A stretch of 64,000 nucleotides of DNA from Vreelandella zhanjiangensis DSM 21076. Lineage in GTDB: Bacteria; Pseudomonadota; Gammaproteobacteria; Pseudomonadales; Halomonadaceae. Location of the stretch: positions 124,001 through 188,000 of the forward strand of contig NZ_KB898650.1 of NCBI RefSeq assembly GCF_000377665.1. The letters are read 5' to 3'. Shown piece after piece: positions 1 to 64,000 of the stretch (its first letter is position 1; each line of letters begins with the position of its first letter). The notes beneath the pieces are model-generated. The model was not told the DNA's origin, searched no databases, and worked only from the letters and a program-made list of their open reading frames with translations. The translations under genes were made by a program, and so were the position numbers.

Positions 1-355
1 GGAAAAGGCAACCCAACCGGAAGGTGGCCAAAAGCGTTGCCAGACACAAAAGCGCCAGCCCGAGCCGACCGGCCATCAGTGCATCCAGCCCGGTCAGATG
101 CATCAGCCCGACCACATAGGCAAAAAAGAGCGGCGGCTTTTCAACAAAGGGGATGCCTGCAAATTCGGGAATGATCAGATTTCCCGACAGGGCCATGTGC
201 TTGATGACCGCCATCACCCGGGGCTCATCCGGGGTCAGCACATCGTGATCAAAAAGGCCGCTGAACACGACCGCGAGGATGCCCAGCACCAGACAGCAGG
301 GCCATGCGCGAAGAAGTGGCCTTTTGCCATTGCCCATCATGCCTGCCCCGCCCAT
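1..355 (-). CDS. ArnT/PMT-like glycosyltransferase (GT83), N-terminal part only
   Basis: Only the first ~118 residues are inside the window; the gene runs off the left edge. The translation has an N-terminal hydrophobic segment, then the TPDEPR signature followed by EFAGIPFVEKPPLFFA, the layout of the first periplasmic loop in ArnT/PMT_2 undecaprenyl-phosphate-sugar transferases, where acidic residues after the first membrane helix are catalytic. It follows arnF on the same strand by about 30 bases, so it is probably the last gene of the arn operon. Start taken at 355 (ATG); an ATG pair at 340 is equally possible. It differs from the complete ArnT at 1166-2818, so it is a paralogue; the sugar it transfers cannot be told. 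Confidence 0.7.
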   Translation of the reverse strand, partial: MGGAGMMGNGKRPLLRAWPCCLVLGILAVVFSGLFDHDVLTPDEPRVMAVIKHMALSGNLIIPEFAGIPFVEKPPLFFAYVVGLMHLTGLDALMAGRLGLALLCLATLLATFRLGCLF

Positions 356-384
356 TGAACCATGATCGTCATGACCTGCGCGCC

Positions 385-819
385 TCACGTGTCGGCTGTC
401 TGGCGGGTAGACCGAAGGCCGCCGTGAAAGGTAACGGCCACACCGGCCAGAATCAGTGCAATCCCCGAGAGCTTCAGCCAGGAAAAGTGCTCGGCGATAC
501 CCGGCAGAAACAGCGAGCCGATATAGACCAGCACATAGCTCAGACTCAAGAACGGATAGGCCATGCTCAGCGGTATCCTCTTGAGCGCCATCACCCAGCA
601 CAGCATCGACAGGGCGTAGCAGCCAAGCCCGGCCACTACCGATACAAGAGAGGGCCAGCCGTGGCGCAGGATCGCGTCATACGTACCCGTATCAGCCAGG
701 TTCAAGCCATCCAGTGCAAGCGTGCTCATGCCCCACTTCATGGCAAGCTGGGCCACCGATACCAAGCAGACGCTGATCAATACGAGCGCAATGCTGCCTG
801 CTCTTCGTTGTCTGTTCAT
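385..819 (-). CDS. arnF: ArnF-like flippase subunit (EmrE-type)
   Basis: A 144-residue, four-helix small membrane protein of the EmrE superfamily. ArnE and ArnF together are thought to flip undecaprenyl-phosphate-aminoarabinose across the inner membrane for ArnT. The family signature is visible in the MALKRIPLSMAYPFLSLSYV stretch, where the YP motif sits in the helix that binds substrate in EmrE relatives. The ATG at 819 overlaps the TGA of the upstream arnE (ATGA), which fixes the start and indicates coupled translation. A longer open frame extends to 1062 but runs through arnE in another frame and is not the gene. Confidence 0.85.
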   Translation of the reverse strand: MNRQRRAGSIALVLISVCLVSVAQLAMKWGMSTLALDGLNLADTGTYDAILRHGWPSLVSVVAGLGCYALSMLCWVMALKRIPLSMAYPFLSLSYVLVYIGSLFLPGIAEHFSWLKLSGIALILAGVAVTFHGGLRSTRQTADT

Positions 820-1169
820 GTTGCAGACACCGCCACCAGTAAAATCCCCAGCCCGATAAGTGCGCAGCCAGACCAGTGGTGAAGCGACACCGGTTCGCCA
901 AAGCTGAAGCGTGAGATCAACAGCATGATGATCAGGTTGAGACTCAGCATCGGATAGGCCACCGACACGCTCCAGTCCCGCAGCACGTAAAGCCAGGCGA
1001 TGGCACTCAGCAGCAGAAAGAAGATTGCCAGCATCAGCGGCTGACAGACCATCTTTCTCCATAGCGAATGGTCAGGGTAGCGGGCAAAATGAAGCGCCGA
1101 CCGCTTTTGCCAGTAATGGCTGCATGCGCTTGCGAGCAGCGAAATACTGAAGACAACGGTGGTATTCAA
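816..1169 (-). CDS. arnE: ArnE-like flippase subunit (EmrE-type)
   Basis: A 117-residue small membrane protein with four predicted helices, the probable partner of ArnF in flipping undecaprenyl-phosphate-aminoarabinose. The SVAYPMLSLNLIIMLL segment resembles the YP-containing helix of its partner. The start is a TTG at 1169 that overlaps the stop of arnT (TTGA) with AGGAAA a few bases upstream; no ATG would give a complete first helix. The order arnT-arnE-arnF is the same as in enterobacteria (arnE/F = pmrL/M), which supports the assignment of two otherwise poorly conserved proteins. Confidence 0.82.
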   Translation of the reverse strand: MNTTVVFSISLLASACSHYWQKRSALHFARYPDHSLWRKMVCQPLMLAIFFLLLSAIAWLYVLRDWSVSVAYPMLSLNLIIMLLISRFSFGEPVSLHHWSGCALIGLGILLVAVSAT

Positions 1170-2818
1170 GAGGTTTTCCTATCGAAAAACAGTACTTTGT
1201 AAGGTCCTAGCTCGATGATTCGATCATGCGGGGGAAGCGACTTTTCAAACGTGGTTGATGTACGAAACTCGACTGCGATAGCGTGGTGTTGGCGCTGTTC
1301 GAGGATAAAGGCGCCGAGCGCTGCGTATTCAATGAACCGGTGTTGAGCTTCGGCATAACCCAGGCCGTAGGACACCTCGCCCTTTTGTCCCAGCAAGTAC
1401 ACATCGTCTCTTCTCAGATACCAGTTAAACGCCGACATGATAGTGGGATAGTCCGCCACCAGAACCGTGTCCTCGTCTACATGGGGGGCCACTTTCTCGA
1501 TGAGCCACTGGGGCTGTTTGGCATCGGTCACGTGATCCGGAAGAGCAAAGCCAATGACCGTAAACAAGGCGACCGGTGCCAGCATATGCCCTACGAAAAA
1601 CGCCCCTATGTGAGTGCATCGGCCGGCCAGAACGATAAAGCCGCTCCAAAGAAGCATCGACGCTACCAACAATCCAAGCTTGTAGCCTTCGCCTGGACCA
1701 AAGGGCAAAAAGCCCAGTGAAAAGGCGACAAGCGCGGCCAGTGCAATGGCCATCATCAGGCCAGCATGCATGAGGCAAAGACGTCTTAACGTCTTTTTCT
1801 TATGCTCAAAGGCCCAGATCAAGCCATGGGTTATCAAGATGGCCAACGGCGCCATGCACGGCAGGATATAGGTGGCAAGCTTGCCCCGTGACAGCGAGAA
1901 AAAGAGGAAGGGCAACACCGCCCATAGCAGCGTATAGCGCACCGCGGGTAGCGCCAACGAGGCACGCAGATGGCGAAAAGCCGGTAGCGTCAGAAACGTC
2001 CAGGGCATCAGTGCCAGCAGCATGACCGGCACGAAGAACCACGTCGGAGAGACATGCTGGGCCTCGTCCGAGAAGAACCGATGAATATGCTCGACCCAGA
2101 AGAAATAGTGCCAGAAGTCCGGCGCGCGCAGGTGCACGGCAATCGCCCAGGGGAGCGTGACGGTGAGCGCACTCGCCACGCTGAGCCAGCCATACACCAT
2201 CAATTGCCTGAACTGGCGCTGCACGATGGCGTGAACCACGACCACCATGAAGGGCAATACCAGTGCCAGAAATCCCTTGGTCAAGAAGGCGCCGCCGCAG
2301 CCCACGCCGGCCAGCAGATAGAAAAGACAGCGCTGGCGCCGGGCAGTGGCCTCCAAGGCCATATAAAACGCCACAAAGGTGAGCGTCAGCCAGAAGGTCA
2401 GGAAACTGTCGAGCACACTGAAGGTGCCAACCGCAATCACGATGAAAAAGCTCAGATAGACGCCTACCGACAGGTACGCTTGCGTTCTGCCAAATACGCG
2501 CCGCACCATGAACATGATGCACAGCGCACTCCCCATGACGGAAAGCGCCGACATGAACCTGACCGCGAAATTGGTCTGGCCGAATATCATCTGAGCGATA
2601 GCATTAAGCCAGTAGCCCATGATCGGTTTTTCAAAATAGAAAAGCCCGTTGAAGTGCGGCACAACCCAATCACCGGTGGCCAGGAGTTCTCGCGATATCT
2701 CGCCGTAGCGCAGCTCATCAGGAGACCACAGGGCCGGCACATGAAGCGTCAACAGGTACGTCAACACGAAGTAGCTTATTATCAGCGCCCAACCGGCCTG
2801 CTTTAGTAGCCTGTTCAT
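1166..2818 (-). CDS. arnT: Lipid A 4-amino-4-deoxy-L-arabinosyltransferase ArnT
   Basis: A 550-residue inner-membrane GT83 enzyme that moves L-Ara4N from its undecaprenyl-phosphate carrier to lipid A phosphates, lowering the negative charge of LPS and giving resistance to polymyxins and cationic peptides. The first periplasmic loop holds SPDELRYGEISRELL and FNGLFYFEKPIMGYW, which are the ArnT signatures; the rest is a run of about a dozen hydrophobic helices with a soluble C-terminal domain, at the family's usual length of about 550. ATG at 2818 lies 3 bases after arnD. It is embedded in arnBCADTEF order. Confidence 0.93.
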   Translation of the reverse strand: MNRLLKQAGWALIISYFVLTYLLTLHVPALWSPDELRYGEISRELLATGDWVVPHFNGLFYFEKPIMGYWLNAIAQMIFGQTNFAVRFMSALSVMGSALCIMFMVRRVFGRTQAYLSVGVYLSFFIVIAVGTFSVLDSFLTFWLTLTFVAFYMALEATARRQRCLFYLLAGVGCGGAFLTKGFLALVLPFMVVVVHAIVQRQFRQLMVYGWLSVASALTVTLPWAIAVHLRAPDFWHYFFWVEHIHRFFSDEAQHVSPTWFFVPVMLLALMPWTFLTLPAFRHLRASLALPAVRYTLLWAVLPFLFFSLSRGKLATYILPCMAPLAILITHGLIWAFEHKKKTLRRLCLMHAGLMMAIALAALVAFSLGFLPFGPGEGYKLGLLVASMLLWSGFIVLAGRCTHIGAFFVGHMLAPVALFTVIGFALPDHVTDAKQPQWLIEKVAPHVDEDTVLVADYPTIMSAFNWYLRRDDVYLLGQKGEVSYGLGYAEAQHRFIEYAALGAFILEQRQHHAIAVEFRTSTTFEKSLPPHDRIIELGPYKVLFFDRKTS

Positions 2819-2820
2819 GT

Positions 2821-3732
2821 TTACCTGCCCCTCAAAGAGAGGGAAGACTGGCGGGCAACCCAGCCTTCACGGCCGGGTATCTCGACTGACTCTATCGTGC
2901 CCGTGGGAAGACGCTCATTATCGTGGGGCAGCAGCGCCCCTAGCGGGACAAACTTGATATGACGCTCGGCGGCCATCATCAGGAATTTCTCGAACATGAC
3001 CGCGCAGGCGATGCCTTCGGCCTCAGCGTGAATCGTATAAACGTTCAGCCCGTTCGGGTCGATGGCGTCAAGAATGTGCTGGTTGTAATTCTCGTCGGTG
3101 ATGCCGTTTTGGCCGATCACTTCGTCATAGGTCGGCAGGGTGACGGGGATCTGGGGCGTCCTTTTGCCCTTCGGCATGAAGATGGCATCGCCCCGGCAAT
3201 CACTGTTATAGCGAAAGGCAAACGTCTCCTTTTGGGCAAGCGTTGCCGGGTTGCAGCGCCAGCCCGCGACGGCGCTGCAACTCACGCGTTCACCCAACAG
3301 CATCTCAAGACGCCGATAGCCCCGCTCAATCTCTCGGTGCAGCTCGTCGGCTGACATCGTATCGATCCGGGTCTGCCACTTGTGATGATCCCAGGCATGC
3401 AGGCCGATTTCGTGTTGCTGGTAATGGGCCTGCTGAATCAGATGACCAAGCTTCTGGCCAATATCCGGTCCAGGCCAGGGCAGCGTCCCCTTGAACAGGA
3501 TGTCGTAGCCGTAGAGGTTTTTGGCATTGGAGCGCAGCATCTTTTTGAAAAAGGCCGGGCGCAACAACCGCCACAGATGGCGCCCCATGTTGTCGGGGCC
3601 CACGGTAAAGAAAAAGGAGGCGGTAATGTCATGACGCGCCAGTATATCCAGCAGCCGGGGAACGCCCTTCAGGGTGCCTCGGTAAGTATCCACGTCGATA
3701 CGCAGGCCTACCGGTATAGGTTGCTTAACCAT
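2821..3732 (-). CDS. arnD: ArnD, undecaprenyl-phosphate formamido-arabinose deformylase
   Basis: A polysaccharide-deacetylase (NodB-fold) enzyme of 303 residues that removes the formyl group from undecaprenyl-phosphate-L-Ara4FN. The N-terminal [12 protein letters not shown] carries the first metal aspartate region, [14 protein letters not shown] holds the metal-binding histidines, and AGWRCN is the arginine motif seen in ArnD. I chose the ATG at 3732, which overlaps the last codons of arnA by 8 bases; an ATG at 3756 would add eight residues that do not look like ArnD. Confidence 0.9.
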
Positions 3733-5713
3733 GAGCTTGTTCTTCCAGTGCTTCATTCAGAAAGAAATCCAGTGTTTGCTCAATGGTTTTCTCGAAATGG
3801 GTGGACGGTTCCCAGTCCAGGATCTTCTTTGCATTGCGAATGCAGGGCTGGCGATGCTGAACGTCTTGATAACCATCGCCATAATAGGCGCTGCTCTCCA
3901 TGAGGTTGTAGCCGGCAAAGGGCGGGAACTGATCACGCAGTGGATGACGTTCAAAGCGTGATACCAGGCTTTCGGCCAGCTCCTTGATACTGGCTTCATT
4001 GTCCGGCGCGCCAATATTGATGATCTGACCATCGCAGGCACCGTCGGTATTTTCCACGATGCGAAAGAGCGCCTCGATGGCGTCTGATATATCGGTAAAA
4101 CAGCGTTTTTGCTCACCGCCATCAATCAGGTTGATGGGGGTTCCTTCCACCAGATTGAGGATGAGCTGCGTGATGGCGCGACTGGAGCCGATCCGGGCAG
4201 AACTCAGGTTATCCAGATGGGTACCCATCCAGTTGAAGGGACGAAACAGGGTGAATTTCAGCCCTTCCTTGATGCCATAGGCCCAGATCACGCGATCCAG
4301 CAGCTGCTTTGACACCGAATAGATCCAGCGCTGGCGATTGATGGGCCCCACGATCAGCGGCGAGGTGTCTTCATCAAAGGCTTCATCGGTGCACATGCCG
4401 TACACCTCGGACGTCGAGGGGAAGATGACCCGTTTTTTGTACTTCACACAGCTGCGCACAATTTTAAGGTTTTCTTCGAAATCGAGCTCAAACACCCGCA
4501 GCGGATTGCGCGTGTATTCAATCGGCGTGGCGATGGCCACCAGTGGCAGCACCACATCGCACTTCTTGATCTGATACTCGATCCATTCGTTATGAATGGT
4601 GATATCCCCTTCCACGAAGTGGAAATTGGGATGGGGCAGGAACTCCGCAATCTGACTGGCGCTGACGTCCATGGCGTACACGGAGTACTTGTCTTCCTTG
4701 AGTAAACGCCGCGTCAGGTGAGTGCCGATGAAGCCGTTGGCCCCCAGGATCAGTACCCGGGTACGTTTCTTCTTGACCAGCAGGCTACGGGCAGACGGCC
4801 CAAAGCGCATGCCAACCGCCAGATGGAGTTCAGCGGCCAACCGTTCGCCACCCAGATAAAGCCCCTGCTCGCTCTGCCCGGTGTCCACGATCAGTGATCC
4901 CTGGCCACAGGCAATCGTCAATGGTGAAAGCGAGACAATGGTGCCGGGCTTCACGTCGTAATGCTGCTGACTGGGCCTCGCCTTCCAGATCGTGATCTTG
5001 CGCTCACCCATGAAGGTAAACGCTCCCGGATAGGGTTCGGTCACCGCACGCACCAGGTTGAAAAGCGCACGCGCATCACGCGACCAGTCAAGCTCGCCAT
5101 CTTCAGGCGTGCGCCGCGGGAAGGTGCTGGCTTTTGTTTCATCCTGCGCTACCGGTACCAGCCGGTGGTTGATCAATGCCGGCAGCGCCTCACCCAGCAT
5201 CTCGCGGGCCAGCACGACCATGCGCTTGTGCAGCGTGGCCGCGTCATCGCCGTCGCTGATGGGCAAACTTTTTTGATAAAGGATGTCGCCGGCATCGGCT
5301 CGGCGGGTCATGCGATGCAGCGTCAGCCCCGCTTCCTGCTCGTCATTGACCAGCGCCCAGTTGATCGGTGCGCGCCCACGATAGGCTGGCAGCAGTGAGC
5401 CGTGCAGGTTGAACCCGCCGTGGCGGGCAATATCGAGTATTTCCTGACAGATCAGGTGGCGATAGTAAAAGGAGAAGATGATGTCCGGCTGCATCATGCG
5501 GATCTTGTCGATCCAGATGGGATGATTGACGTTTTCCGGCGCATGCACGGGGATGCCGTGCTGAGCGGCCAGCTTGGCCACCGAGGCAAAAAAGACATTT
5601 TCCCGGGCGTCGTCCACGTGGGTGAAAATCGCTTCGACCTCGATACCGCTGTCCAGCACACTCTGGAGGCCTACACAGCCGAAATTGTGGTACGCAAAAA
5701 TGATGGCTTTCAT
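3725..5713 (-). CDS. arnA: ArnA, bifunctional formyltransferase / UDP-glucuronate decarboxylase
   Basis: A 662-residue cytoplasmic fusion, the usual ArnA length. Residues ~1-300 are a formyltransferase: [16 protein letters not shown] gives N102 and H104 and ADAGDI gives D140, the same numbering as the catalytic triad of E. coli ArnA. Residues ~315-660 are an SDR-type oxidative decarboxylase: [10 protein letters not shown] binds NAD+, PSTSEVYG supplies the catalytic Ser/Glu region, and YSVSK is the YxxxK motif. The protein makes UDP-Ara4-keto from UDP-GlcA and formylates UDP-L-Ara4N. Its ends overlap or abut arnC and arnD, as expected in this operon. Confidence 0.95.
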
Positions 5714-5725
5714 ATTGTGTCTTCT

Positions 5726-6736
5726 TCAATGCGCCGTCTGGCGGGTTGTTTCTTTTACAGGGTCGTGAGGCCGGCCATGCACGGCCTTGCCGATCATCAG
5801 GTCCTGAACGAAAAAGCGGGGTCTGGCACGCACGTCGGAATAAATCCGGCCGATGTATTCGCCCAGCAGTCCCAGGCCAATAAATTGCGCACCGATCAAA
5901 ACGAAGAGAATGGCGAAAAGGGTAAAGAGGCCATCGCCGGCCCACTCTGCTCCCAACATCAGTCGCAGGGCCATCAACAAGACACCGAACACCACGCCAA
6001 ACACGGCCATGGCGCTACCCAGAAGGCTAAGCATGCGAAGCGGTGCGGTGGTCATGCTGGTCAGCAGATCAAACATCAAACTGATCAGCTTCATGGGGCT
6101 GTACTTCGAATTGCCGTCGGCACGCTCGTCGTGGTGAACGTCAATTTCGGTGGTATGGCGCGAGAAGTTGTTGGCCAGAATGGGGATAAAGGTGCTTCGT
6201 TCGTGGCAGTTGAGCATGGCGTTGACCACATGGCGGCGATAGGCGCGCAGCATGCAGCCGTAGTCACTCATGGCCACACCGGTGGCCAGCTTGACCGCCC
6301 GATTCACCAGTTTTGAAGGCAGCCGGCGCAGGATATTGTCCTGGCGCTTCTTGCGCACCGTGCCCACCGAGTCATAGCCCTCCTCGATTTTCGCCACCAG
6401 ACGGGGGATCTCTTCAGGCGGGTTTTGCAGATCAGCATCCAGGGTAATGACAACGTCGCCGCGGGTCTGCTCAAAACCCGCGATGATGGCGTTGTGCTGG
6501 CCGTAATTGCGATTGAGGATGACCCCGATAATGCGGCTGTCCTGCTCGGCCGACATCTTCTCGATAATGGCGGCGCTGCGATCCTGGCTGCCGTCATCGA
6601 CCAGTATCAGCTCATAGGGCTGACTGAGGGTCTGGCAGGCCATCGTGGTGCGCCGGACCAGCTCGGGGAGGGTCATCTCCTCGTTGAATACCGGGATGAC
6701 AATGGAGACGAGTTTGATGGGCTGGTTATTTTTCAT
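5726..6736 (-). CDS. arnC: ArnC, undecaprenyl-phosphate Ara4FN transferase (GT2)
   Basis: A 336-residue GT2 enzyme that transfers formylated L-Ara4N from UDP to undecaprenyl phosphate at the cytoplasmic face. The Rossmann-like N-terminus begins [10 protein letters not shown], followed by [12 protein letters not shown] and the [12 protein letters not shown] motif (DXD for UDP/metal binding). Two C-terminal transmembrane helices (about residues 235-300) anchor it. It overlaps the end of arnB by 11 bases and is 13 bases from arnA, so the three are translated as a unit. Confidence 0.93.
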
Positions 6737-7907
6737 GTTGATTCACTATCGTGTTTAACGCGTCAATCACGCGGTCGATATCACCCAACGTCATGGCAGG
6801 AAACAGCGGCAGCGAACAGATCTGCCCCCCGGCCAGGGTCGTATGGGGCAATGAAGGCATGTCCCGTGCATAACGGGCGGTGTAATGGTCGCGGTAATAT
6901 TTCTGCAGATGCGCCGGCATGAAATGAATGCCGGCACCAATCTGTACGGCCTTGAGTGCCTCAATCAGCTGCTGGCGATCAAGCCCTGCACGCTCAGGCG
7001 CCACCCGCACCACCATCAGATGTCGGCAATGCCTGTGCTCATGCACGGGGTCCTGAAGCGGTGTGATGCCGGGGATAGCCCTTAATTTCTCGATATAGTC
7101 ATCGGCGAGCGCCTGGCGTGCGGCGGTAATCGCATCGAGCCTTTCAAGCTGGCCCAGCGCCAGAACGGCGCTGATATCGGGAAGGTTGTATTTGAATCCG
7201 GGTTCCACCACTTCTGCCTGCGGGGCGCGACCATGGGTTTCACGGTCAAAGGCGTCCACGGCCAGCCCATGAAATTTCAGACGCCGAATCCTGTCGGCCA
7301 GCGCCTGATCGGACGTCACGAATAGCCCGCCCTCCGCCGTCGTGACGTTTTTGATCGCGTGAAGGGAAAAGATGCAGTGCCCCCGATACCCGACCGGTTG
7401 CCCCTTGTACTGCGCCCCCAGCGCATGGGCAGCGTCTTCGATAACAGCAATGCCATGGCGCTCGGCTAGCGCATAAATCGGGTCCAGATCCAGTGAGGCG
7501 CCCGCGAAATGCACCGGGATGATCAGTCGGGTTTTCGGCGTCACCAGCGGTGCAATCTGCTCGGCCGTGGTCATCAGCGTGTCAGGATCGACATCCACGA
7601 ACACCGGCGTGGCACCCACCAGGGTGATCATGTTGATGGTGGAAACCCAGGTCAGGGAAGGCGTGATGACTTCATCACCCGGCCCAATCCCCAGCGCCAG
7701 CAGTGCCAGATGCATGCCGGCGGTGGCACTGCTGAGCGCGACGGCTTCAGTGGCCCCGGTCAGTTGACAGATCATCTGCTCAAGCTGGGCATTTTTGGCG
7801 CCGGTCGTGATCCAGCCGGAGCGAAGCACTGCGACCACAGCATCAATATCGGCGTCATTCAGGGCAGGCCGACACAGGGGTAAAAAGGTGTTTTGCATGG
7901 AAGGCAT
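6726..7907 (-). CDS. arnB: ArnB, UDP-Ara4-keto aminotransferase (PLP)
   Basis: First gene of the arn operon; 393 residues, DegT/DnrJ/EryC1 family. It transaminates UDP-Ara4-keto to UDP-L-Ara4N using glutamate. [12 protein letters not shown] carries the PLP lysine (K186) and [11 protein letters not shown] the aspartate that contacts the pyridine nitrogen. The ATG at 7907 has no strong ribosome site; a second ATG at 7898 is possible. About 350 bases upstream contain a hairpin and the shared regulatory element at 8121-8157. Confidence 0.94.
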
Positions 7908-7994
7908 CGCGTACTCACTACTTAAGTAATGTGCTGATACAAGCGCTGATACGACACAGAACGCGGCCCCTTATCAGGTATTAGCGCTCTCGAC

Positions 7995-8051
7995 TTATTT
8001 TTACGGCCGTCGAACTGTTCAAACGTCAGCGGTGACGCGGCGTAAAAATAA
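7995..8051. repeat. Inverted repeat in the arn leader region
   Basis: TTATTTTTACG at 7995-8005 is repeated as a perfect inverted copy at 8041-8051. The stem continues inward (GCCGTC against GACGCGGC) with one bulged base, enclosing about 20 bases. On either strand the T-rich arm comes first, so it is not a normal intrinsic terminator. It lies 88-144 bases upstream of the arnB start, in what would be the arn 5' leader if the promoter sits near the 8121-8157 element. Confidence 0.6.
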
Positions 8052-8120
8052 TCAGCCAATATGACGAAGCTCATATCGAGAATTACGGGTAGGGCAATAC
8101 TAGCGATTGCTATAAATGCA

Positions 8121-8157
8121 GGTGTAAAAGAGTCGGAGCAAGTTGTTAAAAAGTATT
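8121..8157 (-). promoter_or_regulatory. Composite operator-like element upstream of arnB
   Basis: On the plus strand the element reads GRTGTAAAAG, then 10 variable bases, then AGTTGTTAAAAAGTRTT. The same arrangement, with the same 10-base spacer and only two differing bases outside it, recurs at 12592-12628 between the RND pump and the response regulator. Read toward arnB it contains tandem TTTTTAACA and CTTTTACA units about 23 bases apart, compatible with a dimeric OmpR-family regulator. It is 214 bases upstream of arnB and just beyond the pump operon's terminator. Confidence 0.65.
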
Positions 8158-8184
8158 AACTATCAAGTGTGTGTCTCGATACCT

Positions 8185-8220
8185 AAAAGCCGCTACCTGC
8201 GTGCAGCAGGTAGCGGCTTT
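8185..8220 (-). terminator. Intrinsic terminator of the RND pump operon
   Basis: A perfect 14-base-pair stem (8186-8199 with 8207-8220, core GCCGCTACCTG) closes a 7-base loop and is followed on the minus strand by four T residues. It begins about 35 bases after the pump gene's stop codon and separates the pump from the arn promoter region. Confidence 0.8.
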
Positions 8221-8255
8221 GCCATCAATGAAGAGACTGTGCGCCTAAGGGCTCA

Positions 8256-11200
8256 TTATTTAGCGTCAGCCCTGGGCTGGCGCCAGCGCGCAATACTGCC
8301 CATTACCAGCATGAAAAATACCGGGACAAACACGATGGCTAACGTGGCACTCAGCATGCCGCCGACCACGCCCGTACCGATCGCCTGCTGACTGGCAGAA
8401 CTTACCCCGGTAGAGATCGCAAGCGGTATCACACCAAGGATAAAGGCCAGGGAGGTCATGATGATGGGGCGAAACCGCTGGCGGGCTGCCTTGATACATG
8501 CATCCTTAAGGGGAAGCCCCTGTTCGTGCAATGCCCTTGCGAATTCGATGATCAAGATCGCATTCTTGGCGGAAAGTCCGATAATGGTAACCATCCCTAC
8601 CTTGAAAAAGACATCGTTGGGCATGCCCCGCAGGCTCACCATGATCACAGCCCCGATAATACCCAAAGGGACAACCAGGATGACCGACATGGGAATCGCC
8701 CAGCTTTCATAGAGCGCGGCCAGACATAAAAACACGACCAGCAGCGAAAGCATGAGAAGCGCGGGCGCCTGATTACCGGAAAGACGCTCCTGAAGTGACG
8801 ACCCTGTCCATTCCAGCGCGAAGCCATCGGGCAAGGCACCCACCATGCGCTCGATCTCCTTCATCGCCTCTCCCGAGCTCTTGCCACTTCCAGGCTCCCC
8901 GGAAATGTTGATCGAAGGATAGCCGTTATAGCGCGTCATTTGTCCCGGCCCATTTTCCCACATGGCCGTGGTGAAGGCAGACAAAGGGACCATATCGCCC
9001 TGCCGGTTGCGCACCTCGAAGGCCATCAGGTTTTCAACCTGCTGACGCTGTGATCCTTCCGCCTGTACGATCACCTGCTGCATGCGACCATTATTGGGAA
9101 AGTCATTGATGTAGGACGACCCCAGCGCGGTTGAAAGCGTCGTGCCGATATCCTGATAGGAAAGCCCCATAGCGCTGGCCTTGCGTCTATCGATTTCAAT
9201 ACGCACCTGGGGGGTCTGTGGCAGGGCGGCTTCACGAACGTTGGCGACCAGCGGGCTTGAAGCCGCAGCTTTGAGCAGCTGGTTCTGCGCGGCCACCAAG
9301 GCCGCCTGGCCGTGCCCACCACGATCCTGCAACTGGAATTCAAAGCCGCTGGAAGTACCCATTCCATCGATGGAAGGCGGCAACAGTGTAAAGACAGAGG
9401 CTTCTCGAAGACGCGCAAACGCTCCATTGGCACGCTCGGCAACGGCATTGGCACTGCCATCGCGGCCGCGCTCCTGCCAGTTATTGAGCGTGGTAAACCC
9501 CAGGGCGGCATTCTGTCCCGATCCGGAAAAACTGAACCCGAGCAGGATCAGCGTACTGTCGATATCGGGGTCTTCAAGGCCGTGCGCCTCAATCTCGCGC
9601 GCAACGTCGATGGTCCGGTTTTCAGATGCCCCTGCCGGGAGCTGAATATCGGTCATGATATAGCCCTGATCCTCTACTGGCAGGAAGGAGGAAGGAAGTC
9701 GCAAGAAAAGAAAGCCTAGCACCAGCAGCAAAATGACATAAACGACCATATACCGCCCAATGCGGCCAATGGCATGACCCACCCAGGCGGTGTAGCCCTG
9801 CGTCACGCTTTCAAAGTGTCGGTTGAACCAGCCAAAGAAATGCTTTTGTCGATGCTCTTCGCCTGGTTTCAAGGGCTTGAGCAAGGAGGCACACAGCGCC
9901 GGCGTAAGCGTCAACGCTAGAAACGCCGAGAATAAGATGGAGACGGCCATGGCCATCGAGAACTGGCGATAGATCACCCCGACAGAGCCCGCCATGAACG
10001 CCATGGGGATAAATACGGCACACAGCACCAGTGTGATACCGATAATGGCGCCTGAAATCTCACCCATTGCCTGGCGGGTTGCTTGCTTGGGTGAAAGTCC
10101 CTGCTCTGCCATCAGGCGCTCTACGTTTTCTACCACCACAATGGCGTCATCCACCAGAATACCAATGGCCAATACCATGGCAAACATGGTCAGTACATTG
10201 ACCGAGAAACCGAAGAAAAGCATGCACCCCATGGTACCCAGCAGGGCCACCGGCACTACCAGTGCAGGAATCAGCGTATAGCGAATGTTTTGCAAAAACA
10301 GAAACATGACTGCAAATACCAGGACCATTGCTTCTAGCAACGTATGGACTACCTGGGTAATGGAGGCTTTGACAAACGGCGATGTGTCATACGGAATCTG
10401 GTACTCGATACCGTCAGGAAACTGCTTGGCAAGCACGGCCATCCGTTCGCGTATCTGCGTTGCCGTACTCATGGCATTGGCACCCGGCGCCAGCTGAATC
10501 CCCCCCGCAACGGCTGGTTTGCCGTTCAGACGCGTGCCGAATTGATAGCTCTGACTACCAACTTCGACACGAGCGACATCCCCGACAGTGACACGTGCGC
10601 CGTTACCGGTATCTTTCAGGATAATGGCCGCGAAGGCTTCAGGAGAATCAAGCTGGCCGTCGAGTACTACCGGTGCGGTGATCTCTTGCCCGTTACCTGA
10701 GGGCAGATCCCCCAAGCTACCGGCCGGTATCTGAATATTCTGTTCGGCAATCGCCTGATTGACATCGGCGGGGGTCAGGTTATAAGCCGCCAATTGCTTT
10801 AGATCGAGCCAGATACGCATGGCGCGCTCGGCGCCGAATACCTGGGCCTTGCCCACTCCCGGCACACGTCTGAGTTCGTTAACCACATTGCGAACCATGT
10901 AATCGCTCAGCGCGGTTTCATCCATGGACTCATCAGGAGAGCTAAGGGTGACCATCATCAAAAAGCCTGCCGAAAGCTCCTCGACCTGGATACCCTGCTG
11001 GCGCACCGCTTCCGGTAACCTTGATTCGACGCCTTTGATGCGATTTTGTATGTCGACCCGAGCAAGCTCCGAGTTTGTGCCGGGCTCAAAGGTCACCGAC
11101 ACCGTCGCCATGCCCTGGCTGCTTTCAGAAGAAAAATACAGCATGTGGTTAACGCCATTGAGCTCTTCTTCGATAAGACTGACCACGCCTGCATCGATCG

Positions 11201-11366
11201 CTTCGGCAGAGGCGCCTGGATAAGTCAATGAAAGCTCAATCTGTGGCGGGGCAACCGCTGGATACTGGGCCACCGGCAAACGCGGCAGAGCGAGAAGCCC
11301 GGCAAGGATAATGAACAGCGCAATTACCCAGGCAAACACGGGGCGCTCAATAAAAAAACGCGACAT
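8256..11366 (-). CDS. RND multidrug efflux transporter (AcrB/MexB type, HAE1)
   Basis: A 1036-residue inner-membrane pump subunit, the normal length for HAE1 RND proteins. It starts MSRFFIERPVFAWVIALFI as AcrB relatives do, has two large periplasmic loops, and NVLTMFAMVLAIGILVDDAI holds the proton-relay aspartates at D406-D407. It works as a trimer with the adaptor encoded just upstream and an outer-membrane TolC-like channel; no channel gene is present here, so TolC must be supplied elsewhere. The ATG overlaps the adaptor's TAA. Substrates cannot be read from sequence. Confidence 0.93.
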   Translation of the reverse strand: MSRFFIERPVFAWVIALFIILAGLLALPRLPVAQYPAVAPPQIELSLTYPGASAEAIDAGVVSLIEEELNGVNHMLYFSSESSQGMATVSVTFEPGTNSELARVDIQNRIKGVESRLPEAVRQQGIQVEELSAGFLMMVTLSSPDESMDETALSDYMVRNVVNELRRVPGVGKAQVFGAERAMRIWLDLKQLAAYNLTPADVNQAIAEQNIQIPAGSLGDLPSGNGQEITAPVVLDGQLDSPEAFAAIILKDTGNGARVTVGDVARVEVGSQSYQFGTRLNGKPAVAGGIQLAPGANAMSTATQIRERMAVLAKQFPDGIEYQIPYDTSPFVKASITQVVHTLLEAMVLVFAVMFLFLQNIRYTLIPALVVPVALLGTMGCMLFFGFSVNVLTMFAMVLAIGILVDDAIVVVENVERLMAEQGLSPKQATRQAMGEISGAIIGITLVLCAVFIPMAFMAGSVGVIYRQFSMAMAVSILFSAFLALTLTPALCASLLKPLKPGEEHRQKHFFGWFNRHFESVTQGYTAWVGHAIGRIGRYMVVYVILLLVLGFLFLRLPSSFLPVEDQGYIMTDIQLPAGASENRTIDVAREIEAHGLEDPDIDSTLILLGFSFSGSGQNAALGFTTLNNWQERGRDGSANAVAERANGAFARLREASVFTLLPPSIDGMGTSSGFEFQLQDRGGHGQAALVAAQNQLLKAAASSPLVANVREAALPQTPQVRIEIDRRKASAMGLSYQDIGTTLSTALGSSYINDFPNNGRMQQVIVQAEGSQRQQVENLMAFEVRNRQGDMVPLSAFTTAMWENGPGQMTRYNGYPSINISGEPGSGKSSGEAMKEIERMVGALPDGFALEWTGSSLQERLSGNQAPALLMLSLLVVFLCLAALYESWAIPMSVILVVPLGIIGAVIMVSLRGMPNDVFFKVGMVTIIGLSAKNAILIIEFARALHEQGLPLKDACIKAARQRFRPIIMTSLAFILGVIPLAISTGVSSASQQAIGTGVVGGMLSATLAIVFVPVFFMLVMGSIARWRQPRADAK

Positions 11367-12541
11367 TAAAGCGTCTCCCCTGCACGTGAGGAGGTGTCGT
11401 CAGATGCTGGGGAATCAGGAGAAGATTCAACCGTGACGGCCATGCCTGGCGCAATCTGCTGAAGCCCTGACACGACGATGCGTTCTCCCTCCCGAAGCCC
11501 TTCAAGCACGATCCAACGCCCGCCATGGACGCTGCCTAACGTCAGCCTGCGCTTGACCACCTGACCATTCTCGCTGACCACCATGGCCATCGGCTTGCCA
11601 GCCCCATCAAGCTGTACTGCCCGCTGGGCCACCGTCATTCCCTTTTCAAGATGTCTGACAGGTACGCGTACCTGAACGAAGGCACCCGGCAAGAGATCCA
11701 GTTCTGAATTGGGGAACTCGCTACGCAGCATGATTTGCCCAGTGCTCTGGTCGACAGATAGCTCCGAGAACAGCAGCCGCCCCTTCAGGTTCGCATCATC
11801 GGGTTGGATCAGGGCAACCTCGATATCGACAGCCTCACTGCCAGCATCATTGGCATGGCGCATTGCCGTGTACTGATCGGCTGATTGCGTGATATCTGCA
11901 TAGATAGGATCGAGCTGCTGTATGGTTGCAAGCAGGGTGGCTTCGTTTTGGCCGACCAGCGCGCCTTCACTCACCTGCGCCCGGCCTATACGACCACTGA
12001 TGGGGGCTGTGACCGTGGCATACCCAAGATCAAGGCGTGCACGGGCCAGCTCCGCTTCGGCTGAGGCCACATCCGCCGCTGCCTGCTGGGAAAGTGCCCG
12101 GGCACTATCATAATCCTGACGGCTGATGGCGTTATTGCCGAGCAAGCGCTGCAAGCGCTGCTCCTTTTGAGAGGCTTCCACCCGGTTGGCTTCCGCCTTG
12201 TTCAGTGCAGCGCGAGCGCTATCCACCGCCACCTGCAAAGGCCCTGGGTCAATCTGAAAAAGTGCATCGCCTTTTTCGATGAAACTTCCTTCCTGATAGG
12301 TGCGCTCCAGCACGATACCGGAGACGCGCGCGCGCACTTCTGCCACGCGTGAAGCCGTCAAGCGACCGCTCAGATCGGTGGTGACCCGTAAAGGGGCTGC
12401 CTTGAGTATTTCAACCGTCACACTGGGTATAGGGTCAGCTTCTTCTTGAGCAGCGGGTTCGCTGCACGCAGAAAGTAGCAGGCAGGCACTGACTACAAAA
12501 AAAATAGATAAGGCAGGTATCGTACGAGACAGTGCAGGCAT
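11366..12541 (-). CDS. RND periplasmic adaptor lipoprotein (AcrA/MexA type)
   Basis: A 391-residue membrane-fusion protein bridging the RND pump to an outer-membrane channel. The signal peptide ends in the lipobox LLSAC with C26 as the lipidated residue. The order barrel-sandwich hybrid (VRARVSGIVLERTYQEGSFIEKGD), long alpha-hairpin (about 100-170), second lipoyl half (TVTAPISGRIGRAQVSEGALVGQ) and beta-barrel/membrane-proximal domain is as in AcrA. It is the first gene of the pump operon; 150 bases separate it from the divergent response regulator, with the shared element between them. Confidence 0.92.
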   Translation of the reverse strand: MPALSRTIPALSIFFVVSACLLLSACSEPAAQEEADPIPSVTVEILKAAPLRVTTDLSGRLTASRVAEVRARVSGIVLERTYQEGSFIEKGDALFQIDPGPLQVAVDSARAALNKAEANRVEASQKEQRLQRLLGNNAISRQDYDSARALSQQAAADVASAEAELARARLDLGYATVTAPISGRIGRAQVSEGALVGQNEATLLATIQQLDPIYADITQSADQYTAMRHANDAGSEAVDIEVALIQPDDANLKGRLLFSELSVDQSTGQIMLRSEFPNSELDLLPGAFVQVRVPVRHLEKGMTVAQRAVQLDGAGKPMAMVVSENGQVVKRRLTLGSVHGGRWIVLEGLREGERIVVSGLQQIAPGMAVTVESSPDSPASDDTSSRAGETL

Positions 12542-12591
12542 ATGTTTCCCCTGTGAATGTCACAGGCATACTACCGATGCGCCCGCTTCGG

Positions 12592-12628
12592 GATGTAAAA
12601 GACATCACTCCAGTTGTTAAAAAGTGTT
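12592..12628. promoter_or_regulatory. Second copy of the composite element, in the pump/response-regulator intergenic
   Basis: GATGTAAAAG at 12592-12601, ten bases, then AGTTGTTAAAAAGTGTT at 12612-12628. The closest relative is at 8121-8157. It lies 51 bases upstream of the pump adaptor and 64 bases upstream of the response-regulator start, so a single bound regulator could act on both divergent promoters. The orientation relative to the pump gene is the same as the orientation of the first copy relative to arnB. Confidence 0.65.
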
Positions 12629-12691
12629 GGCAACTAAACGTTTCAGCATGCGCCTGGGGTATGCTTGCTTTTTCTAAACGGGAGCCTATCA

Positions 12692-13390
12692 ATGAGCGAT
12701 CTGCTGCTTGTAGAAGATGATACGCCGCTTGCAGAACTGATCGCGGCCTACCTGGGTCAGCATGGCTATAAGGTGCATACCACCGCGCGCGGCGATACGG
12801 CCTGTGAGCAGGTTCGCCGTTTGAAGCCGGCGCTGGTCATTTTGGATGTCATGCTACCGGGCATGGATGGACTCAAGGTCTGTCAGCAGCTGCGTCATGA
12901 TTATCCGGGCTTGCCCATCTTGATGCTCACCGCGCGCGACGACACGTATGACCAGGTACTGGGGCTGAAGATGGGTGCCGATGACTACATTCCCAAGCCC
13001 TGCGAGCCGCGCCTGTTGCTGGCACGCATCCGTACCTTGTTACGCCGCAGCGTCATGCCGGACGCCGTGCCGGAGGACCGGATTGTCATCGGGCAGTTGC
13101 ACATCGACATGAGTGAACGCCTGGTCCATTGGCAGGGTCGGGAAATCGACATGTCCAGCGCCGAGTTCAACGTGCTGGTGGCACTGGCCAGGCACGCCGG
13201 CGAAGTGCAAAGCCGCGATCAGTTGCTTCAGCAGGTACGCGGCATCGAATTCAACGGCGTTGACCGCACGGTCGACGTCGCCATTTCCAAGCTCAGGCGC
13301 CGCTTTGAGGATGTGGGTAATGACCCTCGCCGTATAAAGACCGTCTGGGGACGTGGCTATCTGATGAGCCGCACCGAATGGGAAGCCTGA
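12692..13390 (+). CDS. OmpR-family response regulator, RstA-like
   Basis: A 232-residue regulator. The receiver domain (1-~118) has acidic residues E8, D9 and D10, phospho-acceptor D52 in ILDVMLPG, and the KP pair in DDYIPKPCEPRLLLARIRTLLRR, a stretch very like E. coli RstA. The C-terminal winged helix (~130-230) ends in the typical RTVDVAISKLRRRF and KTVWGRGYLM. Start chosen at 12692, because CGGGAG sits a few bases before it; an upstream ATG at 12665 lacks such a site. It is followed by its kinase after 12 bases. Confidence 0.9.
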   Translation: MSDLLLVEDDTPLAELIAAYLGQHGYKVHTTARGDTACEQVRRLKPALVILDVMLPGMDGLKVCQQLRHDYPGLPILMLTARDDTYDQVLGLKMGADDYIPKPCEPRLLLARIRTLLRRSVMPDAVPEDRIVIGQLHIDMSERLVHWQGREIDMSSAEFNVLVALARHAGEVQSRDQLLQQVRGIEFNGVDRTVDVAISKLRRRFEDVGNDPRRIKTVWGRGYLMSRTEWEA

Positions 13391-13402
13391 TCATACTGTT
13401 GA

Positions 13403-14707
13403 ATGCCCATGCCTAGAATACTGATTCGCCTGTTTCTCATTTTGCTGGTCAGCTACGCGGCCGCGTCCTATGCCGCGCCCTATCTGGTCATTCATTTATT
13501 CAAGCATCGGCTCGAAAGCTATGGCATTGAGCAGTATCAAGGGATCCTTTATCTGCTCGAAGATCGACTCGCGGGCCTGACGCCAGAAGAGCGTAGCGTA
13601 CAGATGCCCGAACTCGCGGCCAAGTTTTCGGCAGAGCAGCTTCACATGCTGCCCATCGATCAGGCTGATACCGATGAACGGGAACGCCACCGGCTCATGC
13701 AGGGCAAACCGATTGCCTATCTGGATAGCGATGGACTGCCCGAAAAGGTACGTCTTTATATTGGCGATGACCAAGTGCTCGAAATCTCTACTGATCCACT
13801 GCCGCTGGATATCGCCCTCATATACTGGCTCACGAACCTGCTGATCGGTGCTGTTTTGATGGCCGGGGTGTTTCTCTGGTGGCGCCCTCACTGGCAGGAT
13901 CTTGAACGTCTAAAAGCAACCGCCCACCGGCTGGGCCAGGGGCACCTTGATGCCCGCACCCAGATACCCGTTCATTCGAACCTGGGAGAATTGGCCTTTG
14001 TATTCGATGGTATGGCCGATGAGCTTGAAGGACTGCTGGCAAGGCAGCGTGATTTGATCAATGCCGTATCCCACGAGCTGCGCACGCCTCTCTCCCGGCT
14101 CGAATTTGGCCTGGCACTCATCTCAGAACCCCCCATGACCGCCAGCGCGGAAAAACGCATCGAAGAGATGAAGGCCCACGTCAGTGAACTCAATGCGCTA
14201 GTGCTGGAGCTTCTCTCTTATACGCGTCTGCAGTCGCCACGCCAGGTGCTGGAAAAGACCACGCTGCCCGTAGAAGAGTATCTGGACAGTGTCCTTGGCG
14301 CCTTTGCCGAAGCGCTTGAAGAGCGCAACATCAGGCTCGATATACGTGTGGAGGCTACCTCGCTAGTCACCCTGGAGCCTCGCTTGACCGCCAGAGCGCT
14401 ACAGAACCTGGTGAGTAACGCCATGCGCTACTGCCAGCAGCAGATTCTGGTTACCGCCACCCATACCAGTGGCATGCTGCATATCCGCGTGGAAGACGAT
14501 GGTATCGGCATTCCTGATGAAGAAAAAACCAATATCTTTACGCCCTTCTATCGGCTCGATAGAAGCCGCGACCGGGCAACGGGCGGCTTCGGGCTGGGGC
14601 TAGCGATCAGTCGTGAAGCCATTACGGCCCAAGAAGGCAGTCTGACCCTTGAAGATGCCTCGCTCGGCGGCGCGGGCTTTCATATCAGGCTGCCCCAGCC
14701 CGTGTGA
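13403..14707 (+). CDS. Sensor histidine kinase, RstB-like
   Basis: A 434-residue inner-membrane kinase. One helix near 8-30, a periplasmic sensor of about 105 residues, a second helix near 137-160, then WRPHWQDLERL and HRLGQGHLDAR, which closely match the HAMP region of E. coli RstB. The H-box AVSHELRTPLSR puts the phosphorylated histidine at H224; N-box LQNLVSNAMRY and G-boxes DDGIGIP and GGFGLGLAIS follow. RstB responds to Mg2+/acid cues in E. coli through PhoQP; the signal here is unknown. It is divergent from the pump and upstream of nothing else on its strand. Confidence 0.9.
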   Translation: MPMPRILIRLFLILLVSYAAASYAAPYLVIHLFKHRLESYGIEQYQGILYLLEDRLAGLTPEERSVQMPELAAKFSAEQLHMLPIDQADTDERERHRLMQGKPIAYLDSDGLPEKVRLYIGDDQVLEISTDPLPLDIALIYWLTNLLIGAVLMAGVFLWWRPHWQDLERLKATAHRLGQGHLDARTQIPVHSNLGELAFVFDGMADELEGLLARQRDLINAVSHELRTPLSRLEFGLALISEPPMTASAEKRIEEMKAHVSELNALVLELLSYTRLQSPRQVLEKTTLPVEEYLDSVLGAFAEALEERNIRLDIRVEATSLVTLEPRLTARALQNLVSNAMRYCQQQILVTATHTSGMLHIRVEDDGIGIPDEEKTNIFTPFYRLDRSRDRATGGFGLGLAISREAITAQEGSLTLEDASLGGAGFHIRLPQPV

Positions 14708-14719
14708 ATGCCCGGCGTT

Positions 14720-15868
14720 TTATCCGCTGCACGATTGAGCGCTACGCCGGGTGGACGAGGGCAGCAGTGCAGACGCCGCCCAGAGCCGGTCGACGCACTC
14801 TTCAAGCCACCTGGCCGCGTGCTGGGCGGCGTCTGCGCTGTAAAGCTCGCTCAGCGCGCTGATATCCAGCCCCCGGGCTTGTTCCAGCACGGCCTGCCAG
14901 CCAGCAAAATCGCCGGGCCAAACGGCCATGTTGACCGCTGCACCCAGCTCCGCCAGCCGCTCGGCCTTGCGGGTCTGCTCGCCGAAGTAGCGCCACTCGG
15001 GCGCTACGATATAGGGGCGCTTCAGCATGGCGATTTCATGCACGGTATTGTCACCGGCAGACGCCAGTACGATATCGCTGGCGGCGAGATAATCCACCAC
15101 GTTATCCACCCAACCGGCGTTGACCAGATTGGCAAAATCGGTCTCGTGGCCTTCCAGATGCAGCGGGCCGATGGTCACGAACAGCGTGTTGGGTGCTGCG
15201 CGGGCGGCGACGGTCAGCGGCGCGTAGGGCGTGCCCGAACCACCGCCACCGGTGAGTACCAGCACGATTTCTCGATCCGGGTCGAGCCCCAGGCGGCGGC
15301 GCGCCTCAGCCTGCTCCGGCATTTCGGCAGCCGTGGTGCACAGCCCGCCGGTGTAGAACGTCTTCTGGCGTAGATGCTCGGGGTAATCTTCCTGCTCCAG
15401 GCGCTCGTCAAAGGGGGCCAGCATGCCCACGCACGCTTCATAGGCGCCCAGGTGCCCGGGGTCATTGCGGTCGCCGTGCATGCGGATCTTGACCGCCGGG
15501 ACGCTGGCGATACGCGAGAGCAGGGCAAGCTCTGCGGAGACATCGATCACGAACAGCCCGGTGTCGGTATCGTCAAGATGATCGAGAATGCATCGCATGG
15601 TCTGGCGCATCTCGACCACGCCCATGGGCACACAGTGCATGACGGAAGGCGTGGGCTGATCGAACAGTGCCTGGGTAGGTACATCCGCGCCGATCATGTC
15701 GGGCAGCGTAATCAACTCGATCTCGCGCTCGAAACCGTCGAACAGCGACGGGTCCGCGGTCATCACGCTGACCGGGCGGTCGGGCGAAAACTGGCGAATG
15801 ATGGCCATGGTGCGCCGCGCATGGCCGCGCCCCTGATGATGAACAAAAAAGCTGATGGGTTTCTTCAT
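14720..15868 (-). CDS. MurG-like glycosyltransferase (GT-B fold)
   Basis: A 382-residue protein beginning MKKPISFFVHHQGRGHARR, the GHxxR pattern found in MurG-like and DUF1205-like GT-B enzymes. A glycine-rich loop (LVLTGGGGSGTPYAPL) starts the C-terminal nucleotide-binding half and SAGDNTVHEIAMLKRPYIVAPE is the donor-sugar site typical of UDP-dependent transferases. Start at 15868 is favoured by GGGAG ten bases upstream; an open frame continues to 15946 but without such a site. It converges on the kinase gene with only 12 bases between them. The acceptor is unknown; a glycolipid or cell-surface glycan is a reasonable guess. Confidence 0.72.
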   Translation of the reverse strand: MKKPISFFVHHQGRGHARRTMAIIRQFSPDRPVSVMTADPSLFDGFEREIELITLPDMIGADVPTQALFDQPTPSVMHCVPMGVVEMRQTMRCILDHLDDTDTGLFVIDVSAELALLSRIASVPAVKIRMHGDRNDPGHLGAYEACVGMLAPFDERLEQEDYPEHLRQKTFYTGGLCTTAAEMPEQAEARRRLGLDPDREIVLVLTGGGGSGTPYAPLTVAARAAPNTLFVTIGPLHLEGHETDFANLVNAGWVDNVVDYLAASDIVLASAGDNTVHEIAMLKRPYIVAPEWRYFGEQTRKAERLAELGAAVNMAVWPGDFAGWQAVLEQARGLDISALSELYSADAAQHAARWLEECVDRLWAASALLPSSTRRSAQSCSG

Positions 15869-16061
15869 GGCGTACACACTCCCTTGTGTTAATCGGCGCC
15901 GAACCTGCTCAGCCGCCGTGGCCGCCTCCGTGGCCTGATGGTTCACGTCGATCTGCGGTTGCTTTACAACGTCTCTTAAACGGCACTATCGCTTAGACGT
16001 TAAGCATAGTCGGCACCTGCCAAAATGCTTGGCAGCCGTCCCACCAGACGGCGCTCGTGCT

Positions 16062-16841
16062 TCAAGACGGTGAAAAAACCAGCCCGATAATGCTGACAAA
16101 GATCAGCACCGCGCCCAACACCCGGAAAAACACCGCCGTATCGGCTTTGACGATATAGCGGTGTGCTCGCTCGCCCAGCAGATGACCGGCAAGCGCACAG
16201 GGCAATAGCCACAGCTGGTGAATCAACTGTAGGTCCACGCCGGCAAACAGAAACGAGATCATCTTGATCACGACCAGAATAAACCACAGCACAAACATGG
16301 TATCGCGCAGCTGTTCCTTGACGACATGCGAGGCAAACACGGCCACGATCAGCGGGGCGCCGATCAGGGACGTACCGCTGACATAACCACCCAGCGCCAG
16401 CAGCACATAGTCGACATACTTGTTGTTGCTCTTGAAGGGCTTATTGAGCACATAGCCGATGGCGTAGACCAGCACGATGCCGAAAATAATGCCGGTCATG
16501 ATATTGGCAGGCAGCGTTAACAGCCCCACTACCCCAATCAGCTTGGGGATGATCATGACTTTCAGAGCTTTGCGTAAATAGCCCCAATCGATATTGCTCT
16601 CAACAGAAGCGTTGCCGTTCTCCCGCTTTAATTGGCGGTTGCCCTGCCAGGCAATCCAGCTGGAGAAGATCAGTAGGTGAACGGCGATAATCGGCAGGAA
16701 AAGCAGCGGGTCATTAACAACCAGTAATAGGAAAGGCAACGCCAGCACCGCGCCGCCAAACCCCAGGCTGGTTCTGACAAAACCGCTCCAGGCAAAGATC
16801 AAACCGATCAACGCATACTGGTACCACAACAAATCCGCCAT
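16062..16841 (-). CDS. TSUP-family permease (TauE/SafE-like)
   Basis: A 259-residue membrane protein with eight or so helices in two repeats. The N-terminal repeat FVRTSLGFGGAVLALPFLLL is the characteristic TSUP (TauE/SafE) glycine-rich motif, and YVSGTSLIGAPLIVAVF is the matching second-repeat motif. Family members export sulfite, sulfoacetate or related small anions; the substrate cannot be assigned. AGGGAAG precedes the ATG. It stands apart from the repair genes upstream by 40 bases, so could be cotranscribed with them. Confidence 0.85.
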   Translation of the reverse strand: MADLLWYQYALIGLIFAWSGFVRTSLGFGGAVLALPFLLLVVNDPLLFLPIIAVHLLIFSSWIAWQGNRQLKRENGNASVESNIDWGYLRKALKVMIIPKLIGVVGLLTLPANIMTGIIFGIVLVYAIGYVLNKPFKSNNKYVDYVLLALGGYVSGTSLIGAPLIVAVFASHVVKEQLRDTMFVLWFILVVIKMISFLFAGVDLQLIHQLWLLPCALAGHLLGERAHRYIVKADTAVFFRVLGAVLIFVSIIGLVFSPS

Positions 16842-16881
16842 TCACTTGCTTCCCTGGTTATCACGCTGGTTATCAAAGACT

Positions 16882-19203
16882 TTATTGCCTGCCTATCGCC
16901 CACCAGCTGGGTAACAGCGCCTGCACGCTGGTGTGGGCAAAACGATCATCCATTAATACCACAACCCCTTCATCAGAAGGGCTGCGGATTACCCGCCCGG
17001 CGGCCTGTACCACCTTGATCATCCCGGGAATACGGTAGGTGTAGTCATCACCTTTGCCAAACCGTGCCATCAGGCGCGCTTTAAGCGCTTCGTTGAAAGC
17101 ATTAAACGGCGGCAGCCCAAGCGTTGCGATAAACGCTCCAATCAGCCGGTCGCCGGGCAGGTCCACCCCTTCAGCAAAGGCGCCACCCAATACCGCAAAA
17201 CCGATGCCACGGCCGCCTGGCGTAAAACGCTGCAAGAATGCTTCGCGCTCGGCCTCGCGCATGCCCGGCGTTTGGGCAAACACGGGGACGTCAGGGTGCT
17301 GTTGGCAGAACCGCTTAAGCGCGGCTTCGAGGTAGGTAAAGCTACTGAAAAACGCCAGATAATGGCCCGGCGCCTGCTCATATTGCTGGGCCATTTCGGC
17401 TACCATTGGCGCAAGCGACGCCTCCCGGTCGCGAAAGCGGGTCGAAATATCCCGGCGAATGCGCACTTCAAGCTGGCGGGCTACAAAAGGTGAGCAAACC
17501 TCACGCCACACCGTGTTTATCGGCAGACCCAGCAGATCGCGGTAGTAGTGGGCCGGTGTCAAGGTGGCTGAGAACAGCACGGCGCTATGTGCGGCCTTGA
17601 AGCGCGGCGCTAAAAAGTCCGCCGGTATCAGATTACGCAGGCCGATTAGCGCCTTTCCTCGGCCTTTTAGTGTGAGATCACACAGCGAGTGATCGCCGAA
17701 ATTCTCCGCCAGGCGGCAAAACGCTAACGCCTCAAACAGTAGCTCCTGGAGTTCAAAAGAGGCATCTTCCGGATGCTCGCCCAAGTGGTTGGTGATCGAG
17801 GCGGCAGCGTTCTGAAGGGCGCCCACCAGCTTATCGGGCAGCGTCTCAAGCAGGTGATAGTCTGCCCGTCCCGTATCATCCGGCTTACTGTCAGCAACGT
17901 CTTTCACCACCGCCTGCCACTGCCGGCCAAGGCTTGCCAGTGAGCGGCCAAGGGCTTTCGGGGCGCTGCGTTTTACGCGGTTGAAGCGCTGCTGATCAAG
18001 CTCGGCGCTGTACATGCCGCGCGCCCGCTCCACCAGGTTATGCGCTTCATCCACTAGAAGCCCCACCCGCCAATCATCGGCCTGGGCCAGGCCATGGAGC
18101 AGCGCGTGACGATCAAACCAGTGGTTAACGTCGCCCACGATGACATCCGCCCAGCGGGCCAATTCCTGGCCCAGGTAATACGGGCAGACGCTGTGGGCAA
18201 GTGCCACCTTACGCAGCGCGTCGCGGTCCCACCAGCTTTCAGCTACGGCGGCCTGGCGCGCAGCGGGTAGCCGGTCATAAAAGCCCGCGGCCAGTGGGCA
18301 GGCCTCGCCATGGCAGGCGGTTCCCGGGTACTCGCAGGCTTTCTCCCGTGCGATCAGTTCAAGTACGCGGGGCGCCTTGCCGCATGGGTTGTCATCCGCT
18401 TCGGCCTGGAGGCGCAACTGCGCCAGGGCATCCAGCGCCAAACGCCGCCCCGGGGTTTTCATGGTCAGAAAGGCAATGCGGTCAAGGCGCTGGCGCGGCA
18501 TGGCGGTGAGCATGGGAAACAGCGTGGCCAGCGTCTTGCCGATCCCGGTAGGCGCCTGAGCCAGCAGGCAGCGACCGGTGCTGGCGGTCTTGTAAACATC
18601 TTCGGCCAACTCACGCTGGCCGGGACGAAACGTAGTATGGGGAAATTGCAGGTTGTTTAACGCTGCATCACGCGCCAGGCGGTGTTCGGATTCCTGCTCG
18701 GCCCAGGCAATAAAGCGCTCGCACTGGGTGGAAAAAAAAGCCTCAAGCTCATCTGCCCACGCTTTCTGGCTGATCAGGGTCTCTTTTTCGGTGGCGATAT
18801 CCAGATACACCAGCGTCAGCGTGATTTCATCAAGCGCGCGCGCTTTGCATAGCAGAGCGCCGTAGATCTTCACCTGCGCCCAGTGCAACGCGCGCTGGTT
18901 GTCGGCCATGCGCTCAAGGTTACCGCGGTAGGTTTTGACCTCTTCCAGACGGTTTTCGGCAGGCGCATACCCATCGGCGCGCCCGGTGACGGTCAAGCTT
19001 TTATAGGTACCGGAAAGCGGCATTTCGGCAATGTAGTCATCGCCTCGTCGGCTAGCGACCAGGGTATGCCCGGCAATACCTTCCTGGGCGCTGGGCGAAG
19101 GGGTAAAGCGGTGGTCCAGATCACCTTCCCGGGCGGTGAAGTCACACAGCGCACGGACGGCAATCCGGTACTCTGCGACGCTACTCATCGCGTACCTGGT
19201 CAT
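16882..19203 (-). CDS. XPD/DinG-type Fe-S helicase fused to a Cas4-like nuclease domain
   Basis: A 773-residue protein. Residues ~1-175 carry a PD-(D/E)XK nuclease pattern: TGRADG (D77), EEVKTYRG (E88, K90) and QVKIYG (Q110), as in Cas4/RecB-type nucleases. Walker A APTGIGKT lies near 217-224 and DEAH near 385-388. Between them cysteines C290, C297, C302 and C340 (CEYPGTACHGEAC, VCPYYLGQ) are spaced like the Fe-S cluster of XPD/DinG helicases. Start at 19203 overlaps the stop of the FAN1-like gene (ATGA); an ATG at 19188 is an alternative. Inferred role: nuclease-helicase in DNA repair, working with its neighbour. Confidence 0.83.
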   Translation of the reverse strand: MTRYAMSSVAEYRIAVRALCDFTAREGDLDHRFTPSPSAQEGIAGHTLVASRRGDDYIAEMPLSGTYKSLTVTGRADGYAPAENRLEEVKTYRGNLERMADNQRALHWAQVKIYGALLCKARALDEITLTLVYLDIATEKETLISQKAWADELEAFFSTQCERFIAWAEQESEHRLARDAALNNLQFPHTTFRPGQRELAEDVYKTASTGRCLLAQAPTGIGKTLATLFPMLTAMPRQRLDRIAFLTMKTPGRRLALDALAQLRLQAEADDNPCGKAPRVLELIAREKACEYPGTACHGEACPLAAGFYDRLPAARQAAVAESWWDRDALRKVALAHSVCPYYLGQELARWADVIVGDVNHWFDRHALLHGLAQADDWRVGLLVDEAHNLVERARGMYSAELDQQRFNRVKRSAPKALGRSLASLGRQWQAVVKDVADSKPDDTGRADYHLLETLPDKLVGALQNAAASITNHLGEHPEDASFELQELLFEALAFCRLAENFGDHSLCDLTLKGRGKALIGLRNLIPADFLAPRFKAAHSAVLFSATLTPAHYYRDLLGLPINTVWREVCSPFVARQLEVRIRRDISTRFRDREASLAPMVAEMAQQYEQAPGHYLAFFSSFTYLEAALKRFCQQHPDVPVFAQTPGMREAEREAFLQRFTPGGRGIGFAVLGGAFAEGVDLPGDRLIGAFIATLGLPPFNAFNEALKARLMARFGKGDDYTYRIPGMIKVVQAAGRVIRSPSDEGVVVLMDDRFAHTSVQALLPSWWAIGRQ

Positions 19204-20891
19204 AACGCCGTTGGCGAGCCTGCCAGCCACTGCACGTAACACACCGCGACCGGAATATTATGCTGATGAAAAAACGCCAGCCAGCGGCGCTGGTTATCCT
19301 GAAGCCGGTCACCGGGGCCTTTTACCTCGATAAGCCGATAGCGGGGTTCGTTGGGTGGCGCATTGGGAAAAAACTGAACCAGGTCCGGCAAGCCCGCGCG
19401 GTTGGCTTTCAGATCCTTTAAAAAGCGTTCAAAACAGGCGCGTAGATGCGCCGCCGGTAAGCACTCAAGGGCCAGCGCCAGCAGTGTTTCATCAAGCAGC
19501 GGCCAGTGCACGAAAGGCGATGCCAAGCCGTACTTGGCCTGCCATGTGTCGCGAATCACCTGCTGATAGTGTCCGCTCTCCAGGTGCGCCAGACACTCGT
19601 CGAAAAGCTCACGCCGGCGGGTGACGAAGTCGTCGCGGTAAAGATCCGCCGGGCCGTTGTGAAACGGGTGAAAGAACGCGCCGGGCAGCGGGGCAAAGAT
19701 CGCTGGCCAGCAGAGCAACCCGAAAAGCCCGGTCAGCAGCGTGTTTTCACTGTAGTAAACAGGGGCGTCAGGCGTCGCGAAATGCAACGCAACGCCGCGC
19801 TCTACCGGCTGCGGGCCGGGTAGCACGAGATCCCAGCGTATACAGGCGGGTTCAGCCGCGGCGGGTTCAATAGTCATTTTCAGCTTGCGGCGCAGGCGCG
19901 GAACCAGCCGGGCGAGTGCCTGGGCTTCAGTTTCGTTAGGCGCATTGCCGTGGGCACTCATCGCCAGCTCGAACGCCTCGTGATAGCGTCCCAGGCGCTC
20001 CAGCACACGCAGCTGGCGAACGCGCGCCTCGCTGCTGGCCGCCTCGGCGTAGCAGGCAAGTGCCTGCTCTGCCTGGCCGCTTCGCTCAGCTTCGCGGCCC
20101 AGGTTCAGTAAAAGTCGAGCCCGCCGGGTGGCAAGCCAGGCGTTGTTCGCTGCGGGCGGTACTTCCAGGCTTAACGATTCGACCGCCTCGCCTTCCTCAA
20201 GCCGTGTTCGCAGGTGATGCAGGACGAGATAGGCATCTACTTCGTCACGCCGGTGAAAGGCGCGTGACGCGTGGGTAAAGGCCACCTTTTCAAAGCACTG
20301 CAAGCCAAGCTCGGTCAGTACAAACTCGGCCCAATCCTGGCGCAGGTTGCCAAAGAACATCAGCCGTAGCCGGTCGCACACCGCCATGATCTCAAGACGC
20401 ACGATCGCGTCAGGCGCCGCCGGCCACCACGTGGCAAGCGGCTTCACCTCGGCAAGTTGGGCACTCAAGGAAGTCTTGATCACTGCCTTGCCAGCTGAGG
20501 CGCCAAGCCCGGCGGCGCGGATAGGCCCTGCCAGCGCCTGGCGCAACTCGGCAAGGCGTAACTGCGTGAATAGCTCTTCCCCACTGAGTGCCGGGGCGTC
20601 AGTTACCCAGCCAAGCGCTACCAGCGGGGCAAGTGCCGTAGCGGTATCGCCTATTTCGGCGTAGTTGAGCTTGGATACTCGAAATAGCTCGCCCTTGCGC
20701 ATCACCATGCGCACAAGCAGCGCTTGCGAGGCACGGGGTAGTGTCGCAAAGCGGTTCAGAAAGGTAAGTTCATCCGGCGCCAGCAGATCAGTATGGCGTT
20801 CGCCCACCCAGGCCAATACGAAGCGAAAATTGGTCAGGTAGTAGAAGGGATCATCAAGCGAGGCGGTAACAACGGCGGGAGCACTGTTCAT
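19200..20891 (-). CDS. FAN1-like VRR-NUC domain nuclease
   Basis: A 563-residue protein with helical, TPR-like middle (about 240-340, repeated A/L-rich helices) and a C-terminal VRR-NUC domain whose catalytic stretch is LIEVKGPGDRLQDNQRRWL (E522, K524, Q531 region). FAN1 nucleases remove DNA interstrand crosslinks; bacterial homologues exist in Pseudomonas. The gene overlaps the downstream helicase by four bases, a strong sign they act together. ATG at 20891; no LexA-like site was seen in the 50 bases upstream. Confidence 0.85.
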   Translation of the reverse strand: MNSAPAVVTASLDDPFYYLTNFRFVLAWVGERHTDLLAPDELTFLNRFATLPRASQALLVRMVMRKGELFRVSKLNYAEIGDTATALAPLVALGWVTDAPALSGEELFTQLRLAELRQALAGPIRAAGLGASAGKAVIKTSLSAQLAEVKPLATWWPAAPDAIVRLEIMAVCDRLRLMFFGNLRQDWAEFVLTELGLQCFEKVAFTHASRAFHRRDEVDAYLVLHHLRTRLEEGEAVESLSLEVPPAANNAWLATRRARLLLNLGREAERSGQAEQALACYAEAASSEARVRQLRVLERLGRYHEAFELAMSAHGNAPNETEAQALARLVPRLRRKLKMTIEPAAAEPACIRWDLVLPGPQPVERGVALHFATPDAPVYYSENTLLTGLFGLLCWPAIFAPLPGAFFHPFHNGPADLYRDDFVTRRRELFDECLAHLESGHYQQVIRDTWQAKYGLASPFVHWPLLDETLLALALECLPAAHLRACFERFLKDLKANRAGLPDLVQFFPNAPPNEPRYRLIEVKGPGDRLQDNQRRWLAFFHQHNIPVAVCYVQWLAGSPTAL

Positions 20892-20942
20892 CCATCCATT
20901 GTATCAGCGTATAACCACACGCCACCAGCTTTCCAGCGGTGG

Positions 20943-21317
20943 CTAGCCCACGCGGTGCTGCATCAATACTTCAAGTGCTTGATCCGCCTGCTTTTGCGAA
21001 GCGTCTACCGGTTCCGCCGATGTAGTCGTGCGGCTTCTGGCGCTGGCTTTCGGCCCACCACCTACCAACACGTACCATTCGGCCTCGGTCAGGTAGCGCT
21101 GACACCAGCGGCCCAGGCCATCGGCCACCACTTCCCGGCTTTGCTCGCCACCGCGAAAGCCGTGGGCCAGGTAAAGCAGGTCCTGGCGAGCGGTGCGCGC
21201 ACGCGCATTGCCGCCGTGCACCTTGGAAAGCGGGCAGCGCCGGTCGTAGGCCGCGTTGGTCAAGGCGTAAAGCCAACGCTCCAATTCATGTGCCTGAATA
21301 CCGCCGTAAACTGCCAC
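20943..21317 (-). CDS. Hypothetical 124-aa protein
   Basis: Family not recognised. The predicted soluble protein is rich in arginine and alanine, contains DRRCPLSKVHGG and a central LLYLAHGFRGGE, and ends in a charged tail. The start is a GTG at 21317 with GGGAG eight bases upstream, which argues that it is real; it is on the same strand as, and 51 bases upstream of, the FAN1-like gene, and 56 bases after the HDAC-like gene. A link to the repair pair is only positional. Confidence 0.55.
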   Translation of the reverse strand: MAVYGGIQAHELERWLYALTNAAYDRRCPLSKVHGGNARARTARQDLLYLAHGFRGGEQSREVVADGLGRWCQRYLTEAEWYVLVGGGPKASARSRTTTSAEPVDASQKQADQALEVLMQHRVG

Positions 21318-21373
21318 GCCTGCGCTCCCTGCCCGTTAATGGGGCATTAGCCTGCCCGAATTAACGGCGGCTG

Positions 21374-22417
21374 TCACCATTCTCGCGAGCTTTCCCGCGT
21401 AAACCCCTGCAACACATTGACTACGTTGACACCTATTTCATCAACCGCATAGCCCCCTTCCATTAAAAAGATCGTGGGCAGGCCAGCTTCTGCCAAACGT
21501 TGGCCCAGGGCAATAAAGTCTTCGCTCTTGAAAGTGAACGCGCTGATCGGGTCACCTTCAAAAATATCCACGCCTAGCGAGACAATCAAAAGCTCACACT
21601 CATGCGTTTTAATGGCCGCTAGCGCCTGCTCCAAACGCTGCATCCACTCGGCTACGCTGGTGCCCGGCGCCATGGGATAGTTAAGATTGAAGCCCTCCCC
21701 CTCGCCTGCCCCCGTTTCGTCGGCGTAGCCCAGGTAGTAGGGAAAGGTTACGTCAGGGTCGCCGTGCAGTGAGGCAAACAGCACATCGTTGCGTGAGTAG
21801 AAAATTTGCTGCGTACCGTTACCGTGATGAAAATCCACATCCAGCACTGCCACGCGGCGCTTGCCGGCATTCAGCGCGTGCTGGGCCGCTACGGCCGCAT
21901 TATTAAAAAAGCAGTAACCGCCAAACTGATCAAAAGCGGCGTGATGCCCTGGCGGCCGACACAGCGCAAAGCTGGGCTCCTGGGTTTCAAGCGTATGCGA
22001 TATGGCGCCTAACGCGGCATCCTTGCTTCCCATGGCAGCATCAAAAGTGCCTTCAGAAATCGAGGTTTCCGCCGCCAGGGCATAATAGCCCAGCTGTCCG
22101 CTAATCGAGCGGGGAATGTGATCGCCGCGCATGGACCGGGCAGGCCAGATATTGGGTATCGCTTCCCCCTGATGACCGGCAGCCTGCCACGCTTGCCAGC
22201 AGGTTTCCAGAAAGCTTACGTAGCCCGCATCGTGAACGGCGCGTACCGGCTCAAGGCCATAGGCATCGGGGTTACGCACTTCAAAGCCAGCCTGACGAAT
22301 ATGCTTAAGCACCAGATCAATACGCTCGGGGCATTCGAAGGGGCTGACAAGCGCCCCGTCATGAAGCTCCGTACGCGCCTGGCGCAAACGACTATCTTCA
22401 GAGAAAAACGTAAGCAT
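21374..22417 (-). CDS. Histone deacetylase-family amidohydrolase (class II HDAC-like)
   Basis: A 347-residue zinc amidohydrolase. RPPGHHA supplies the catalytic H158-H159 pair; VLDVDFHHGNGTQQIFY holds zinc ligands D195 and H197; GVDIFEGDP carries the third ligand aspartate; and EGGYAVDEIG is the C-terminal glycine-rich motif. Bacterial relatives deacetylate polyamines, acetoin-type substrates or lysine side chains, so the exact substrate is open. Length fits the family. Confidence 0.9.
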   Translation of the reverse strand: MLTFFSEDSRLRQARTELHDGALVSPFECPERIDLVLKHIRQAGFEVRNPDAYGLEPVRAVHDAGYVSFLETCWQAWQAAGHQGEAIPNIWPARSMRGDHIPRSISGQLGYYALAAETSISEGTFDAAMGSKDAALGAISHTLETQEPSFALCRPPGHHAAFDQFGGYCFFNNAAVAAQHALNAGKRRVAVLDVDFHHGNGTQQIFYSRNDVLFASLHGDPDVTFPYYLGYADETGAGEGEGFNLNYPMAPGTSVAEWMQRLEQALAAIKTHECELLIVSLGVDIFEGDPISAFTFKSEDFIALGQRLAEAGLPTIFLMEGGYAVDEIGVNVVNVLQGFTRESSREW

Positions 22418-22492
22418 GCTGGCTCCTGAATCAGTGGTGACGAACCGTCTAAAGGCGGGCTGGAATCGCTCAAAGCCGCCTCTGGGTTTATG

Positions 22493-22774
22493 TTAATCCA
22501 CTTCTAGCGGATGCGGCCAACACATTGCCCAGCGGCGTTTTTGAATGGGGGTCTGCTGCTTCAACCGATACTCCGCCCGGCTGGCCGCCGCTCTATCTTC
22601 AAACGGCTGGGCGCCAAGCAATGCCGTTGGTGGATTAGCGCGGGTATAACGTGCTCCTTTGCCCGTGCAGTGGGCCTGGTAGCGCTTGGCAATATTATTG
22701 GTGATGCCCACATAAGTACCCCGCTGGCACTCCAATAAATAGACGTACCAGGGGCTCGTTGAGGATAACGACAT
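22493..22774 (-). CDS. GIY-YIG nuclease-superfamily protein (YhbQ-like)
   Basis: A 93-residue single-domain protein. WYVYLLECQRGTYVGITNNIAKRYQAH contains the two beta strands of the motif (YVY and YVG in place of GIY and YIG) and the conserved arginine; ARYTRANPP and an EYRLKQ glutamate follow, as in YhbQ/UPF0213 proteins. AAGGAG lies seven bases upstream of the ATG. It begins 9 bases after the stop of the large GGDEF/EAL gene and may be cotranscribed. Family members are thought to act on DNA, but their cellular role is poorly known. Confidence 0.88.
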   Translation of the reverse strand: MSLSSTSPWYVYLLECQRGTYVGITNNIAKRYQAHCTGKGARYTRANPPTALLGAQPFEDRAAASRAEYRLKQQTPIQKRRWAMCWPHPLEVD

Positions 22775-22783
22775 CCCTGCTCC

Positions 22784-25700
22784 TTAACGGGATAGATTGA
22801 TAATAAACGCTTCAAGCGCCTCTATTGGCATCGGCTTGGCCAATACGTAGCCCTGGAATATATCGCACTGATAGCTCAAAAGGCGCTGATACTGCTCTTC
22901 GGTTTCCACGCCTTCAGCCACCACTTTAAGCCCCAGGTGGTGCGCCATGGAGATAATCCCCTGCACAATCGCTGAATCATCTTCGCTATTGGTCAGCTCA
23001 TGAATGAAACTGCGGTCAATTTTCACCGTACTGATGGGCAGATGCTTAAGATAACTCAGGCTTGAATAGCCCGTTCCAAAGTCATCAATAGAAACCCCTA
23101 TGTGCATGCTACGCAGCGCATGCAGCGTATCGATCGCGCCTTCGGTGTTATCCATCAGGATGCCTTCGGTCAGCTCCAGGCTTAACTGTTCGGCAGGCAG
23201 GCCGGTGGTTAACAGGGTTTGACGCAGCGTGGCGAGAAAGCTTGAACGCTGAAACTGCAACGGCGAGAGGTTAACCGCGACGCGTATTTCACCCAACCCC
23301 TGCTTAGCCAATGACTGCATATCCAGGCAGGCGCGCTGGAGTACCCATTCGCTGATTGGAATAATCTGGCCAGTCGTTTCAGCCAAAGGAATAAAGCGAG
23401 CCGGAGAAATAAAGCCTTTTTCAGGGTGCTCCCAGCGCAGCAGCGCTTCAACGCCCTCAAGTTTGCCTTCCCGATCCAGCAACGGCTGATAGTGCAGTGA
23501 GAACTCTTCACGCTCAATGGCTTCTTGAAGATCGTTCCGCAATACCATGCGCTCGCTGACCGTATCGGTAAACGCGTGCATATACCATTCGTAAGCGTTA
23601 CGCCCCTGCTGTTTGGCCTTGTACATCGCCATATCAGCTTGCTGAATCAGCGTTTGCGGCTGGAGCGTATCCTCCTGGCTAATAGCAATACCGATACTCG
23701 CGGTCAGATAAAGCTCATGCGGCTCAATACGATAAGGACGCGCCAACATCGGCAACAGCCGCTCAACCAAGTCGACGACTTCAGATTCATAGTCGATCAA
23801 CGTTTGTAAAATAACGAACTCATCACCGCCCATTCGGGCAACGGTATCATCGGGTCCCACTGCGCTGGAAAGTCGCCGGGCAACCTCAACGAGTACCTGA
23901 TCGCCCACCGCATGCCCCAGGTTGTCGTTAATCGGTTTGAAGTCATCCAAATCCACAAACAGTACGGCCAGTCGCTTTTTATGTTGGCGCAGAAGCGAGA
24001 ACTGTTTAAACAACGTCTCTTCAAAAAGCATCCGGTTGGGCAGACGGGTCAAATCGTCGTGGGAGGCGTGATAGGCCAGCCGCGCTTCGTAGGCTTTATG
24101 TTTGGAAATATCATGCTGCACGCCGACAAAGTGCGTTACGCGACCATCCTGATCGCGCACCGGCGCAATATATAGATCGTTCCAGAATGGCGTGCCATCC
24201 TTACGGTAGTTGCATATCGTCACATTGACTTCACGGTGCTCTTCAATACAGCTATGAATATGCTGAATAACCTCAGGCTCGCTTCCCACCCCCTGAAGGA
24301 AACGGCAGTTCTTGCCGATGATTTCTTCCTGGCTATACCCCGTCATCACAGTAAACGCATTGTTGGCATAAATGATGGGCAAATCAGGCTGTTCGGCGTC
24401 GGCGATTAAAATGCCATTGACGCTGGCCTCCACGCTGCGTTCTAGCGTCCGCAGCCGAGACTCCTGTTCACGCGCGGCGGTCACTTCCTGGGCAATCGCG
24501 TGTACGCCTTTGACAGTATTATTCACCATCATGGGCAGGTGGATAATATCCAGTAAATGGAGATGGCCCGCGCGATCCTTGAGCGTCAATTCATAGCGGT
24601 TTATCCCGCCCTGCATGGCCGTTTCAATGTAGGCCTCAACCCGCACACTATCCTGCGCATCAATAAAGAAGGTGAACGGCTTACCCAGTATTTCCTCAAC
24701 CGAATAGCCGGTTAATGAGGCACAGGTAGCATTAGCCGTGACAAAACAGCCGTTCGCATCCAGGGTAAATACTGCATCAGGGTGATGGGTAAACAACGAG
24801 CGGTAACGCTGTTCGCTCTCCTCCAGAGAGCGCCGCACCTGGAAACGCTCAACGGCCAGCGCCATCAGGCCAGCGGCTTTATCGATTTGCGCCGTATCGG
24901 CACCGCTTGGCGTACTGGGTTGTGGATAATAAACCGCAATAGTGCCCGTTAGCTGGCCATCTCCACCGTACACGGGACTCGACCAGCAAGATGCCAGCCC
25001 CGCTTTTTTGGCAACGCCATGATAGCCACGCCAGCGCTCGTCCTCGGCAATATTGGCGCATATAACGGTTCTTCCCTGGTAGGCCGCGCTACCACATGCG
25101 CCGTTATTAGCGCTGATCAAAATGCGCTGTATCGCGCTGCGGTACGCCGCGGGCAGTCGGTCACCCGCGGCGAATTCCAGATGGGTGCCCGCCTCATTAA
25201 CCAGCATGACCGAACACATCGCCTGGGGCAGTTCGCGCTCAAGCATTCGGCATAGGCTTTCCAACGTTTCCTTTAGCGGCTGTTCCTGGGCGATCATGCG
25301 CTGAATTGCCTGTTGGTCTTCCAGCGACTGCCGCGTCTGGGCAAGCTCGCGGGCACGCGAAACGCTGACACTCACGACGCCAAGGCTGAATGCCAGCAAA
25401 CCGCTAAGCAGCAGACTGCCTAACGCCACCGCAAACGACAGCAGGTTTAGCTGATGCCAGTTGTACTGGCTCCCAGGATAGGCATAAAGCTCCATGTTTA
25501 TGCCGCCGGGCAAGCCGATATAACGAGATGCCAGCGCAAGCTCAGGCGTTTCCATGCGGTCGGCGGAGAAGCCTGCGGGGTGTAGTTTCATCAGTGATGT
25601 GGCATCACGATTGACCCTAACCTGGAAAGGTCCGACTTCCAGGCGCAGCTCGTTTTCCAGGAGGGTAGCAAGATCAAAGCTTGCAAACAGGTAATGGCCG

Positions 25701-26755
25701 TTGGCGACAATGGGAATAACAAACATGGCCTCATGGGGTCGGCTGGTGTCTGCCATTAATAGCCGTGGACGCTCCAGAGGAATCTGCATCCAGGCACGCG
25801 TATATTCCTCGTCCAGCTGCTGACGTAACCATTGCTCCATTTCAGCCGTTCGGCCTACTCCCCAGCTCCAGGTAAGCGCTTGCTGATCCACCAGCGCAAT
25901 GGCGCTAATACTCGGCGTATCACGCAGATAATTTTGCGCATCGCTTTCCAGCAGGTCCAAATCCCAGCGCGGCCCCATCGCATTTAAGCGTTCGGCCATA
26001 CGCTGCATCAGGCGCAAGCGATCCTGGGTTGCCCGCTCAATATTGAGCTGAACGTTATCCAATAGATAGGCAGCCTGCTGTTGCAGCGAGGCTTGTTGAT
26101 AGCTATTCAGCAGAAGCCAGATAAAACAACTTATCGTAACGCCCCACAGCGAGGCAGCGACAGTCACCCGCCCGGGGTTTAAGCGTTGCGCCTTGCCGCG
26201 TAAACCGGCAGCCAGCATGGCGGTGCCTAAAAAGCATGTAAACACCAGCGCCGTCATGGGCGAGGATGCAAACAGCGGAGAAGCATCGTTTAGCCCAAGC
26301 CATAATTTTCCCACCACAAACAGGCCAAGCCCCCATAGGCTCAGCCCACCAGCCACCCATAACCAGCGCCGCCAGGAGGTGGTAAGCCCCAGCCCAAAGC
26401 ACACCCCGACCAAGAGAAGAAAGATCGCTGACAAGCTGGTAATACGCGGCCCAGCGCTTAGCCATGAGTCGCCACTACCGCCTTCTAGACTGTTATGTAT
26501 TAAGGTATAAATGATGATTAACAGCAGTGCGAAAGCGCTGACGACCCGGGCTTTCGTCCAGCCTTGTAGCGACGCCAGTAGCGCAATGCCGACCAAAAGA
26601 GTGATCAACGCTCCGTCGGGCACCAACGTGGCAAAAAATGGTCGCGTAGGTATGCTGATGCCCACCACCACCCCAACCGCTCCCATACAAATCAGGGTTG
26701 CTGATATCATCAGCAAAAGGGTTTCCAGCGCTAAATGGCGTGTGTTAATCGGCAT
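22784..26755 (-). CDS. Membrane GAF-PAS-LOV-GGDEF-EAL c-di-GMP enzyme
   Basis: A 1323-residue protein. About eight hydrophobic segments within residues 10-215, a periplasmic sensory stretch ~220-435, another helix ~437-465, a GAF domain ~480-640, a PAS domain ~646-765, a second PAS ~773-885, GGDEF (intact at 976-980) and EAL (at 1103-1105, with DDFGTGYSS and EGVETEEQ, so the phosphodiesterase site is complete). The second PAS carries GKNCRFLQG with cysteine C817, preceded by a PIIYANNAF strand and followed by NYRKDGTPFWND and FVGVQHD: these are the flavin-contact residues of LOV photosensors. No RxxD inhibitory site precedes GGDEF. Predicted: light- and ligand-controlled c-di-GMP turnover. 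Confidence 0.92.
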   Translation of the reverse strand: MPINTRHLALETLLLMISATLICMGAVGVVVGISIPTRPFFATLVPDGALITLLVGIALLASLQGWTKARVVSAFALLLIIIYTLIHNSLEGGSGDSWLSAGPRITSLSAIFLLLVGVCFGLGLTTSWRRWLWVAGGLSLWGLGLFVVGKLWLGLNDASPLFASSPMTALVFTCFLGTAMLAAGLRGKAQRLNPGRVTVAASLWGVTISCFIWLLLNSYQQASLQQQAAYLLDNVQLNIERATQDRLRLMQRMAERLNAMGPRWDLDLLESDAQNYLRDTPSISAIALVDQQALTWSWGVGRTAEMEQWLRQQLDEEYTRAWMQIPLERPRLLMADTSRPHEAMFVIPIVANGHYLFASFDLATLLENELRLEVGPFQVRVNRDATSLMKLHPAGFSADRMETPELALASRYIGLPGGINMELYAYPGSQYNWHQLNLLSFAVALGSLLLSGLLAFSLGVVSVSVSRARELAQTRQSLEDQQAIQRMIAQEQPLKETLESLCRMLERELPQAMCSVMLVNEAGTHLEFAAGDRLPAAYRSAIQRILISANNGACGSAAYQGRTVICANIAEDERWRGYHGVAKKAGLASCWSSPVYGGDGQLTGTIAVYYPQPSTPSGADTAQIDKAAGLMALAVERFQVRRSLEESEQRYRSLFTHHPDAVFTLDANGCFVTANATCASLTGYSVEEILGKPFTFFIDAQDSVRVEAYIETAMQGGINRYELTLKDRAGHLHLLDIIHLPMMVNNTVKGVHAIAQEVTAAREQESRLRTLERSVEASVNGILIADAEQPDLPIIYANNAFTVMTGYSQEEIIGKNCRFLQGVGSEPEVIQHIHSCIEEHREVNVTICNYRKDGTPFWNDLYIAPVRDQDGRVTHFVGVQHDISKHKAYEARLAYHASHDDLTRLPNRMLFEETLFKQFSLLRQHKKRLAVLFVDLDDFKPINDNLGHAVGDQVLVEVARRLSSAVGPDDTVARMGGDEFVILQTLIDYESEVVDLVERLLPMLARPYRIEPHELYLTASIGIAISQEDTLQPQTLIQQADMAMYKAKQQGRNAYEWYMHAFTDTVSERMVLRNDLQEAIEREEFSLHYQPLLDREGKLEGVEALLRWEHPEKGFISPARFIPLAETTGQIIPISEWVLQRACLDMQSLAKQGLGEIRVAVNLSPLQFQRSSFLATLRQTLLTTGLPAEQLSLELTEGILMDNTEGAIDTLHALRSMHIGVSIDDFGTGYSSLSYLKHLPISTVKIDRSFIHELTNSEDDSAIVQGIISMAHHLGLKVVAEGVETEEQYQRLLSYQCDIFQGYVLAKPMPIEALEAFIINLSR

Positions 26756-26792
26756 ATCTTTGCGCCTCTTCGGGCATTAATGTTCACGACGC

Positions 26793-27782
26793 TTACCGTT
26801 CGAAGTGTACTCGCTCTATGAGCGGTACCAGCTCATGAAATTGCTCATCTAAATAACCACCATAAGTACCAAGCGTCCGGTAATCGATTAATGAGCCATA
26901 CTCATGCGTAATTCGGTAGCGCAATGGTGCACTAGCAAGTGCATACGCTAACGCATCGGCTAAAGTAGCAAGCGTTTGTGGCGGCGTGCCCACGGGTGCA
27001 AAGATGCCTCGGTCGGTGGTATGCACCAGATCGATTCCCTGCTCACGAAGCGTTAAGACGTCAGGTAGCCCAGGCAGCCGTTCGCTTCCCGCCACGGCCA
27101 ATGGCACCAAGGCACCCGAGGCAAAAAGAGCGCCCGCCGAAGGCAGATTAAGCATGGCAAAATCAATTTCCTGAGCCAATAAGGCTTCTACCTGAGAGGG
27201 GGTATCAGGAAAACGAACCAGCTGTATATCTGAAAGAGAGATATCGTTCTTGTCAAAAAACTCCAGCCAGAAAAGATGATCGGTGGAGTTAGTGATGGCG
27301 CCGAACATGAGGGGTTTTGAAGAAGCATTGATTAACGCTTCAATATCGCTAGCTTGTTGGGCCGCATGCCCTGCATAGGTAGCGGGAATATTCACCGTGC
27401 GAACCAGCAACGACACGGGTGCAAAATCAGCATGAGAAAATGACGCTAGCCCTGCCAGGTACGAAAGGTCGATCGTTTGATGACTACCGAGCAGCGTATA
27501 ACCATCGGGCGCGGCATCTTTGACATACTGCGCGCCACGCATAGCGCCCTGGCCGGGCATATTAACCACAAGAACAGGCTGGCCTAGATAGGTTTGCGCC
27601 GTTTCAAAGATATCCCGAAACAGCACATCGGACGCCCCTCCCAGACCAAAGGGAATCACTAACGTAATTTCGCGCTGCGGGTAGTGTTCGTCGGCAACGG
27701 CCCCCGCCATGATCAGTAGAAAAATGCCTAACAGGCTAGTTTTAAAGCAATAACGCACTACTTCCCTGCAACTATACGCCAT
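26793..27782 (-). CDS. TctC/Bug-type periplasmic solute-binding protein
   Basis: A 329-residue secreted protein with an N-terminal signal region (to about residue 31, ending AGAVADEHYP) and the family hallmarks ITLVIPFGLGGASDVLFRD, NMPGQGAMRGAQYV and PDGYTLL. Such proteins bind carboxylates for tripartite tricarboxylate transporters, but no TctA/TctB membrane genes are nearby. It ends 37 bases before the GGDEF/EAL gene on the same strand, so it probably acts as a periplasmic sensor for it, as known for some orphan Bug proteins beside signalling proteins. GGGAG precedes the ATG. Confidence 0.85.
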   Translation of the reverse strand: MAYSCREVVRYCFKTSLLGIFLLIMAGAVADEHYPQREITLVIPFGLGGASDVLFRDIFETAQTYLGQPVLVVNMPGQGAMRGAQYVKDAAPDGYTLLGSHQTIDLSYLAGLASFSHADFAPVSLLVRTVNIPATYAGHAAQQASDIEALINASSKPLMFGAITNSTDHLFWLEFFDKNDISLSDIQLVRFPDTPSQVEALLAQEIDFAMLNLPSAGALFASGALVPLAVAGSERLPGLPDVLTLREQGIDLVHTTDRGIFAPVGTPPQTLATLADALAYALASAPLRYRITHEYGSLIDYRTLGTYGGYLDEQFHELVPLIERVHFER

Positions 27783-27819
27783 GCTCCCATCCCCTTATTT
27801 TTTTTTAGTTAACGCATAG

Positions 27820-28311
27820 CTACTCTTTGCAACATAGCTTTAATTTTCGGCCGCTACCACAAAAGCAGGGATCATTACGGCGCGGCTTGAGACGCATCAC
27901 GTCCGGCGTACCGTCCACGTACCACCAGCGATCCTGTTCAAACACAAAGCGTGAATTCTCCTCCAACCTATGCCAGCGGGCGCGCTCTTTGAAATATGCG
28001 CGAAAGTGCACATAACCAATATTGGCTTGGGGAAGCGCATCTTGAACAGTAGGCATTGCATTAATAATTGATAAACCTTTCCACTGTGTATGCAAGTCGG
28101 GCGCAAGTTCAGCAGGTCGAGTACTTACATGCCAGGTGGCTAACAGGTAATCACATAGATTGAGCGCAAAGGCACTATAGCGGGAGCGCATCAACGCTTC
28201 TGGGGTTGGGGCGGGTTCTCCACCGTGATAACGACCGCAGCATGCATCAGTCGATAGTCCTGTACCACAAGGGCAACTTTTTTCGGTTAGAGAAATCATA
28301 GAAAGGCTCAT
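27820..28311 (-). CDS. ychJ: YchJ-family SEC-C motif protein
   Basis: A 163-residue protein with two SEC-C-like zinc motifs: CPCGTGLSTDACCGRYH at the N-terminus and NDPCFCGSGRKLKLCC at the C-terminus, flanking the YchJ middle domain (LMRSRYSAFAL, WHRLEENSRFV). YchJ has no established reaction. Start taken at 28311; a second ATG at 28299 would remove four residues. It is divergent from the 28486 gene. Confidence 0.9.
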   Translation of the reverse strand: MSLSMISLTEKSCPCGTGLSTDACCGRYHGGEPAPTPEALMRSRYSAFALNLCDYLLATWHVSTRPAELAPDLHTQWKGLSIINAMPTVQDALPQANIGYVHFRAYFKERARWHRLEENSRFVFEQDRWWYVDGTPDVMRLKPRRNDPCFCGSGRKLKLCCKE

Positions 28312-28485
28312 CTATCACGTTTACTTAAGCCTAACCGATAATACTTAAAGCCGTCCTATACATAGACTCGGTTTTCGTTCGATATTGGCCCTATGTTAAG
28401 CGTATAGTGGCTAAGCAAGATTTTTTTGACCGACGGAGTACGAAACACGATCCCAATATTCTTTCCAAAGACAGCGGAGGTTCTC

Positions 28486-28797
28486 ATGAAGGTTTATAAA
28501 CCGGAATGGCAGTGCACGTTTAGCGTAAACGAAGGCGCAGAAGAATCAGCTAACTGGAAAGAGCGAGTCGCTTGGCGACTTCGCGCAGTGGCCGACCGTT
28601 TAGACGGTGTCGGTCGGACGCTTAAGATCGATTGCAATGTGACCCCTCAGGTAAGCCGAGAAGAAGTGGATACCTGTCTAGGTAAAGGGTTTGAAGTGAC
28701 CCAGCAGTTATTGACCCAGCTGGCGCATCAGCAGGCCTGCGAAGATGTCATGCGCAACGCCAAGGCCGATCTGTTTGAAGAGCACTCCTCTACGTGA
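28486..28797 (+). CDS. Hypothetical 103-aa protein
   Basis: Family not recognised with confidence. The chosen ATG has GGAGG eight bases upstream, so the longer frame from 28426 is rejected. The protein is soluble, with WKERVAWRLRAVADRLDG forming an amphipathic helix and an acidic tail. It stands alone between a divergent ychJ and a strong terminator, so it is monocistronic. Confidence 0.7.
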   Translation: MKVYKPEWQCTFSVNEGAEESANWKERVAWRLRAVADRLDGVGRTLKIDCNVTPQVSREEVDTCLGKGFEVTQQLLTQLAHQQACEDVMRNAKADLFEEHSST

Positions 28798-28812
28798 GCA
28801 AGCACTTCTCAT

Positions 28813-28846
28813 CTAAGTAGATTAAAAAACTAAGTAGATTAGAAAA
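28813..28846. repeat. Two tandem 17-bp direct repeats
   Basis: CTAAGTAGATTAAAAAA is followed immediately by CTAAGTAGATTAGAAAA, one mismatch apart, in the 3' region between the 28486 gene and its terminator. No function is evident; it may be a simple slippage duplication. Confidence 0.7.
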
Positions 28847-28869
28847 CACCCGCCCTCACCTTGAACTGC

Positions 28870-28908
28870 ACCCCGAAAGTTGGATACCCAACCTTCGGGG
28901 TGTTTTTT
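28870..28908 (+). terminator. Intrinsic terminator after the 103-aa gene
   Basis: ACCCCGAA pairs with TTCGGGGT across an inner GTTGG/CCAAC stem, followed by six T residues at 28903-28908. It ends five bases from the stop codon of the convergent lipoprotein gene. Confidence 0.88.
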
Positions 28909-28912
28909 GGCG

Positions 28913-30265
28913 TTACTGCTTCTCGAACTGCTCAGCTTCAAGCGCGACCCGCTCGATAATGCCGGTGAACAACGCTCTTTGCGATACCATTTCCGTATTA
29001 GCTTCGCTGAGTACCACGTCCAGCGTTTTCTCTTCGACGGGTTCGCGCATATCCTTGAGTGTCAACAGATTGCCCGTGCCCATGAAGGTGCTGATGGGAA
29101 GGTCAAACACCAGCAGCTCTGCTTGGTGCTCAAGAGGAAAAGTCGATGCGATGGAGATGTCGGAACTGGCGATACTTTTGATGATATCGTCCGCCGTGAC
29201 CGCTACATAACTATCCAATTGCTGCTGCACATTATTATGGTATTCACGCATCCGGTTGCGTTCGAAGGACTTTTTCGCCCAATCGCTGTCCGCATTTTCG
29301 ATCCGTTGCTGGATGCTAGCCACCCGGCGCTCCGTCATGCCAAGCTCGCGCTCAAGCTGGCGGTGATTGCCGTGTCGGTTTTCAGCGCGAATCAGGTCTT
29401 CTGTGCGCTTCTCCCTTGCCTCCTGGAGCTGTTGATTAAGCGTTTCTGTCTCGCCCTGAGTGCGGTAAGGGCGTCCGCGCAGTTCGGTAAGCTCCCGGTA
29501 CTCATCAAAAAAGGCGGCATACTGCTCGTTGATGGGGGCAGGGTGAAGCACTTCATTCGGTAGCCAGAGTTGATAGCAAGTATCCTCCTCTTCGAGGCGA
29601 TCCACTGTAACGGCATCATCGGCAGAGGGGCAGCTTTCGGTGCGCGTCCTCCCGCCATAGGAAAATACCCGGCTGCGTTCGGGGTCAAGCGTTCTCACCG
29701 CCAGGTCGTTTTCCAAAATATAATTGTTCCAGCCTTCAACAACCGTTCGCGCCATTTCGGCCTGACGCTCTACCGTCTCGTCGATACGCGCTTGCAATGT
29801 CGCTATTTTTTGATCAGCGGGCGCAAGTGCCTCGTCAAAAGCCGCTTTGGTTTCTTCAAGCTGGGCTAGCGTGCTCTGCTCGGCGTCGAGTTCCGCTTTC
29901 AGCGGCGCCGTATCTTCATCAAGATTTGCACGCCAAGCAGCGTCCCCGTTATCGCGCTGTTCCTGGAATGCTTCAGTCGCTTCCCAGATCTGTTCAGCAT
30001 CATCGGGAAATTCCACGTCTGGCAGTTGATCACCAGGCGATGCCAACCACTCGGTCAGCGCGCTTTTAAACTGCTGTAGCTCGATGGATTCGTTAATCGC
30101 TGCCTCATCGAAGTAGTACACTCGACCCGGGCGGCTCTGATCGAAAATAGAGGTATCGACTTCGCCCACGACAGAAATTTCCGCCTGATCCGGATAGTCG
30201 CTTCCACAGCCTGCCAGCAACAGCGCTGCGGCAATACATGCCCATTTATTAAATCCCCCGCTCAC
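28913..30265 (-). CDS. Coiled-coil lipoprotein of unknown function
   Basis: A 450-residue secreted protein. The start is a GTG at 30265 because AAGGAGG sits five bases before it; the signal peptide then ends in LLAGC with C20 as the lipidated cysteine. Residues ~120-180 and ~255-345 are long, charged, heptad-like helices (LDAEQSTLAQLEETKAAF, LNQQLQEAREKRTEDLIRAE) with a globular part between them containing two cysteines. No family recognised. It is alone on its strand between the terminator of the upstream gene and argE. Confidence 0.75.
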   Translation of the reverse strand: MSGGFNKWACIAAALLLAGCGSDYPDQAEISVVGEVDTSIFDQSRPGRVYYFDEAAINESIELQQFKSALTEWLASPGDQLPDVEFPDDAEQIWEATEAFQEQRDNGDAAWRANLDEDTAPLKAELDAEQSTLAQLEETKAAFDEALAPADQKIATLQARIDETVERQAEMARTVVEGWNNYILENDLAVRTLDPERSRVFSYGGRTRTESCPSADDAVTVDRLEEEDTCYQLWLPNEVLHPAPINEQYAAFFDEYRELTELRGRPYRTQGETETLNQQLQEAREKRTEDLIRAENRHGNHRQLERELGMTERRVASIQQRIENADSDWAKKSFERNRMREYHNNVQQQLDSYVAVTADDIIKSIASSDISIASTFPLEHQAELLVFDLPISTFMGTGNLLTLKDMREPVEEKTLDVVLSEANTEMVSQRALFTGIIERVALEAEQFEKQ

Positions 30266-30529
30266 CTCTACCTCCTTAATTAACAAAGCTTATCGGCAAC
30301 ATAATTCCGAACTACTTTATAGTATCCTAATTATACTGGGCATGACGCAACACTTTCTCGTTACGTCGAGACTTGAGCGCTCGATACTATCGACGCCAAG
30401 GTTGGCGTGATTCAGATCGCTGCCGTCCTTTATTGCCATGCTTTAATTGAAAAAGGGCTTTTAGGCAGGGTATGAAAGCTCCCCCTCCTTAGCTGCCAGG
30501 AAGTAGAGCTTTCATATATTCATATTATG
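30266..30529. other. Intergenic region between argE and the lipoprotein gene
   Basis: No gene found. A TATAAT at 30330-30335 (minus strand) is a plausible -10 for the lipoprotein gene, but no convincing -35 is visible at the usual distance. The part nearest argE holds the inverted repeat at 30471-30516. Confidence 0.5.
30471..30516. repeat. 11-bp inverted repeat downstream of argE
   Basis: TATGAAAGCTC at 30471-30481 is perfectly inverted as GAGCTTTCATA at 30506-30516, around 24 bases containing CCCCCTCCTT. It sits 14 bases beyond the argE stop codon, so it may cap the argE transcript; no T-tract follows on the argE strand. Confidence 0.6.
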
Positions 30530-31696
30530 CTAGGTAAAAGGCACTTCCAGCGCGCGGCCCATCTTGGTCATGAAGCCCAAACACGCCTCAAGCTCACTTT
30601 TATCAATGTACTCGTCCGGCTGGTGCGCCTGGGCAATGCTGCCCGGTCCCAGAATAATCGTTTGTAATCCCTGCCCCTGAAACTGTCCCGCCTCGGTTGC
30701 ATAGGCCACTGCGTGGTCGCAGCAAGCGCCGGGCAAATGATCCTTGGCTAAACGCAACACGTCTGCGTTATCACGGTTAGCAAGCCCTGGAACGGTGAGC
30801 GCCAGTGGTTCGGTCACTATTTCAACATGCTTGCCCCTGGCCTGCAGCTCGGCGCTCAGCGCTTCGCAATAGGCTTCAAAACGCGCAAACACTTCTCCGA
30901 ACGTTTCGGTGGGTAAATGGCGAATTTCCCAGTCGAACTGGCACTCTCGCGCCATGATATTGATGGCCGTGCCGCCGTTAATTTTACCCACATGTAAACT
31001 GGTATGCGGTACGTTGAACGCTTCATCGACACGCCCTTCATCCACCAGAACCGTCATGGTGTCTTCGATAAAGGTGACCAGACGTGCCGCCACATGAATC
31101 GCCGAGGTGCCCTGATTGACCTGACTGCTATGCGCCTCACGCCCGATGACCGTCGTGCGCAGGTTAGTGGCACCTTTTTGGGCGACCACCGGCTGCATGC
31201 TGGTCGGCTCACCGACAATCACATGCGCGGTAGTGGAGTAATGCTCATAGAAGCGCTTGATCAGTGCAGGCGCGCCCACACAGCCAATCTCCTCGTCATA
31301 CGAAAAGCCGAAATAAACAGGCTGTTTTAGCGGTGCCTTCACCCAGGCAGGCACCATGGCCAATGCACAGGCGATAAAGCCCTTCATATCGCAGGTGCCG
31401 CGGCCATAAAGCCTGCCGTCTTCGCCATCGTGAAGGCTAAACGGGTCGGTCGACCAGGGCTGACCCGCGACCGGCACCACGTCGGTATGGCCTGAAAGCA
31501 TCACGCCGCCTGGGGCATCGGGGCCTACACGGGCAATCAGGTTCGCCTTGGTGCCACAGGGGCTCATTACCCGCTCAGAGGCGATGCCATACTCTTCAAG
31601 ATAGCCTTCGACAAATTCGATCAGCGCGAGGTTGGAACCACGGGAGGTGGTATCGAAAGAGACCAGTTTGGTTAATAGCGCTATTGCGTCACTCAT
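30530..31696 (-). CDS. argE: N-acetylornithine deacetylase ArgE (M20 family)
   Basis: A 388-residue cytoplasmic metallohydrolase converting N-acetylornithine to ornithine in the linear arginine pathway. MLSGHTDVVPV and GRGTCDMKG carry the first metal histidine and bridging aspartate; YDEEIGCVGAP gives the catalytic and metal glutamates; GEPTS and ILGPGSIAQAHQPDEYI complete the M20/ArgE signature, with the C-terminal metal histidine. Dimerisation lid residues ~180-290 are normal. The gene stands alone; the related desuccinylase DapE is a less likely call because of IVGEPTSMQPV. Confidence 0.92.
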   Translation of the reverse strand: MSDAIALLTKLVSFDTTSRGSNLALIEFVEGYLEEYGIASERVMSPCGTKANLIARVGPDAPGGVMLSGHTDVVPVAGQPWSTDPFSLHDGEDGRLYGRGTCDMKGFIACALAMVPAWVKAPLKQPVYFGFSYDEEIGCVGAPALIKRFYEHYSTTAHVIVGEPTSMQPVVAQKGATNLRTTVIGREAHSSQVNQGTSAIHVAARLVTFIEDTMTVLVDEGRVDEAFNVPHTSLHVGKINGGTAINIMARECQFDWEIRHLPTETFGEVFARFEAYCEALSAELQARGKHVEIVTEPLALTVPGLANRDNADVLRLAKDHLPGACCDHAVAYATEAGQFQGQGLQTIILGPGSIAQAHQPDEYIDKSELEACLGFMTKMGRALEVPFT

Positions 31697-31793
31697 AGAA
31701 TTCTCGTTGGTTATGCAATTCGCCTAACCCTATCACCGGCTTCCTCTTACGCCTACTGCCAAAGTTGAACGTGGTCACACTCATTTAACTTAG

Positions 31794-31811
31794 CGGTCAT
31801 CAAAATGTCAT
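31794..31811 (+). promoter_or_regulatory. Pho box of the ugp operon
   Basis: Two GTCAT units (31796-31800 and 31807-31811) lie exactly 11 bases apart in CGGTCATCAAAATGTCAT, matching the PhoB direct-repeat layout CTGTCAT-N4-CTGTCAT. A -10-like TACTGT follows ten bases later at 31822-31827, and the ugpB start is 69 bases further on. This predicts phosphate-starvation control. Confidence 0.7.
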
Positions 31812-31896
31812 CTACACTGACTACTGTTCAGTGCATCCAAAAACCTTAACAAACGCACTGTGCCACTTGGCGATGCCAAGGCGACAAGGAGCTCTT

Positions 31897-33225
31897 ATGT
31901 CTCGTTTTATGTTACGCGCGTTATCTGCCGGTATTGCGGCGGCCACTCTGAGTGTGACCGCCCACGCCGCTACCGAGATCAGCTGGTGGCACTCCATGGG
32001 TGGCGAGCTGGGCGAACGCTTGAGCGCCCTTGCCGAAGACTTCAATGCCACCCAGGATGAGTATCGCGTCACGCCCTCCTACCGGGGCGAATACGAACAG
32101 ACCATGGTTAACACCATTGCCGCCTTCCGCGCAGGCGAGCAGCCTCACATCGTACAAATTTACGAAGTAGGCACCGGCACCATGATGGCCGCCCAAGGCG
32201 CTATCTACCCCGTTTATGAGCTGATGGAAGAGCACGGCAACACTTTTGACCCGGCTGATTATCTACCCGTGGTGACCGGTTACTACACCGACACCAACGG
32301 CAACATGCTCTCCATGCCGTTCAACTCGTCAACGCCGATTCTTTACTACAACAAGGACGTCTTCGAAGCCGCTGGCCTCGACCCTGAAACGCCGCCGACC
32401 ACTTGGCAAGAAATGGGTGAGATGGGCCAGCAGATTGTCGATGAAGGCGCGGCCTCTTGTGGCTTCACCATGGCCTACGCGGCCAACTGGGTGGGCCTTG
32501 AGAACTTCTCAGCGCTGCACAATCAGTCCATCGGCACTAAAGAAAACGGCTTCGGCGGTCTGGATACCGAGTTTGCCTTTAACGGCGACGTACAGGCGCG
32601 TTTCTGGGATCAGTTGAAAGAGTGGTCTGATAGCGGCGTCTACAGCTACGCAGGCCCAGCAAACGGCCCGGACGCGGCACCTTCGTTCTATTCCAGCGAC
32701 TGCGCGATGTACATGAACTCGTCCGCGTCACGCGCCGACGTGTTGGCTAACTCCGACTTCGACGTGGGCTTTGGCATGCTGCCTGTTTATGACGACGTAG
32801 ATGGCGCACCGCAGAACTCGATCATCGGTGGCGCGACTCTGTGGGTGCTTTCAGGCCACGAAGACGACGAGTACACCGGCGTTGCTGAATTCCTTGAGTA
32901 CCTCTCATTGCCCGAAGTTCAGGCCGAGTGGCACCAGGGCACCGGCTACCTGCCGATTACCACCGCCGCTTATGAGCTGAGCCAGGAGCAGGGTTACTAC
33001 GATGAGAACCCAGGCGCGGATATCGCTATCGAGCAGATCAACTTAAACGAGCCGACGGAAAACTCCAAAGGCCTGCGTTTTGGCAACTATCCTCAAGTAC
33101 GCATGATTCTGGACGAAGAGTTCCAGGCCGTACTGGCTGGCACCAAGGACGGTCAGCAAGCGCTGGATGACGCGGCACGCCGCGGCAATCAGATCCTGCG
33201 CGACTTCGAGGCTGCCAATAACTAA
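31897..33225 (+). CDS. ugpB: Glycerol-3-phosphate-binding protein UgpB
   Basis: A 442-residue periplasmic binding protein. AAGGAG precedes the ATG at 31897, giving a signal peptide cut near AHAATEISWW. The mature N-terminus ISWWHSMGGELGERL is a UgpB hallmark, followed by AFRAGEQPHIVQIYEVGTGTMMA. It captures sn-glycerol-3-phosphate or glycerophosphodiesters as a phosphorus source. First gene of ugpBAEC behind a Pho box; followed by two hairpins that may raise its expression over the permease genes. Confidence 0.93.
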   Translation: MSRFMLRALSAGIAAATLSVTAHAATEISWWHSMGGELGERLSALAEDFNATQDEYRVTPSYRGEYEQTMVNTIAAFRAGEQPHIVQIYEVGTGTMMAAQGAIYPVYELMEEHGNTFDPADYLPVVTGYYTDTNGNMLSMPFNSSTPILYYNKDVFEAAGLDPETPPTTWQEMGEMGQQIVDEGAASCGFTMAYAANWVGLENFSALHNQSIGTKENGFGGLDTEFAFNGDVQARFWDQLKEWSDSGVYSYAGPANGPDAAPSFYSSDCAMYMNSSASRADVLANSDFDVGFGMLPVYDDVDGAPQNSIIGGATLWVLSGHEDDEYTGVAEFLEYLSLPEVQAEWHQGTGYLPITTAAYELSQEQGYYDENPGADIAIEQINLNEPTENSKGLRFGNYPQVRMILDEEFQAVLAGTKDGQQALDDAARRGNQILRDFEAANN

Positions 33226-33244
33226 GCGCTTCTCGCTATTTGTA

Positions 33245-33274
33245 AACAAACCCCGGCTTATAGCCGGGGTTTGT
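33245..33274 (+). terminator. Hairpin after ugpB (attenuating terminator or mRNA end)
   Basis: AACAAACCCCGGCT pairs perfectly with AGCCGGGGTTTGTT around TA/TT loop bases. There is no long T-tract, so it more likely protects the ugpB mRNA or partially terminates than ends the operon. Confidence 0.7.
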
Positions 33275-33280
33275 TATAGG

Positions 33281-33323
33281 AGCCATCCCATACGCCCTGA
33301 TCACCGGGGCCTATGGGATGGCT
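33281..33323 (+). repeat. Second hairpin between ugpB and ugpA
   Basis: AGCCATCCCATA (33281-33292) and TATGGGATGGCT (33312-33323) are perfect 12-bp inverted arms; the enclosed CGCCC...GGGGC bases can extend pairing. It lies seven bases after the first hairpin and 60 bases before ugpA. Confidence 0.7.
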
Positions 33324-33385
33324 TACTTTCAGACAGTTGATTGCCGTAATCAGCCGTCCCCAGCGCCCGTAACACAGGATGTGCC

Positions 33386-34270
33386 ATGCAGACCAAACGT
33401 TCCACCTATCAAAATCGGTGGCTCCCTTTCTTACTCTTAGCGCCGCAGTTGGCGATTACACTGGTATTTTTTATCTGGCCGGCAAGCCAGGCAGTTAAAT
33501 CCAGTTTCGAGCGCACCGATGCGTTCGGCTTTAAAACAACGTTTGTCGGCCTGGAGAACTATGCACGTATCCTGGCCGATCCCAGCTACCTGAATGCGCT
33601 GGGGCGCACCGCGATTTTTTCCGTCTCGGTGACGGTACTTTCCATGAGCCTGGCGCTGTTGCTGGCCGTTTGCGTTAACCGTGTGCTGCGTAGCGCCAAG
33701 TTCTACACCACGCTTCTGGTATGGCCCTACGCGGTTGCTCCGGTGGTAGCGGGTGTGCTGTGGTGGTTTTTATTCAATCCCACCATCGGCCTTCTGCCGC
33801 ATCTGCTCGACTGGTTCGGTATCAGTTGGAATCACCGCGTTTCGGGCACCCAGGCAATGATTTTGATCACCATTGCCGCCGCCTGGAAGCAGATCTCCTA
33901 TAACTTCCTGTTTTTCCTGGCAGGGCTTCAATCTGTACCGCAGTCACTCATGGAGGCTGCGGCTATTGATGGCGCGGGCCCCTTCAAGCGCTTCTGGACC
34001 ATCGTGCTCCCGCTGCTATCGCCCACCACCTTCTTTTTGCTGATCATCAACATCAACTACGTGATGTTCGATACCTTCGGGGTGATTGATGCCACTACCG
34101 CTGGTGGGCCAGGCCAAGCCACCATGACGCTGGTCTACAAGGTCTACACCGACGGCGTCGCGGGGTTGAACATCGGATCCTCTTCGGCTCAATCAGTCAT
34201 GCTGATGGGCATCGTGATTATCCTGACGTTTATCCAGTTCCGGTACGTGGAACGCCGGGTCAACTACTAG
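33386..34270 (+). CDS. ugpA: Glycerol-3-phosphate ABC permease UgpA
   Basis: A 294-residue inner-membrane subunit with six helices. [28 protein letters not shown] is the EAA-loop that contacts the ATPase UgpC, in the standard position two helices before the end. The start is ATG at 33386 after AGGATG. It pairs with UgpE 18 bases downstream. Confidence 0.93.
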
Positions 34271-34288
34271 TGCGTTAAGGAAATAAAC

Positions 34289-35137
34289 ATGGTTGAAAGA
34301 AGACCTTTTCTTAATATTCTCACCCACCTGGTGCTGATTGCCGGCGTGCTGATCGTGGCGTTTCCGGTGTACGTGGCGTTTATCGCCTCGACCCACGAGC
34401 CCAGCGCCTTCGTGCGCGGCGTGCTGCCGCTGCTTCCCGGCGACAACATGTTTGCATCCTACCGGCAGATGCTTAGCTCCGGCTGGCAGGTGGGCGGCAC
34501 GCCGCCGGTCTGGCTGATGCTGGGTAACTCGCTGATCATGGCGCTGACGATTGCGATCGGCAAAATCGCCATTTCGATTATCTCCGCCTTTGCGATTGTC
34601 TATTTCCGCTTCCCGTTTCGCATGCTGGCGTTCTGGATCATCTTCATCACCCTGATGCTGCCGGTCGAAGTTCGCATCATTCCCACCTACGCGGTCGTTG
34701 CCAACCTGGGCATGCTGAACTCCTATGCGGGGCTAACGCTTCCGCTGATTGCCTCGGCCACCGCGACCTTTCTGTTCCGGCAGTTCTTCATGACCGTGCC
34801 GGAAGAGTTGATGGAAGCCAGCCGGGTGGATGGCGCCGGGCCGATGAAGTTCTTCAAGGACATATTGCTGCCGGTATCGATTACCAATATCGCCGCCCTT
34901 TTCGTGATCATGTTTATTTACGGCTGGGTGCAGTACCTGTGGCCGCTGCTGGTCACCACTGATGAAGACTTCTACACCATCGTGCTGGGTATCAAGCGCC
35001 TGATGGCCTCGTCCGACCGAGTTCCCGCCTGGAACCTCATCATGGCGACCGTCACGCTTGCCATGCTGCCGCCGGTATTAGTAGTGCTGTTTATGCAAAA
35101 ACTGTTCGTGAAAGGCCTGACCGAGACGGAGAAATAA
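34289..35137 (+). CDS. ugpE: Glycerol-3-phosphate ABC permease UgpE
   Basis: A 282-residue six-helix permease subunit. [27 protein letters not shown] is the EAA-loop; FINGWVQY-type packing is seen in [13 protein letters not shown] near the C-terminus, typical of UgpE/MalG relatives. AAGGAAA lies six bases before the ATG. One base separates it from ugpC. Confidence 0.93.
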
Positions 35138-35138
35138 G

Positions 35139-36194
35139 ATGGCTAGCATTACCTTGGAAGGGCTTAGAAAAACCTACACAGGCGACGTCCATGCCGTTAA
35201 AGGCATCGACCTTGCGATTGAAGACGGCGAGTTCGTGGTGCTGGTGGGCCCTTCGGGCTGCGGTAAATCAACGCTGTTACGCATGGTGGCCGGGCTTGAA
35301 ACAATTACCGACGGTACGCTCAAGATTGGCGACCGGGTCGTCAACAATCTCGAACCCGCCGAGCGCGATATCGCCATGGTGTTTCAGAACTATGCGCTCT
35401 ACCCGCACATGACGGTGTACAACAACCTCGCGTATGGGCTGAAAAACCGCGGCTTTAAAAAACTCGAGATCGAAGAACGGGTGCGTAAAGCGGCCAAGAT
35501 GCTCGAAATCGAGGAATACCTTGATCGCAAACCGCGCAAGCTCTCCGGCGGCCAGCGCCAGCGCGTCGCCATGGGTCGGGCGTTGGTACGTGAGCCCGCG
35601 GCCTTTTTGTTCGACGAACCGCTCTCTAACCTGGATGCCAAGCTGCGCGTACAGATGCGTGTGGAGATCAAGCAGCTTCAGCGCCGCTTGAAGACCACCA
35701 GCCTCTACGTCACCCACGACCAGCTTGAAGCGATGACGCTGGGTGATCGTTTGGTGGTGCTTAGCGCAGGTAAAATCGAACAGGTGGGCACGCCCATGGA
35801 GATCTATGCGCGCCCCGCATCGATGTTTGTAGCAGGTTTTATCGGCTCGCCTGCGATGAACATGGTGCCGCTTGAATACCTGCAAACGCGCGGCACCCAT
35901 GACCTGCTAAACGATCTTCCCGCCGATACCGACACAGTAGGCATCCGCCCGGACGATATGCGCCTTTCGCCACCCGATGCACCACATCTGATCGTCGATT
36001 CCACGCTTGAACTGTTTGAAGCGGCCGGCGCCGAGAGCCATCTTTACGTGCGACTTGCCGACAGCGACCAGCCCACCGTGATTCGGGTAAGCGGCCAGCC
36101 GCCGGTCAAGGAGGGCGAAACGCTGCGCTTTTATGTCACCCGCGAAGCGCTGCACCCGTTTAACAGCGCGATCGGCCTGCGCACGGGGGATTAA
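35139..36194 (+). CDS. ugpC: Glycerol-3-phosphate ABC ATPase UgpC
   Basis: A 351-residue ATPase of the MalK/UgpC type. Walker [10 protein letters not shown], signature [14 protein letters not shown], Walker [17 protein letters not shown], and the switch histidine in YVTHDQ are all present; residues ~235-350 form the C-terminal OB-fold (TOBE) domain. No ugpQ follows, so the phosphodiesterase for diesters must be elsewhere or absent. It energises UgpAE. Confidence 0.94.
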
Positions 36195-36356
36195 CTCGAT
36201 TTTTTACGCAAACAGTCGGCAAGAAAACAGTAAATAAAAAATAAACAGTAAGAAATAATCAGTAAAAAAAGGGTGCCATGGGCTAGGTTTGAGAAAGCAT
36301 CTTTGACGCTTACCTACTGTGGTGCCCTTTATATAGGGGCAAATGGGTCTTCTACC

Positions 36357-37574
36357 ATGCGTGCTCACCCTTCCTTACTTGACGCTCTTTATCGCACCCA
36401 TGCCAGACGTGTTCAGGCAACCCTGATCCGTCTGCTGGGCGATTTCGAGCTTGCCGAAGAAGCAGTGCAAGATGCCTTTGCCGCCGCTGCTCAACAGTGG
36501 CCTGTTAAAGGGACGCCCGATAACCCTCAGGCGTGGCTGATTCGCACCGGCTATCACTGCGGGATTAATCAAATTCGTCAACGCAGTACCGCACGCCGTC
36601 GAGCCCACCTGCTATTACCAAGTGAGGAAACACAGGAGTTCGACGATGCCGCGATCCAGGATGACTCGCTGCGGCTGCTGTTTACCTGCTGCCACCCAAG
36701 CTTGAGCCTAGAAGCACGCCTTGCGCTGACGCTGCGCGAAATGTGCGGGTTAACCACTGAGCAGGTTGCCAGCGCCCTATTAATCAAACCTTCAACCGTG
36801 GCACAGCGCATCGTACGGGCAAAACGCAAGATTCGCGATGCGCATATTCCCTATGCGGTACCTGCGTCGGAGACATTGCCCCAACGCCTGCCGGACGTCC
36901 TCCAGATTATCTACCTGGTCTTCAACGAAGGTTATTCAAGCAGTAGCGGTGCGGCGGTGGTCGATATCAGTCTGACCCGTGAAGCGCTACGTCTGGGTGA
37001 GGAACTGGCAGCGCTACTGCCACAGGGCGAAGTCTTTGGGCTGATGGCACTTATGCTGCTCACCAATGCCCGTCGGGATGCGCGCCAGGATAACCAAGGC
37101 GAGCTCGTCACGCTGGAGGCGCAGGACAGAGGCCTATGGCACCAGGCGGAAATTTGTACGGGTATCGAGTGGCTCGAACACGCACTAGCCCTCACCCCCG
37201 TTGGCTTTTATACCCTTCAAGCCTCAATTGCCGCCGTACACGCCCAAGCTCTTCGCCCCGAGCATACCGACTGGGCGCGGATTGTCAGGCTGTATGACGC
37301 TTTATGCCGCTCTTATCCATCGCCTGTTCTGACCTTGAATCGCGCGGTGGCCGTTGCCATGCATGACTCTCCAGCAACTGGGTTGAGCCTGCTCGATGAG
37401 CTAGCTCATCACCCTCAACTCTCTCGTTATTATCTATTACATGCGGCCCAAGCAGATTTGCTACGTCGGCAGGGTAAGAGTGATGCCGCGCGCGATGCCT
37501 ACCAAAAGGCCCTGACATTGACTACTCAGGATCCGGAAAAACGCTTTTTAATCAGCAAATTGGCCGAACTTTAA
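36357..37574 (+). CDS. ECF42-type RNA polymerase sigma factor
   Basis: A 405-residue ECF sigma factor with an extra C-terminal region, the hallmark of group ECF42. Sigma2 lies ~5-75 (LIRLLGDFELAEEAVQDAFAAA), sigma4 ~110-165 (LTTEQVASALLIKPSTVAQRIVRAKRKI), then DUF6596 plus TPR-like helices ~185-400 with LIYLVFNEGYSSSSG. No anti-sigma gene is present, as usual for this group, where the C-terminal extension is thought to control activity. The start at 36357 is the first ATG giving a normal sigma2; the longer frame from 36273 has no family match. It is next to YCII genes, the diagnostic neighbourhood. Confidence 0.88.
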   Translation: MRAHPSLLDALYRTHARRVQATLIRLLGDFELAEEAVQDAFAAAAQQWPVKGTPDNPQAWLIRTGYHCGINQIRQRSTARRRAHLLLPSEETQEFDDAAIQDDSLRLLFTCCHPSLSLEARLALTLREMCGLTTEQVASALLIKPSTVAQRIVRAKRKIRDAHIPYAVPASETLPQRLPDVLQIIYLVFNEGYSSSSGAAVVDISLTREALRLGEELAALLPQGEVFGLMALMLLTNARRDARQDNQGELVTLEAQDRGLWHQAEICTGIEWLEHALALTPVGFYTLQASIAAVHAQALRPEHTDWARIVRLYDALCRSYPSPVLTLNRAVAVAMHDSPATGLSLLDELAHHPQLSRYYLLHAAQADLLRRQGKSDAARDAYQKALTLTTQDPEKRFLISKLAEL

Positions 37575-37626
37575 GCAGCGTTATAAAAAACATTACCAAA
37601 AGGTTATGAAAAATAGTTCGCAGGCC

Positions 37627-37653
37627 TGTCGATTTGGGGGCACGTCAAACGAC
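37627..37653 (+). promoter_or_regulatory. Predicted ECF42-dependent promoter
   Basis: TGTCGA at 37627-37632, 17 bases, then CGAC at 37650-37653, 38 bases before the first YCII gene. This fits the TGTCGA/CGA(T)C motif described for ECF42 targets. It predicts that the adjacent sigma factor transcribes the three following genes. Confidence 0.6.
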
Positions 37654-37690
37654 TAGAGGGTGTAGACCATCACAATAAAAGAGACTCTCA

Positions 37691-38533
37691 ATGAAATTCA
37701 TGCTGATACGGCGTGCCGATGCCACGACCGAAAATGGCGCGCTACCGTCACAGGAAATGCTTGCCGCCATGGCCGATTACAACGAGCGCATGATGCAGGC
37801 AGGCGTACTCGTGAGCGGCAACGGCTTACACCCGACAAGCGATGGCTGCCTGATCCAGTTCCATAACGGCACTCCCACTATCCTCCCCGGCCCTCTGTCT
37901 CCAGCCAGTGAACGTATTGCTGGTTATAGCGTGCTGGAGGCACCTTCTCTTGACATCGCTTTGGGGTGGGCACAGCAGTGGCCAACCCTGGATGCCGACG
38001 GCAACGTGACCCTTGAGTTAAGGCGCTACTTCACGCTTGAGGAATTTGAGCCGGGTGCGGGCCTGGATAAGCATCACAGCCATGCCCGTGTACCCGATGC
38101 CATGAATGTGCATGTCGCCTTCCCTGGCACCTGCCGGGAGGCTATGCAGTTCTATGCTGATGTGCTTGGCGGCCAGATAGAGTGCCTAATGACCTACGCG
38201 GAAACTCTAGCGGTAGAGCATGTATCACCTTCTCTGCATGACCGCATCATCCACGCTTCGCTGAACCTGCGTGGCCGTCGCTTGATGGGCGCTGATATGG
38301 CGCCAGAAAAATACACGCCACCTCAAGGCGTGCAGATTCAGCTGGAGTATCAGGAGATCGAGCAAGCCTCTCAAACCTTTGCACGGCTTGCCGAAGCCGG
38401 AGAGGTGCTCATGCCTTTTGAATCAACGTTCTGGTCTGCGGGATTTGGCATGGCCACTGACCGTTTTGGCGTGCAATGGATGATCAATGTGTCGGCGGAT
38501 AGTTGCCTTTCTACTGAAGGAGAGACGCCATGA
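37691..38533 (+). CDS. YCII-domain / PhnB-like VOC fusion protein
   Basis: A 280-residue protein with a YCII-like domain at ~1-118 (MKFMLIRRADATTENGALP, then GPLSPASERIAGYSVLEA where DGPF would be) and a VOC/PhnB-type glyoxalase domain at ~135-270 (AMNVHVAFPGTCREAMQFYADVLGG, DRFGVQWMINV). Both domain types accompany ECF42 factors. Substrate unknown. Its stop overlaps the start of the next gene by four bases. Confidence 0.82.
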   Translation: MKFMLIRRADATTENGALPSQEMLAAMADYNERMMQAGVLVSGNGLHPTSDGCLIQFHNGTPTILPGPLSPASERIAGYSVLEAPSLDIALGWAQQWPTLDADGNVTLELRRYFTLEEFEPGAGLDKHHSHARVPDAMNVHVAFPGTCREAMQFYADVLGGQIECLMTYAETLAVEHVSPSLHDRIIHASLNLRGRRLMGADMAPEKYTPPQGVQIQLEYQEIEQASQTFARLAEAGEVLMPFESTFWSAGFGMATDRFGVQWMINVSADSCLSTEGETP

Positions 38534-38907
38534 AATACGCGGCCTTAGTGTATTACCAGGAGCAACTCATCAATGCCATGAGCGAGCAGGCGTGGCATGA
38601 CCTCAATCAGGAGTGTATTGCGGGCGTCGAGCGTTTGAGCGCTCAAGGCAATTACCTGGCCGGTGAAGCGCTGCAATCGATAGATACCGCGACCACTGTA
38701 CGTGTGCGCAATGGCGAGACAGTGATTACCGACGGGCCGTTTGCGGAAACCAAAGAACAGCTGGCCGGTTTCTATCTGCTCGAAGCGCGTGACTTGAACG
38801 AGGCGCTACAGCTAGCCAGCCGCATCCCACCCGCGAGGCTCGGCAGCATTGAAGTACGCCCCATTCGAGAACTCCCACCCAAAACCCAGCCAGGAGAATC
38901 ATCATGA
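38530..38907 (+). CDS. YCII (DGPF) family protein
   Basis: A 125-residue single-domain protein holding TDGPFAETKEQLAGFYLLEA, the DGPF motif that defines the group. Family members are ferredoxin-fold proteins of uncertain activity and are the commonest partners of ECF42 sigma factors. AAGGAGAG precedes the ATG; translation is coupled at both ends by ATGA overlaps. Confidence 0.88.
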   Translation: MKYAALVYYQEQLINAMSEQAWHDLNQECIAGVERLSAQGNYLAGEALQSIDTATTVRVRNGETVITDGPFAETKEQLAGFYLLEARDLNEALQLASRIPPARLGSIEVRPIRELPPKTQPGESS

Positions 38908-39272
38908 GCACTACTACTCAACGCTATATTGATGGCTTCGTTGCGGCCGTGCCCACGGCCAATAAAGAGATATTTATTGAACACGCCCGTGCTGCTGCCG
39001 TGGTTTTCAAAGAGTATGGCGCTCTGCGGGTAGTCGAATGCTGGGGTGAGGATATCCCTGAAGGCGAAGTCACCTCTTATTCCATGGCCGTTAAGCGTAA
39101 GGATAACGAAACCATTATCTTCTCATGGATCGAATGGCCCTCCCGCGCCGTGCATGATGAGGCGATGCCCAAGCTCATGCAGGACCCGCGCTTACAGCCG
39201 GACATCAATCCCATGCCGTTTGATGGCAAGCGAGCGATATTCGGCAGTTTTGCCACGCTTATAGATGAGTGA
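38904..39272 (+). CDS. DUF1428 family protein
   Basis: A 122-residue protein matching DUF1428 (RNA-signal-recognition-like ferredoxin fold): YIDGFVAAVPTANKEIFIEHA, VECWGEDIPEGEVTSY and PFDGKRAIFGSF are its recognisable blocks. Function unknown. It is the last gene of the ECF42 unit and is followed by a GC-rich hairpin. Confidence 0.85.
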   Translation: MSTTTQRYIDGFVAAVPTANKEIFIEHARAAAVVFKEYGALRVVECWGEDIPEGEVTSYSMAVKRKDNETIIFSWIEWPSRAVHDEAMPKLMQDPRLQPDINPMPFDGKRAIFGSFATLIDE

Positions 39273-39309
39273 GTGACCAGCCTTCTGTCGGGTGTTCACT
39301 ACTCTGAAT

Positions 39310-39344
39310 AAGGGCCGCCTCTACGTAACGTCCAGGCGGCCCTT
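39310..39344. terminator. Convergent GC-rich hairpin terminator
   Basis: AAGGGCCGCC (39310-39319) and GGCGGCCCTT (39335-39344) form a perfect 10-bp stem between the DUF1428 gene and the convergent 5'-nucleotidase gene. No T-tract follows, so efficiency is uncertain. Confidence 0.6.
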
Positions 39345-39353
39345 CATTCATCG

Positions 39354-41006
39354 TTAATGCTGGCGAGCCTGATCAGTGATACGCCCTTCAACCTGATAAT
39401 CCACGTCACCTAACGAAACCATATGGTCACGCAGCATCTCCCAGTCGGTATTACCGACGATGGTGCTGCGCCCATCATCATAGGCGGCTTCTAGCGCCGT
39501 ATGGCTGTCGCCACCGGCAGCGGTGAAGTGGTTGGTGGCGATGGTGTAGGTGCTTTCAGGATCTACCGGCTGCAATGTGCCGTTCTGCGTTACCTTCAAG
39601 CTCACAACGCGCTCACCGGTGGGTTGGCGGCTGTCATATATCAACTCGGTACCTTCGGACACTTGCAGAAAACCGCCGCTTTCATCAGGAGCATTTGCCA
39701 GCCCGATCTCGAACGTCTCCAAAAGCTCCGCGCCCGTCACGCTCACCAATGCCAGGCGATTGCCAAACGGCTGCACGGCAACCAGCTCACCCACACTCAC
39801 ATCGCCCTGGGCGATGGGCTCCCGAATACCGCCACTATTTTGAATGGCCAGCACGGTCTCCGGGTTCACTCGGCGGGCGGCAGCAAGCTGACCATCGGCA
39901 ATCAGATTGCCCAGCGCCGTTTCATCGGCACGTACGCTTTGTTCATCACCATTGCCGTGGCGCGGGTTGGGAAGCCGAGTGTTCAGGTAGGCGCCCACTT
40001 GGGTATCGCGCACTTCTTCAATTCGTGCGGTGTACGGCTCAAGCATCTCAAGCGCTTGGGCATCAGGCTCGAAATCATCGGTGGTCAGCAGTTCGCCACT
40101 AGCATCCTGCACCACGCCCTTGTCATCAAAGGTGACTTGCATGACGCCCAGGTACTTGCCGTACTCGTTCGCCTGGCCAATGACCGTAGGTGTCTTGGGC
40201 TCGCCCAAATCGTTTTCGGCCACCGTGACGGGCGATTCCAGGCGCGTATGGCTGTGCCCACCGATAATCACATCTATCCCTTCCACATGCTGGGCGAGCA
40301 ACAGGTCATTACCCAGGCTCGGGTCGCTGTCAAAGCCCAGGTGAGTAAGCGCGATGATCTTGTTAACGCCTTGAGCTTCAAACGCTTCCACCATCGTCTC
40401 GGCGGCCGCCCGATAATCGCCAATGGTGACGTTACCGGGGCTGGAGACGGTCTCGCTGCCTTGCGTGCTCAGCCCGAAGATGCCGATTCGCTCGCCACCT
40501 TGCTCTACCACAATGCCGTCGTATAAGTGGCCAGGCTTAGGCTTCTGTTCGGGCTCGACGCTGATCGAATCACCGAGTAGATCGGCAAATTCAGGCGAGG
40601 TAGAGAAGTCCAGGTTCGCGCCCACAATGGGGAAGTCAGCGGCAGCAAAGAAAGCCGCAAGGGCCTGATGGCCCTCTTCCGGATCGCCCAGGTCGAACTC
40701 ATGGTTGCCCGGCACGAACGCGTCATAGCCCATCAGGTTCATGAACTCGACGGCGTCTTGACCCTGGTATTCGGTGAAATAGAGCGTACCCGAAAAAATA
40801 TCCCCGGCGTCCAGCAATAGGCCATCACCGAAGCGCTCACGGGCTTCAGCCAGGGCGGTGATCAGTTGAGGGTAGCTGTCGGTACGCCCGTGCAGGTCGT
40901 TGGTGTGAAAAATGGTCAGCGTATAGGGCGCGGCATACGCTGAGGTGGTGAGCAGCCCAGTCGCTATCCCTAGCGCAATACCGTGAGGAATAAGACGCAT
41001 CAGCAT
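39354..41006 (-). CDS. Secreted 5'-nucleotidase / 2',3'-cyclic phosphodiesterase (UshA-like)
   Basis: A 550-residue periplasmic calcineurin-like phosphoesterase. After a signal peptide ending SAYAAPYTL come FHTNDLHGR, DAGDIFSG, PGNHEFDLG and GGHSHTRLE, the metal-binding blocks, then the C-terminal nucleotide-recognition domain with IQNSGGIREPI and ATNHFTAAGGDSHT. It releases nucleosides and phosphate from external nucleotides. The ATG at 41006 follows AAGGAA by two bases; the ATG at 41000 is better spaced and possible. Close to ugp it would fit phosphorus scavenging. Confidence 0.9.
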   Translation of the reverse strand: MLMRLIPHGIALGIATGLLTTSAYAAPYTLTIFHTNDLHGRTDSYPQLITALAEARERFGDGLLLDAGDIFSGTLYFTEYQGQDAVEFMNLMGYDAFVPGNHEFDLGDPEEGHQALAAFFAAADFPIVGANLDFSTSPEFADLLGDSISVEPEQKPKPGHLYDGIVVEQGGERIGIFGLSTQGSETVSSPGNVTIGDYRAAAETMVEAFEAQGVNKIIALTHLGFDSDPSLGNDLLLAQHVEGIDVIIGGHSHTRLESPVTVAENDLGEPKTPTVIGQANEYGKYLGVMQVTFDDKGVVQDASGELLTTDDFEPDAQALEMLEPYTARIEEVRDTQVGAYLNTRLPNPRHGNGDEQSVRADETALGNLIADGQLAAARRVNPETVLAIQNSGGIREPIAQGDVSVGELVAVQPFGNRLALVSVTGAELLETFEIGLANAPDESGGFLQVSEGTELIYDSRQPTGERVVSLKVTQNGTLQPVDPESTYTIATNHFTAAGGDSHTALEAAYDDGRSTIVGNTDWEMLRDHMVSLGDVDYQVEGRITDQARQH

Positions 41007-41175
41007 GGTTCCTTCTATAAAAAGGGTTATCGCAGAACGATAGCGTGCCCTAGAAGCCTGACAAATGGATGACGGCGTTATCGCACACCACTGTAACGCA
41101 CTCATCTTACTTAGCGGTAAGTGATGACAAAATAGCCTGCTTCTACCTGTTTATAGAAAAATGCCTTACCTAACA

Positions 41176-41856
41176 CTACCACGGCAGTAATTCCCCATTA
41201 CTGTGCCAAAAGCTGCCGCTATTTTCCTGCGTCAGCGTTTTGATACAGGCAGCAATGCCCGTGGCGGCTTCCTGAGGGCTTATCATCCCGCCGAAGTTAA
41301 CCATGCGCGTTTTTACATAGCCTGGGTGTATTTGCGCGACGGCAATACCGCGTGGCTTAAGGTCCATAGCCAAGGATTTTCCAAACGCGTTTAGCGCCGC
41401 CTTGGATGCGCGGTAACCGTAGCGCCCACCGGAGTCGTTATCGGCAATCGATCCCATACGGCTGGTGATGTTGGCAATCTTACTGCCCTCCTGCATCAAC
41501 GGTAGCAACGCTTCACATACCCGTAGGGGCGCATAGGCATTGATTTCCATCTGCTCACGGATGCTGTCGAAATCCAGCTGGCCTAACGATTCATCGCGCA
41601 AGAGGCCCGCATTGTTGATCAATAAATCCAACCGTTGGCCATCAAGCGCCCGTGCCAAACGCTCAACATCCTCTGGCTTGGTGACATCGATGCCTTCAAT
41701 AACGCGGTCAGCCACGCGCTCAAGCTCGTCTGATGATTGGCGGCAAACGCCGATCACCTGCCAATCTTCATCTCTGTAGTGGGCTGCCAGTGCCAGCCCG
41801 ACGCCTCGGTTGGCTCCGGTAATCAGTACGGTGGGTGGTTGCAGTGTGTCTTCCAC
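41176..41856 (-). CDS. Short-chain dehydrogenase/reductase (C-factor-like SDR)
   Basis: A 226-residue NAD(P)-dependent oxidoreductase. LITGANRGVGLALA is the cofactor-binding glycine motif, LLINNAGLL the NAG stretch, and YGYRASKAALN the YxxxK catalytic motif. The start is a GTG at 41856, with GGAG eight bases before it. Substrate unknown. Its leader contains three 15-bp repeats. Confidence 0.9.
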   Translation of the reverse strand: MEDTLQPPTVLITGANRGVGLALAAHYRDEDWQVIGVCRQSSDELERVADRVIEGIDVTKPEDVERLARALDGQRLDLLINNAGLLRDESLGQLDFDSIREQMEINAYAPLRVCEALLPLMQEGSKIANITSRMGSIADNDSGGRYGYRASKAALNAFGKSLAMDLKPRGIAVAQIHPGYVKTRMVNFGGMISPQEAATGIAACIKTLTQENSGSFWHSNGELLPW

Positions 41857-41872
41857 GTTGTGTTCTCCAAGC

Positions 41873-41917
41873 GCTGTTGGGGTAAATGCTGTTGGGATAA
41901 ATGCTGTAGAGATAAAT
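41873..41917. repeat. Three tandem 15-bp repeats upstream of the SDR gene
   Basis: GCTGTTGGGGTAAAT, GCTGTTGGGATAAAT and GCTGTAGAGATAAAT run head to tail, 16 bases upstream of the SDR start. The copies differ at one to three positions, so they are not a recent duplication. Confidence 0.75.
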
Positions 41918-42115
41918 AAAAGCCGCTGGCTATAAACGTAGCTTGCTGGCTTTGAAAGAGAAGCGCAAAACCCGTGCTTAACTTAGGTTTAAAACCAGAA
42001 ACTGAGCTTGTACAAGCTCAAGCCGCTTAACTACCTTTGAAGCAAGGCGTTAAAACCCGCGAAGAGGAGGCAGCGTCAGGATAAAAAAACAAGGGGCCCA
42101 TGGAGGAGTACCCAC

Positions 42116-45082
42116 ATGAACCGACCGTGCACGATTACGTTTGATGATAAAAAATTAACCGGCAACGCCGATGAGCCACTGATCGATTTTCTGGAAAACC
42201 ATGGCATCTCCTTGCCCAATGTTTGCTACCACCCTTCTCTAGGCGCTATTGAAACGTGCGATACCTGCTGGGTCGAGGTTAACGGCGAAATGCAACGAGG
42301 CTGTGCGCTGCGTACCGAAGAAGGTCTTAATATTTCAAGCCGCAGCGCCCAAGCCACGGCCGCTCGTCATGAAGGCATGGACCGGCTGCTGGCCAAACAC
42401 GAGCTTTACTGCACCGTATGCGAGAATAATAACGGCGACTGCCGTGTGCATAACGCCTTGGTCGAAATGGACATTCCCATCCAGCGCTATGAATTCCAGC
42501 CCAAGCCCCATCTAAAAGATACCTCCAGCCCGTTTTATACCTACGACCCGGACCAGTGCATTCTATGCGGTCAGTGTGTCGAGGCCTGCCAGAATGTCGA
42601 GGTTAACGAGACGTTAAGCATTGATTACGCCAGTGAGAATCCACGTGTGTTATGGGATGGTGGCAAGGAGATCAACGATTCAAGCTGCGTTCACTGTGGC
42701 CACTGCGTCACGGTCTGCCCATGTAACGCGCTGCAGGAAAACACCATGTATGGCCAGACAGGCCCGCTTACCGCCCTGCCCTGGTCGCTTAAGCGACCGA
42801 TGATCGAAGTCGTCAAAGAGGTCGAAAATACCACCAGCGCCAAACCCATCACCGGTATTTCAGAGCTTGACGCCACCTGGCGCCAGCCGGGTATCAAGCG
42901 CACTAAAACGGTATGCACCTACTGCGGTGTGGGTTGCTCGTTTGAGATGTGGACCCGTGATCGCAAGATTCTCAAGGTTCAGCCCACCCCAGACGCCCCG
43001 GCTAACGGTATTTCCACCTGCATCAAGGGCAAATTTGCCTGGGACTTCGTTAACAGTGAAAAACGCCTCACGACGCCGCTGATTCGGGAAAACGGTCAGT
43101 TTCGTGAAGCCAGCTGGGACGAAGCGCTGGACCTGGTGGCGCGCCGGTTGTTAAACGTGCGCGATATCCACGGCCCACAGAGCGTTGGCTTTATCGGTTC
43201 CAGTAAAGCCAGTAACGAAGAGGCTTACCTGACGCAGAAGATTGCCCGGCTGATCATTGGCACCAATAGCGTGGATAACTCATCGCGCTACTGCCAGAAC
43301 CCGGCCACCAAAGGGCTTTTTCGCACCGTGGGCTATGGTGGCGATGCCGGCACCATCAAGGATATCGAACAGGCGGAAGTGGTCGTGCTGGTAGGCAGCA
43401 ACACTGCCGAAAACCATCCAGTGATTGCCTCGCGCATCAAGTCCTCGCAGAAACTCCACGGCCAAAAGCTGGTGGTGTTCGACCCGCGTAAACACGAAAT
43501 GGCCGAGCGGGCGAATCTGTTTATGCGCCCCAACGCCAGTACCGATTTAATCTGGGCCTCGGCACTGTCGCGCTATATGTTCGATAACGACTTGGCCGAC
43601 TATGAATTTCTTGAGCGCTGGGTCAATAACGTCGATGAATACCGTGAATCGCTGGCGCCGTTTACGCTTGATTTCGCCGAGCAGAAAACCGGCATTCCCA
43701 AGCAGCAGCTGATTGAGGCCGCGGAATTAATCGGCAGGGCAAAAAGTGTCTGCCTGCTATGGGCGATGGGGATCACTCAGCATAGCCACGGCTCGGATAC
43801 CAGCACCGCGCTTTCCAACCTGCTGTTGGTCACGGGTAACTACGGCAAACCGGGTACCGGTGGCTACCCCATGCGCGGTCATAACAACGTGCAGGGGGCT
43901 AGCGACTTTGGCTGCCTGCGCAATATGTACCCAGGCTATGAAAAGGTTACCGACGAAGACGTGCGCAAGCGCTGGGCCAAAGGCTGGGGCGTCAAGCCCG
44001 AGCAGCTCTCGCTGGAAGAGGGCTGGGGCAACTTCCTGATGGTTCAAGCCGCGGCTGACGACAAGCTCAAGGCCATGTATATCATCGGCGAGGAAACGGC
44101 CTTCTCCGACTCCAATACGCATAACGTCCACTCCGCGTTTGAAAGCCTCGACTTTATGGTGGTGCAGGATATGTTCTTGAGCCGTACCGCTGAGTTTGCG
44201 GACGTGGTGCTGCCCGCCTGCCCCAGCGTCGAGAAAGAAGGCACGTTTGTGAATACCGAGCGACGCATTCAGCGCTTTTATCAGGTGCTCGAACCGCTGG
44301 GCGACAGCCGCCCCGACTGGCGTATCTTGACAGACCTTGCCGCGCGCATGGGTCACGACTGGGGCTATAACCACCCCTCCGAGATCATGGCCGAGTGCGC
44401 GTCGATATCACCGCTGTTCGCCGGGGTCAGCTACGAGCGCCTGGAAGGCTGGAAGTCGTTGCTCTGGCCGGTTGCCGAAGACGGTACCGACACGCCGCTG
44501 CTGTATACCGATGGTTTTCCCACCGAGGACGGCAAGGCCAGTCTGTTTGTTCTTGAGTGGCAAGAGCCGCTTGAGGCCGCCGATGAAGAATATGATCTCA
44601 TGCTGGATAACGGCCGCTTGCTGGAGCACTTCCAAGGCTCTAACCAGACCGGGCGCTCACAGGGCATCTGGGATCAGGTACCGCGTAGTTTTGTCGAGGT
44701 TAGCCCTGAGCTTGCGGCCGAGCGCAATATTCAAGACGGCACTTGGGTGCGTCTCACCTCACGTCGGGATAGCCGTGAATTTCCTGCCTTGGTTACCGAC
44801 CGCGTCGCGGGCAAGACGCTCTATCTGCCGATTCACTTTGGCAAACCCGGGGTTAACGCATTAACCGGCGAGCACACCGACCCGATTGTCCACACACCCG
44901 CCTACAAGGAAACGGCCGTCAAGCTTGAGGTGCTGGATAAACGCACCGAGCCGCCGCTGCCCAGCACCAACTACCGCTTTGGAAAGCGCACTCCCAATGA
45001 AGGCGTCGCCGTCGAGGTGAAGTGGGCCAACGAGGACTATACGTTGCCGCCTGCCCAGCAAACCAATCCGAGGAAAATGTAA
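42116..45082 (+). CDS. Formate dehydrogenase-like molybdoenzyme (YrhE/YjgC type)
   Basis: A 988-residue protein. N-terminal [2Fe-2S] domain with C37, C48, C51, C63; His/Cys cluster H95, C99, C102, C109; ferredoxin pairs C148-C158 and C191-C201; then a bis-MGD domain with 4Fe-4S cysteines C267, C270, C274 and C302. The molybdenum ligand is C393 in SSRYCQNPATKGL, cysteine rather than selenocysteine, as in Bacillus YrhE/YjgC. GGAGGAG precedes the ATG. It probably oxidises formate in the cytoplasm, with electrons to an unidentified acceptor; no NADH-binding beta subunit is present. Confidence 0.88.
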   Translation: MNRPCTITFDDKKLTGNADEPLIDFLENHGISLPNVCYHPSLGAIETCDTCWVEVNGEMQRGCALRTEEGLNISSRSAQATAARHEGMDRLLAKHELYCTVCENNNGDCRVHNALVEMDIPIQRYEFQPKPHLKDTSSPFYTYDPDQCILCGQCVEACQNVEVNETLSIDYASENPRVLWDGGKEINDSSCVHCGHCVTVCPCNALQENTMYGQTGPLTALPWSLKRPMIEVVKEVENTTSAKPITGISELDATWRQPGIKRTKTVCTYCGVGCSFEMWTRDRKILKVQPTPDAPANGISTCIKGKFAWDFVNSEKRLTTPLIRENGQFREASWDEALDLVARRLLNVRDIHGPQSVGFIGSSKASNEEAYLTQKIARLIIGTNSVDNSSRYCQNPATKGLFRTVGYGGDAGTIKDIEQAEVVVLVGSNTAENHPVIASRIKSSQKLHGQKLVVFDPRKHEMAERANLFMRPNASTDLIWASALSRYMFDNDLADYEFLERWVNNVDEYRESLAPFTLDFAEQKTGIPKQQLIEAAELIGRAKSVCLLWAMGITQHSHGSDTSTALSNLLLVTGNYGKPGTGGYPMRGHNNVQGASDFGCLRNMYPGYEKVTDEDVRKRWAKGWGVKPEQLSLEEGWGNFLMVQAAADDKLKAMYIIGEETAFSDSNTHNVHSAFESLDFMVVQDMFLSRTAEFADVVLPACPSVEKEGTFVNTERRIQRFYQVLEPLGDSRPDWRILTDLAARMGHDWGYNHPSEIMAECASISPLFAGVSYERLEGWKSLLWPVAEDGTDTPLLYTDGFPTEDGKASLFVLEWQEPLEAADEEYDLMLDNGRLLEHFQGSNQTGRSQGIWDQVPRSFVEVSPELAAERNIQDGTWVRLTSRRDSREFPALVTDRVAGKTLYLPIHFGKPGVNALTGEHTDPIVHTPAYKETAVKLEVLDKRTEPPLPSTNYRFGKRTPNEGVAVEVKWANEDYTLPPAQQTNPRKM

Positions 45083-45615
45083 TGGCCGAACGAATTGCCT
45101 ACGATGTGCCGCCACCCAAAATCGGCCCGGATGCCCAGGAAGAGCTCGACAGGCTGGTACAAACGCTGCATGAACATGGTCTGCTCCGGTTTGCCAATGA
45201 TGTGGTTGCGTCTAATCATGAGCTGATGCGTATTGTGGTAGACGGCTTAAATAAACCAGGCTCGCTTAATGCCATTCAAAATCTTTCCGTCATCGCCATG
45301 ACGCTTTCGGCGCTGCCGCCGGAGCGTTTTTATCAGGTAATGTTTGCGCTCAAAGAAGGAATTGAGCAGGTTGGCAACCATCGCCATGATGAAGCAGAGC
45401 GTGATTCCCAGCAGGATAAGAGCAAACACACGCGCCAGGACAAAGAGGACAGCGCTCCCGGCATTACCGGCATTTATCGCATGCTTAACGATGACGAGCT
45501 GTGGTATGCCATCAAACCGATTCTGGCCGGCCTGCGGGCTTTTTCCGAGCGGCTCGACAGGCCTGTGGATAAGCCGGTGACGGATTTCACCGGCAAGCCT
45601 ACCGAAGGCCCATGA
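45082..45615 (+). CDS. DUF1641 protein, formate dehydrogenase partner
   Basis: A 177-residue protein with the DUF1641 stretch LLRFANDVVASNHELMRIVVDGLNKPGSLNAIQNL and a C-terminal RMLNDDELWYAIKPILAGLRAF. In Bacillus and others DUF1641 genes (yrhD, yjgD) directly follow this type of formate dehydrogenase; role unknown, perhaps a docking or assembly subunit. Its ATG overlaps the dehydrogenase stop (TAATG), which fixes the start. A lysine/aspartate-rich linker at ~110-128 is unusual. Confidence 0.85.
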   Translation: MAERIAYDVPPPKIGPDAQEELDRLVQTLHEHGLLRFANDVVASNHELMRIVVDGLNKPGSLNAIQNLSVIAMTLSALPPERFYQVMFALKEGIEQVGNHRHDEAERDSQQDKSKHTRQDKEDSAPGITGIYRMLNDDELWYAIKPILAGLRAFSERLDRPVDKPVTDFTGKPTEGP

Positions 45616-45765
45616 AAACAGTAAATCAAATCAGCGCCTCAACAAACACGCTGCCAGGGAGAGGCCCGTGTTTTGACATATCCCGCTGAGTTTCTAGGCT
45701 TACAGGTGTACGTGATTTAAGACGTTAGATTTACGCCACATTCGATTAACAGGGAGTCAGTCGAA

Positions 45766-46845
45766 ATGAAATACCGTCCATTAGGGAATTCAGGACTGCT
45801 GGTATCCGAGATTGTGCTGGGTACCGTACCGTTTGGCGGAAGTGGAGGCTTTGAAAAAGCGGCAAGCGTTGATGTAGAAGTCGCGCGGCGCCAGATCGAT
45901 ATGGCGATTGATGCCGGGGTTAACCTGATCGATACTGCCGACCTTTACTCCATGGGCGAGTCGGAAGAGATTGTAGGCAAGGCGCTGGGCAGCAAGCGTC
46001 AGGACATCATTCTAGCCTCCAAAGCGCGTAGCCCAATGGGCGATAACCCCAACCACAGCGGTTTTTCACGCTATCACTTGATCAATGCTTGTGAAGCCAG
46101 CCTGAAACGCCTGGGTACTGACCATATCGACCTGTACCAGATGCACAACTGGGACGGCGTCACGCCGGTCGAAGAGATGCTGTATGCGCTGGATCATCTG
46201 GTGCAAAGCGGCAAGATCCGCTACTACGGCACCTCCAACTTTACCGGCTGGCAGATGATGAAGACCATCGGCAAGGCCGAACTGCATAATCTGGTCAAAC
46301 CCATCAGCCAGCAGATTTACTACACGCCGGAATCTCGTGAGGCCGAGTATGAGCTGATGCCATTAGCCATCGATCAGAATATTGGCACGTTGGTATGGGG
46401 GCCGCTGGGTGAAGGCTTGTTCAATGGCAAGGTACGCCGTGGCCAGAAAGCGCCCGAAGGCACCCGCCAGGGCAACGGTTGGCCCGAGCCCTATGTGCAT
46501 GACATGGAGCGCGCTTACGATATCATCGAGCTATTAGCGGAGATTGGTGAAGCGCATGACGCCTCCATTCCTCGCACTTGCCTTGCTTGGCTGAAAGACC
46601 GTCCCGGCGTGACCTCGCTGATTGTCGGCGCGCGTAACGAAGAGCATCTGAAGGATGATCTGGCTGCCGCCGAGCTTACCCTGAGCCAGGAAGAGATTGA
46701 TCGCCTGGAAGCCGCCACACGCCCAGCTCCACTTTACCCTTACTGGCATCGCGTCGTGGCCGGTATGGATCGTATCGACAAGGCCGAACAGCCGTTTATC
46801 GATAACTACCGCAAAACCATCGATAACCGTAACGATGAACGCTAA
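45766..46845 (+). CDS. Aldo/keto reductase
   Basis: A 359-residue NADPH-dependent TIM-barrel reductase. GVNLIDTADLYSMGESEEIVGKAL contains the catalytic Asp and Tyr; ILASKAR the catalytic lysine; YQMHNWD the histidine strand; and SLIVGARNEEHL the cofactor motif. AGGGAG lies eleven bases before the ATG. Substrate unknown. Confidence 0.9.
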   Translation: MKYRPLGNSGLLVSEIVLGTVPFGGSGGFEKAASVDVEVARRQIDMAIDAGVNLIDTADLYSMGESEEIVGKALGSKRQDIILASKARSPMGDNPNHSGFSRYHLINACEASLKRLGTDHIDLYQMHNWDGVTPVEEMLYALDHLVQSGKIRYYGTSNFTGWQMMKTIGKAELHNLVKPISQQIYYTPESREAEYELMPLAIDQNIGTLVWGPLGEGLFNGKVRRGQKAPEGTRQGNGWPEPYVHDMERAYDIIELLAEIGEAHDASIPRTCLAWLKDRPGVTSLIVGARNEEHLKDDLAAAELTLSQEEIDRLEAATRPAPLYPYWHRVVAGMDRIDKAEQPFIDNYRKTIDNRNDER

Positions 46846-46852
46846 AGGCAAG

Positions 46853-46879
46853 CTACCGGCGAAGATGCTCCGCCGGTAG
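46853..46879 (+). terminator. Hairpin after the aldo/keto reductase gene
   Basis: CTACCGGCG pairs with CGCCGGTAG around a short loop, seven bases after the stop codon. No T-tract follows, so this is a weak terminator or mRNA end. Confidence 0.45.
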
Positions 46880-46906
46880 TGGTTCGTTACTACGTTAAAA
46901 ACATGC

Positions 46907-46939
46907 CAAAAAGTCGGTATGGAATTACCCATACCGACT
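46907..46939 (-). terminator. Intrinsic terminator of the porin gene
   Basis: AGTCGGTATGG pairs with CCATACCGACT around six bases; on the minus strand the stem is followed by TTTTT (complement of 46907-46912). It lies about 50 bases after the porin stop. Confidence 0.82.
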
Positions 46940-46985
46940 CAAGATCGAAGTAAAGCTTAAAACAGTAACGAACCCACGTTAGCCA

Positions 46986-47987
46986 TTAGAAGTGATAACG
47001 AGCACCTACCGCGTAATACAGGTCTTCGTCGTAATCGTTAACGGCATCGAGATTTCTGTCGTTAAGCTCTAGGAACATATCGAAGTTTTTGGTCAGTTGG
47101 TACATCGAGCCTAGTGCCCAAGCGTTACGGTCGCTGTCAGCATTGTCTACTTCGATGTTGTAGTAGTCGGCGAAGAATTTCCACGAATCGTAAATATAAG
47201 TGGCACCTACACCAATTTTATCAAAACCGCCGCCATAGACGTCGTTATCATCACGTGTCTCATAACCTACACGTGCAGAAAGAGAATCGTTAATAATGAA
47301 AGCTGCCGTCGCGCCGAAACGCGTTTCACCGTTACCACCACCACGAACGGTATCTTCAACATAACCCAGCGCTAAACGAGCCGGACCTGTTTCATAAACC
47401 ACGCCACCCTGTGTAGCAATAACGCTACCTTCATCCGTTTGTGCAGCTTCTGTTAAGCCGCGCTCAGAGAAGTGTTTGGCAGAAATGACGGCCTGGAAAC
47501 CATTCATTTTGGGCGTTTTATAGCCGATTGAATCGCCACGTGCCTGCACGCCGCCGCCTGCAAACTCATAGCCGCGCTCAACATAAACGTCGAAGGGAGT
47601 CATGACGTAGTTGTCGAAGTAGCTGTTGTAGTTACCCGCCATGAACGTACCGAACTGCTGGCTTTCTAACCCCAGGTAGCTGTTACGAACTTCATCAAAG
47701 CCGGGGCTGCTACGCTCGTCAGCTTTAAAACGCCACTCTACGCGAGCAAAAGCGCGTAGGTCAGTCGTGATTTGATGGCCAGCAGTAATACGCAGGCGTG
47801 AACCAAAGTTGCGGAATTCTTCGCCGTTATCTACACCGTTTTTAACACCACCCCCCTCAAAACCCATGGCGATACGGCCATAAATATCAAGCGTAGTGCC
47901 GTCTTGATCGTAAACCATAGCGGCTTGTGCTGCAGAGGCGCCTAATAAACCGCAAACTGCTAACGCCAGTGTCGTTTTCTTAAACAT
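46986..47987 (-). CDS. General porin (Gram-negative trimeric porin)
   Basis: A 333-residue outer-membrane beta-barrel. ATG at 47987 gives a clean signal peptide (MFKKTTLALAVCGLLGASAAQA). Alternating strands, many aspartates, and the terminal phenylalanine in YYAVGARYHF for BAM recognition are classic. The mature N-terminus VYDQDGTTLDIYGRIAMG is typical of Proteobacterial porins in the OmpC/porin_4 group. Probably the major porin for small solutes. Confidence 0.92.
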   Translation of the reverse strand: MFKKTTLALAVCGLLGASAAQAAMVYDQDGTTLDIYGRIAMGFEGGGVKNGVDNGEEFRNFGSRLRITAGHQITTDLRAFARVEWRFKADERSSPGFDEVRNSYLGLESQQFGTFMAGNYNSYFDNYVMTPFDVYVERGYEFAGGGVQARGDSIGYKTPKMNGFQAVISAKHFSERGLTEAAQTDEGSVIATQGGVVYETGPARLALGYVEDTVRGGGNGETRFGATAAFIINDSLSARVGYETRDDNDVYGGGFDKIGVGATYIYDSWKFFADYYNIEVDNADSDRNAWALGSMYQLTKNFDMFLELNDRNLDAVNDYDEDLYYAVGARYHF

Positions 47988-48304
47988 GTTCGATCCCGTT
48001 GAAGTAGTCATATATTTTTTTAATAAAAAGACTTTAAAAAAGAGTAGAGGTCGTTTAACGCCTCAACGCAGCAGATAGTAGTAGGTATATATTTCATTTA
48101 TTTTAAAGTTTTAATATTTTCTAACCACTTAGGATTAATATTTAATTTTTAACAATGTCGTCGTCAAAGCGTAACAAGGACCGGCTATGACAATTTATTA
48201 ATTATTATTTGCGAAAGTGTCATCGCTTGTTCACTACCTTGACTTGGCAGTGTCACTGTCCCCTACCACACTAAGTTAAAATGTGATTAAGGGACGGATC
48301 GCTT
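47988..48304 (-). promoter_or_regulatory. AT-rich porin leader and promoter
   Basis: No gene is seen. On the minus strand TTGACG (48162-48167) and TAAATA (48139-48144) are separated by 17 bases, a good sigma-70 promoter with a leader of about 145 bases before the porin ATG. The leader is strikingly AT-rich, as is common for highly expressed porins. The divergent glycosyltransferase gene starts at 48305. Confidence 0.5.
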
Positions 48305-49468
48305 ATGCGGCTTTGTATCGTTAGCGAAACATGGTCACCAGAGATTAACGGTGTTGCCCATACCTTGAGCCGCTTGCACCAAGAGCTCAGGCGCCAAGGG
48401 GTTTCCGTTGATGTTATTCGCCCAAAACCGCGCGTCGAGGGAAAGGCGCCAGATGTACAGCATGAGCTTCAGGTTAACCGCTTGGCCGTACCGGGTTATG
48501 CCGAGGTGCAAGTCGGCTTAACCAGACCTTCCAAGCTGAACCGCTTTTGGAGCCAGCACCGCCCTGACGTTATCTACCTGGCGACCCAAGGCCCACTCGG
48601 CTGGGCAGCACGCCAAGCCGCACACCAATTAAATATTCCGCTGGTGGCAGGCTGGCATACCAACTTTGATCATTATTGCCATGATTACGGCGTCCCTTGG
48701 CTAGAACCAGCGGCGCGTCGCTACCTGCGCTATTTCCATAATGGCTGCCAACTCACTCTGGTTCCTACCCAGCTACAGGCCGAAGCCTTAAGCCAACAGG
48801 GCATTCATGACGTTCACGTGATGTCACGAGGAATTGAGGGAGAGCGTTTCTCACCCGCGTATCGGGATACCGCCCTGCGCCAGCAGTGGGGTGTGAGCGC
48901 TCACCAACCCGTTGCACTTTACGTAGGCCGACTGGCCCTGGAGAAAAACCTCACGCTGCTGCAAGAAACCTTACAAGCCATGCGCGAGGTACGCCCCGAT
49001 ATGGCCCAGGTGATTGTGGGCGATGGGCCTGCGCGAGCTCAGCTTGAGAAAGCCCTTCCTGAGGCGCACTTCACCGGGTTTGTGGAGAAGCATGAGCTGG
49101 CACGCCATTACGCCAGTGCAGACCTGTTTGTCTTTCCTTCACTGTCAGAGACCTGGGGCAACGTAGTTGCCGAGGCAATGGCCAGCGGCCTTGCCGTGGT
49201 GGCTTATCGGCACGCGGCAAGCGCTGAGCTAATTCAAAATGGCCATAATGGTATTACCGTTACCCCTGACGACAGGGAAGCGTTTCAACAAGCGGCTGTC
49301 GAGCTTTGCCAACATCCCGCCGACTACGCGCGCATAGGCCGTGTCGCGCGTCTTCGCGCACTTGAGCAAAGCTGGTCGGGCATCGCGGATCAGTTTATGC
49401 AGTACCTCCACCAAGCCCAAGAGGCCCACCATGCGTCCACGCCCGCTTGTCGTATTCGCTCGTCTTGA
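48305..49468 (+). CDS. GT4-type glycosyltransferase (MgtA-like)
   Basis: A 387-residue GT-B enzyme. It starts LCIVSETWSPEINGVAHTL, with the family's GV motif in the acceptor half; VALYVGRLALEKNLTLL and LFVFPSLSETWGNVVAEAMASGLAVVAY are the donor-site motifs (E-x7-E). Relatives transfer mannose or glucose to lipids. AAGGGACGG precedes the ATG. The last 38 bases overlap a PAP2 phosphatase gene. Confidence 0.86.
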   Translation: MRLCIVSETWSPEINGVAHTLSRLHQELRRQGVSVDVIRPKPRVEGKAPDVQHELQVNRLAVPGYAEVQVGLTRPSKLNRFWSQHRPDVIYLATQGPLGWAARQAAHQLNIPLVAGWHTNFDHYCHDYGVPWLEPAARRYLRYFHNGCQLTLVPTQLQAEALSQQGIHDVHVMSRGIEGERFSPAYRDTALRQQWGVSAHQPVALYVGRLALEKNLTLLQETLQAMREVRPDMAQVIVGDGPARAQLEKALPEAHFTGFVEKHELARHYASADLFVFPSLSETWGNVVAEAMASGLAVVAYRHAASAELIQNGHNGITVTPDDREAFQQAAVELCQHPADYARIGRVARLRALEQSWSGIADQFMQYLHQAQEAHHASTPACRIRSS

Positions 49469-49970
49469 CCTGCTTGAATGGCAGCTTTGCCAGCGCGTTA
49501 CACGGCTCAATCTGTTCCGCCCCTGGCGAATTGTCTTGCAGGCCGCAAGCCGCCTGGGCGACTGGCCGATATGGGTCCTGCTGATCGCCGCGCAGCCTTG
49601 GCTACAGCCTGACGGTATTTGGCGGATAGTCCAGTACACCAGTATCGCGCTGGCGGCGATGCTGGTGTATCGGCTGATTAAAACGCGGCTATGTCGCGAG
49701 CGGCCTTTTATTACTTACCTGGGTGGCGTGCATTGCGGCGAACCGGCGCGCGACCGCTACAGCTTTCCCAGTGGCCATACCATGCATGCTGTCTTGTTCA
49801 GCGTGCTGGTCGCCGCACACACGCCCTGGCTTTTACCGCTGGTACTGCCTTTGGCCTTGCTGATTGCAATATCACGCGTTGGGCTTGGGCTGCATTACAT
49901 CAGCGATGTTATCGCTGGCGGCGCGATTGGTTATGGCTTTGCTTTTCTTAGTCTTTATTGGATGGGCTGA
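49431..49970 (+). CDS. PAP2-family membrane phosphatase
   Basis: A 179-residue integral membrane protein with the three phosphatase motifs KTRLCRERPF, SFPSGHTMH and SRVGLGLHYISD. PAP2 enzymes dephosphorylate lipid phosphates or undecaprenyl pyrophosphate. The start at 49431 overlaps the glycosyltransferase, so the two are translationally coupled and likely modify the same lipid. Confidence 0.87.
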   Translation: MRPRPLVVFARLDLLEWQLCQRVTRLNLFRPWRIVLQAASRLGDWPIWVLLIAAQPWLQPDGIWRIVQYTSIALAAMLVYRLIKTRLCRERPFITYLGGVHCGEPARDRYSFPSGHTMHAVLFSVLVAAHTPWLLPLVLPLALLIAISRVGLGLHYISDVIAGGAIGYGFAFLSLYWMG

Positions 49971-50080
49971 AGTAAACTTTTCGCCATTTTGACGGTTAGA
50001 CGCTAGATTAAAACCAACTCTGTCATTTAAGCGGTCTTGCTAGGGCTTTTGGCCTTACGCATTCATTAGGGAGCGATGTA

Positions 50081-51526
50081 ATGACCATGACGGTTGGTGA
50101 ACTTTTTGTAGCGCTTGTCATCATTGCGCTAGCGCTCGTGGTGAGTAATGCGTTGAGGCTTAGGCTCGCGTGGCTACGCAAGCTCTTTCTACCCAGTTCG
50201 GTGATCGCCGGGCTGATACTTCTATTGATGGGGCCGGATGTAATCGGTCGCCTGACGCCTACCTTTTTTGAAGAAAGCCCCGGGCTGTTTCCTGCCTATG
50301 TACAAGAGAGCTGGGCGGCCTTGCCGGGTCTGTTGATTAACGTCGTGTTTGCCGCTCTGTTTATTGGCAAGGCCATTCCGGGCCTGCGCACTATCTGGCT
50401 GCGTGCCGGGCCTCAGGTCGTGGTAGGCCAAACCATGGCCTGGGGGCAATATGTCGTAGGCCTTACCCTGGCGCTGTTGGTACTCACGCCGTTTTTTAAC
50501 ATGAACCCGATGGTGGGCGCGCTCATTGAGATTGGCTTTGAAGGCGGCCACGGCACGGCAGCCGGCATGGCGGATACGTTCGCCGACCTGGGCTTTGAAG
50601 AAGGTGCTGACCTGGCGCTGGGGCTAGCGACCGTCGGGATTGTTGCCGGTGTGCTCATCGGCACCCTGATGATCAATATCGCCGCCCGCCGCGGAGTGAT
50701 TACCCCCAGCAAAGAGAACGATGAGCCTGATGACCTGATTCGTGAAGATGAGCGCCCTTCTGCACAAGAATTTAGTGAGTTCAAAAAAGACCTTACCCTT
50801 GAAGCAGGCACTACCGACCCGCTTAGCCTGCATATCGGCTTAGTGGGTATCGCCATTTTAATTGGCTGGCTGCTACTGTCGGGCCTGCAGTGGATCGAGC
50901 AGGTTACCTGGGCACGTAATGATGGCCTTGAGATATTAGCCCACGTGCCGCTGTTTCCGATTGCGATGATCGGCGGGGTAATCGTTCAATTAGTGGTCAC
51001 GCGCTTTGGTCTGGAGCATCACGTCTCCACCCGTACGATGGCACGCATCGCGGGTACGGCGCTCGACTTCACCATCGTGGCGGCACTGGCCACGCTGTCA
51101 CTTACCACCCTGGGTGAATACTTTCTGCCGTTTTTGCTGCTGTCGGTGGCAGGTATCGCCTGGGGATTATTCGTGCTGATTGTGATTGCCCCCCGCGTTA
51201 TTCCCGAAAACTGGTTTGAGCGGGGCGTGGGCGATTTTGGCCAATCCATGGGGGTAACGGTAACCGGCTTACTACTTATGAGAATGGCCGACCCCAGCAA
51301 CAAATCCGGTGCGCTTGAAAGCTTTGGCTACAAGCAGCTTATGTTTGAGCCAATTGTAGGGGGCGGGTTATTTACCGCAGCAGCCCTGCCCTTGATTGCT
51401 GAGTTTGGTCCGCTGGCCATACTGATATTTACCGCCATATTAACCATTGGCTGGCTGCTGTTCGGACTGCTGTATTTTGGCCGCATGGTGCCTGAAAGAG
51501 GTCGTGGGCGCTGGCAGAAAAAGTAG
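50081..51526 (+). CDS. GltS-like sodium:glutamate symporter
   Basis: A 481-residue membrane carrier with two inverted halves. PSSVIAGLILLLMGPDVIG and FEGGHGTAAGMADTFADLG are ESS/GltS family motifs; the second is the re-entrant glycine-rich loop. A hydrophilic central loop at ~200-240 makes it longer than E. coli GltS. GGGAG lies nine bases before the ATG. Glutamate is a reasonable substrate but not proven. Confidence 0.85.
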   Translation: MTMTVGELFVALVIIALALVVSNALRLRLAWLRKLFLPSSVIAGLILLLMGPDVIGRLTPTFFEESPGLFPAYVQESWAALPGLLINVVFAALFIGKAIPGLRTIWLRAGPQVVVGQTMAWGQYVVGLTLALLVLTPFFNMNPMVGALIEIGFEGGHGTAAGMADTFADLGFEEGADLALGLATVGIVAGVLIGTLMINIAARRGVITPSKENDEPDDLIREDERPSAQEFSEFKKDLTLEAGTTDPLSLHIGLVGIAILIGWLLLSGLQWIEQVTWARNDGLEILAHVPLFPIAMIGGVIVQLVVTRFGLEHHVSTRTMARIAGTALDFTIVAALATLSLTTLGEYFLPFLLLSVAGIAWGLFVLIVIAPRVIPENWFERGVGDFGQSMGVTVTGLLLMRMADPSNKSGALESFGYKQLMFEPIVGGGLFTAAALPLIAEFGPLAILIFTAILTIGWLLFGLLYFGRMVPERGRGRWQKK

Positions 51527-51584
51527 TGGCTATCAGCCTCCAACCCCTACCTTGGTCACTCTCCAACGCTGTATGGAGCGCGAT

Positions 51585-51620
51585 AAAAAAACCATGCCCG
51601 CTTTCGCGGGCATGGTTTTT
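51585..51620. terminator. Bidirectional intrinsic terminator
   Basis: ACCATGCCCGC pairs with GCGGGCATGGT around TTTC, with an A-tract before and a T-tract after, so it works on both strands. It separates the GltS-like gene from the convergent 43-aa gene. Confidence 0.9.
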
Positions 51621-51668
51621 GGTTAGATCTACTCTTAGCGCGGTAGCACGATTAATCGATCATTACGC

Positions 51669-51800
51669 TCAGATATCGGGGGGCATATCTTCGCGGTCTT
51701 CCGTTACCACCATAAATGAGGTTTTAAACATCATGTACAAGCCGATAGCCGAAAACCCCAAGAACAGCACGAACATGCATAACATCAGTACCATCGCCAT
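51669..51800 (-). CDS. Small membrane protein, 43 aa
   Basis: A very short gene. ATG at 51800 is preceded by AGGG about ten bases upstream; the translation starts MAMVLMLCMFVLFLGF and forms one hydrophobic helix of about 25 residues, followed by a charged tail TEDREDMPPDI. It shares the terminator at 51585-51620 with the convergent transporter gene. Homology unknown; presence of a matched ribosome site, single membrane helix and terminator support it. Confidence 0.6.
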   Translation of the reverse strand: MAMVLMLCMFVLFLGFSAIGLYMMFKTSFMVVTEDREDMPPDI

Positions 51801-52259
51801 AACGCTTGTCCCTGAAAATACGCGGCTGTTGCGTTTTCGTTTTCTAACCGCTTAGATTTAGTATGACGAAAGGATAGACTAAATCGGTGTATTCATCTGT
51901 ACAGAGACTATGCAAATTATAATTAACAATCAATAATGTTATAAGAATCAGCAAGTTGTAAAAAATACCCAACGCAAAAAAACCACCTCGCTTACGCGAA
52001 ATGGTCATTTTGCATCTCCACCGTCCTTGGCTTCGACGATTAACGTATCCGTACGTTAATACAATTGAGCGGAATGAGCGTCCTTTTAACTCCCGTGTTC
52101 TTCTACTTGGCTCCTGCCTTCCCTAATTTCCTATCATCCCGCTCACACTGTTACTACTTAGGTATTGCAGGTAGCGGGCCAACATGCCGTATAAAACAAA
52201 AATCATTTAATAAACAACATCTTAATGTAAAAAACATCAATGCCGGAAGGAGCCTTAAA
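51801..52259. other. Intergenic region rich in A/T with palindrome
   Basis: I see no gene in these 459 bases apart from possible start signals for the next features. It contains the palindrome at 52039-52060 and several runs of A. Any longer frame here begins with TTG and has no ribosome site. Confidence 0.6.
52039..52060. repeat. Short palindrome
   Basis: ATTAACGTA at 52039-52047 and TACGTTAAT at 52052-52060 are perfect inverted arms around TCCG. It could be an operator or a small hairpin. Confidence 0.5.
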
Positions 52260-52421
52260 ATGTTTTTAACATGTATAAAAAAGACACATGAGACATATGC
52301 ACACGTACCATTCTCGCCATTGTGGTTAAATCAGTGGCACGACGAACAAACACGGCTTATTTTACGTATTGTTGTAATGAACTGCTTCTGCCCGGCCGCT
52401 TTGCCGGGCTTGCCTACCTGA
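52260..52421 (+). CDS. Possible 53-aa peptide
   Basis: ATG at 52260 has GGAAGGAG eight bases upstream, an unusually good site, and reads MFLTCIKKTHETYAHV... to PGLPT. The sequence has no recognised family and its end runs into a GC-rich hairpin upstream of the entericidin gene, so it may be noise. Confidence 0.25.
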   Translation: MFLTCIKKTHETYAHVPFSPLWLNQWHDEQTRLILRIVVMNCFCPAALPGLPT

Positions 52422-52434
52422 AGGGAACGACACT

Positions 52435-52569
52435 ATGAAACGCATCATGGCGATTGGTCTTCTAATGACCACCCTGGTTCTGATTATTAGCGGTTGTAAT
52501 ACGATTCGTGGCGCCGGTGAAGACATTGAGCAGGGCGGCCAGGCCATTCAAAGTTCAGCGAGCAGCTAA
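52435..52569 (+). CDS. Entericidin-like small lipoprotein
   Basis: A 44-residue protein: signal segment MKRIMAIGLLMTTLVLIISGC with C21 as the lipidated cysteine, then the entericidin pattern NTIRGAGEDIEQGGQAIQ. AAGGGAACG precedes the ATG. Entericidins are small membrane lipoproteins (EcnA/EcnB) linked to stress or toxin-antitoxin-like activity in E. coli; only one is present here. Confidence 0.85.
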   Translation: MKRIMAIGLLMTTLVLIISGCNTIRGAGEDIEQGGQAIQSSASS

Positions 52570-52574
52570 TCATT

Positions 52575-53120
52575 ATGATGACCGTCTACCTTTCTCATGG
52601 CTTGGAAAGCGGGCCCGGCGCCTTAAAGATCCAGGCGCTAAAAGGCATTGCTGAAAAGTTCGATGACTGTGAGCCGGTCGTCATGGATTACCGCGGGATG
52701 GCAGAACCGCCCCAGCGTTTAAATCACTTGCTGGCCACAATGGCAAAACGCAACGCCACACCCGGCAGCTGCGTGCTAGCAGGCTCAAGCTTAGGGGGCT
52801 GGCTAAGCGCCGCGGTTAGCGCCCAGCAGCCTTTGCTGGGCTGCTTTTTACTCGCCCCCGCACTGGGCTTGCCAGACTACCCTGAAACCTCACCGACCAT
52901 TCAGGCCCGCCTTACGCATATCATCCATGGCTGGCAGGATGACGTAGTGCTGCCAGGCCCCGTGATTGAGCGCGCCCGGTTGCAGCGCCTTTCACTGCGC
53001 ATGGTCGATGATGATCATCGCCTGCATGCAAGCCTGGATACCATCTTAAGTGATTTCGAACGCTTCCTGGCTGACTGCCAAGCGCTTGACCAGCAGGCCA
53101 TTCAAGCGAGCGTGTCTTAA
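52575..53120 (+). CDS. YqiA/YcfP-like alpha/beta-hydrolase
   Basis: A 181-residue small esterase-type protein. YLSHGLESGPGALKIQAL holds the oxyanion-region HG motif, LAGSSLGGWLSAAV is the nucleophile elbow with serine, and the late DDDHRLH supplies the acid-histidine pair. Start at 52575 or 52578. Substrates of the family are poorly defined. It begins six bases after the entericidin gene. Confidence 0.82.
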   Translation: MMTVYLSHGLESGPGALKIQALKGIAEKFDDCEPVVMDYRGMAEPPQRLNHLLATMAKRNATPGSCVLAGSSLGGWLSAAVSAQQPLLGCFLLAPALGLPDYPETSPTIQARLTHIIHGWQDDVVLPGPVIERARLQRLSLRMVDDDHRLHASLDTILSDFERFLADCQALDQQAIQASVS

Positions 53121-53151
53121 GCAAGCATCTCTTATGCGAGCAAGCGCTTAT

Positions 53152-54579
53152 TTATTCGTCCGCAAGCGCGGGCAGCAGCGTTTTTAATTTGCGCGTTAAC
53201 GTATTACGCCCCCAGCCCAGCAGCTCGGCGGCTTCGCCTTTGCGCCCGCCGGTATGCTTTAACGCGGTTTCAATTAAAATGCGCTCGAAGTCAGGTACCG
53301 CTTCTTCCAGTAGATGCGTATGCCCTTCAGCCAGCGCGTGGTCGGCCCACTCCCGAAATGCCGAGCGCCAGTCGCCATGCACACTGCTTTCCATGGAATT
53401 AGTCGTGCGCAGCTCGGGCGGCAAATCCTCCACTAAAATTTCACGTCCTGAGGCCATCACCGTTAGCCAGCGGCAAATATTTTCCAACTGGCGCACGTTA
53501 CCCGGCCATGACAGACGCGTTAAGTGCGCCTCGGCGTCAGCCGTCAGCACTTTGATATCGGTGGCGAGCTCTTTGGCGGCTTCGGCCAGAAAGTGGCGCG
53601 TTAGCCTGGGAATATCTTCACGACGTTCGGCCAAGCGTGGCAGATGAATACGAATCACGTTTAAGCGGTGAAAAAGATCCTCACGAAAGCGCCCGTCATC
53701 CACCAGCGACTCAAGGTTTTGGTGCGTGGCCGCGATAATACGCACATCAACCCTAACCGGCGTATGGCCGCCCACCCGGTAAAATTCCCCGTCAGCCAGC
53801 ACACGTAGCAAACGGGTCTGGGTTTCCGCAGGCATATCACCGATTTCATCCAGAAACAGCGTGCCGCCATTCGCTTGCTCAAACCGGCCCTGGCGCTGCG
53901 CCGCCGCCCCGGTAAAAGCGCCCTTCTCATGACCAAACAGTTCGGACTCAATAAGATCCCGAGGAATCGCCGCCATGTTCAGCGCAATAAACGGCTTACC
54001 AGCCCGGGGGCTATGCTGGTGCAGCGCCTGAGCAACACGCTCTTTACCCGTGCCCGACTCGCCGTTGATTAGTACCGTAATATGCGAATGCGAAAGCCGT
54101 CCGATAGCGCGAAACACCTCCTGCATGGCAGGCGCCTCGCCGATAATTTCTGCATTCAGGCCTTCAGGCACGCTAATCGGCCTTTGGCGCTCTCGGGCAT
54201 GAGCCACCGCTCGGCGCACCAGCGCCAGCGCCTCGTCGACATCAAACGGCTTGGGCAAGTATTCAAAGGCACCGCCCTGGTAGGAAGCCACGGCGCTATC
54301 CAGATCCGAGTGGGCCGTCATCACAATCACGGGCAGGTCCGGATGCGCTTCGCGAATTCGGGCCATTAAATCCAACCCATCAATGCCCGGCATACGAATA
54401 TCGGTTACCAGTACATCCGGCGGGTCTTCCAGCAGCCTGGCAAGCGCTGTGTCGGCCCGCTCGATACATTCCACGTCAAGGTCTGGCTGCGCCAGCGCGC
54501 GCTCAAGCACCCAGCGGATAGCGCGGTCATCATCCACAACGACCACCCGTGCAACATCGTTACGTGTCGCCTCAGTCAT
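53152..54579 (-). CDS. ntrC: Nitrogen regulator NtrC
   Basis: A 475-residue sigma-54 activator. Receiver ~1-120 with acceptor D60 ([10 protein letters not shown]); AAA+ ~145-385 with Walker A GESGTGKE and the sigma-54-contacting GAFTGA loop; C-terminal Fis-type helix-turn-helix in [22 protein letters not shown]. It activates glnA and other genes under nitrogen limitation after phosphorylation by NtrB. The ATG overlaps ntrB (ATGA). Confidence 0.96.
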
Positions 54580-55670
54580 GACGCTTCTCCGGTGCAGTTA
54601 ATAACCATTGGAATCAGTAAACGAAATTCAGTGTGACCAGGTCGTGAATCGCACTCGATCAATCCTTGATGCTGGTGCAAGATCGACTGGGCAATGGAAA
54701 GCCCCAGCCCGCTGCCTTCGGCGCGCCCTGAAACCATGGGGTAGAAAAGCGTTTCTTTAAGCTCTTCGGGAATGCCGGGGCCGTTATCAATCACACCGAC
54801 TTCGCTTACCAGGCGGTGGCGTTCGGCACCCAGGGTAAACTGGCGCCGGGCACGGGTGCGCAGCATCAATTCCGGCATCGGGGTTTGTGCATCGCTCATT
54901 GCCTGAACGGCGTTGCGGGCCACATTAAGTACGGCTTGAATCATTTGCGATTCATCGCCGGAAAGATCCGGCAGGCTGGGGTCGTAATCGCGGCTGATAG
55001 TGACATCAGGGTGTTCGGCAATCAGCAGCGAGCGCACCCGTTCCAGCACTTTATGAATATTCACCGGCTTATGCTTAACGATGCGGTTAGGGCCGAGCAT
55101 TGAATCCACCAGATCGCGCAGGCGGTCGACCTCTTCGACAATGATATGGGTAAATTCCCGCAGTGCCGGGTCGGCTAAATCACGCTCTAACAGCTGGGCG
55201 GCACCGCGAATTCCGCCCAATGGATTTTTAACCTCATGAGCCAAGCCGCGGGCCAGCACTTTGATAGTCTCCTGACGCGTGGTTAGGGCTTCCTCGCGGG
55301 AAATCTGCATCAGCCGGTCGCGGGGCTCTATTTCTAATAGCAGCTCATCATCCGATAAAGGCGTAACGGTATAGTCCACCGTTAACGACTCGCCGTTGAG
55401 CGGGGTAATACGCGCCTCGCGCTGGGTGTAGGGGTGAAAGGCATCCCGCGCTTTGGCCAACACCTGATCGATACTTTCATCGCCGCCGAGCAGGGTACCC
55501 AAACTAACTCCCTGTACTCGACTAAAACTTACCGCCAGCAAAGCCTCGGCGGCCGGGTTCATCCAGCGTACGTGGAGCTCACCATCCAGCAGTAGCACCG
55601 CCATGGAGAGATGTTCTAGTAAACGCTGATACATGGAGTGTCCTGAGGCATCGCGGTTGAAATCGTTCAT
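54576..55670 (-). CDS. ntrB: Nitrogen sensor kinase NtrB
   Basis: A 364-residue soluble kinase/phosphatase. A PAS domain at ~15-110 is followed by the H-box LARGLAHEVKNPLGGIRGA, N-box LNVARNAVQA and G-boxes IDNGPGIP and GSGLGLSIA. The reading frame extends to a TTG at 55700, but ATG 55670 gives the normal length. It controls NtrC with PII. An NtrC box at 55798-55814 predicts autoregulation. Confidence 0.94.
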   Translation of the reverse strand: MNDFNRDASGHSMYQRLLEHLSMAVLLLDGELHVRWMNPAAEALLAVSFSRVQGVSLGTLLGGDESIDQVLAKARDAFHPYTQREARITPLNGESLTVDYTVTPLSDDELLLEIEPRDRLMQISREEALTTRQETIKVLARGLAHEVKNPLGGIRGAAQLLERDLADPALREFTHIIVEEVDRLRDLVDSMLGPNRIVKHKPVNIHKVLERVRSLLIAEHPDVTISRDYDPSLPDLSGDESQMIQAVLNVARNAVQAMSDAQTPMPELMLRTRARRQFTLGAERHRLVSEVGVIDNGPGIPEELKETLFYPMVSGRAEGSGLGLSIAQSILHQHQGLIECDSRPGHTEFRLLIPMVINCTGEAS

Positions 55671-55797
55671 ATTGAAGAGAAACTGCAAAAAGCGCGCCAA
55701 GTTGTTCCACTAGCGACACAATGCACGGCTTGTGGGCATTACACACCGCTGAGGCGAGCGTTTATAGCGCAGCTGGCCGCTCACCACGGATGCTTAA

Positions 55798-55814
55798 TGC
55801 ACTATTTTAGTGCA
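55798..55814 (-). promoter_or_regulatory. NtrC box upstream of ntrBC
   Basis: TGCACTA-TTT-TAGTGCA is a perfect NtrC recognition palindrome (consensus TGCACYA-N3-TRGTGCA). The symmetry extends to 14 bases per side (55791-55804 and 55808-55821). It lies 128 bases upstream of ntrB and 37 bases beyond the glnA terminator. Confidence 0.85.
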
Positions 55815-55856
55815 TTAAGCACAATTAGAAAGCATGCCAATCACCGGATCAGTGCA

Positions 55857-55884
55857 ATAAAAAACCCCGCCGAGGCGGGGTTTT
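55857..55884 (-). terminator. Intrinsic terminator of glnA
   Basis: AAAACCCCGC pairs with GCGGGGTTTT around CGAG, with six T residues after the stem on the minus strand. It lies 24 bases after the glnA stop. Confidence 0.92.
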
Positions 55885-55907
55885 AGGGCTAACACGTTAA
55901 AACGCCA

Positions 55908-57314
55908 TTAGCAGCTGTAGTACATATCAAACTCAATGGGGTGCGTCGCCATGCGGATACGCTCCACTTCTTCCATCTTGAGTTCGATGTAAGCATCGAT
56001 CATATCGTCGGTGAACACGCCACCTTCGGTCAGGAACGCACGGTCAGCGTCGAGTGCTTCCAGCGCCTGATCCAGGCTGTTAGCAACGGTCGGTACTAAC
56101 TTGCCTTCTTCCGGCGGTAAGTCGTACAAGTTCTTGTCCATGGCATCGCCAGGATGGATCTTGTTCTTGATACCGTCGATACCGGCCATCAGCAGGGCTG
56201 CGAACGACAGGTAAGGGTTGGCAGTCGGGTCAGGGAAGCGGGTCTCGACACGCTTGCCTTTCGGGCTTGCCGTGTAAGGAATACGGATAGACGCACTGCG
56301 GTTACGAGCGCTGTAGGCCAGCATTACCGGCGCTTCGAAACCCGGTACCAAGCGCTTGTACGAGTTGGTAGACGCGTTGGTGAAGGCGTTCAGGGCACGG
56401 GCGTGCTTGATCACACCGCCAATGTAGTAAAGCGCCATTTCAGACAGGCCCGCGTACTCGTCACCGGCAAACTGGTTCTGGCCATCTTTCCAGAATGACT
56501 GGTGGATGTGCATGCCTGAACCATTGTCACCCACCAGCGGCTTGGGCATGAAGGTCGCGGTTTTGCCGTAAGCGTGGGCCACGTTGTGGATCACGTACTT
56601 CATTTCCTGAACTTCGTCGGCCTTCTTCACCAAGGTGTTGAATTTAACGCCAATTTCGTTCTGACCCGCATTCGCCACTTCGTGGTGGTGCACTTCAACA
56701 GTCTGGCCAATCGCTTCCAGCGTATTACACATAGCGCCACGGATATCGTGGAAGCTATCGACCGGCGGAACCGGGAAGTAGCCGCCTTTTAGGCGAGGAC
56801 GGTGGCCCAGGTTACCGCCTTCAACACGGCTATCAGTTGCCCAGGCGCCCTCTTCGGACGAGATTTTGTACATGGAGCCCTGAATATCAGACTTCCAGTG
56901 TACTTCGTCAAAAATGAAGAACTCAGGCTCCGGGCCGAAGAAAGCGGTATCGCCCAGGCCGGTAGATTCCAGGTACGCTTCAGCACGTTTGGCGATGGAG
57001 CGCGGGTCACGATCGTAGCCCTGCATGGTGGCAGGCTCGATGATATCGCAACGCAAAATCAGGGTAGCGTCTTCGGTGAAGGGGTCGAGGAATGCAGTAC
57101 CGTCTTCCGGACGCAGAATCATGTCGGATTCGTTGATGCCTTTCCAGCCCTCGATAGAAGAACCATCGAACATCTGGCCATTCTCAAAGAACTCTTCGTT
57201 TACATCGCGGGCAGGCACGGTGACGTGCTGCTCTTTACCGCGAGTATCGGTGAAACGCAGGTCCACCCACTTAACATCATGTTCTTCGATTAGCGCGAGA
57301 GTCTTGGCTGACAT
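55908..57314 (-). CDS. glnA: Glutamine synthetase type I
   Basis: A 468-residue dodecameric enzyme joining ammonia and glutamate to glutamine with [20 protein letters not shown], the metal- and nucleotide-site [10 protein letters not shown] region, [10 protein letters not shown] and [10 protein letters not shown] (the tyrosine adenylylated by GlnE) are all present, as in GSI-beta. GGAGG precedes the ATG. A sigma-54 promoter with an NtrC site lies upstream, and ntrBC follow downstream. Confidence 0.97.
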
Positions 57315-57556
57315 TGTGTCCTCCGGTATGAGCGTGGCTTAAAGCGTAAAAACAGTAAGCTATCGATAAAAGTGTTGTTAGACAAACTTAAGTCATTCGA
57401 CAAACCGTAACCTAAAGGGCGCGTTTGTCATTTTTGTTCGCTCAGCGTTTGCCTGTTTATAAGTCACAAATCGTTCAGAGATCTTTTTAAATCGGCTATC
57501 GTTGTAGCACGTCGAAAGGCATCTGCCTATGACCCGCTAGCCGCTGACCAATACAA

Positions 57557-57572
57557 TGCAGAGAGCGTGCCA
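57557..57572 (-). promoter_or_regulatory. Sigma-54 promoter of glnA
   Basis: On the minus strand TGGCACGCTCTCTGCA has GG and GC dinucleotides exactly 12 bases apart, the -24/-12 layout recognised by RpoN. The match is TGGCACG then N4 then CTGCA against TGGCACG-N4-TTGCA. Confidence 0.8.
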
Positions 57573-57576
57573 ACTT

Positions 57577-57593
57577 TGCACCAACATGGTCTA
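57577..57593 (-). promoter_or_regulatory. NtrC site upstream of the glnA promoter
   Basis: TGCACCA-ACA-TGGTCTA matches the NtrC box in the first half completely and the second half partly. It starts five bases beyond the -24 element, closer than the classic enhancer position, so it may be a governor-like or low-affinity site. Confidence 0.65.
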
Positions 57594-57759
57594 CATTAAA
57601 AATAAGTCATTGTTTAACAATCAATAAAAGTTAACCCACCATGCTTCTCCATGTAGCATAGCGTTTAACTGTTAAGGTTTTACTACCCCCTGAACGTTGT
57701 TTTGAACCAAAAAAGCGCAAAATTTAACCCTAATGACTCATTTTGGTGCAAAGGATCTT

Positions 57760-58788
57760 TTACGCTTTCAGACGTTTCCCAAACAACATGGCACCCGTAG
57801 TCGTCGTGTTAGCAACCTTGTTGAGCATGATGGAACCGCTCGCCCCAATGATGATGAGCAACAGCACATAAGCTGCTACAGGCAGATTAAAAGGCACGAT
57901 GAGCACGTCGGTAATTGCAAAAAACATCGGGTGGGCCAGATAAATGCCAAACGAGTACCGGTTGATATAGCGCACCCAGCCCGGCGCCGGGTAATTCTTC
58001 AGGTAGCGCATGGCAACCAGGGTAAAGAGTACAAATAGCGGAATGACCCACACTTCCTTGGAGGAAAACTGCAGCCAGCCGGCAATACTTGCCATGATCA
58101 AAAGGCACACCCAAAGACCAAGCCACACTGGATGAGACAGATAGCGCATCCACGCTGGCTGATCAGGCACCTGAGTTTCCGACTCAAAGGGGTAATAGCG
58201 CACCAATGCCAGTGCTAGAAAGAAGAGGTAAATCCAGCCAAGGGGGGCAATCCAAAGCAGATATCCTGGCAACTCAACCTCAAGCCAATAGGCCGTGCCC
58301 CAGTACGCCATGCTCACCAGGCAGCTAAGCCATAGCCACGGCACCGGATTGAAGCGCCACAGCCGCCAGCGCGTAAACAGCCAGTAAGCCACATAGAACT
58401 GCATGGCGATGATCAGAAAATACCCGTGCCAGCCGGCGAAGATAAAGTACTCCACCGCGTTGGCGATAAAGCTCACCGGTTCCCCAGTCACGTACAAATT
58501 GACCCACTCGGCGGTCGAGTAAATAAACCCGTACACCAGATACGGCAGCATCACGTACTTCACCCGCTGGGCCAAAAAACCGGGCGGCACCGCCTTGTCG
58601 TAGCGCATGGCAAACACAAACACCGAGATAAACAAAAAGATCGGCGTACCCAGCACCAGCGGCAAACGCATGAGATCGGTCGCCAGATTATCCACGCGTT
58701 GATTAACGTGATCCAACAGATGAAACAAAAAAACGGCCACACAGCCGTAAGCACGCAACCAATAAATTTCTTCTATTCTTTTATGCAT
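57760..58788 (-). CDS. Acyltransferase-3 family membrane protein
   Basis: A 342-residue ten-helix protein. It begins IYWLRAYGCVAVFLFHLLDHVN, where the conserved histidine of the OafA/acyltransferase-3 family lies in the first helix; LGTPIFLFISVFVFA and SFGIYLAHPMFFAI are the matching later motifs. It would O-acylate a surface glycan, lipid or peptidoglycan; acceptor unknown. GGAG lies eight bases before the ATG. Confidence 0.86.
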   Translation of the reverse strand: MHKRIEEIYWLRAYGCVAVFLFHLLDHVNQRVDNLATDLMRLPLVLGTPIFLFISVFVFAMRYDKAVPPGFLAQRVKYVMLPYLVYGFIYSTAEWVNLYVTGEPVSFIANAVEYFIFAGWHGYFLIIAMQFYVAYWLFTRWRLWRFNPVPWLWLSCLVSMAYWGTAYWLEVELPGYLLWIAPLGWIYLFFLALALVRYYPFESETQVPDQPAWMRYLSHPVWLGLWVCLLIMASIAGWLQFSSKEVWVIPLFVLFTLVAMRYLKNYPAPGWVRYINRYSFGIYLAHPMFFAITDVLIVPFNLPVAAYVLLLIIIGASGSIMLNKVANTTTTGAMLFGKRLKA

Positions 58789-58884
58789 ACCTACTCCATG
58801 TATGCCTATCTTTAGCCTGCGCTGAACACTCCCGGTTATCGTGGTGTCCGACTTTATAACTTGCTAATAATTCCTGGAGGCAGT

Positions 58885-59829
58885 TTGTCGCTCTCATCTA
58901 TCACTAACATGTCTCGATGGTCGTTACGCCCACTTCTCATAAAGCTAGCCGCTCTGCTGGGCCTCTGGGGCTTTTTTAACGCAGCGATTGCCGGTGAGGT
59001 TCAGCATCATACCTTTGAATCACCCACGCTTGGCCACGCCTATCCTTACACCGTTTATTTACCCGACAATTATGACGCTAATATCAGCGCTCAATACCCG
59101 GTGGTTTATCTGCTTCACGGCTCGTTTGGCAATGAACGTGACTGGGTGGCCAAGGGCAATCTTGCGCAAACCGCCGACCGGCTGATTCGTGCGGGGCACA
59201 TACCGCCAGCGGTGTTCATCATGCCCGGCAGCCGTAGCTGGTGGATAGACGGCCACAACGAAGCCGCCCGCAGCGCTTTTTTCAACGACCTGATTCCGCA
59301 TGTAGAAGCTACCTACCAGGTAGGCACAACGCGTGCGCTACGCGGCGTGGGCGGGCTTTCAGCTGGCGGTTTTGGCGCGCTTAACTTTGCCCTGGAAAAG
59401 CCCGAGATGTTTAGCGCCGTGGCCGCCTTAAGCCCGGCAAGCTACGTCCCTTATCCACCGCTGAATTCCTCTGCCCACCGCCACCCTTCCTTTTTAGATG
59501 AGCAAGGTAATTTTGATACTAGCCTATGGGACGAGCGTAACTACCCCGCTTACCTGGAAGAGTACCGCATTAACGTAACGCCCCGCCCCAGTGCGGAAGA
59601 AAGCGATATTCCCCCCGTGCCGCTTTACATCAGCGCAGGGCGAAGCGATGTGTACGACGCCGAGTTCCACGCCCGCCAACTACGCCAAGCCATGGAGCGC
59701 ATCCAGCCCAACGACGTGCGCCTGGATCTTTACCCCGGTGGACACACCTGGCGCGTCTGGCGGGCCAGCTTACCGGCCGCGTTAACCTTTATGTTTCAGC
59801 ATATTGGCGATGAATCCATCAGCCAATAA
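58885..59829 (+). CDS. Secreted esterase (antigen 85 / EstA-type)
   Basis: A 314-residue alpha/beta hydrolase. The TTG at 58885 has GGAGG four bases before it; an ATG at 58909 is an alternative. A signal peptide ends near NAAIAGEVQHH. YPVVYLLHGSFGNERDWV, IMPGSRSWWIDGHN, GGLSAGGFGALNFAL (nucleophile serine) and YPGGHTWRVW (catalytic histidine) are present as in S-formylglutathione hydrolase/Ag85 relatives. Substrate unknown. Confidence 0.84.
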   Translation: MSLSSITNMSRWSLRPLLIKLAALLGLWGFFNAAIAGEVQHHTFESPTLGHAYPYTVYLPDNYDANISAQYPVVYLLHGSFGNERDWVAKGNLAQTADRLIRAGHIPPAVFIMPGSRSWWIDGHNEAARSAFFNDLIPHVEATYQVGTTRALRGVGGLSAGGFGALNFALEKPEMFSAVAALSPASYVPYPPLNSSAHRHPSFLDEQGNFDTSLWDERNYPAYLEEYRINVTPRPSAEESDIPPVPLYISAGRSDVYDAEFHARQLRQAMERIQPNDVRLDLYPGGHTWRVWRASLPAALTFMFQHIGDESISQ

Positions 59830-59892
59830 CTGGCGGGTTCAATAAAAAGCAAACTACACTGGTTTTATGGGTTAACTGACAAGGAGAGAGCG

Positions 59893-60198
59893 ATGCATCG
59901 ACATATTGAATGGGACGACCCCGGTAGCGCCAGCGTATCCAAGCTATTTGCCAACGATCATCATGGTCACTCAAGGATTGGCACCGGCGATATTCTCTCG
60001 GCTCGCTACCAAGGCAAGATCGTCCGGGTGGAAGTGGAAGCTTACCGCGAGGAAGACGCCGTGAGTATCGCCAAGGTCGTCGCCATCCTCGACTCCAAAG
60101 GCCAACGCCTGAAAGGCATGGACAAGCTCGCTATAGGCGATCTCGTCCGCCTACCCGATGACAAGCGTGCGTTTGAAAAACGCGAAGATGACGATTAA
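59893..60198 (+). CDS. Hypothetical 101-aa protein
   Basis: Family not recognised. A short charged soluble protein: acidic N-terminus HIEWDDPGSASVSKLF, a beta-rich middle GTGDILSARYQGKIVRVEVEAY, and a KREDDD tail. AAGGAGAGAGCG precedes the ATG, so translation is well supported. Followed by a short hairpin. Confidence 0.72.
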   Translation: MHRHIEWDDPGSASVSKLFANDHHGHSRIGTGDILSARYQGKIVRVEVEAYREEDAVSIAKVVAILDSKGQRLKGMDKLAIGDLVRLPDDKRAFEKREDDD

Positions 60199-60226
60199 GC
60201 CCACCTAATCGCTGCTTCCGAAGTAA

Positions 60227-60245
60227 AGAGCCCGCTAAGGGCTCT
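60227..60245 (+). terminator. Hairpin after the 101-aa gene
   Basis: AGAGCCC pairs with GGGCTCT around five bases. Only a short AT stretch follows, so it is a weak terminator. Confidence 0.5.
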
Positions 60246-60307
60246 ATTAGACTTACAATTTAAGACTAACTTTTACAATTAACTTCATAGCACTAAGATT
60301 AAGGGAG

Positions 60308-61636
60308 TTAGTTTTCTATTATTTTTATTTCAAAAAACCGCTCATACCCTGAGTAGGATCCATTTTTAAAACTTTCATGTTTCATCGAAAACTCCCAACA
60401 ACCAAGTAAAACATTCATATCTTCTAACGATACTATTTTATTCACTAACTCTTCATAAACTTCAGTAGCTGCAACATATACTAACTCCGCACAGATATGA
60501 GAAAAACTCTCATCATATAAACTTTCATCATCTTCCTTACATACAAACAACTTAATTTTAAGATTTGTTGCACTCTCTTCACAACCTGACACTAGATAAT
60601 CAATGCTCGAGACACTTCCTATTTTAAACTTCAAAGGTTTTGAATCTGCACCCCAGCCTTGATAAATAGGTCTATATTGATCACAAGGAAGGCCATGTGA
60701 CTTTAAAAAGTCTTTTGCTTCAAAAGGGTTCCATCCTTTCTCTTTCGGCACTGGCACTCTAATAAAATCCATTATTTTTAGTTTTATTGCTTCATCAATT
60801 GATGCATCAACATCTTTTTTTGTTACTATGTTTGTCTTTTTAAACTCCAGAGATTCTTTCCAAGACTGTAAAGTTTGAATGTCGAAATCAAACCGCATAA
60901 TTGCTTTAAACTTAAGATATTTAAAAAGCTTATCATCCTGCATCCAGAAACCAATTCTTCTAAATACATTCTCATATGCTACATAAGTCCTAAGCAACAT
61001 CATATAAGGGATAAACGTTATAGAAAGCAATACAGGAACCAGTAAATCAAAAAATTTTACCCATAAGAAAAACTCATTGGGACTAGATGTTATTTTCACC
61101 AAACTATATATAATATATATGAATGCGATTAAAACAATTAACCAATGCGCAACTTTCTGAGCAGGCTTGTAATCACTATTATGTTTTGCAAAAACTTCAA
61201 CTGCTGAAAATAAAAAAATCAAGGGTACGAGGAACAGTTCCAAATATAAAGGCAATGTAAATGCTCCCGCAATAAAAGAAATTATAACGGACAACGCGAA
61301 CACAGCTTTAAGATAACTTATAAGATAACTCTCTTCATTTAGCAATTCCTTATCATTCAAATTAAAAATTCTAATAAATGCAAACCCTAAAAACCACCAA
61401 ACTGTTACCTTAACATTCTCTCCCCTCCATAATCCTACTTGAGCCATAACTAACAAGCATAAAACTATCCAAGCAAGAGCTATTACAAGCACTTTTATAA
61501 TATCTTTTTTAAAGAAAGCTTTAACAACATTCAAGAACCCGAGACTTAACCCCTTTTGTCTTGCCTTAACATGGGAAAAAGCAAGAAAAAAAACAATCCA
61601 TATTAAGATTGCAACCTCTCTAGAATTCAACTCCAT
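60308..61636 (-). CDS. AT-rich membrane protein of unknown function, 442 aa
   Basis: The gene is visibly AT-rich compared with all neighbours, indicating recent acquisition. Residues ~1-235 hold about six or seven hydrophobic helices (e.g. VAILIWIVFFLAFSH, VLVIALAWIVLCLLVMA); residues ~240-442 look soluble and cytoplasmic, mixed alpha/beta, with PVPKEKGWNPFEAKDFLKSHG and CEESATNLKIKLFV. GAGG precedes the ATG. No family recognised. It is a single-gene insertion: no integrase, tRNA or repeats are beside it. Candidates such as a defence or signalling effector are only guesses. Confidence 0.7.
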   Translation of the reverse strand: MELNSREVAILIWIVFFLAFSHVKARQKGLSLGFLNVVKAFFKKDIIKVLVIALAWIVLCLLVMAQVGLWRGENVKVTVWWFLGFAFIRIFNLNDKELLNEESYLISYLKAVFALSVIISFIAGAFTLPLYLELFLVPLIFLFSAVEVFAKHNSDYKPAQKVAHWLIVLIAFIYIIYSLVKITSSPNEFFLWVKFFDLLVPVLLSITFIPYMMLLRTYVAYENVFRRIGFWMQDDKLFKYLKFKAIMRFDFDIQTLQSWKESLEFKKTNIVTKKDVDASIDEAIKLKIMDFIRVPVPKEKGWNPFEAKDFLKSHGLPCDQYRPIYQGWGADSKPLKFKIGSVSSIDYLVSGCEESATNLKIKLFVCKEDDESLYDESFSHICAELVYVAATEVYEELVNKIVSLEDMNVLLGCWEFSMKHESFKNGSYSGYERFFEIKIIEN

Positions 61637-61918
61637 CAGAACCTCAACGTGAAAGTATAAATCATCAATGTGTTTTCATTTCTTCTAAAAGATACAACTC
61701 TCTTTAATTATACAAAACCGGCTGGAAAATATAAATTGCATTTATATTCAATATTCCTAATCAAATATTTTCGTAGGGTTTTGCTACTAATAAAGACGCA
61801 TTAATCATCAAAGAAATTACATAGCAATTACCATACATGTATCTACTACTATAATTTTTCCCGCCCCATTTGCATGCTACGCTTAACGTCATTCCCCTTT
61901 GATTACAGGATTTTCACC
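61637..61918. other. AT-rich spacer beside the acquired gene
   Basis: No gene is visible in these 282 bases. The low GC continues from the 60308-61636 gene until about 61860, so this stretch likely belongs to the same transferred segment and holds its promoter. Confidence 0.55.
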
Positions 61919-62572
61919 ATGCGTTTAAACCACTTGCTGTGCGCGCTGCTATGCGCGGTTGCGCTGCCGGCTCAGGCGCAGACATCGGATGAATGGGCGA
62001 GTTATGACGATGTTTTTGAGCGCGGGGCTAGCCAGGCCAACGTTTGGCAGTGGGGTTGGACGGGCATTTATGGCGCAAGCCTTGCGGTTAACGCTTACCA
62101 GTCCAGTGAAGCGAGCGATAGCGATGACCGGTTTGATGCGCGGGTGGGCGTGGTGAAGTCGGCGCTGGCATTGGGCGGAATGCTGATGGAAAGCCAGCCG
62201 CATCAGGCGGCGTTAGTAGAGTATGAGCGCCTAAAAGCGCGCGGTGAGCTCAGCGGCGTGCAGGCGTTGGGGCTGGAGCTTGCTCAAGCCGAGCGGGAGC
62301 GCCGCGGCTTTGGTGCACGGGTTGGGTCGCTGATCGTCAACGGGATCGCGGGCGGCGTGATTGCGGCGGATGGCCGTGAGCGCGATGGCGCGGTGAACTT
62401 TGCAACCGGCATGCTGGTCAATGAGCTGCAAATTTGGACCCAGCCGAACCAGGCATCTTCGGCGATTAACCGCTTTCAACCGGCACGCGTTTCGTTGGGG
62501 CCCGTTAGTCTTGAGGGCGAGTACGCGCTAATGGTGTCTCCGCAGCAAATTGGCGCCACCTGGCGCTATTAA
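61919..62572 (+). CDS. Exported protein of unknown function, 217 aa
   Basis: ATG at 61919 gives a clean signal peptide (MRLNHLLCALLCAVALPAQAQ) with AGGA upstream; the frame from 61874 is rejected. The mature part is alanine/glycine-rich with WQWGWTGIYGASLAVNAYQSS and two hydrophobic stretches near 135-165 (VGSLIVNGIAGGVIAADG). No family recognised. It lies before the Zur-controlled operon. Confidence 0.72.
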   Translation: MRLNHLLCALLCAVALPAQAQTSDEWASYDDVFERGASQANVWQWGWTGIYGASLAVNAYQSSEASDSDDRFDARVGVVKSALALGGMLMESQPHQAALVEYERLKARGELSGVQALGLELAQAERERRGFGARVGSLIVNGIAGGVIAADGRERDGAVNFATGMLVNELQIWTQPNQASSAINRFQPARVSLGPVSLEGEYALMVSPQQIGATWRY

Positions 62573-62672
62573 CACCTTATTGCATGTATCAATTGCTAAA
62601 TTAGTAAGCGCGCTTATCATTGTCACATTCATGGAAGCGCGTAAAATATTCGGCAATTTTTTGGTTCTGCCA

Positions 62673-62691
62673 AATGTTATGTTATAACTTA
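62673..62691 (+). promoter_or_regulatory. Zur box
   Basis: AATGTTATGTTATAACTTA matches the gammaproteobacterial Zur palindrome (rough consensus GTTATAatATAAC). It is 24 bases upstream of the 62715 gene, where it would repress the zinc operon when zinc is plentiful. Confidence 0.72.
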
Positions 62692-62714
62692 TTCTATCAT
62701 TAAGAGGATATTCA

Positions 62715-62864
62715 GTGAGTCATCGCACGCACCGTCATAACCGGGAAGGGCCTTGCCACTTCTCTTTAATGTCACTGTCGGCCACTAAACGGTTGGTATT
62801 TGTGGCTGTGCCGTTAGTGCTGCTGTGGGCGCTGGTAATTTGGGCAGGCGGGTGGCCGCAATGA
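62715..62864 (+). CDS. 49-aa His-rich small membrane protein
   Basis: GTG start with AAGAGGATA upstream; stop overlaps the znuC start (ATGA). The N-terminus MSHRTHRHNREGPCHF has four histidines and a cysteine, then one hydrophobic helix near residues 28-47. It lies directly after the Zur box and is first in the zinc-uptake operon. Too short for ordinary gene calling. Possible zinc-binding accessory; not recognised. Confidence 0.55.
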   Translation: MSHRTHRHNREGPCHFSLMSLSATKRLVFVAVPLVLLWALVIWAGGWPQ

Positions 62865-63595
62865 GTCAGCACGCTTTATCACACCTGACGCTTAGGAACT
62901 TACATCTGGCCCAGGGGCGGCGCACGGTATTAGAGCACCTTGATGGGGAGTTCAAGCCGGGGGCGATTACCGCGCTAATTGGTGCTAATGGGGCGGGTAA
63001 AAGCACGCTTATTCAGGCCATCATGGGCGAGCTGAGGCCTATTAGCGGTACGGTATCGTGCACTATCGCATCCGAACGGCGTGCCTGGTTGCCACAACAG
63101 CTGGCGCTCGATTTAACGTTTCCGATGAGCGTGGAAGAACTGGTAATGACTGGCACTTGGCCAAGCCATGGGGCGCTTAAGGGTTACTGTGCGGCGCATT
63201 ATCGTCGCGGCCGCGACATCATGGCGCGTTTGGGTATTTCGCATTTGGCCCATCGCCCGCTGGGTGAGCTTTCTGGCGGCCAGCGCCAGCGGGCGTTAAT
63301 TGGGCGCACGTTAATGCAGGAAGCCGAGCTGCTGCTGCTTGATGAACCCTTCGCCAACGTTGACAGCGATACGGTGGATATCCTGATTCGCATATTGCGC
63401 GAAATGGCGGATAACGGGGTCACGATTATTGTTGTGCTGCACGATATGGACCACTTACGGCGCTTGGCAGATGAGGTGTTGATGCTAAACGGTGGCCATG
63501 GCCGCTGGGTGGCGCCCAGCGCGCTGAATCATTCCCATGCGCCTGCTCAGACAGTGCCATTTACTCTGGGGGGCCAGCATGTTGGAACTGCTTAA
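62861..63595 (+). CDS. znuC: Zinc ABC transporter ATPase ZnuC
   Basis: A 244-residue ATPase. Walker A GANGAGKST, signature [14 protein letters not shown], Walker B LLLLDEPFANVD and switch VLHDMDH are present. The start at 62861 is chosen because it overlaps the small gene upstream by four bases; the longer frame to 62825 is a shadow. The Zur box supports zinc rather than manganese. Confidence 0.86.
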   Translation: MSQHALSHLTLRNLHLAQGRRTVLEHLDGEFKPGAITALIGANGAGKSTLIQAIMGELRPISGTVSCTIASERRAWLPQQLALDLTFPMSVEELVMTGTWPSHGALKGYCAAHYRRGRDIMARLGISHLAHRPLGELSGGQRQRALIGRTLMQEAELLLLDEPFANVDSDTVDILIRILREMADNGVTIIVVLHDMDHLRRLADEVLMLNGGHGRWVAPSALNHSHAPAQTVPFTLGGQHVGTA

Positions 63596-64000
63596 CGCGT
63601 GGTTTATCGCCCCCTTTGATTACGGTTTTATGCGCCGGGCGGTGGTGGGTGGTTTAGCCCTTTCTCTGGCCGCCCCGCCGCTGGGCGTATTTCTGGTATT
63701 ACGCGGGATGAGCCTGATTGGCGATGCCCTTGCGCATGCCATTATGCCGGGTGTAGCCATTGGCTTTTTATTCGCCGGTTTTTCGCTGCCCATCATGAGT
63801 ATTGGCGGCGTGTTATGCGGGCTGATGGTGGCCTTGCTGGCCGGGGCGGTATCGAAGATCGGCGGTCAGCGTGAAGATGCGGCACTGGCGAGCTTTTTTA
63901 TTATCTCGTTGGCCGCGGGGGTCATGTTGATCTCCATTGGTGGGAGCAGCGTGGACTTAACCCACGTTTTGTTTGGGTCTATTTTGGCGGTCAACTCCAC
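63579..64000 (+). CDS. znuB: Zinc ABC permease ZnuB, N-terminal part
   Basis: The first ~140 residues of an ABC-3 family permease; the gene runs off the right edge. LVLRGMSLIGDALAHAIMPGVAIGFLF is the family's first conserved block. It overlaps the end of znuC by 17 bases. The ZnuA binding protein is not in the window. Confidence 0.85.
   Translation, partial: MLELLNAWFIAPFDYGFMRRAVVGGLALSLAAPPLGVFLVLRGMSLIGDALAHAIMPGVAIGFLFAGFSLPIMSIGGVLCGLMVALLAGAVSKIGGQREDAALASFFIISLAAGVMLISIGGSSVDLTHVLFGSILAVNS

Follow-up and report, generated by a model that had tools for sequence, protein, structure and literature searches.

A predicted blue-light-sensing LOV domain in a membrane GGDEF-EAL receptor encoded beside an orphan TctC gene in Vreelandella zhanjiangensis

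We analyzed a window of 64,000 nucleotides (the whole stretch of DNA under study) from Vreelandella zhanjiangensis DSM 21076. It encodes a large receptor whose frame starts with an ATG at 26755 and reads to 22784 on the minus strand; the plus-strand reading of 22784-26755 is crowded with stops. The initial annotation had described, at these coordinates, a GGDEF-EAL protein that bears LOV together with GAF, PAS and periplasmic sensor domains. The coordinates were correct, the strand is minus, and domain matches supported the description. The features of the locus are as follows.

21374..22417, minus strand: histone-deacetylase-family gene, conserved downstream neighbor; synteny marker, no functional link claimed
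22784..26755, minus strand: receptor gene, 1323 aa, in the order membrane region, periplasmic sensor, GAF, PAS, LOV, GGDEF, EAL
26102..26755, minus strand: membrane part, residues 1-218, about six to seven likely helices (hydrophobic segments and a low-confidence model)
25451..26101, minus strand: putative periplasmic PAS-like domain (CHASE/dCACHE class), residues 219-435 (low-to-middling-confidence models)
24848..25282, minus strand: GAF domain, residues 492-636 (Pfam GAF_2, E 1.3e-17)
24470..24793, minus strand: PAS domain, residues 655-762 (Pfam PAS_4)
24101..24439, minus strand: LOV domain, residues 773-885 (Pfam, NCBIfam YtvA model, PDB sequence matches, in-genome comparison)
24305..24307, minus strand: codon of C817, adduct cysteine (motif GKNCRFLQ)
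24209..24211, minus strand: N849 (NYRKDG), by sequence position
24179..24181, minus strand: N859 (FWND), by sequence position
24116..24118, minus strand: Q880 (GVQHD), active-site glutamine, by sequence position
24050..24112, minus strand: sensor-effector linker, residues 882-902, 21 residues from the D of DIS to the L of DDLT
23597..24067, minus strand: GGDEF domain, residues 897-1053 (Pfam E 1.1e-50), motif GGDEF at 976-980
22832..23539, minus strand: EAL domain, residues 1073-1308 (Pfam E 5e-78)
26793..27782, minus strand: orphan gene for a Bug-type (TctC) periplasmic binding protein, separated by 37 bp from the start of the receptor gene downstream
27820..28311, minus strand: YchJ-like/SEC-C gene, upstream neighbor; synteny marker

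For residues 1-486, Pfam gave nothing over cut-off and, at E up to 1, two sub-cut-off matches (DUF6611, E 0.011; Invas_SpaK, E 0.4). The sole PDB sequence match of the N-terminal region, a bacteriorhodopsin fragment (E 0.062), was rejected as chance, and Foldseek with the whole N-terminal model returned no match at E ≤ 0.001. The CHASE/dCACHE fold class of the periplasmic domain comes from a second structural aligner, not from Foldseek. The layout of this class is two PAS-like lobes on a long helix. Comparison of the first model with this class reached Z up to 14.7 (206 residues, 3.5 Å), and the periplasmic domain modeled alone gave Z 12.2 (139 residues, 2.9 Å), the second lobe being of low confidence. 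Mean pLDDT was 56-57 in both periplasmic models, with 73-85 for the first lobe and its helix. Domains of this class often bind ligands directly; one member, LuxQ, has a solved structure together with its binding protein, LuxP (1zhh, Z 10.3). A last likely membrane helix follows the periplasmic domain at about residues 437-465, ahead of GAF, a domain that many members of the receptor family lack.

Judged by sequence, residues 773-885 are a canonical LOV domain clearly distinct from ordinary PAS. The fingerprint is all present (C817 in GxNCRFLQ, N849, N859 and Q880), with C817 at bases 24305-24307 and the other three residues where the initial annotation placed them. We take N849 and N859 to be the flavin-contact asparagines. 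The role of the active-site glutamine, here Q880, has been described (PMC9098866). The resemblance goes beyond chance: the NCBIfam YtvA blue-light receptor model matched residues 772-896 at E 2.9e-47 with 161 bits, a score below its curated cut-off of 250, a value that applies to the full-length protein. In the PDB, residues 763-895 had 150 distinct sequence matches at E ≤ 1e-5, the best at 1.7e-40. Among the best 60 of these 150 are phototropins, YtvA, aureochromes, EL222 and blue-light-activated kinases; other entries listed there have no more specific name than histidine kinase, sensory box, PAS/PAC or diguanylate cyclase. Across the window's genome the YtvA model gave 155 bits for the receptor LOV and at most 49.5 bits for five non-LOV matches. 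The model also fires at E ≤ 0.001 in eight of 14 control genomes, so it is the bit scores and residues, and not the threshold, that bear the LOV argument. Flavin binding, photochemistry and a light effect on c-di-GMP are predicted for the receptor from the family precedent of SL2 and LadC. Position 834 is presumably the counterpart of plant LOV2's second phosphate-binding arginine; it is His in the window receptor and Arg in 51 of the 56 family rows having both Cys and Gln. A second, short LOV protein in the same genome scored 150 bits against the YtvA model.

All four LOV residues are kept at 32 of the 34 loci that share the same gene neighbors, with LOV identity to the window receptor running from 96% down to 65% among these 32; one of the two exceptions has cleanly lost the whole LOV domain, and the other has a frame broken around it. 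The equivalent of C817 is kept in every row of the window lineage where LOV could be aligned (32/32). Across the wider receptor family (89 tree rows), Cys is replaced by Ala, Pro, Phe, Trp or Tyr in seven rows, and Gln alone by Ile, Leu or Val in 14 further rows. A sister lineage of the same architecture (L189, L191, L197 and L198) has Ala or Pro for Cys, with both Asn and the Gln kept. The initial annotation had singled out loss of key residues in close homologs as evidence against a photosensor. Such loss is found in the wider family and not at the syntenic loci, where the key residues are not eroded; the LOV claim therefore survives for the window protein, whereas the repeated Cys and Gln losses further out mean that membership of the receptor family is no guarantee of light sensing. 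The one syntenic locus without any LOV suggests that light is dispensable for the receptor scaffold.

Several points define how these counts should be read. The 89-row tree excludes fragmentary rows, four of which (L129, L131, L132 and L139) also have Gln replaced by Ile. L121 was scored in the tree as Cys and Gln loss, although the LOV domain is absent there; L133, L134 and L137 are ordinary PAS by motif, not decayed LOV; and L042 is marked TctC-less in the tree annotation, yet TctC lies 37 nt upstream. The tree change counts (14, 6, 8 and 5) predate the corrections for these five rows. The window protein is present twice in some alignments, and a recount without the duplicate gave 95 distinct rows; L099, a duplicate of L043, was dropped. 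The LOV DNA motif count (66/82) is a lower bound, the NCRLLQ and DCRFLQ forms having been missed. Twenty-eight Pseudomonas relatives (L045-L071 and L087) have no LOV and so were not used as light-sensor orthologs; in one of the 28, L050, the open frame is short and most of PAS is missing. The generalization that TctC accompanies every LOV-less receptor having GAF and PAS (4/4 rows) was not accepted, there being too few independent cases.

On the output side, the EAL catalytic set is complete, with eight residues (E1103, N1162, E1194, D1224, D1225, K1245, E1281 and Q1301) to which we ascribe their presumed catalytic roles in EAL domains. The GGDEF motif is intact and the RxxD inhibitory site is absent, GPDD standing in its place. 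The EAL residues are retained in 94-95 of the 95 distinct family rows and GGDEF in 85. LOV directly precedes the GGDEF-EAL pair, joined to it by a linker of 21 residues (as defined in the accessible text of PMC10396304), and the family linker into GGDEF has this length with or without LOV; given this constancy, LOV appears to behave as a cassette. The same text places 21 residues in the class of short-linker LadCs and earlier LOV-GGDEF-EAL proteins, and reports that truncated LOV-GGDEF pieces of such proteins, with equal linker length, gave no light-driven c-di-GMP, one of them with all GGDEF motifs (PMC10396304). Together, the complete EAL and the 21-residue linker make light-modulated phosphodiesterase activity the likelier output. 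The annotation's "blue-light-responsive c-di-GMP switch" thus stands as far as the LOV-GGDEF-EAL arrangement goes, but "switch" exceeds the evidence.

A dedicated periplasmic binding protein is encoded with the receptor, as in systems of the NspS-MbaA kind. In 24 of the 34 syntenic loci the TctC gene precedes the receptor on the same strand, and in 22 of the 24 the gap is 30-50 nt. Among the matches listed, all 23 of the closest genus homologs of this TctC (≥54% identity) adjoin this receptor, and the remaining homologs (≤48% identity) are sited elsewhere. The genome has nine TctC genes; eight lie 549-2669 bp from a TctA gene, and the orphan has no TctA on its contig. The adjacency recurs in other genera, beside three receptors (L186, L193 and L196). 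Ten of the 34 syntenic receptors have no adjacent TctC, yet keep the periplasmic domain, and four of these ten loci have a small PAS-like gene instead. The annotation's "at least two other signals" besides light is plausible, and the orphan TctC adds a candidate input absent from it. A TctC-family partner of a c-di-GMP enzyme was not found in the open-access literature searched.

We favor, with a probability of roughly 0.6, a c-di-GMP enzyme of the inner membrane in which blue light and a signal from outside are integrated through LOV gating, TctC input and light-raised hydrolysis. The domains, key residues, linker length and gene order with its conservation, documented above, form the sequence-based part of this explanation. 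Ligand-loaded TctC from the upstream gene would probably approach and dock at the periplasmic PAS-like domain, and the periplasmic signal would pass through the last membrane helix to the GAF, PAS and LOV chain. Blue light would form a flavin-C817 adduct in LOV, presuming flavin binding and a photocycle, and Q880 would relay the rearrangement, altering the 21-residue helical linker to GGDEF-EAL. Given the complete EAL site and a GGDEF without the inhibitory site, light would most likely act, on balance, by raising c-di-GMP hydrolysis, as it does in SL2. The LOV identity and its conserved residues, the linker class, the SL2 precedent, the TctC gene order and the LuxQ-LuxP complex speak for this explanation; the ten TctC-less loci, His834, the syntenic locus without LOV, the low mean pLDDT of the periplasmic models and the truncated LOV-GGDEF pieces that made no c-di-GMP in response to light speak against it. 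More tentatively, and at somewhat less than even odds, the protein may be a two-input receptor in which the orphan TctC brings a probably carboxylate periplasmic signal alongside blue-light gating, the light input being a cassette that can be removed, inserted or blinded (by Cys or Gln loss) with the 21-residue coupling unchanged.

It seems unlikely that light instead raises c-di-GMP, with GGDEF as the regulated output as in LadC proteins. Such an output would fit the intact and widely retained GGDEF motif, and short-linker LadCs, with their 21-residue linker, show about 15-fold light activation in the accessible text of PMC10396304. EAL, however, is complete here and more strictly conserved than GGDEF; RxxD, the dark-state site of long-linker MsLadC in the available part of PMC12805367, is missing; and the canonical LOV-GGDEF-EAL in the available part of the review PMC8846402 is a light-activated phosphodiesterase. 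We regard it as distinctly unlikely that the main task of LOV is to sense redox state or oxygen through its flavin, light acting only incidentally, on the pattern described for the RmcA flavin PAS in Pseudomonas aeruginosa. Conservation of Cys throughout the alignable rows of the window's lineage, even where LOV identity has fallen to 65%, argues against it. The Cys-less sister lineage, by keeping both Asn and the Gln, suggests that a cysteine-free flavin pocket is useful to the family, and RmcA offers a parallel: as far as the accessible texts go, its PASd binds FAD, whose redox state tunes hydrolysis (PMC12540587), and has no such cysteine (PMC8846402). That LOV is a relic without photochemistry is highly improbable; His834 in place of the phosphate arginine and the frequent LOV erosion elsewhere in the family point that way, but the remaining signature residues that were checked have stayed intact, both here and across the lineage.

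The outside signal could also be read differently, with TctC as an unrelated transport or scavenging protein in a shared operon and the periplasmic sensor binding its own small ligand. We consider this doubtful. Direct ligand binding is indeed frequent in the fold class, and the ten TctC-less syntenic receptors still keep the periplasmic domain. Nevertheless, every one of the 23 closest homologs among the matches listed adjoins the receptor; the gap between the two genes is short and constant; the orphan has no TctA on its contig, in contrast to the eight other TctC genes, each with a TctA no more than 2.7 kb away; and the same arrangement is found beside receptors of other genera.

According to the accessible text of PMC4844311, GGDEF or GGDEF+EAL is present in about 18% of bacterial LOV proteins, and with LOV-GGDEF-EAL proteins this common, the light sensor by itself is unsurprising. 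The family offers a natural series on one scaffold with the same linker length: canonical, Gln-less and Cys-less LOV, ordinary PAS, and no LOV. Such a series permits a direct comparison of whether light, redox and other modules act on one output via a common helix. In turn, the orphan TctC gene, being conserved, makes it possible to test whether a single c-di-GMP enzyme receives both light and a chemical cue from outside. The genus (Halomonas/Vreelandella) is easy to grow.

Among the open-access papers listed in searches on LOV, GGDEF-EAL, Halomonas and Halomonadaceae, none pointed to this receptor by its title or the opening of its abstract. The closest solved GGDEF-EAL pair by sequence is 4rnh ("Motility regulator" in the PDB, Pseudomonas aeruginosa, E 2.6e-113), which we take to be MorA of that species. 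The idea that the receptor is the Halomonas MorA was nonetheless dropped, because the N-terminal sensor profile had no match in the 642 open frames of Pseudomonas and other loci searched.

By analogy, the nearest model for function is Synechococcus elongatus SL2, a blue-light-activated phosphodiesterase whose EAL hydrolyzes c-di-GMP in blue light (accessible text of the review PMC8846402; original source cited in PMC10396304); LOV-GGDEF-EAL is thus already a known kind. The two share a canonical LOV before GGDEF-EAL and, going by the available part of PMC10396304, the 21-residue linker class. The likeness concerns the described architecture, and those accessible texts mention no periplasmic sensor or binding-protein partner for SL2. 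RmcA of P. aeruginosa, as described in the available parts of PMC8846402 and PMC12540587, resembles the receptor in its periplasmic sensor, its row of PAS domains with the last one LOV-like, its GGDEF-EAL output and its light and redox input. Its last PAS is without the adduct cysteine, which the receptor has, and RmcA carries SBP_bac_3, which was absent from the receptor (Pfam at E ≤ 0.01; residues 1-486 at E ≤ 1); in contrast, the receptor has a PAS-like periplasmic domain and a separately encoded binding protein. LadC proteins likewise couple LOV to GGDEF by a 21-residue linker of the short class (PMC10396304, accessible text), but are without the EAL found here, and the RxxD of MsLadC (PMC12805367, accessible text) is missing from the receptor. 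In NspS-MbaA, a periplasmic binding protein acts on a membrane receptor (available parts of PMC9993111 and PMC9602780); that system senses polyamines, and the accessible text of PMC9993111 mentions no light input. BctC-BctE differs in that BctE is a histidine kinase and not a c-di-GMP enzyme, but there too, in the available text of PMC9602780, a periplasmic binding protein acts on a membrane receptor, and BctC belongs to the TctC family.

The receptor gene lies at G000:C5:146787-150755 of the window's draft genome (4.06 Mb, 16 contigs), downstream of a gene for a TctC protein, a Bug-type periplasmic binding protein. Pfam placed five domains in the receptor, and no family exceeded its cut-off in residues 1-486.

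26755 to 22784, minus strand: receptor gene, open frame of 1323 aa
26793-27782, minus strand, as the receptor: TctC-type binding protein gene, directly upstream (37 bp gap)
24305-24307, minus strand: codon of the adduct cysteine C817
Residues 492-636: GAF
Residues 655-762: PAS
Residues 781-884: LOV domain, matched as PAS_9
Residues 897-1053: GGDEF
Residues 1073-1308: EAL

By best-segment identity, the closest named relatives were Halomonas sp. Go_Leine_bin_112 (97%), Halomonas colorata (95%) and Vreelandella populi (89%), followed by V. nanhaiensis (88%), H. citrativorans (86%), V. songnenensis (83%) and V. aquamarina (80%).

The full LOV fingerprint proposed in the initial annotation was borne out, far above chance, by model score, PDB matches and key residues. 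Besides C817, the domain has N849, N859 and Q880. A YtvA model matched it with an E-value of 2.9e-47, and a PDB sequence search with residues 763-895 returned 150 distinct sequences at E ≤ 1e-5, headed by a histidine kinase (9vf8, 1.7e-40) and a phototropin (8qi8, 2.2e-34), with YtvA somewhat lower (2pr5, 1.2e-31). The YtvA model also found matches in eight of 14 control genomes at E ≤ 0.001, so this threshold alone cannot tell LOV from PAS; in bits, the window genome gave 155 for the receptor, 150 for a second LOV protein and at most 49.5 for five other matches. This second protein (G000:C9:9702-10085; L155:2622-3119 in the fetched locus) is short, at most 166 aa, and has the motifs DCRFLQ, NYRKDG, FWNE and GVQKD. 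Since G-x-NCRFLQ occurs in 66 of the 82 genomes of the genus (the reversed pattern in none), and GGDEF or GGDEF+EAL is carried by roughly 18% of the LOV proteins of bacteria (PMC4844311), the light sensor, real as judged by sequence, is ordinary as a kind.

We were interested in how well this sensor is maintained, and compared 34 loci holding genus family members with a shared gene neighbor (a TctC homolog in 24, a deacetylase-family gene in 32). The cysteine, both asparagines and the glutamine were retained in 32, including three (L107, L112 and L154) in which the gene is split outside LOV. The frame of L102 is broken around LOV, with the motif persisting in the DNA. Stops or frame shifts disrupt L102, L107, L112 and L154 (genomes G053, G001, G046 and G020). 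L100 has lost the whole domain: its PAS leads directly into GGDEF, with an unchanged 14 residues between D(I/V)(T/S) and HDxLT, and its genome has no G-x-NCRFLQ motif. L100 was sister to the window clade (SH-aLRT 100) in an 89-row tree made by a quick method, with no root inferred and with long branches flagged, L100 among them.

Across the tree, LOV was absent from twelve rows, and in three loci (L133, L134 and L137) the motifs are those of an ordinary PAS occupying its position. Glutamine was replaced by isoleucine, leucine or valine in 14 of the 89 rows with the cysteine retained. The cysteine itself was replaced in seven: by phenylalanine (L123), tryptophan (L126) or tyrosine (L114) in three that also lack the glutamine, and by alanine (L189, L191 and L197) or proline (L198) in a single clade of four that keeps the glutamine and both asparagines. 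To explain this distribution the tree requires LOV to change state 14 times or more, a count that includes the misread L121. Natural LOV receptors lacking the glutamine are known, one of them a working light-regulated cyclase, as are cysteine-less ones (PMC9098866), so relatives with such losses may be dimmed, redox-shifted or blind. The four-member clade holds candidate flavin redox sensors derived from a light sensor.

Measured as in PMC10396304, with the D of D(I/V)(T/S) as first residue and the L of DxLT as last, the linker leading into GGDEF has 21 residues in 87 of the 90 distinct rows of the alignment; in the exceptions (L121, L138 and L221) the region is missing or misaligned. A pattern search of unaligned rows, with the window protein counted twice, gave 21 in 99 of 112; the other 13 had no match, many being fragments. 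PAS-to-LOV spacing is 24 in all 81 rows. The 21-residue linker recurs in 28/28 Pseudomonas relatives without LOV. The linker has this length with or without LOV, which behaves as a cassette with fixed coupling; the helical register at which the enzyme is joined is thus one and the same for LOV and PAS. Among LadC LOV-GGDEF cyclases, light activation is about 15-fold in the 21-residue class and over 10,000-fold in the 35-residue class (PMC10396304). By analogy with that 15-fold class, the receptor's light output would be modulation rather than an on-off switch.

The eight EAL active-site residues compared are all present, and each is conserved in all, or all but one, of the 95 distinct rows of the alignment (94 or 95); judged by sequence, the EAL should be active. 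The GGDEF domain may be active. Its motif is kept in 85 of the 95 rows, the RxxD inhibitory site reads GPDD in the window receptor, and the arginine of that site is present in 63. The nearest solved GGDEF-EAL pair is 4rnh (E 2.6e-113), a "Motility regulator" (MorA).

Sequence reading and an AlphaFold model place about six to seven hydrophobic segments in residues 1-218 and a final helix, at about residues 437-465, leading to the cytoplasmic side; residues 219-435 are probably periplasmic. Models of the outer part, built from eight orthologs, had low confidence (mean pLDDT 57.3 and 56.4), with 73-85 for the first periplasmic lobe and its helix. Foldseek alone gave no match for the outer part at E ≤ 0.001. 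A second structural alignment gave 2p7j (Z 14.7; 206 residues, 3.5 Å), 3lid (14.6; 215 residues, 6.1 Å) and AHK4 (13.2; 204 residues, 3.4 Å), and the periplasmic domain modeled alone matched 3lid (12.2; 139 residues, 2.9 Å), LuxQ in complex with its binding protein LuxP (1zhh, 10.3; 177 residues, 3.3 Å) and the CHASE4 domain of PA2072 (10.2; 179 residues, 4.1 Å). A CHASE/dCACHE sensor fold is likely, though not proven, from these models. The N-terminal sensor was found in 47 of 82 genus genomes (E ≤ 1e-8), at E ≤ 1e-6 in 113 of the family's 275 genomes and seven of its 24 genera, and in nine of 293 genomes sampled across the order; of these nine, five belong to the family and four gave partial matches only.

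The upstream TctC product (Pfam E 9.2e-27) matched a tripartite tricarboxylate transporter binding protein in PDB (E 7.3e-26). In 24/34 loci its homolog precedes the receptor on the receptor's own strand, and 30-50 nt separate the two genes in 22 of these; the other two, L102 and L154, both have split frames. Among the genus homologs listed (E ≤ 1e-60), all 23 with at least 54% identity adjoin a receptor of this group, judged by comparing coordinates from two genus searches, and the remainder, at 48% or less, lie elsewhere. Eight of the window genome's nine TctC genes are 549-2669 bp from one of its eight genes for the transporter TctA; the receptor-linked one has no TctA on its contig. Ten of the 34 receptors lack TctC, and four of these (L109, L142, L143 and L144) have a small same-strand PAS-like gene upstream. 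Its open frame is 165-208 codons long and its product has a tail that looks helical; three of the four score above a Pfam PAS cut-off, and L142 falls below. Receptors L186, L193 and L196, of other genera, adjoin TctC and have no LOV.

The histone-deacetylase-family gene (21374-22417) is in the fetched receptor flank in all of the 34 loci but L044 and L153; we know of no functional link between the two. One draft genome joins the receptor and this downstream deacetylase-like gene in a single 1753-codon open frame (L019:226-5484; also L150), which may reflect either a true gene fusion or a misassembly. Elsewhere in the window, minus-strand open frames at 385-7907 resemble, by reading alone, an arn-type operon of the kind that modifies lipid A with L-Ara4N.

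Most likely, the periplasmic domain would receive the TctC signal, by docking of the binding protein, and LOV, with bound flavin, would respond to blue light; both inputs would be relayed by the helices connecting GAF, PAS, LOV and GGDEF to an output that is mainly hydrolytic. The sequences show the domains, key residues, spacing and gene order, and we infer flavin binding, the light response, its direction and the docking. In BctC-BctE a TctC protein acts on a sensor kinase, and c-di-GMP enzymes are targets of other binding proteins (PMC9602780), such as NspS with MbaA. Our searches of open-access paper listings turned up no TctC protein paired with a c-di-GMP enzyme. A light effect is known for SL2, a LOV-GGDEF-EAL protein of Synechococcus that hydrolyzes c-di-GMP in light (PMC8846402), and RmcA of Pseudomonas aeruginosa comes nearest in combining periplasmic, light and redox inputs (PMC8846402, PMC12540587). 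Beside these systems, the new parts are a conserved orphan TctC binding protein and a natural series of LOV states.
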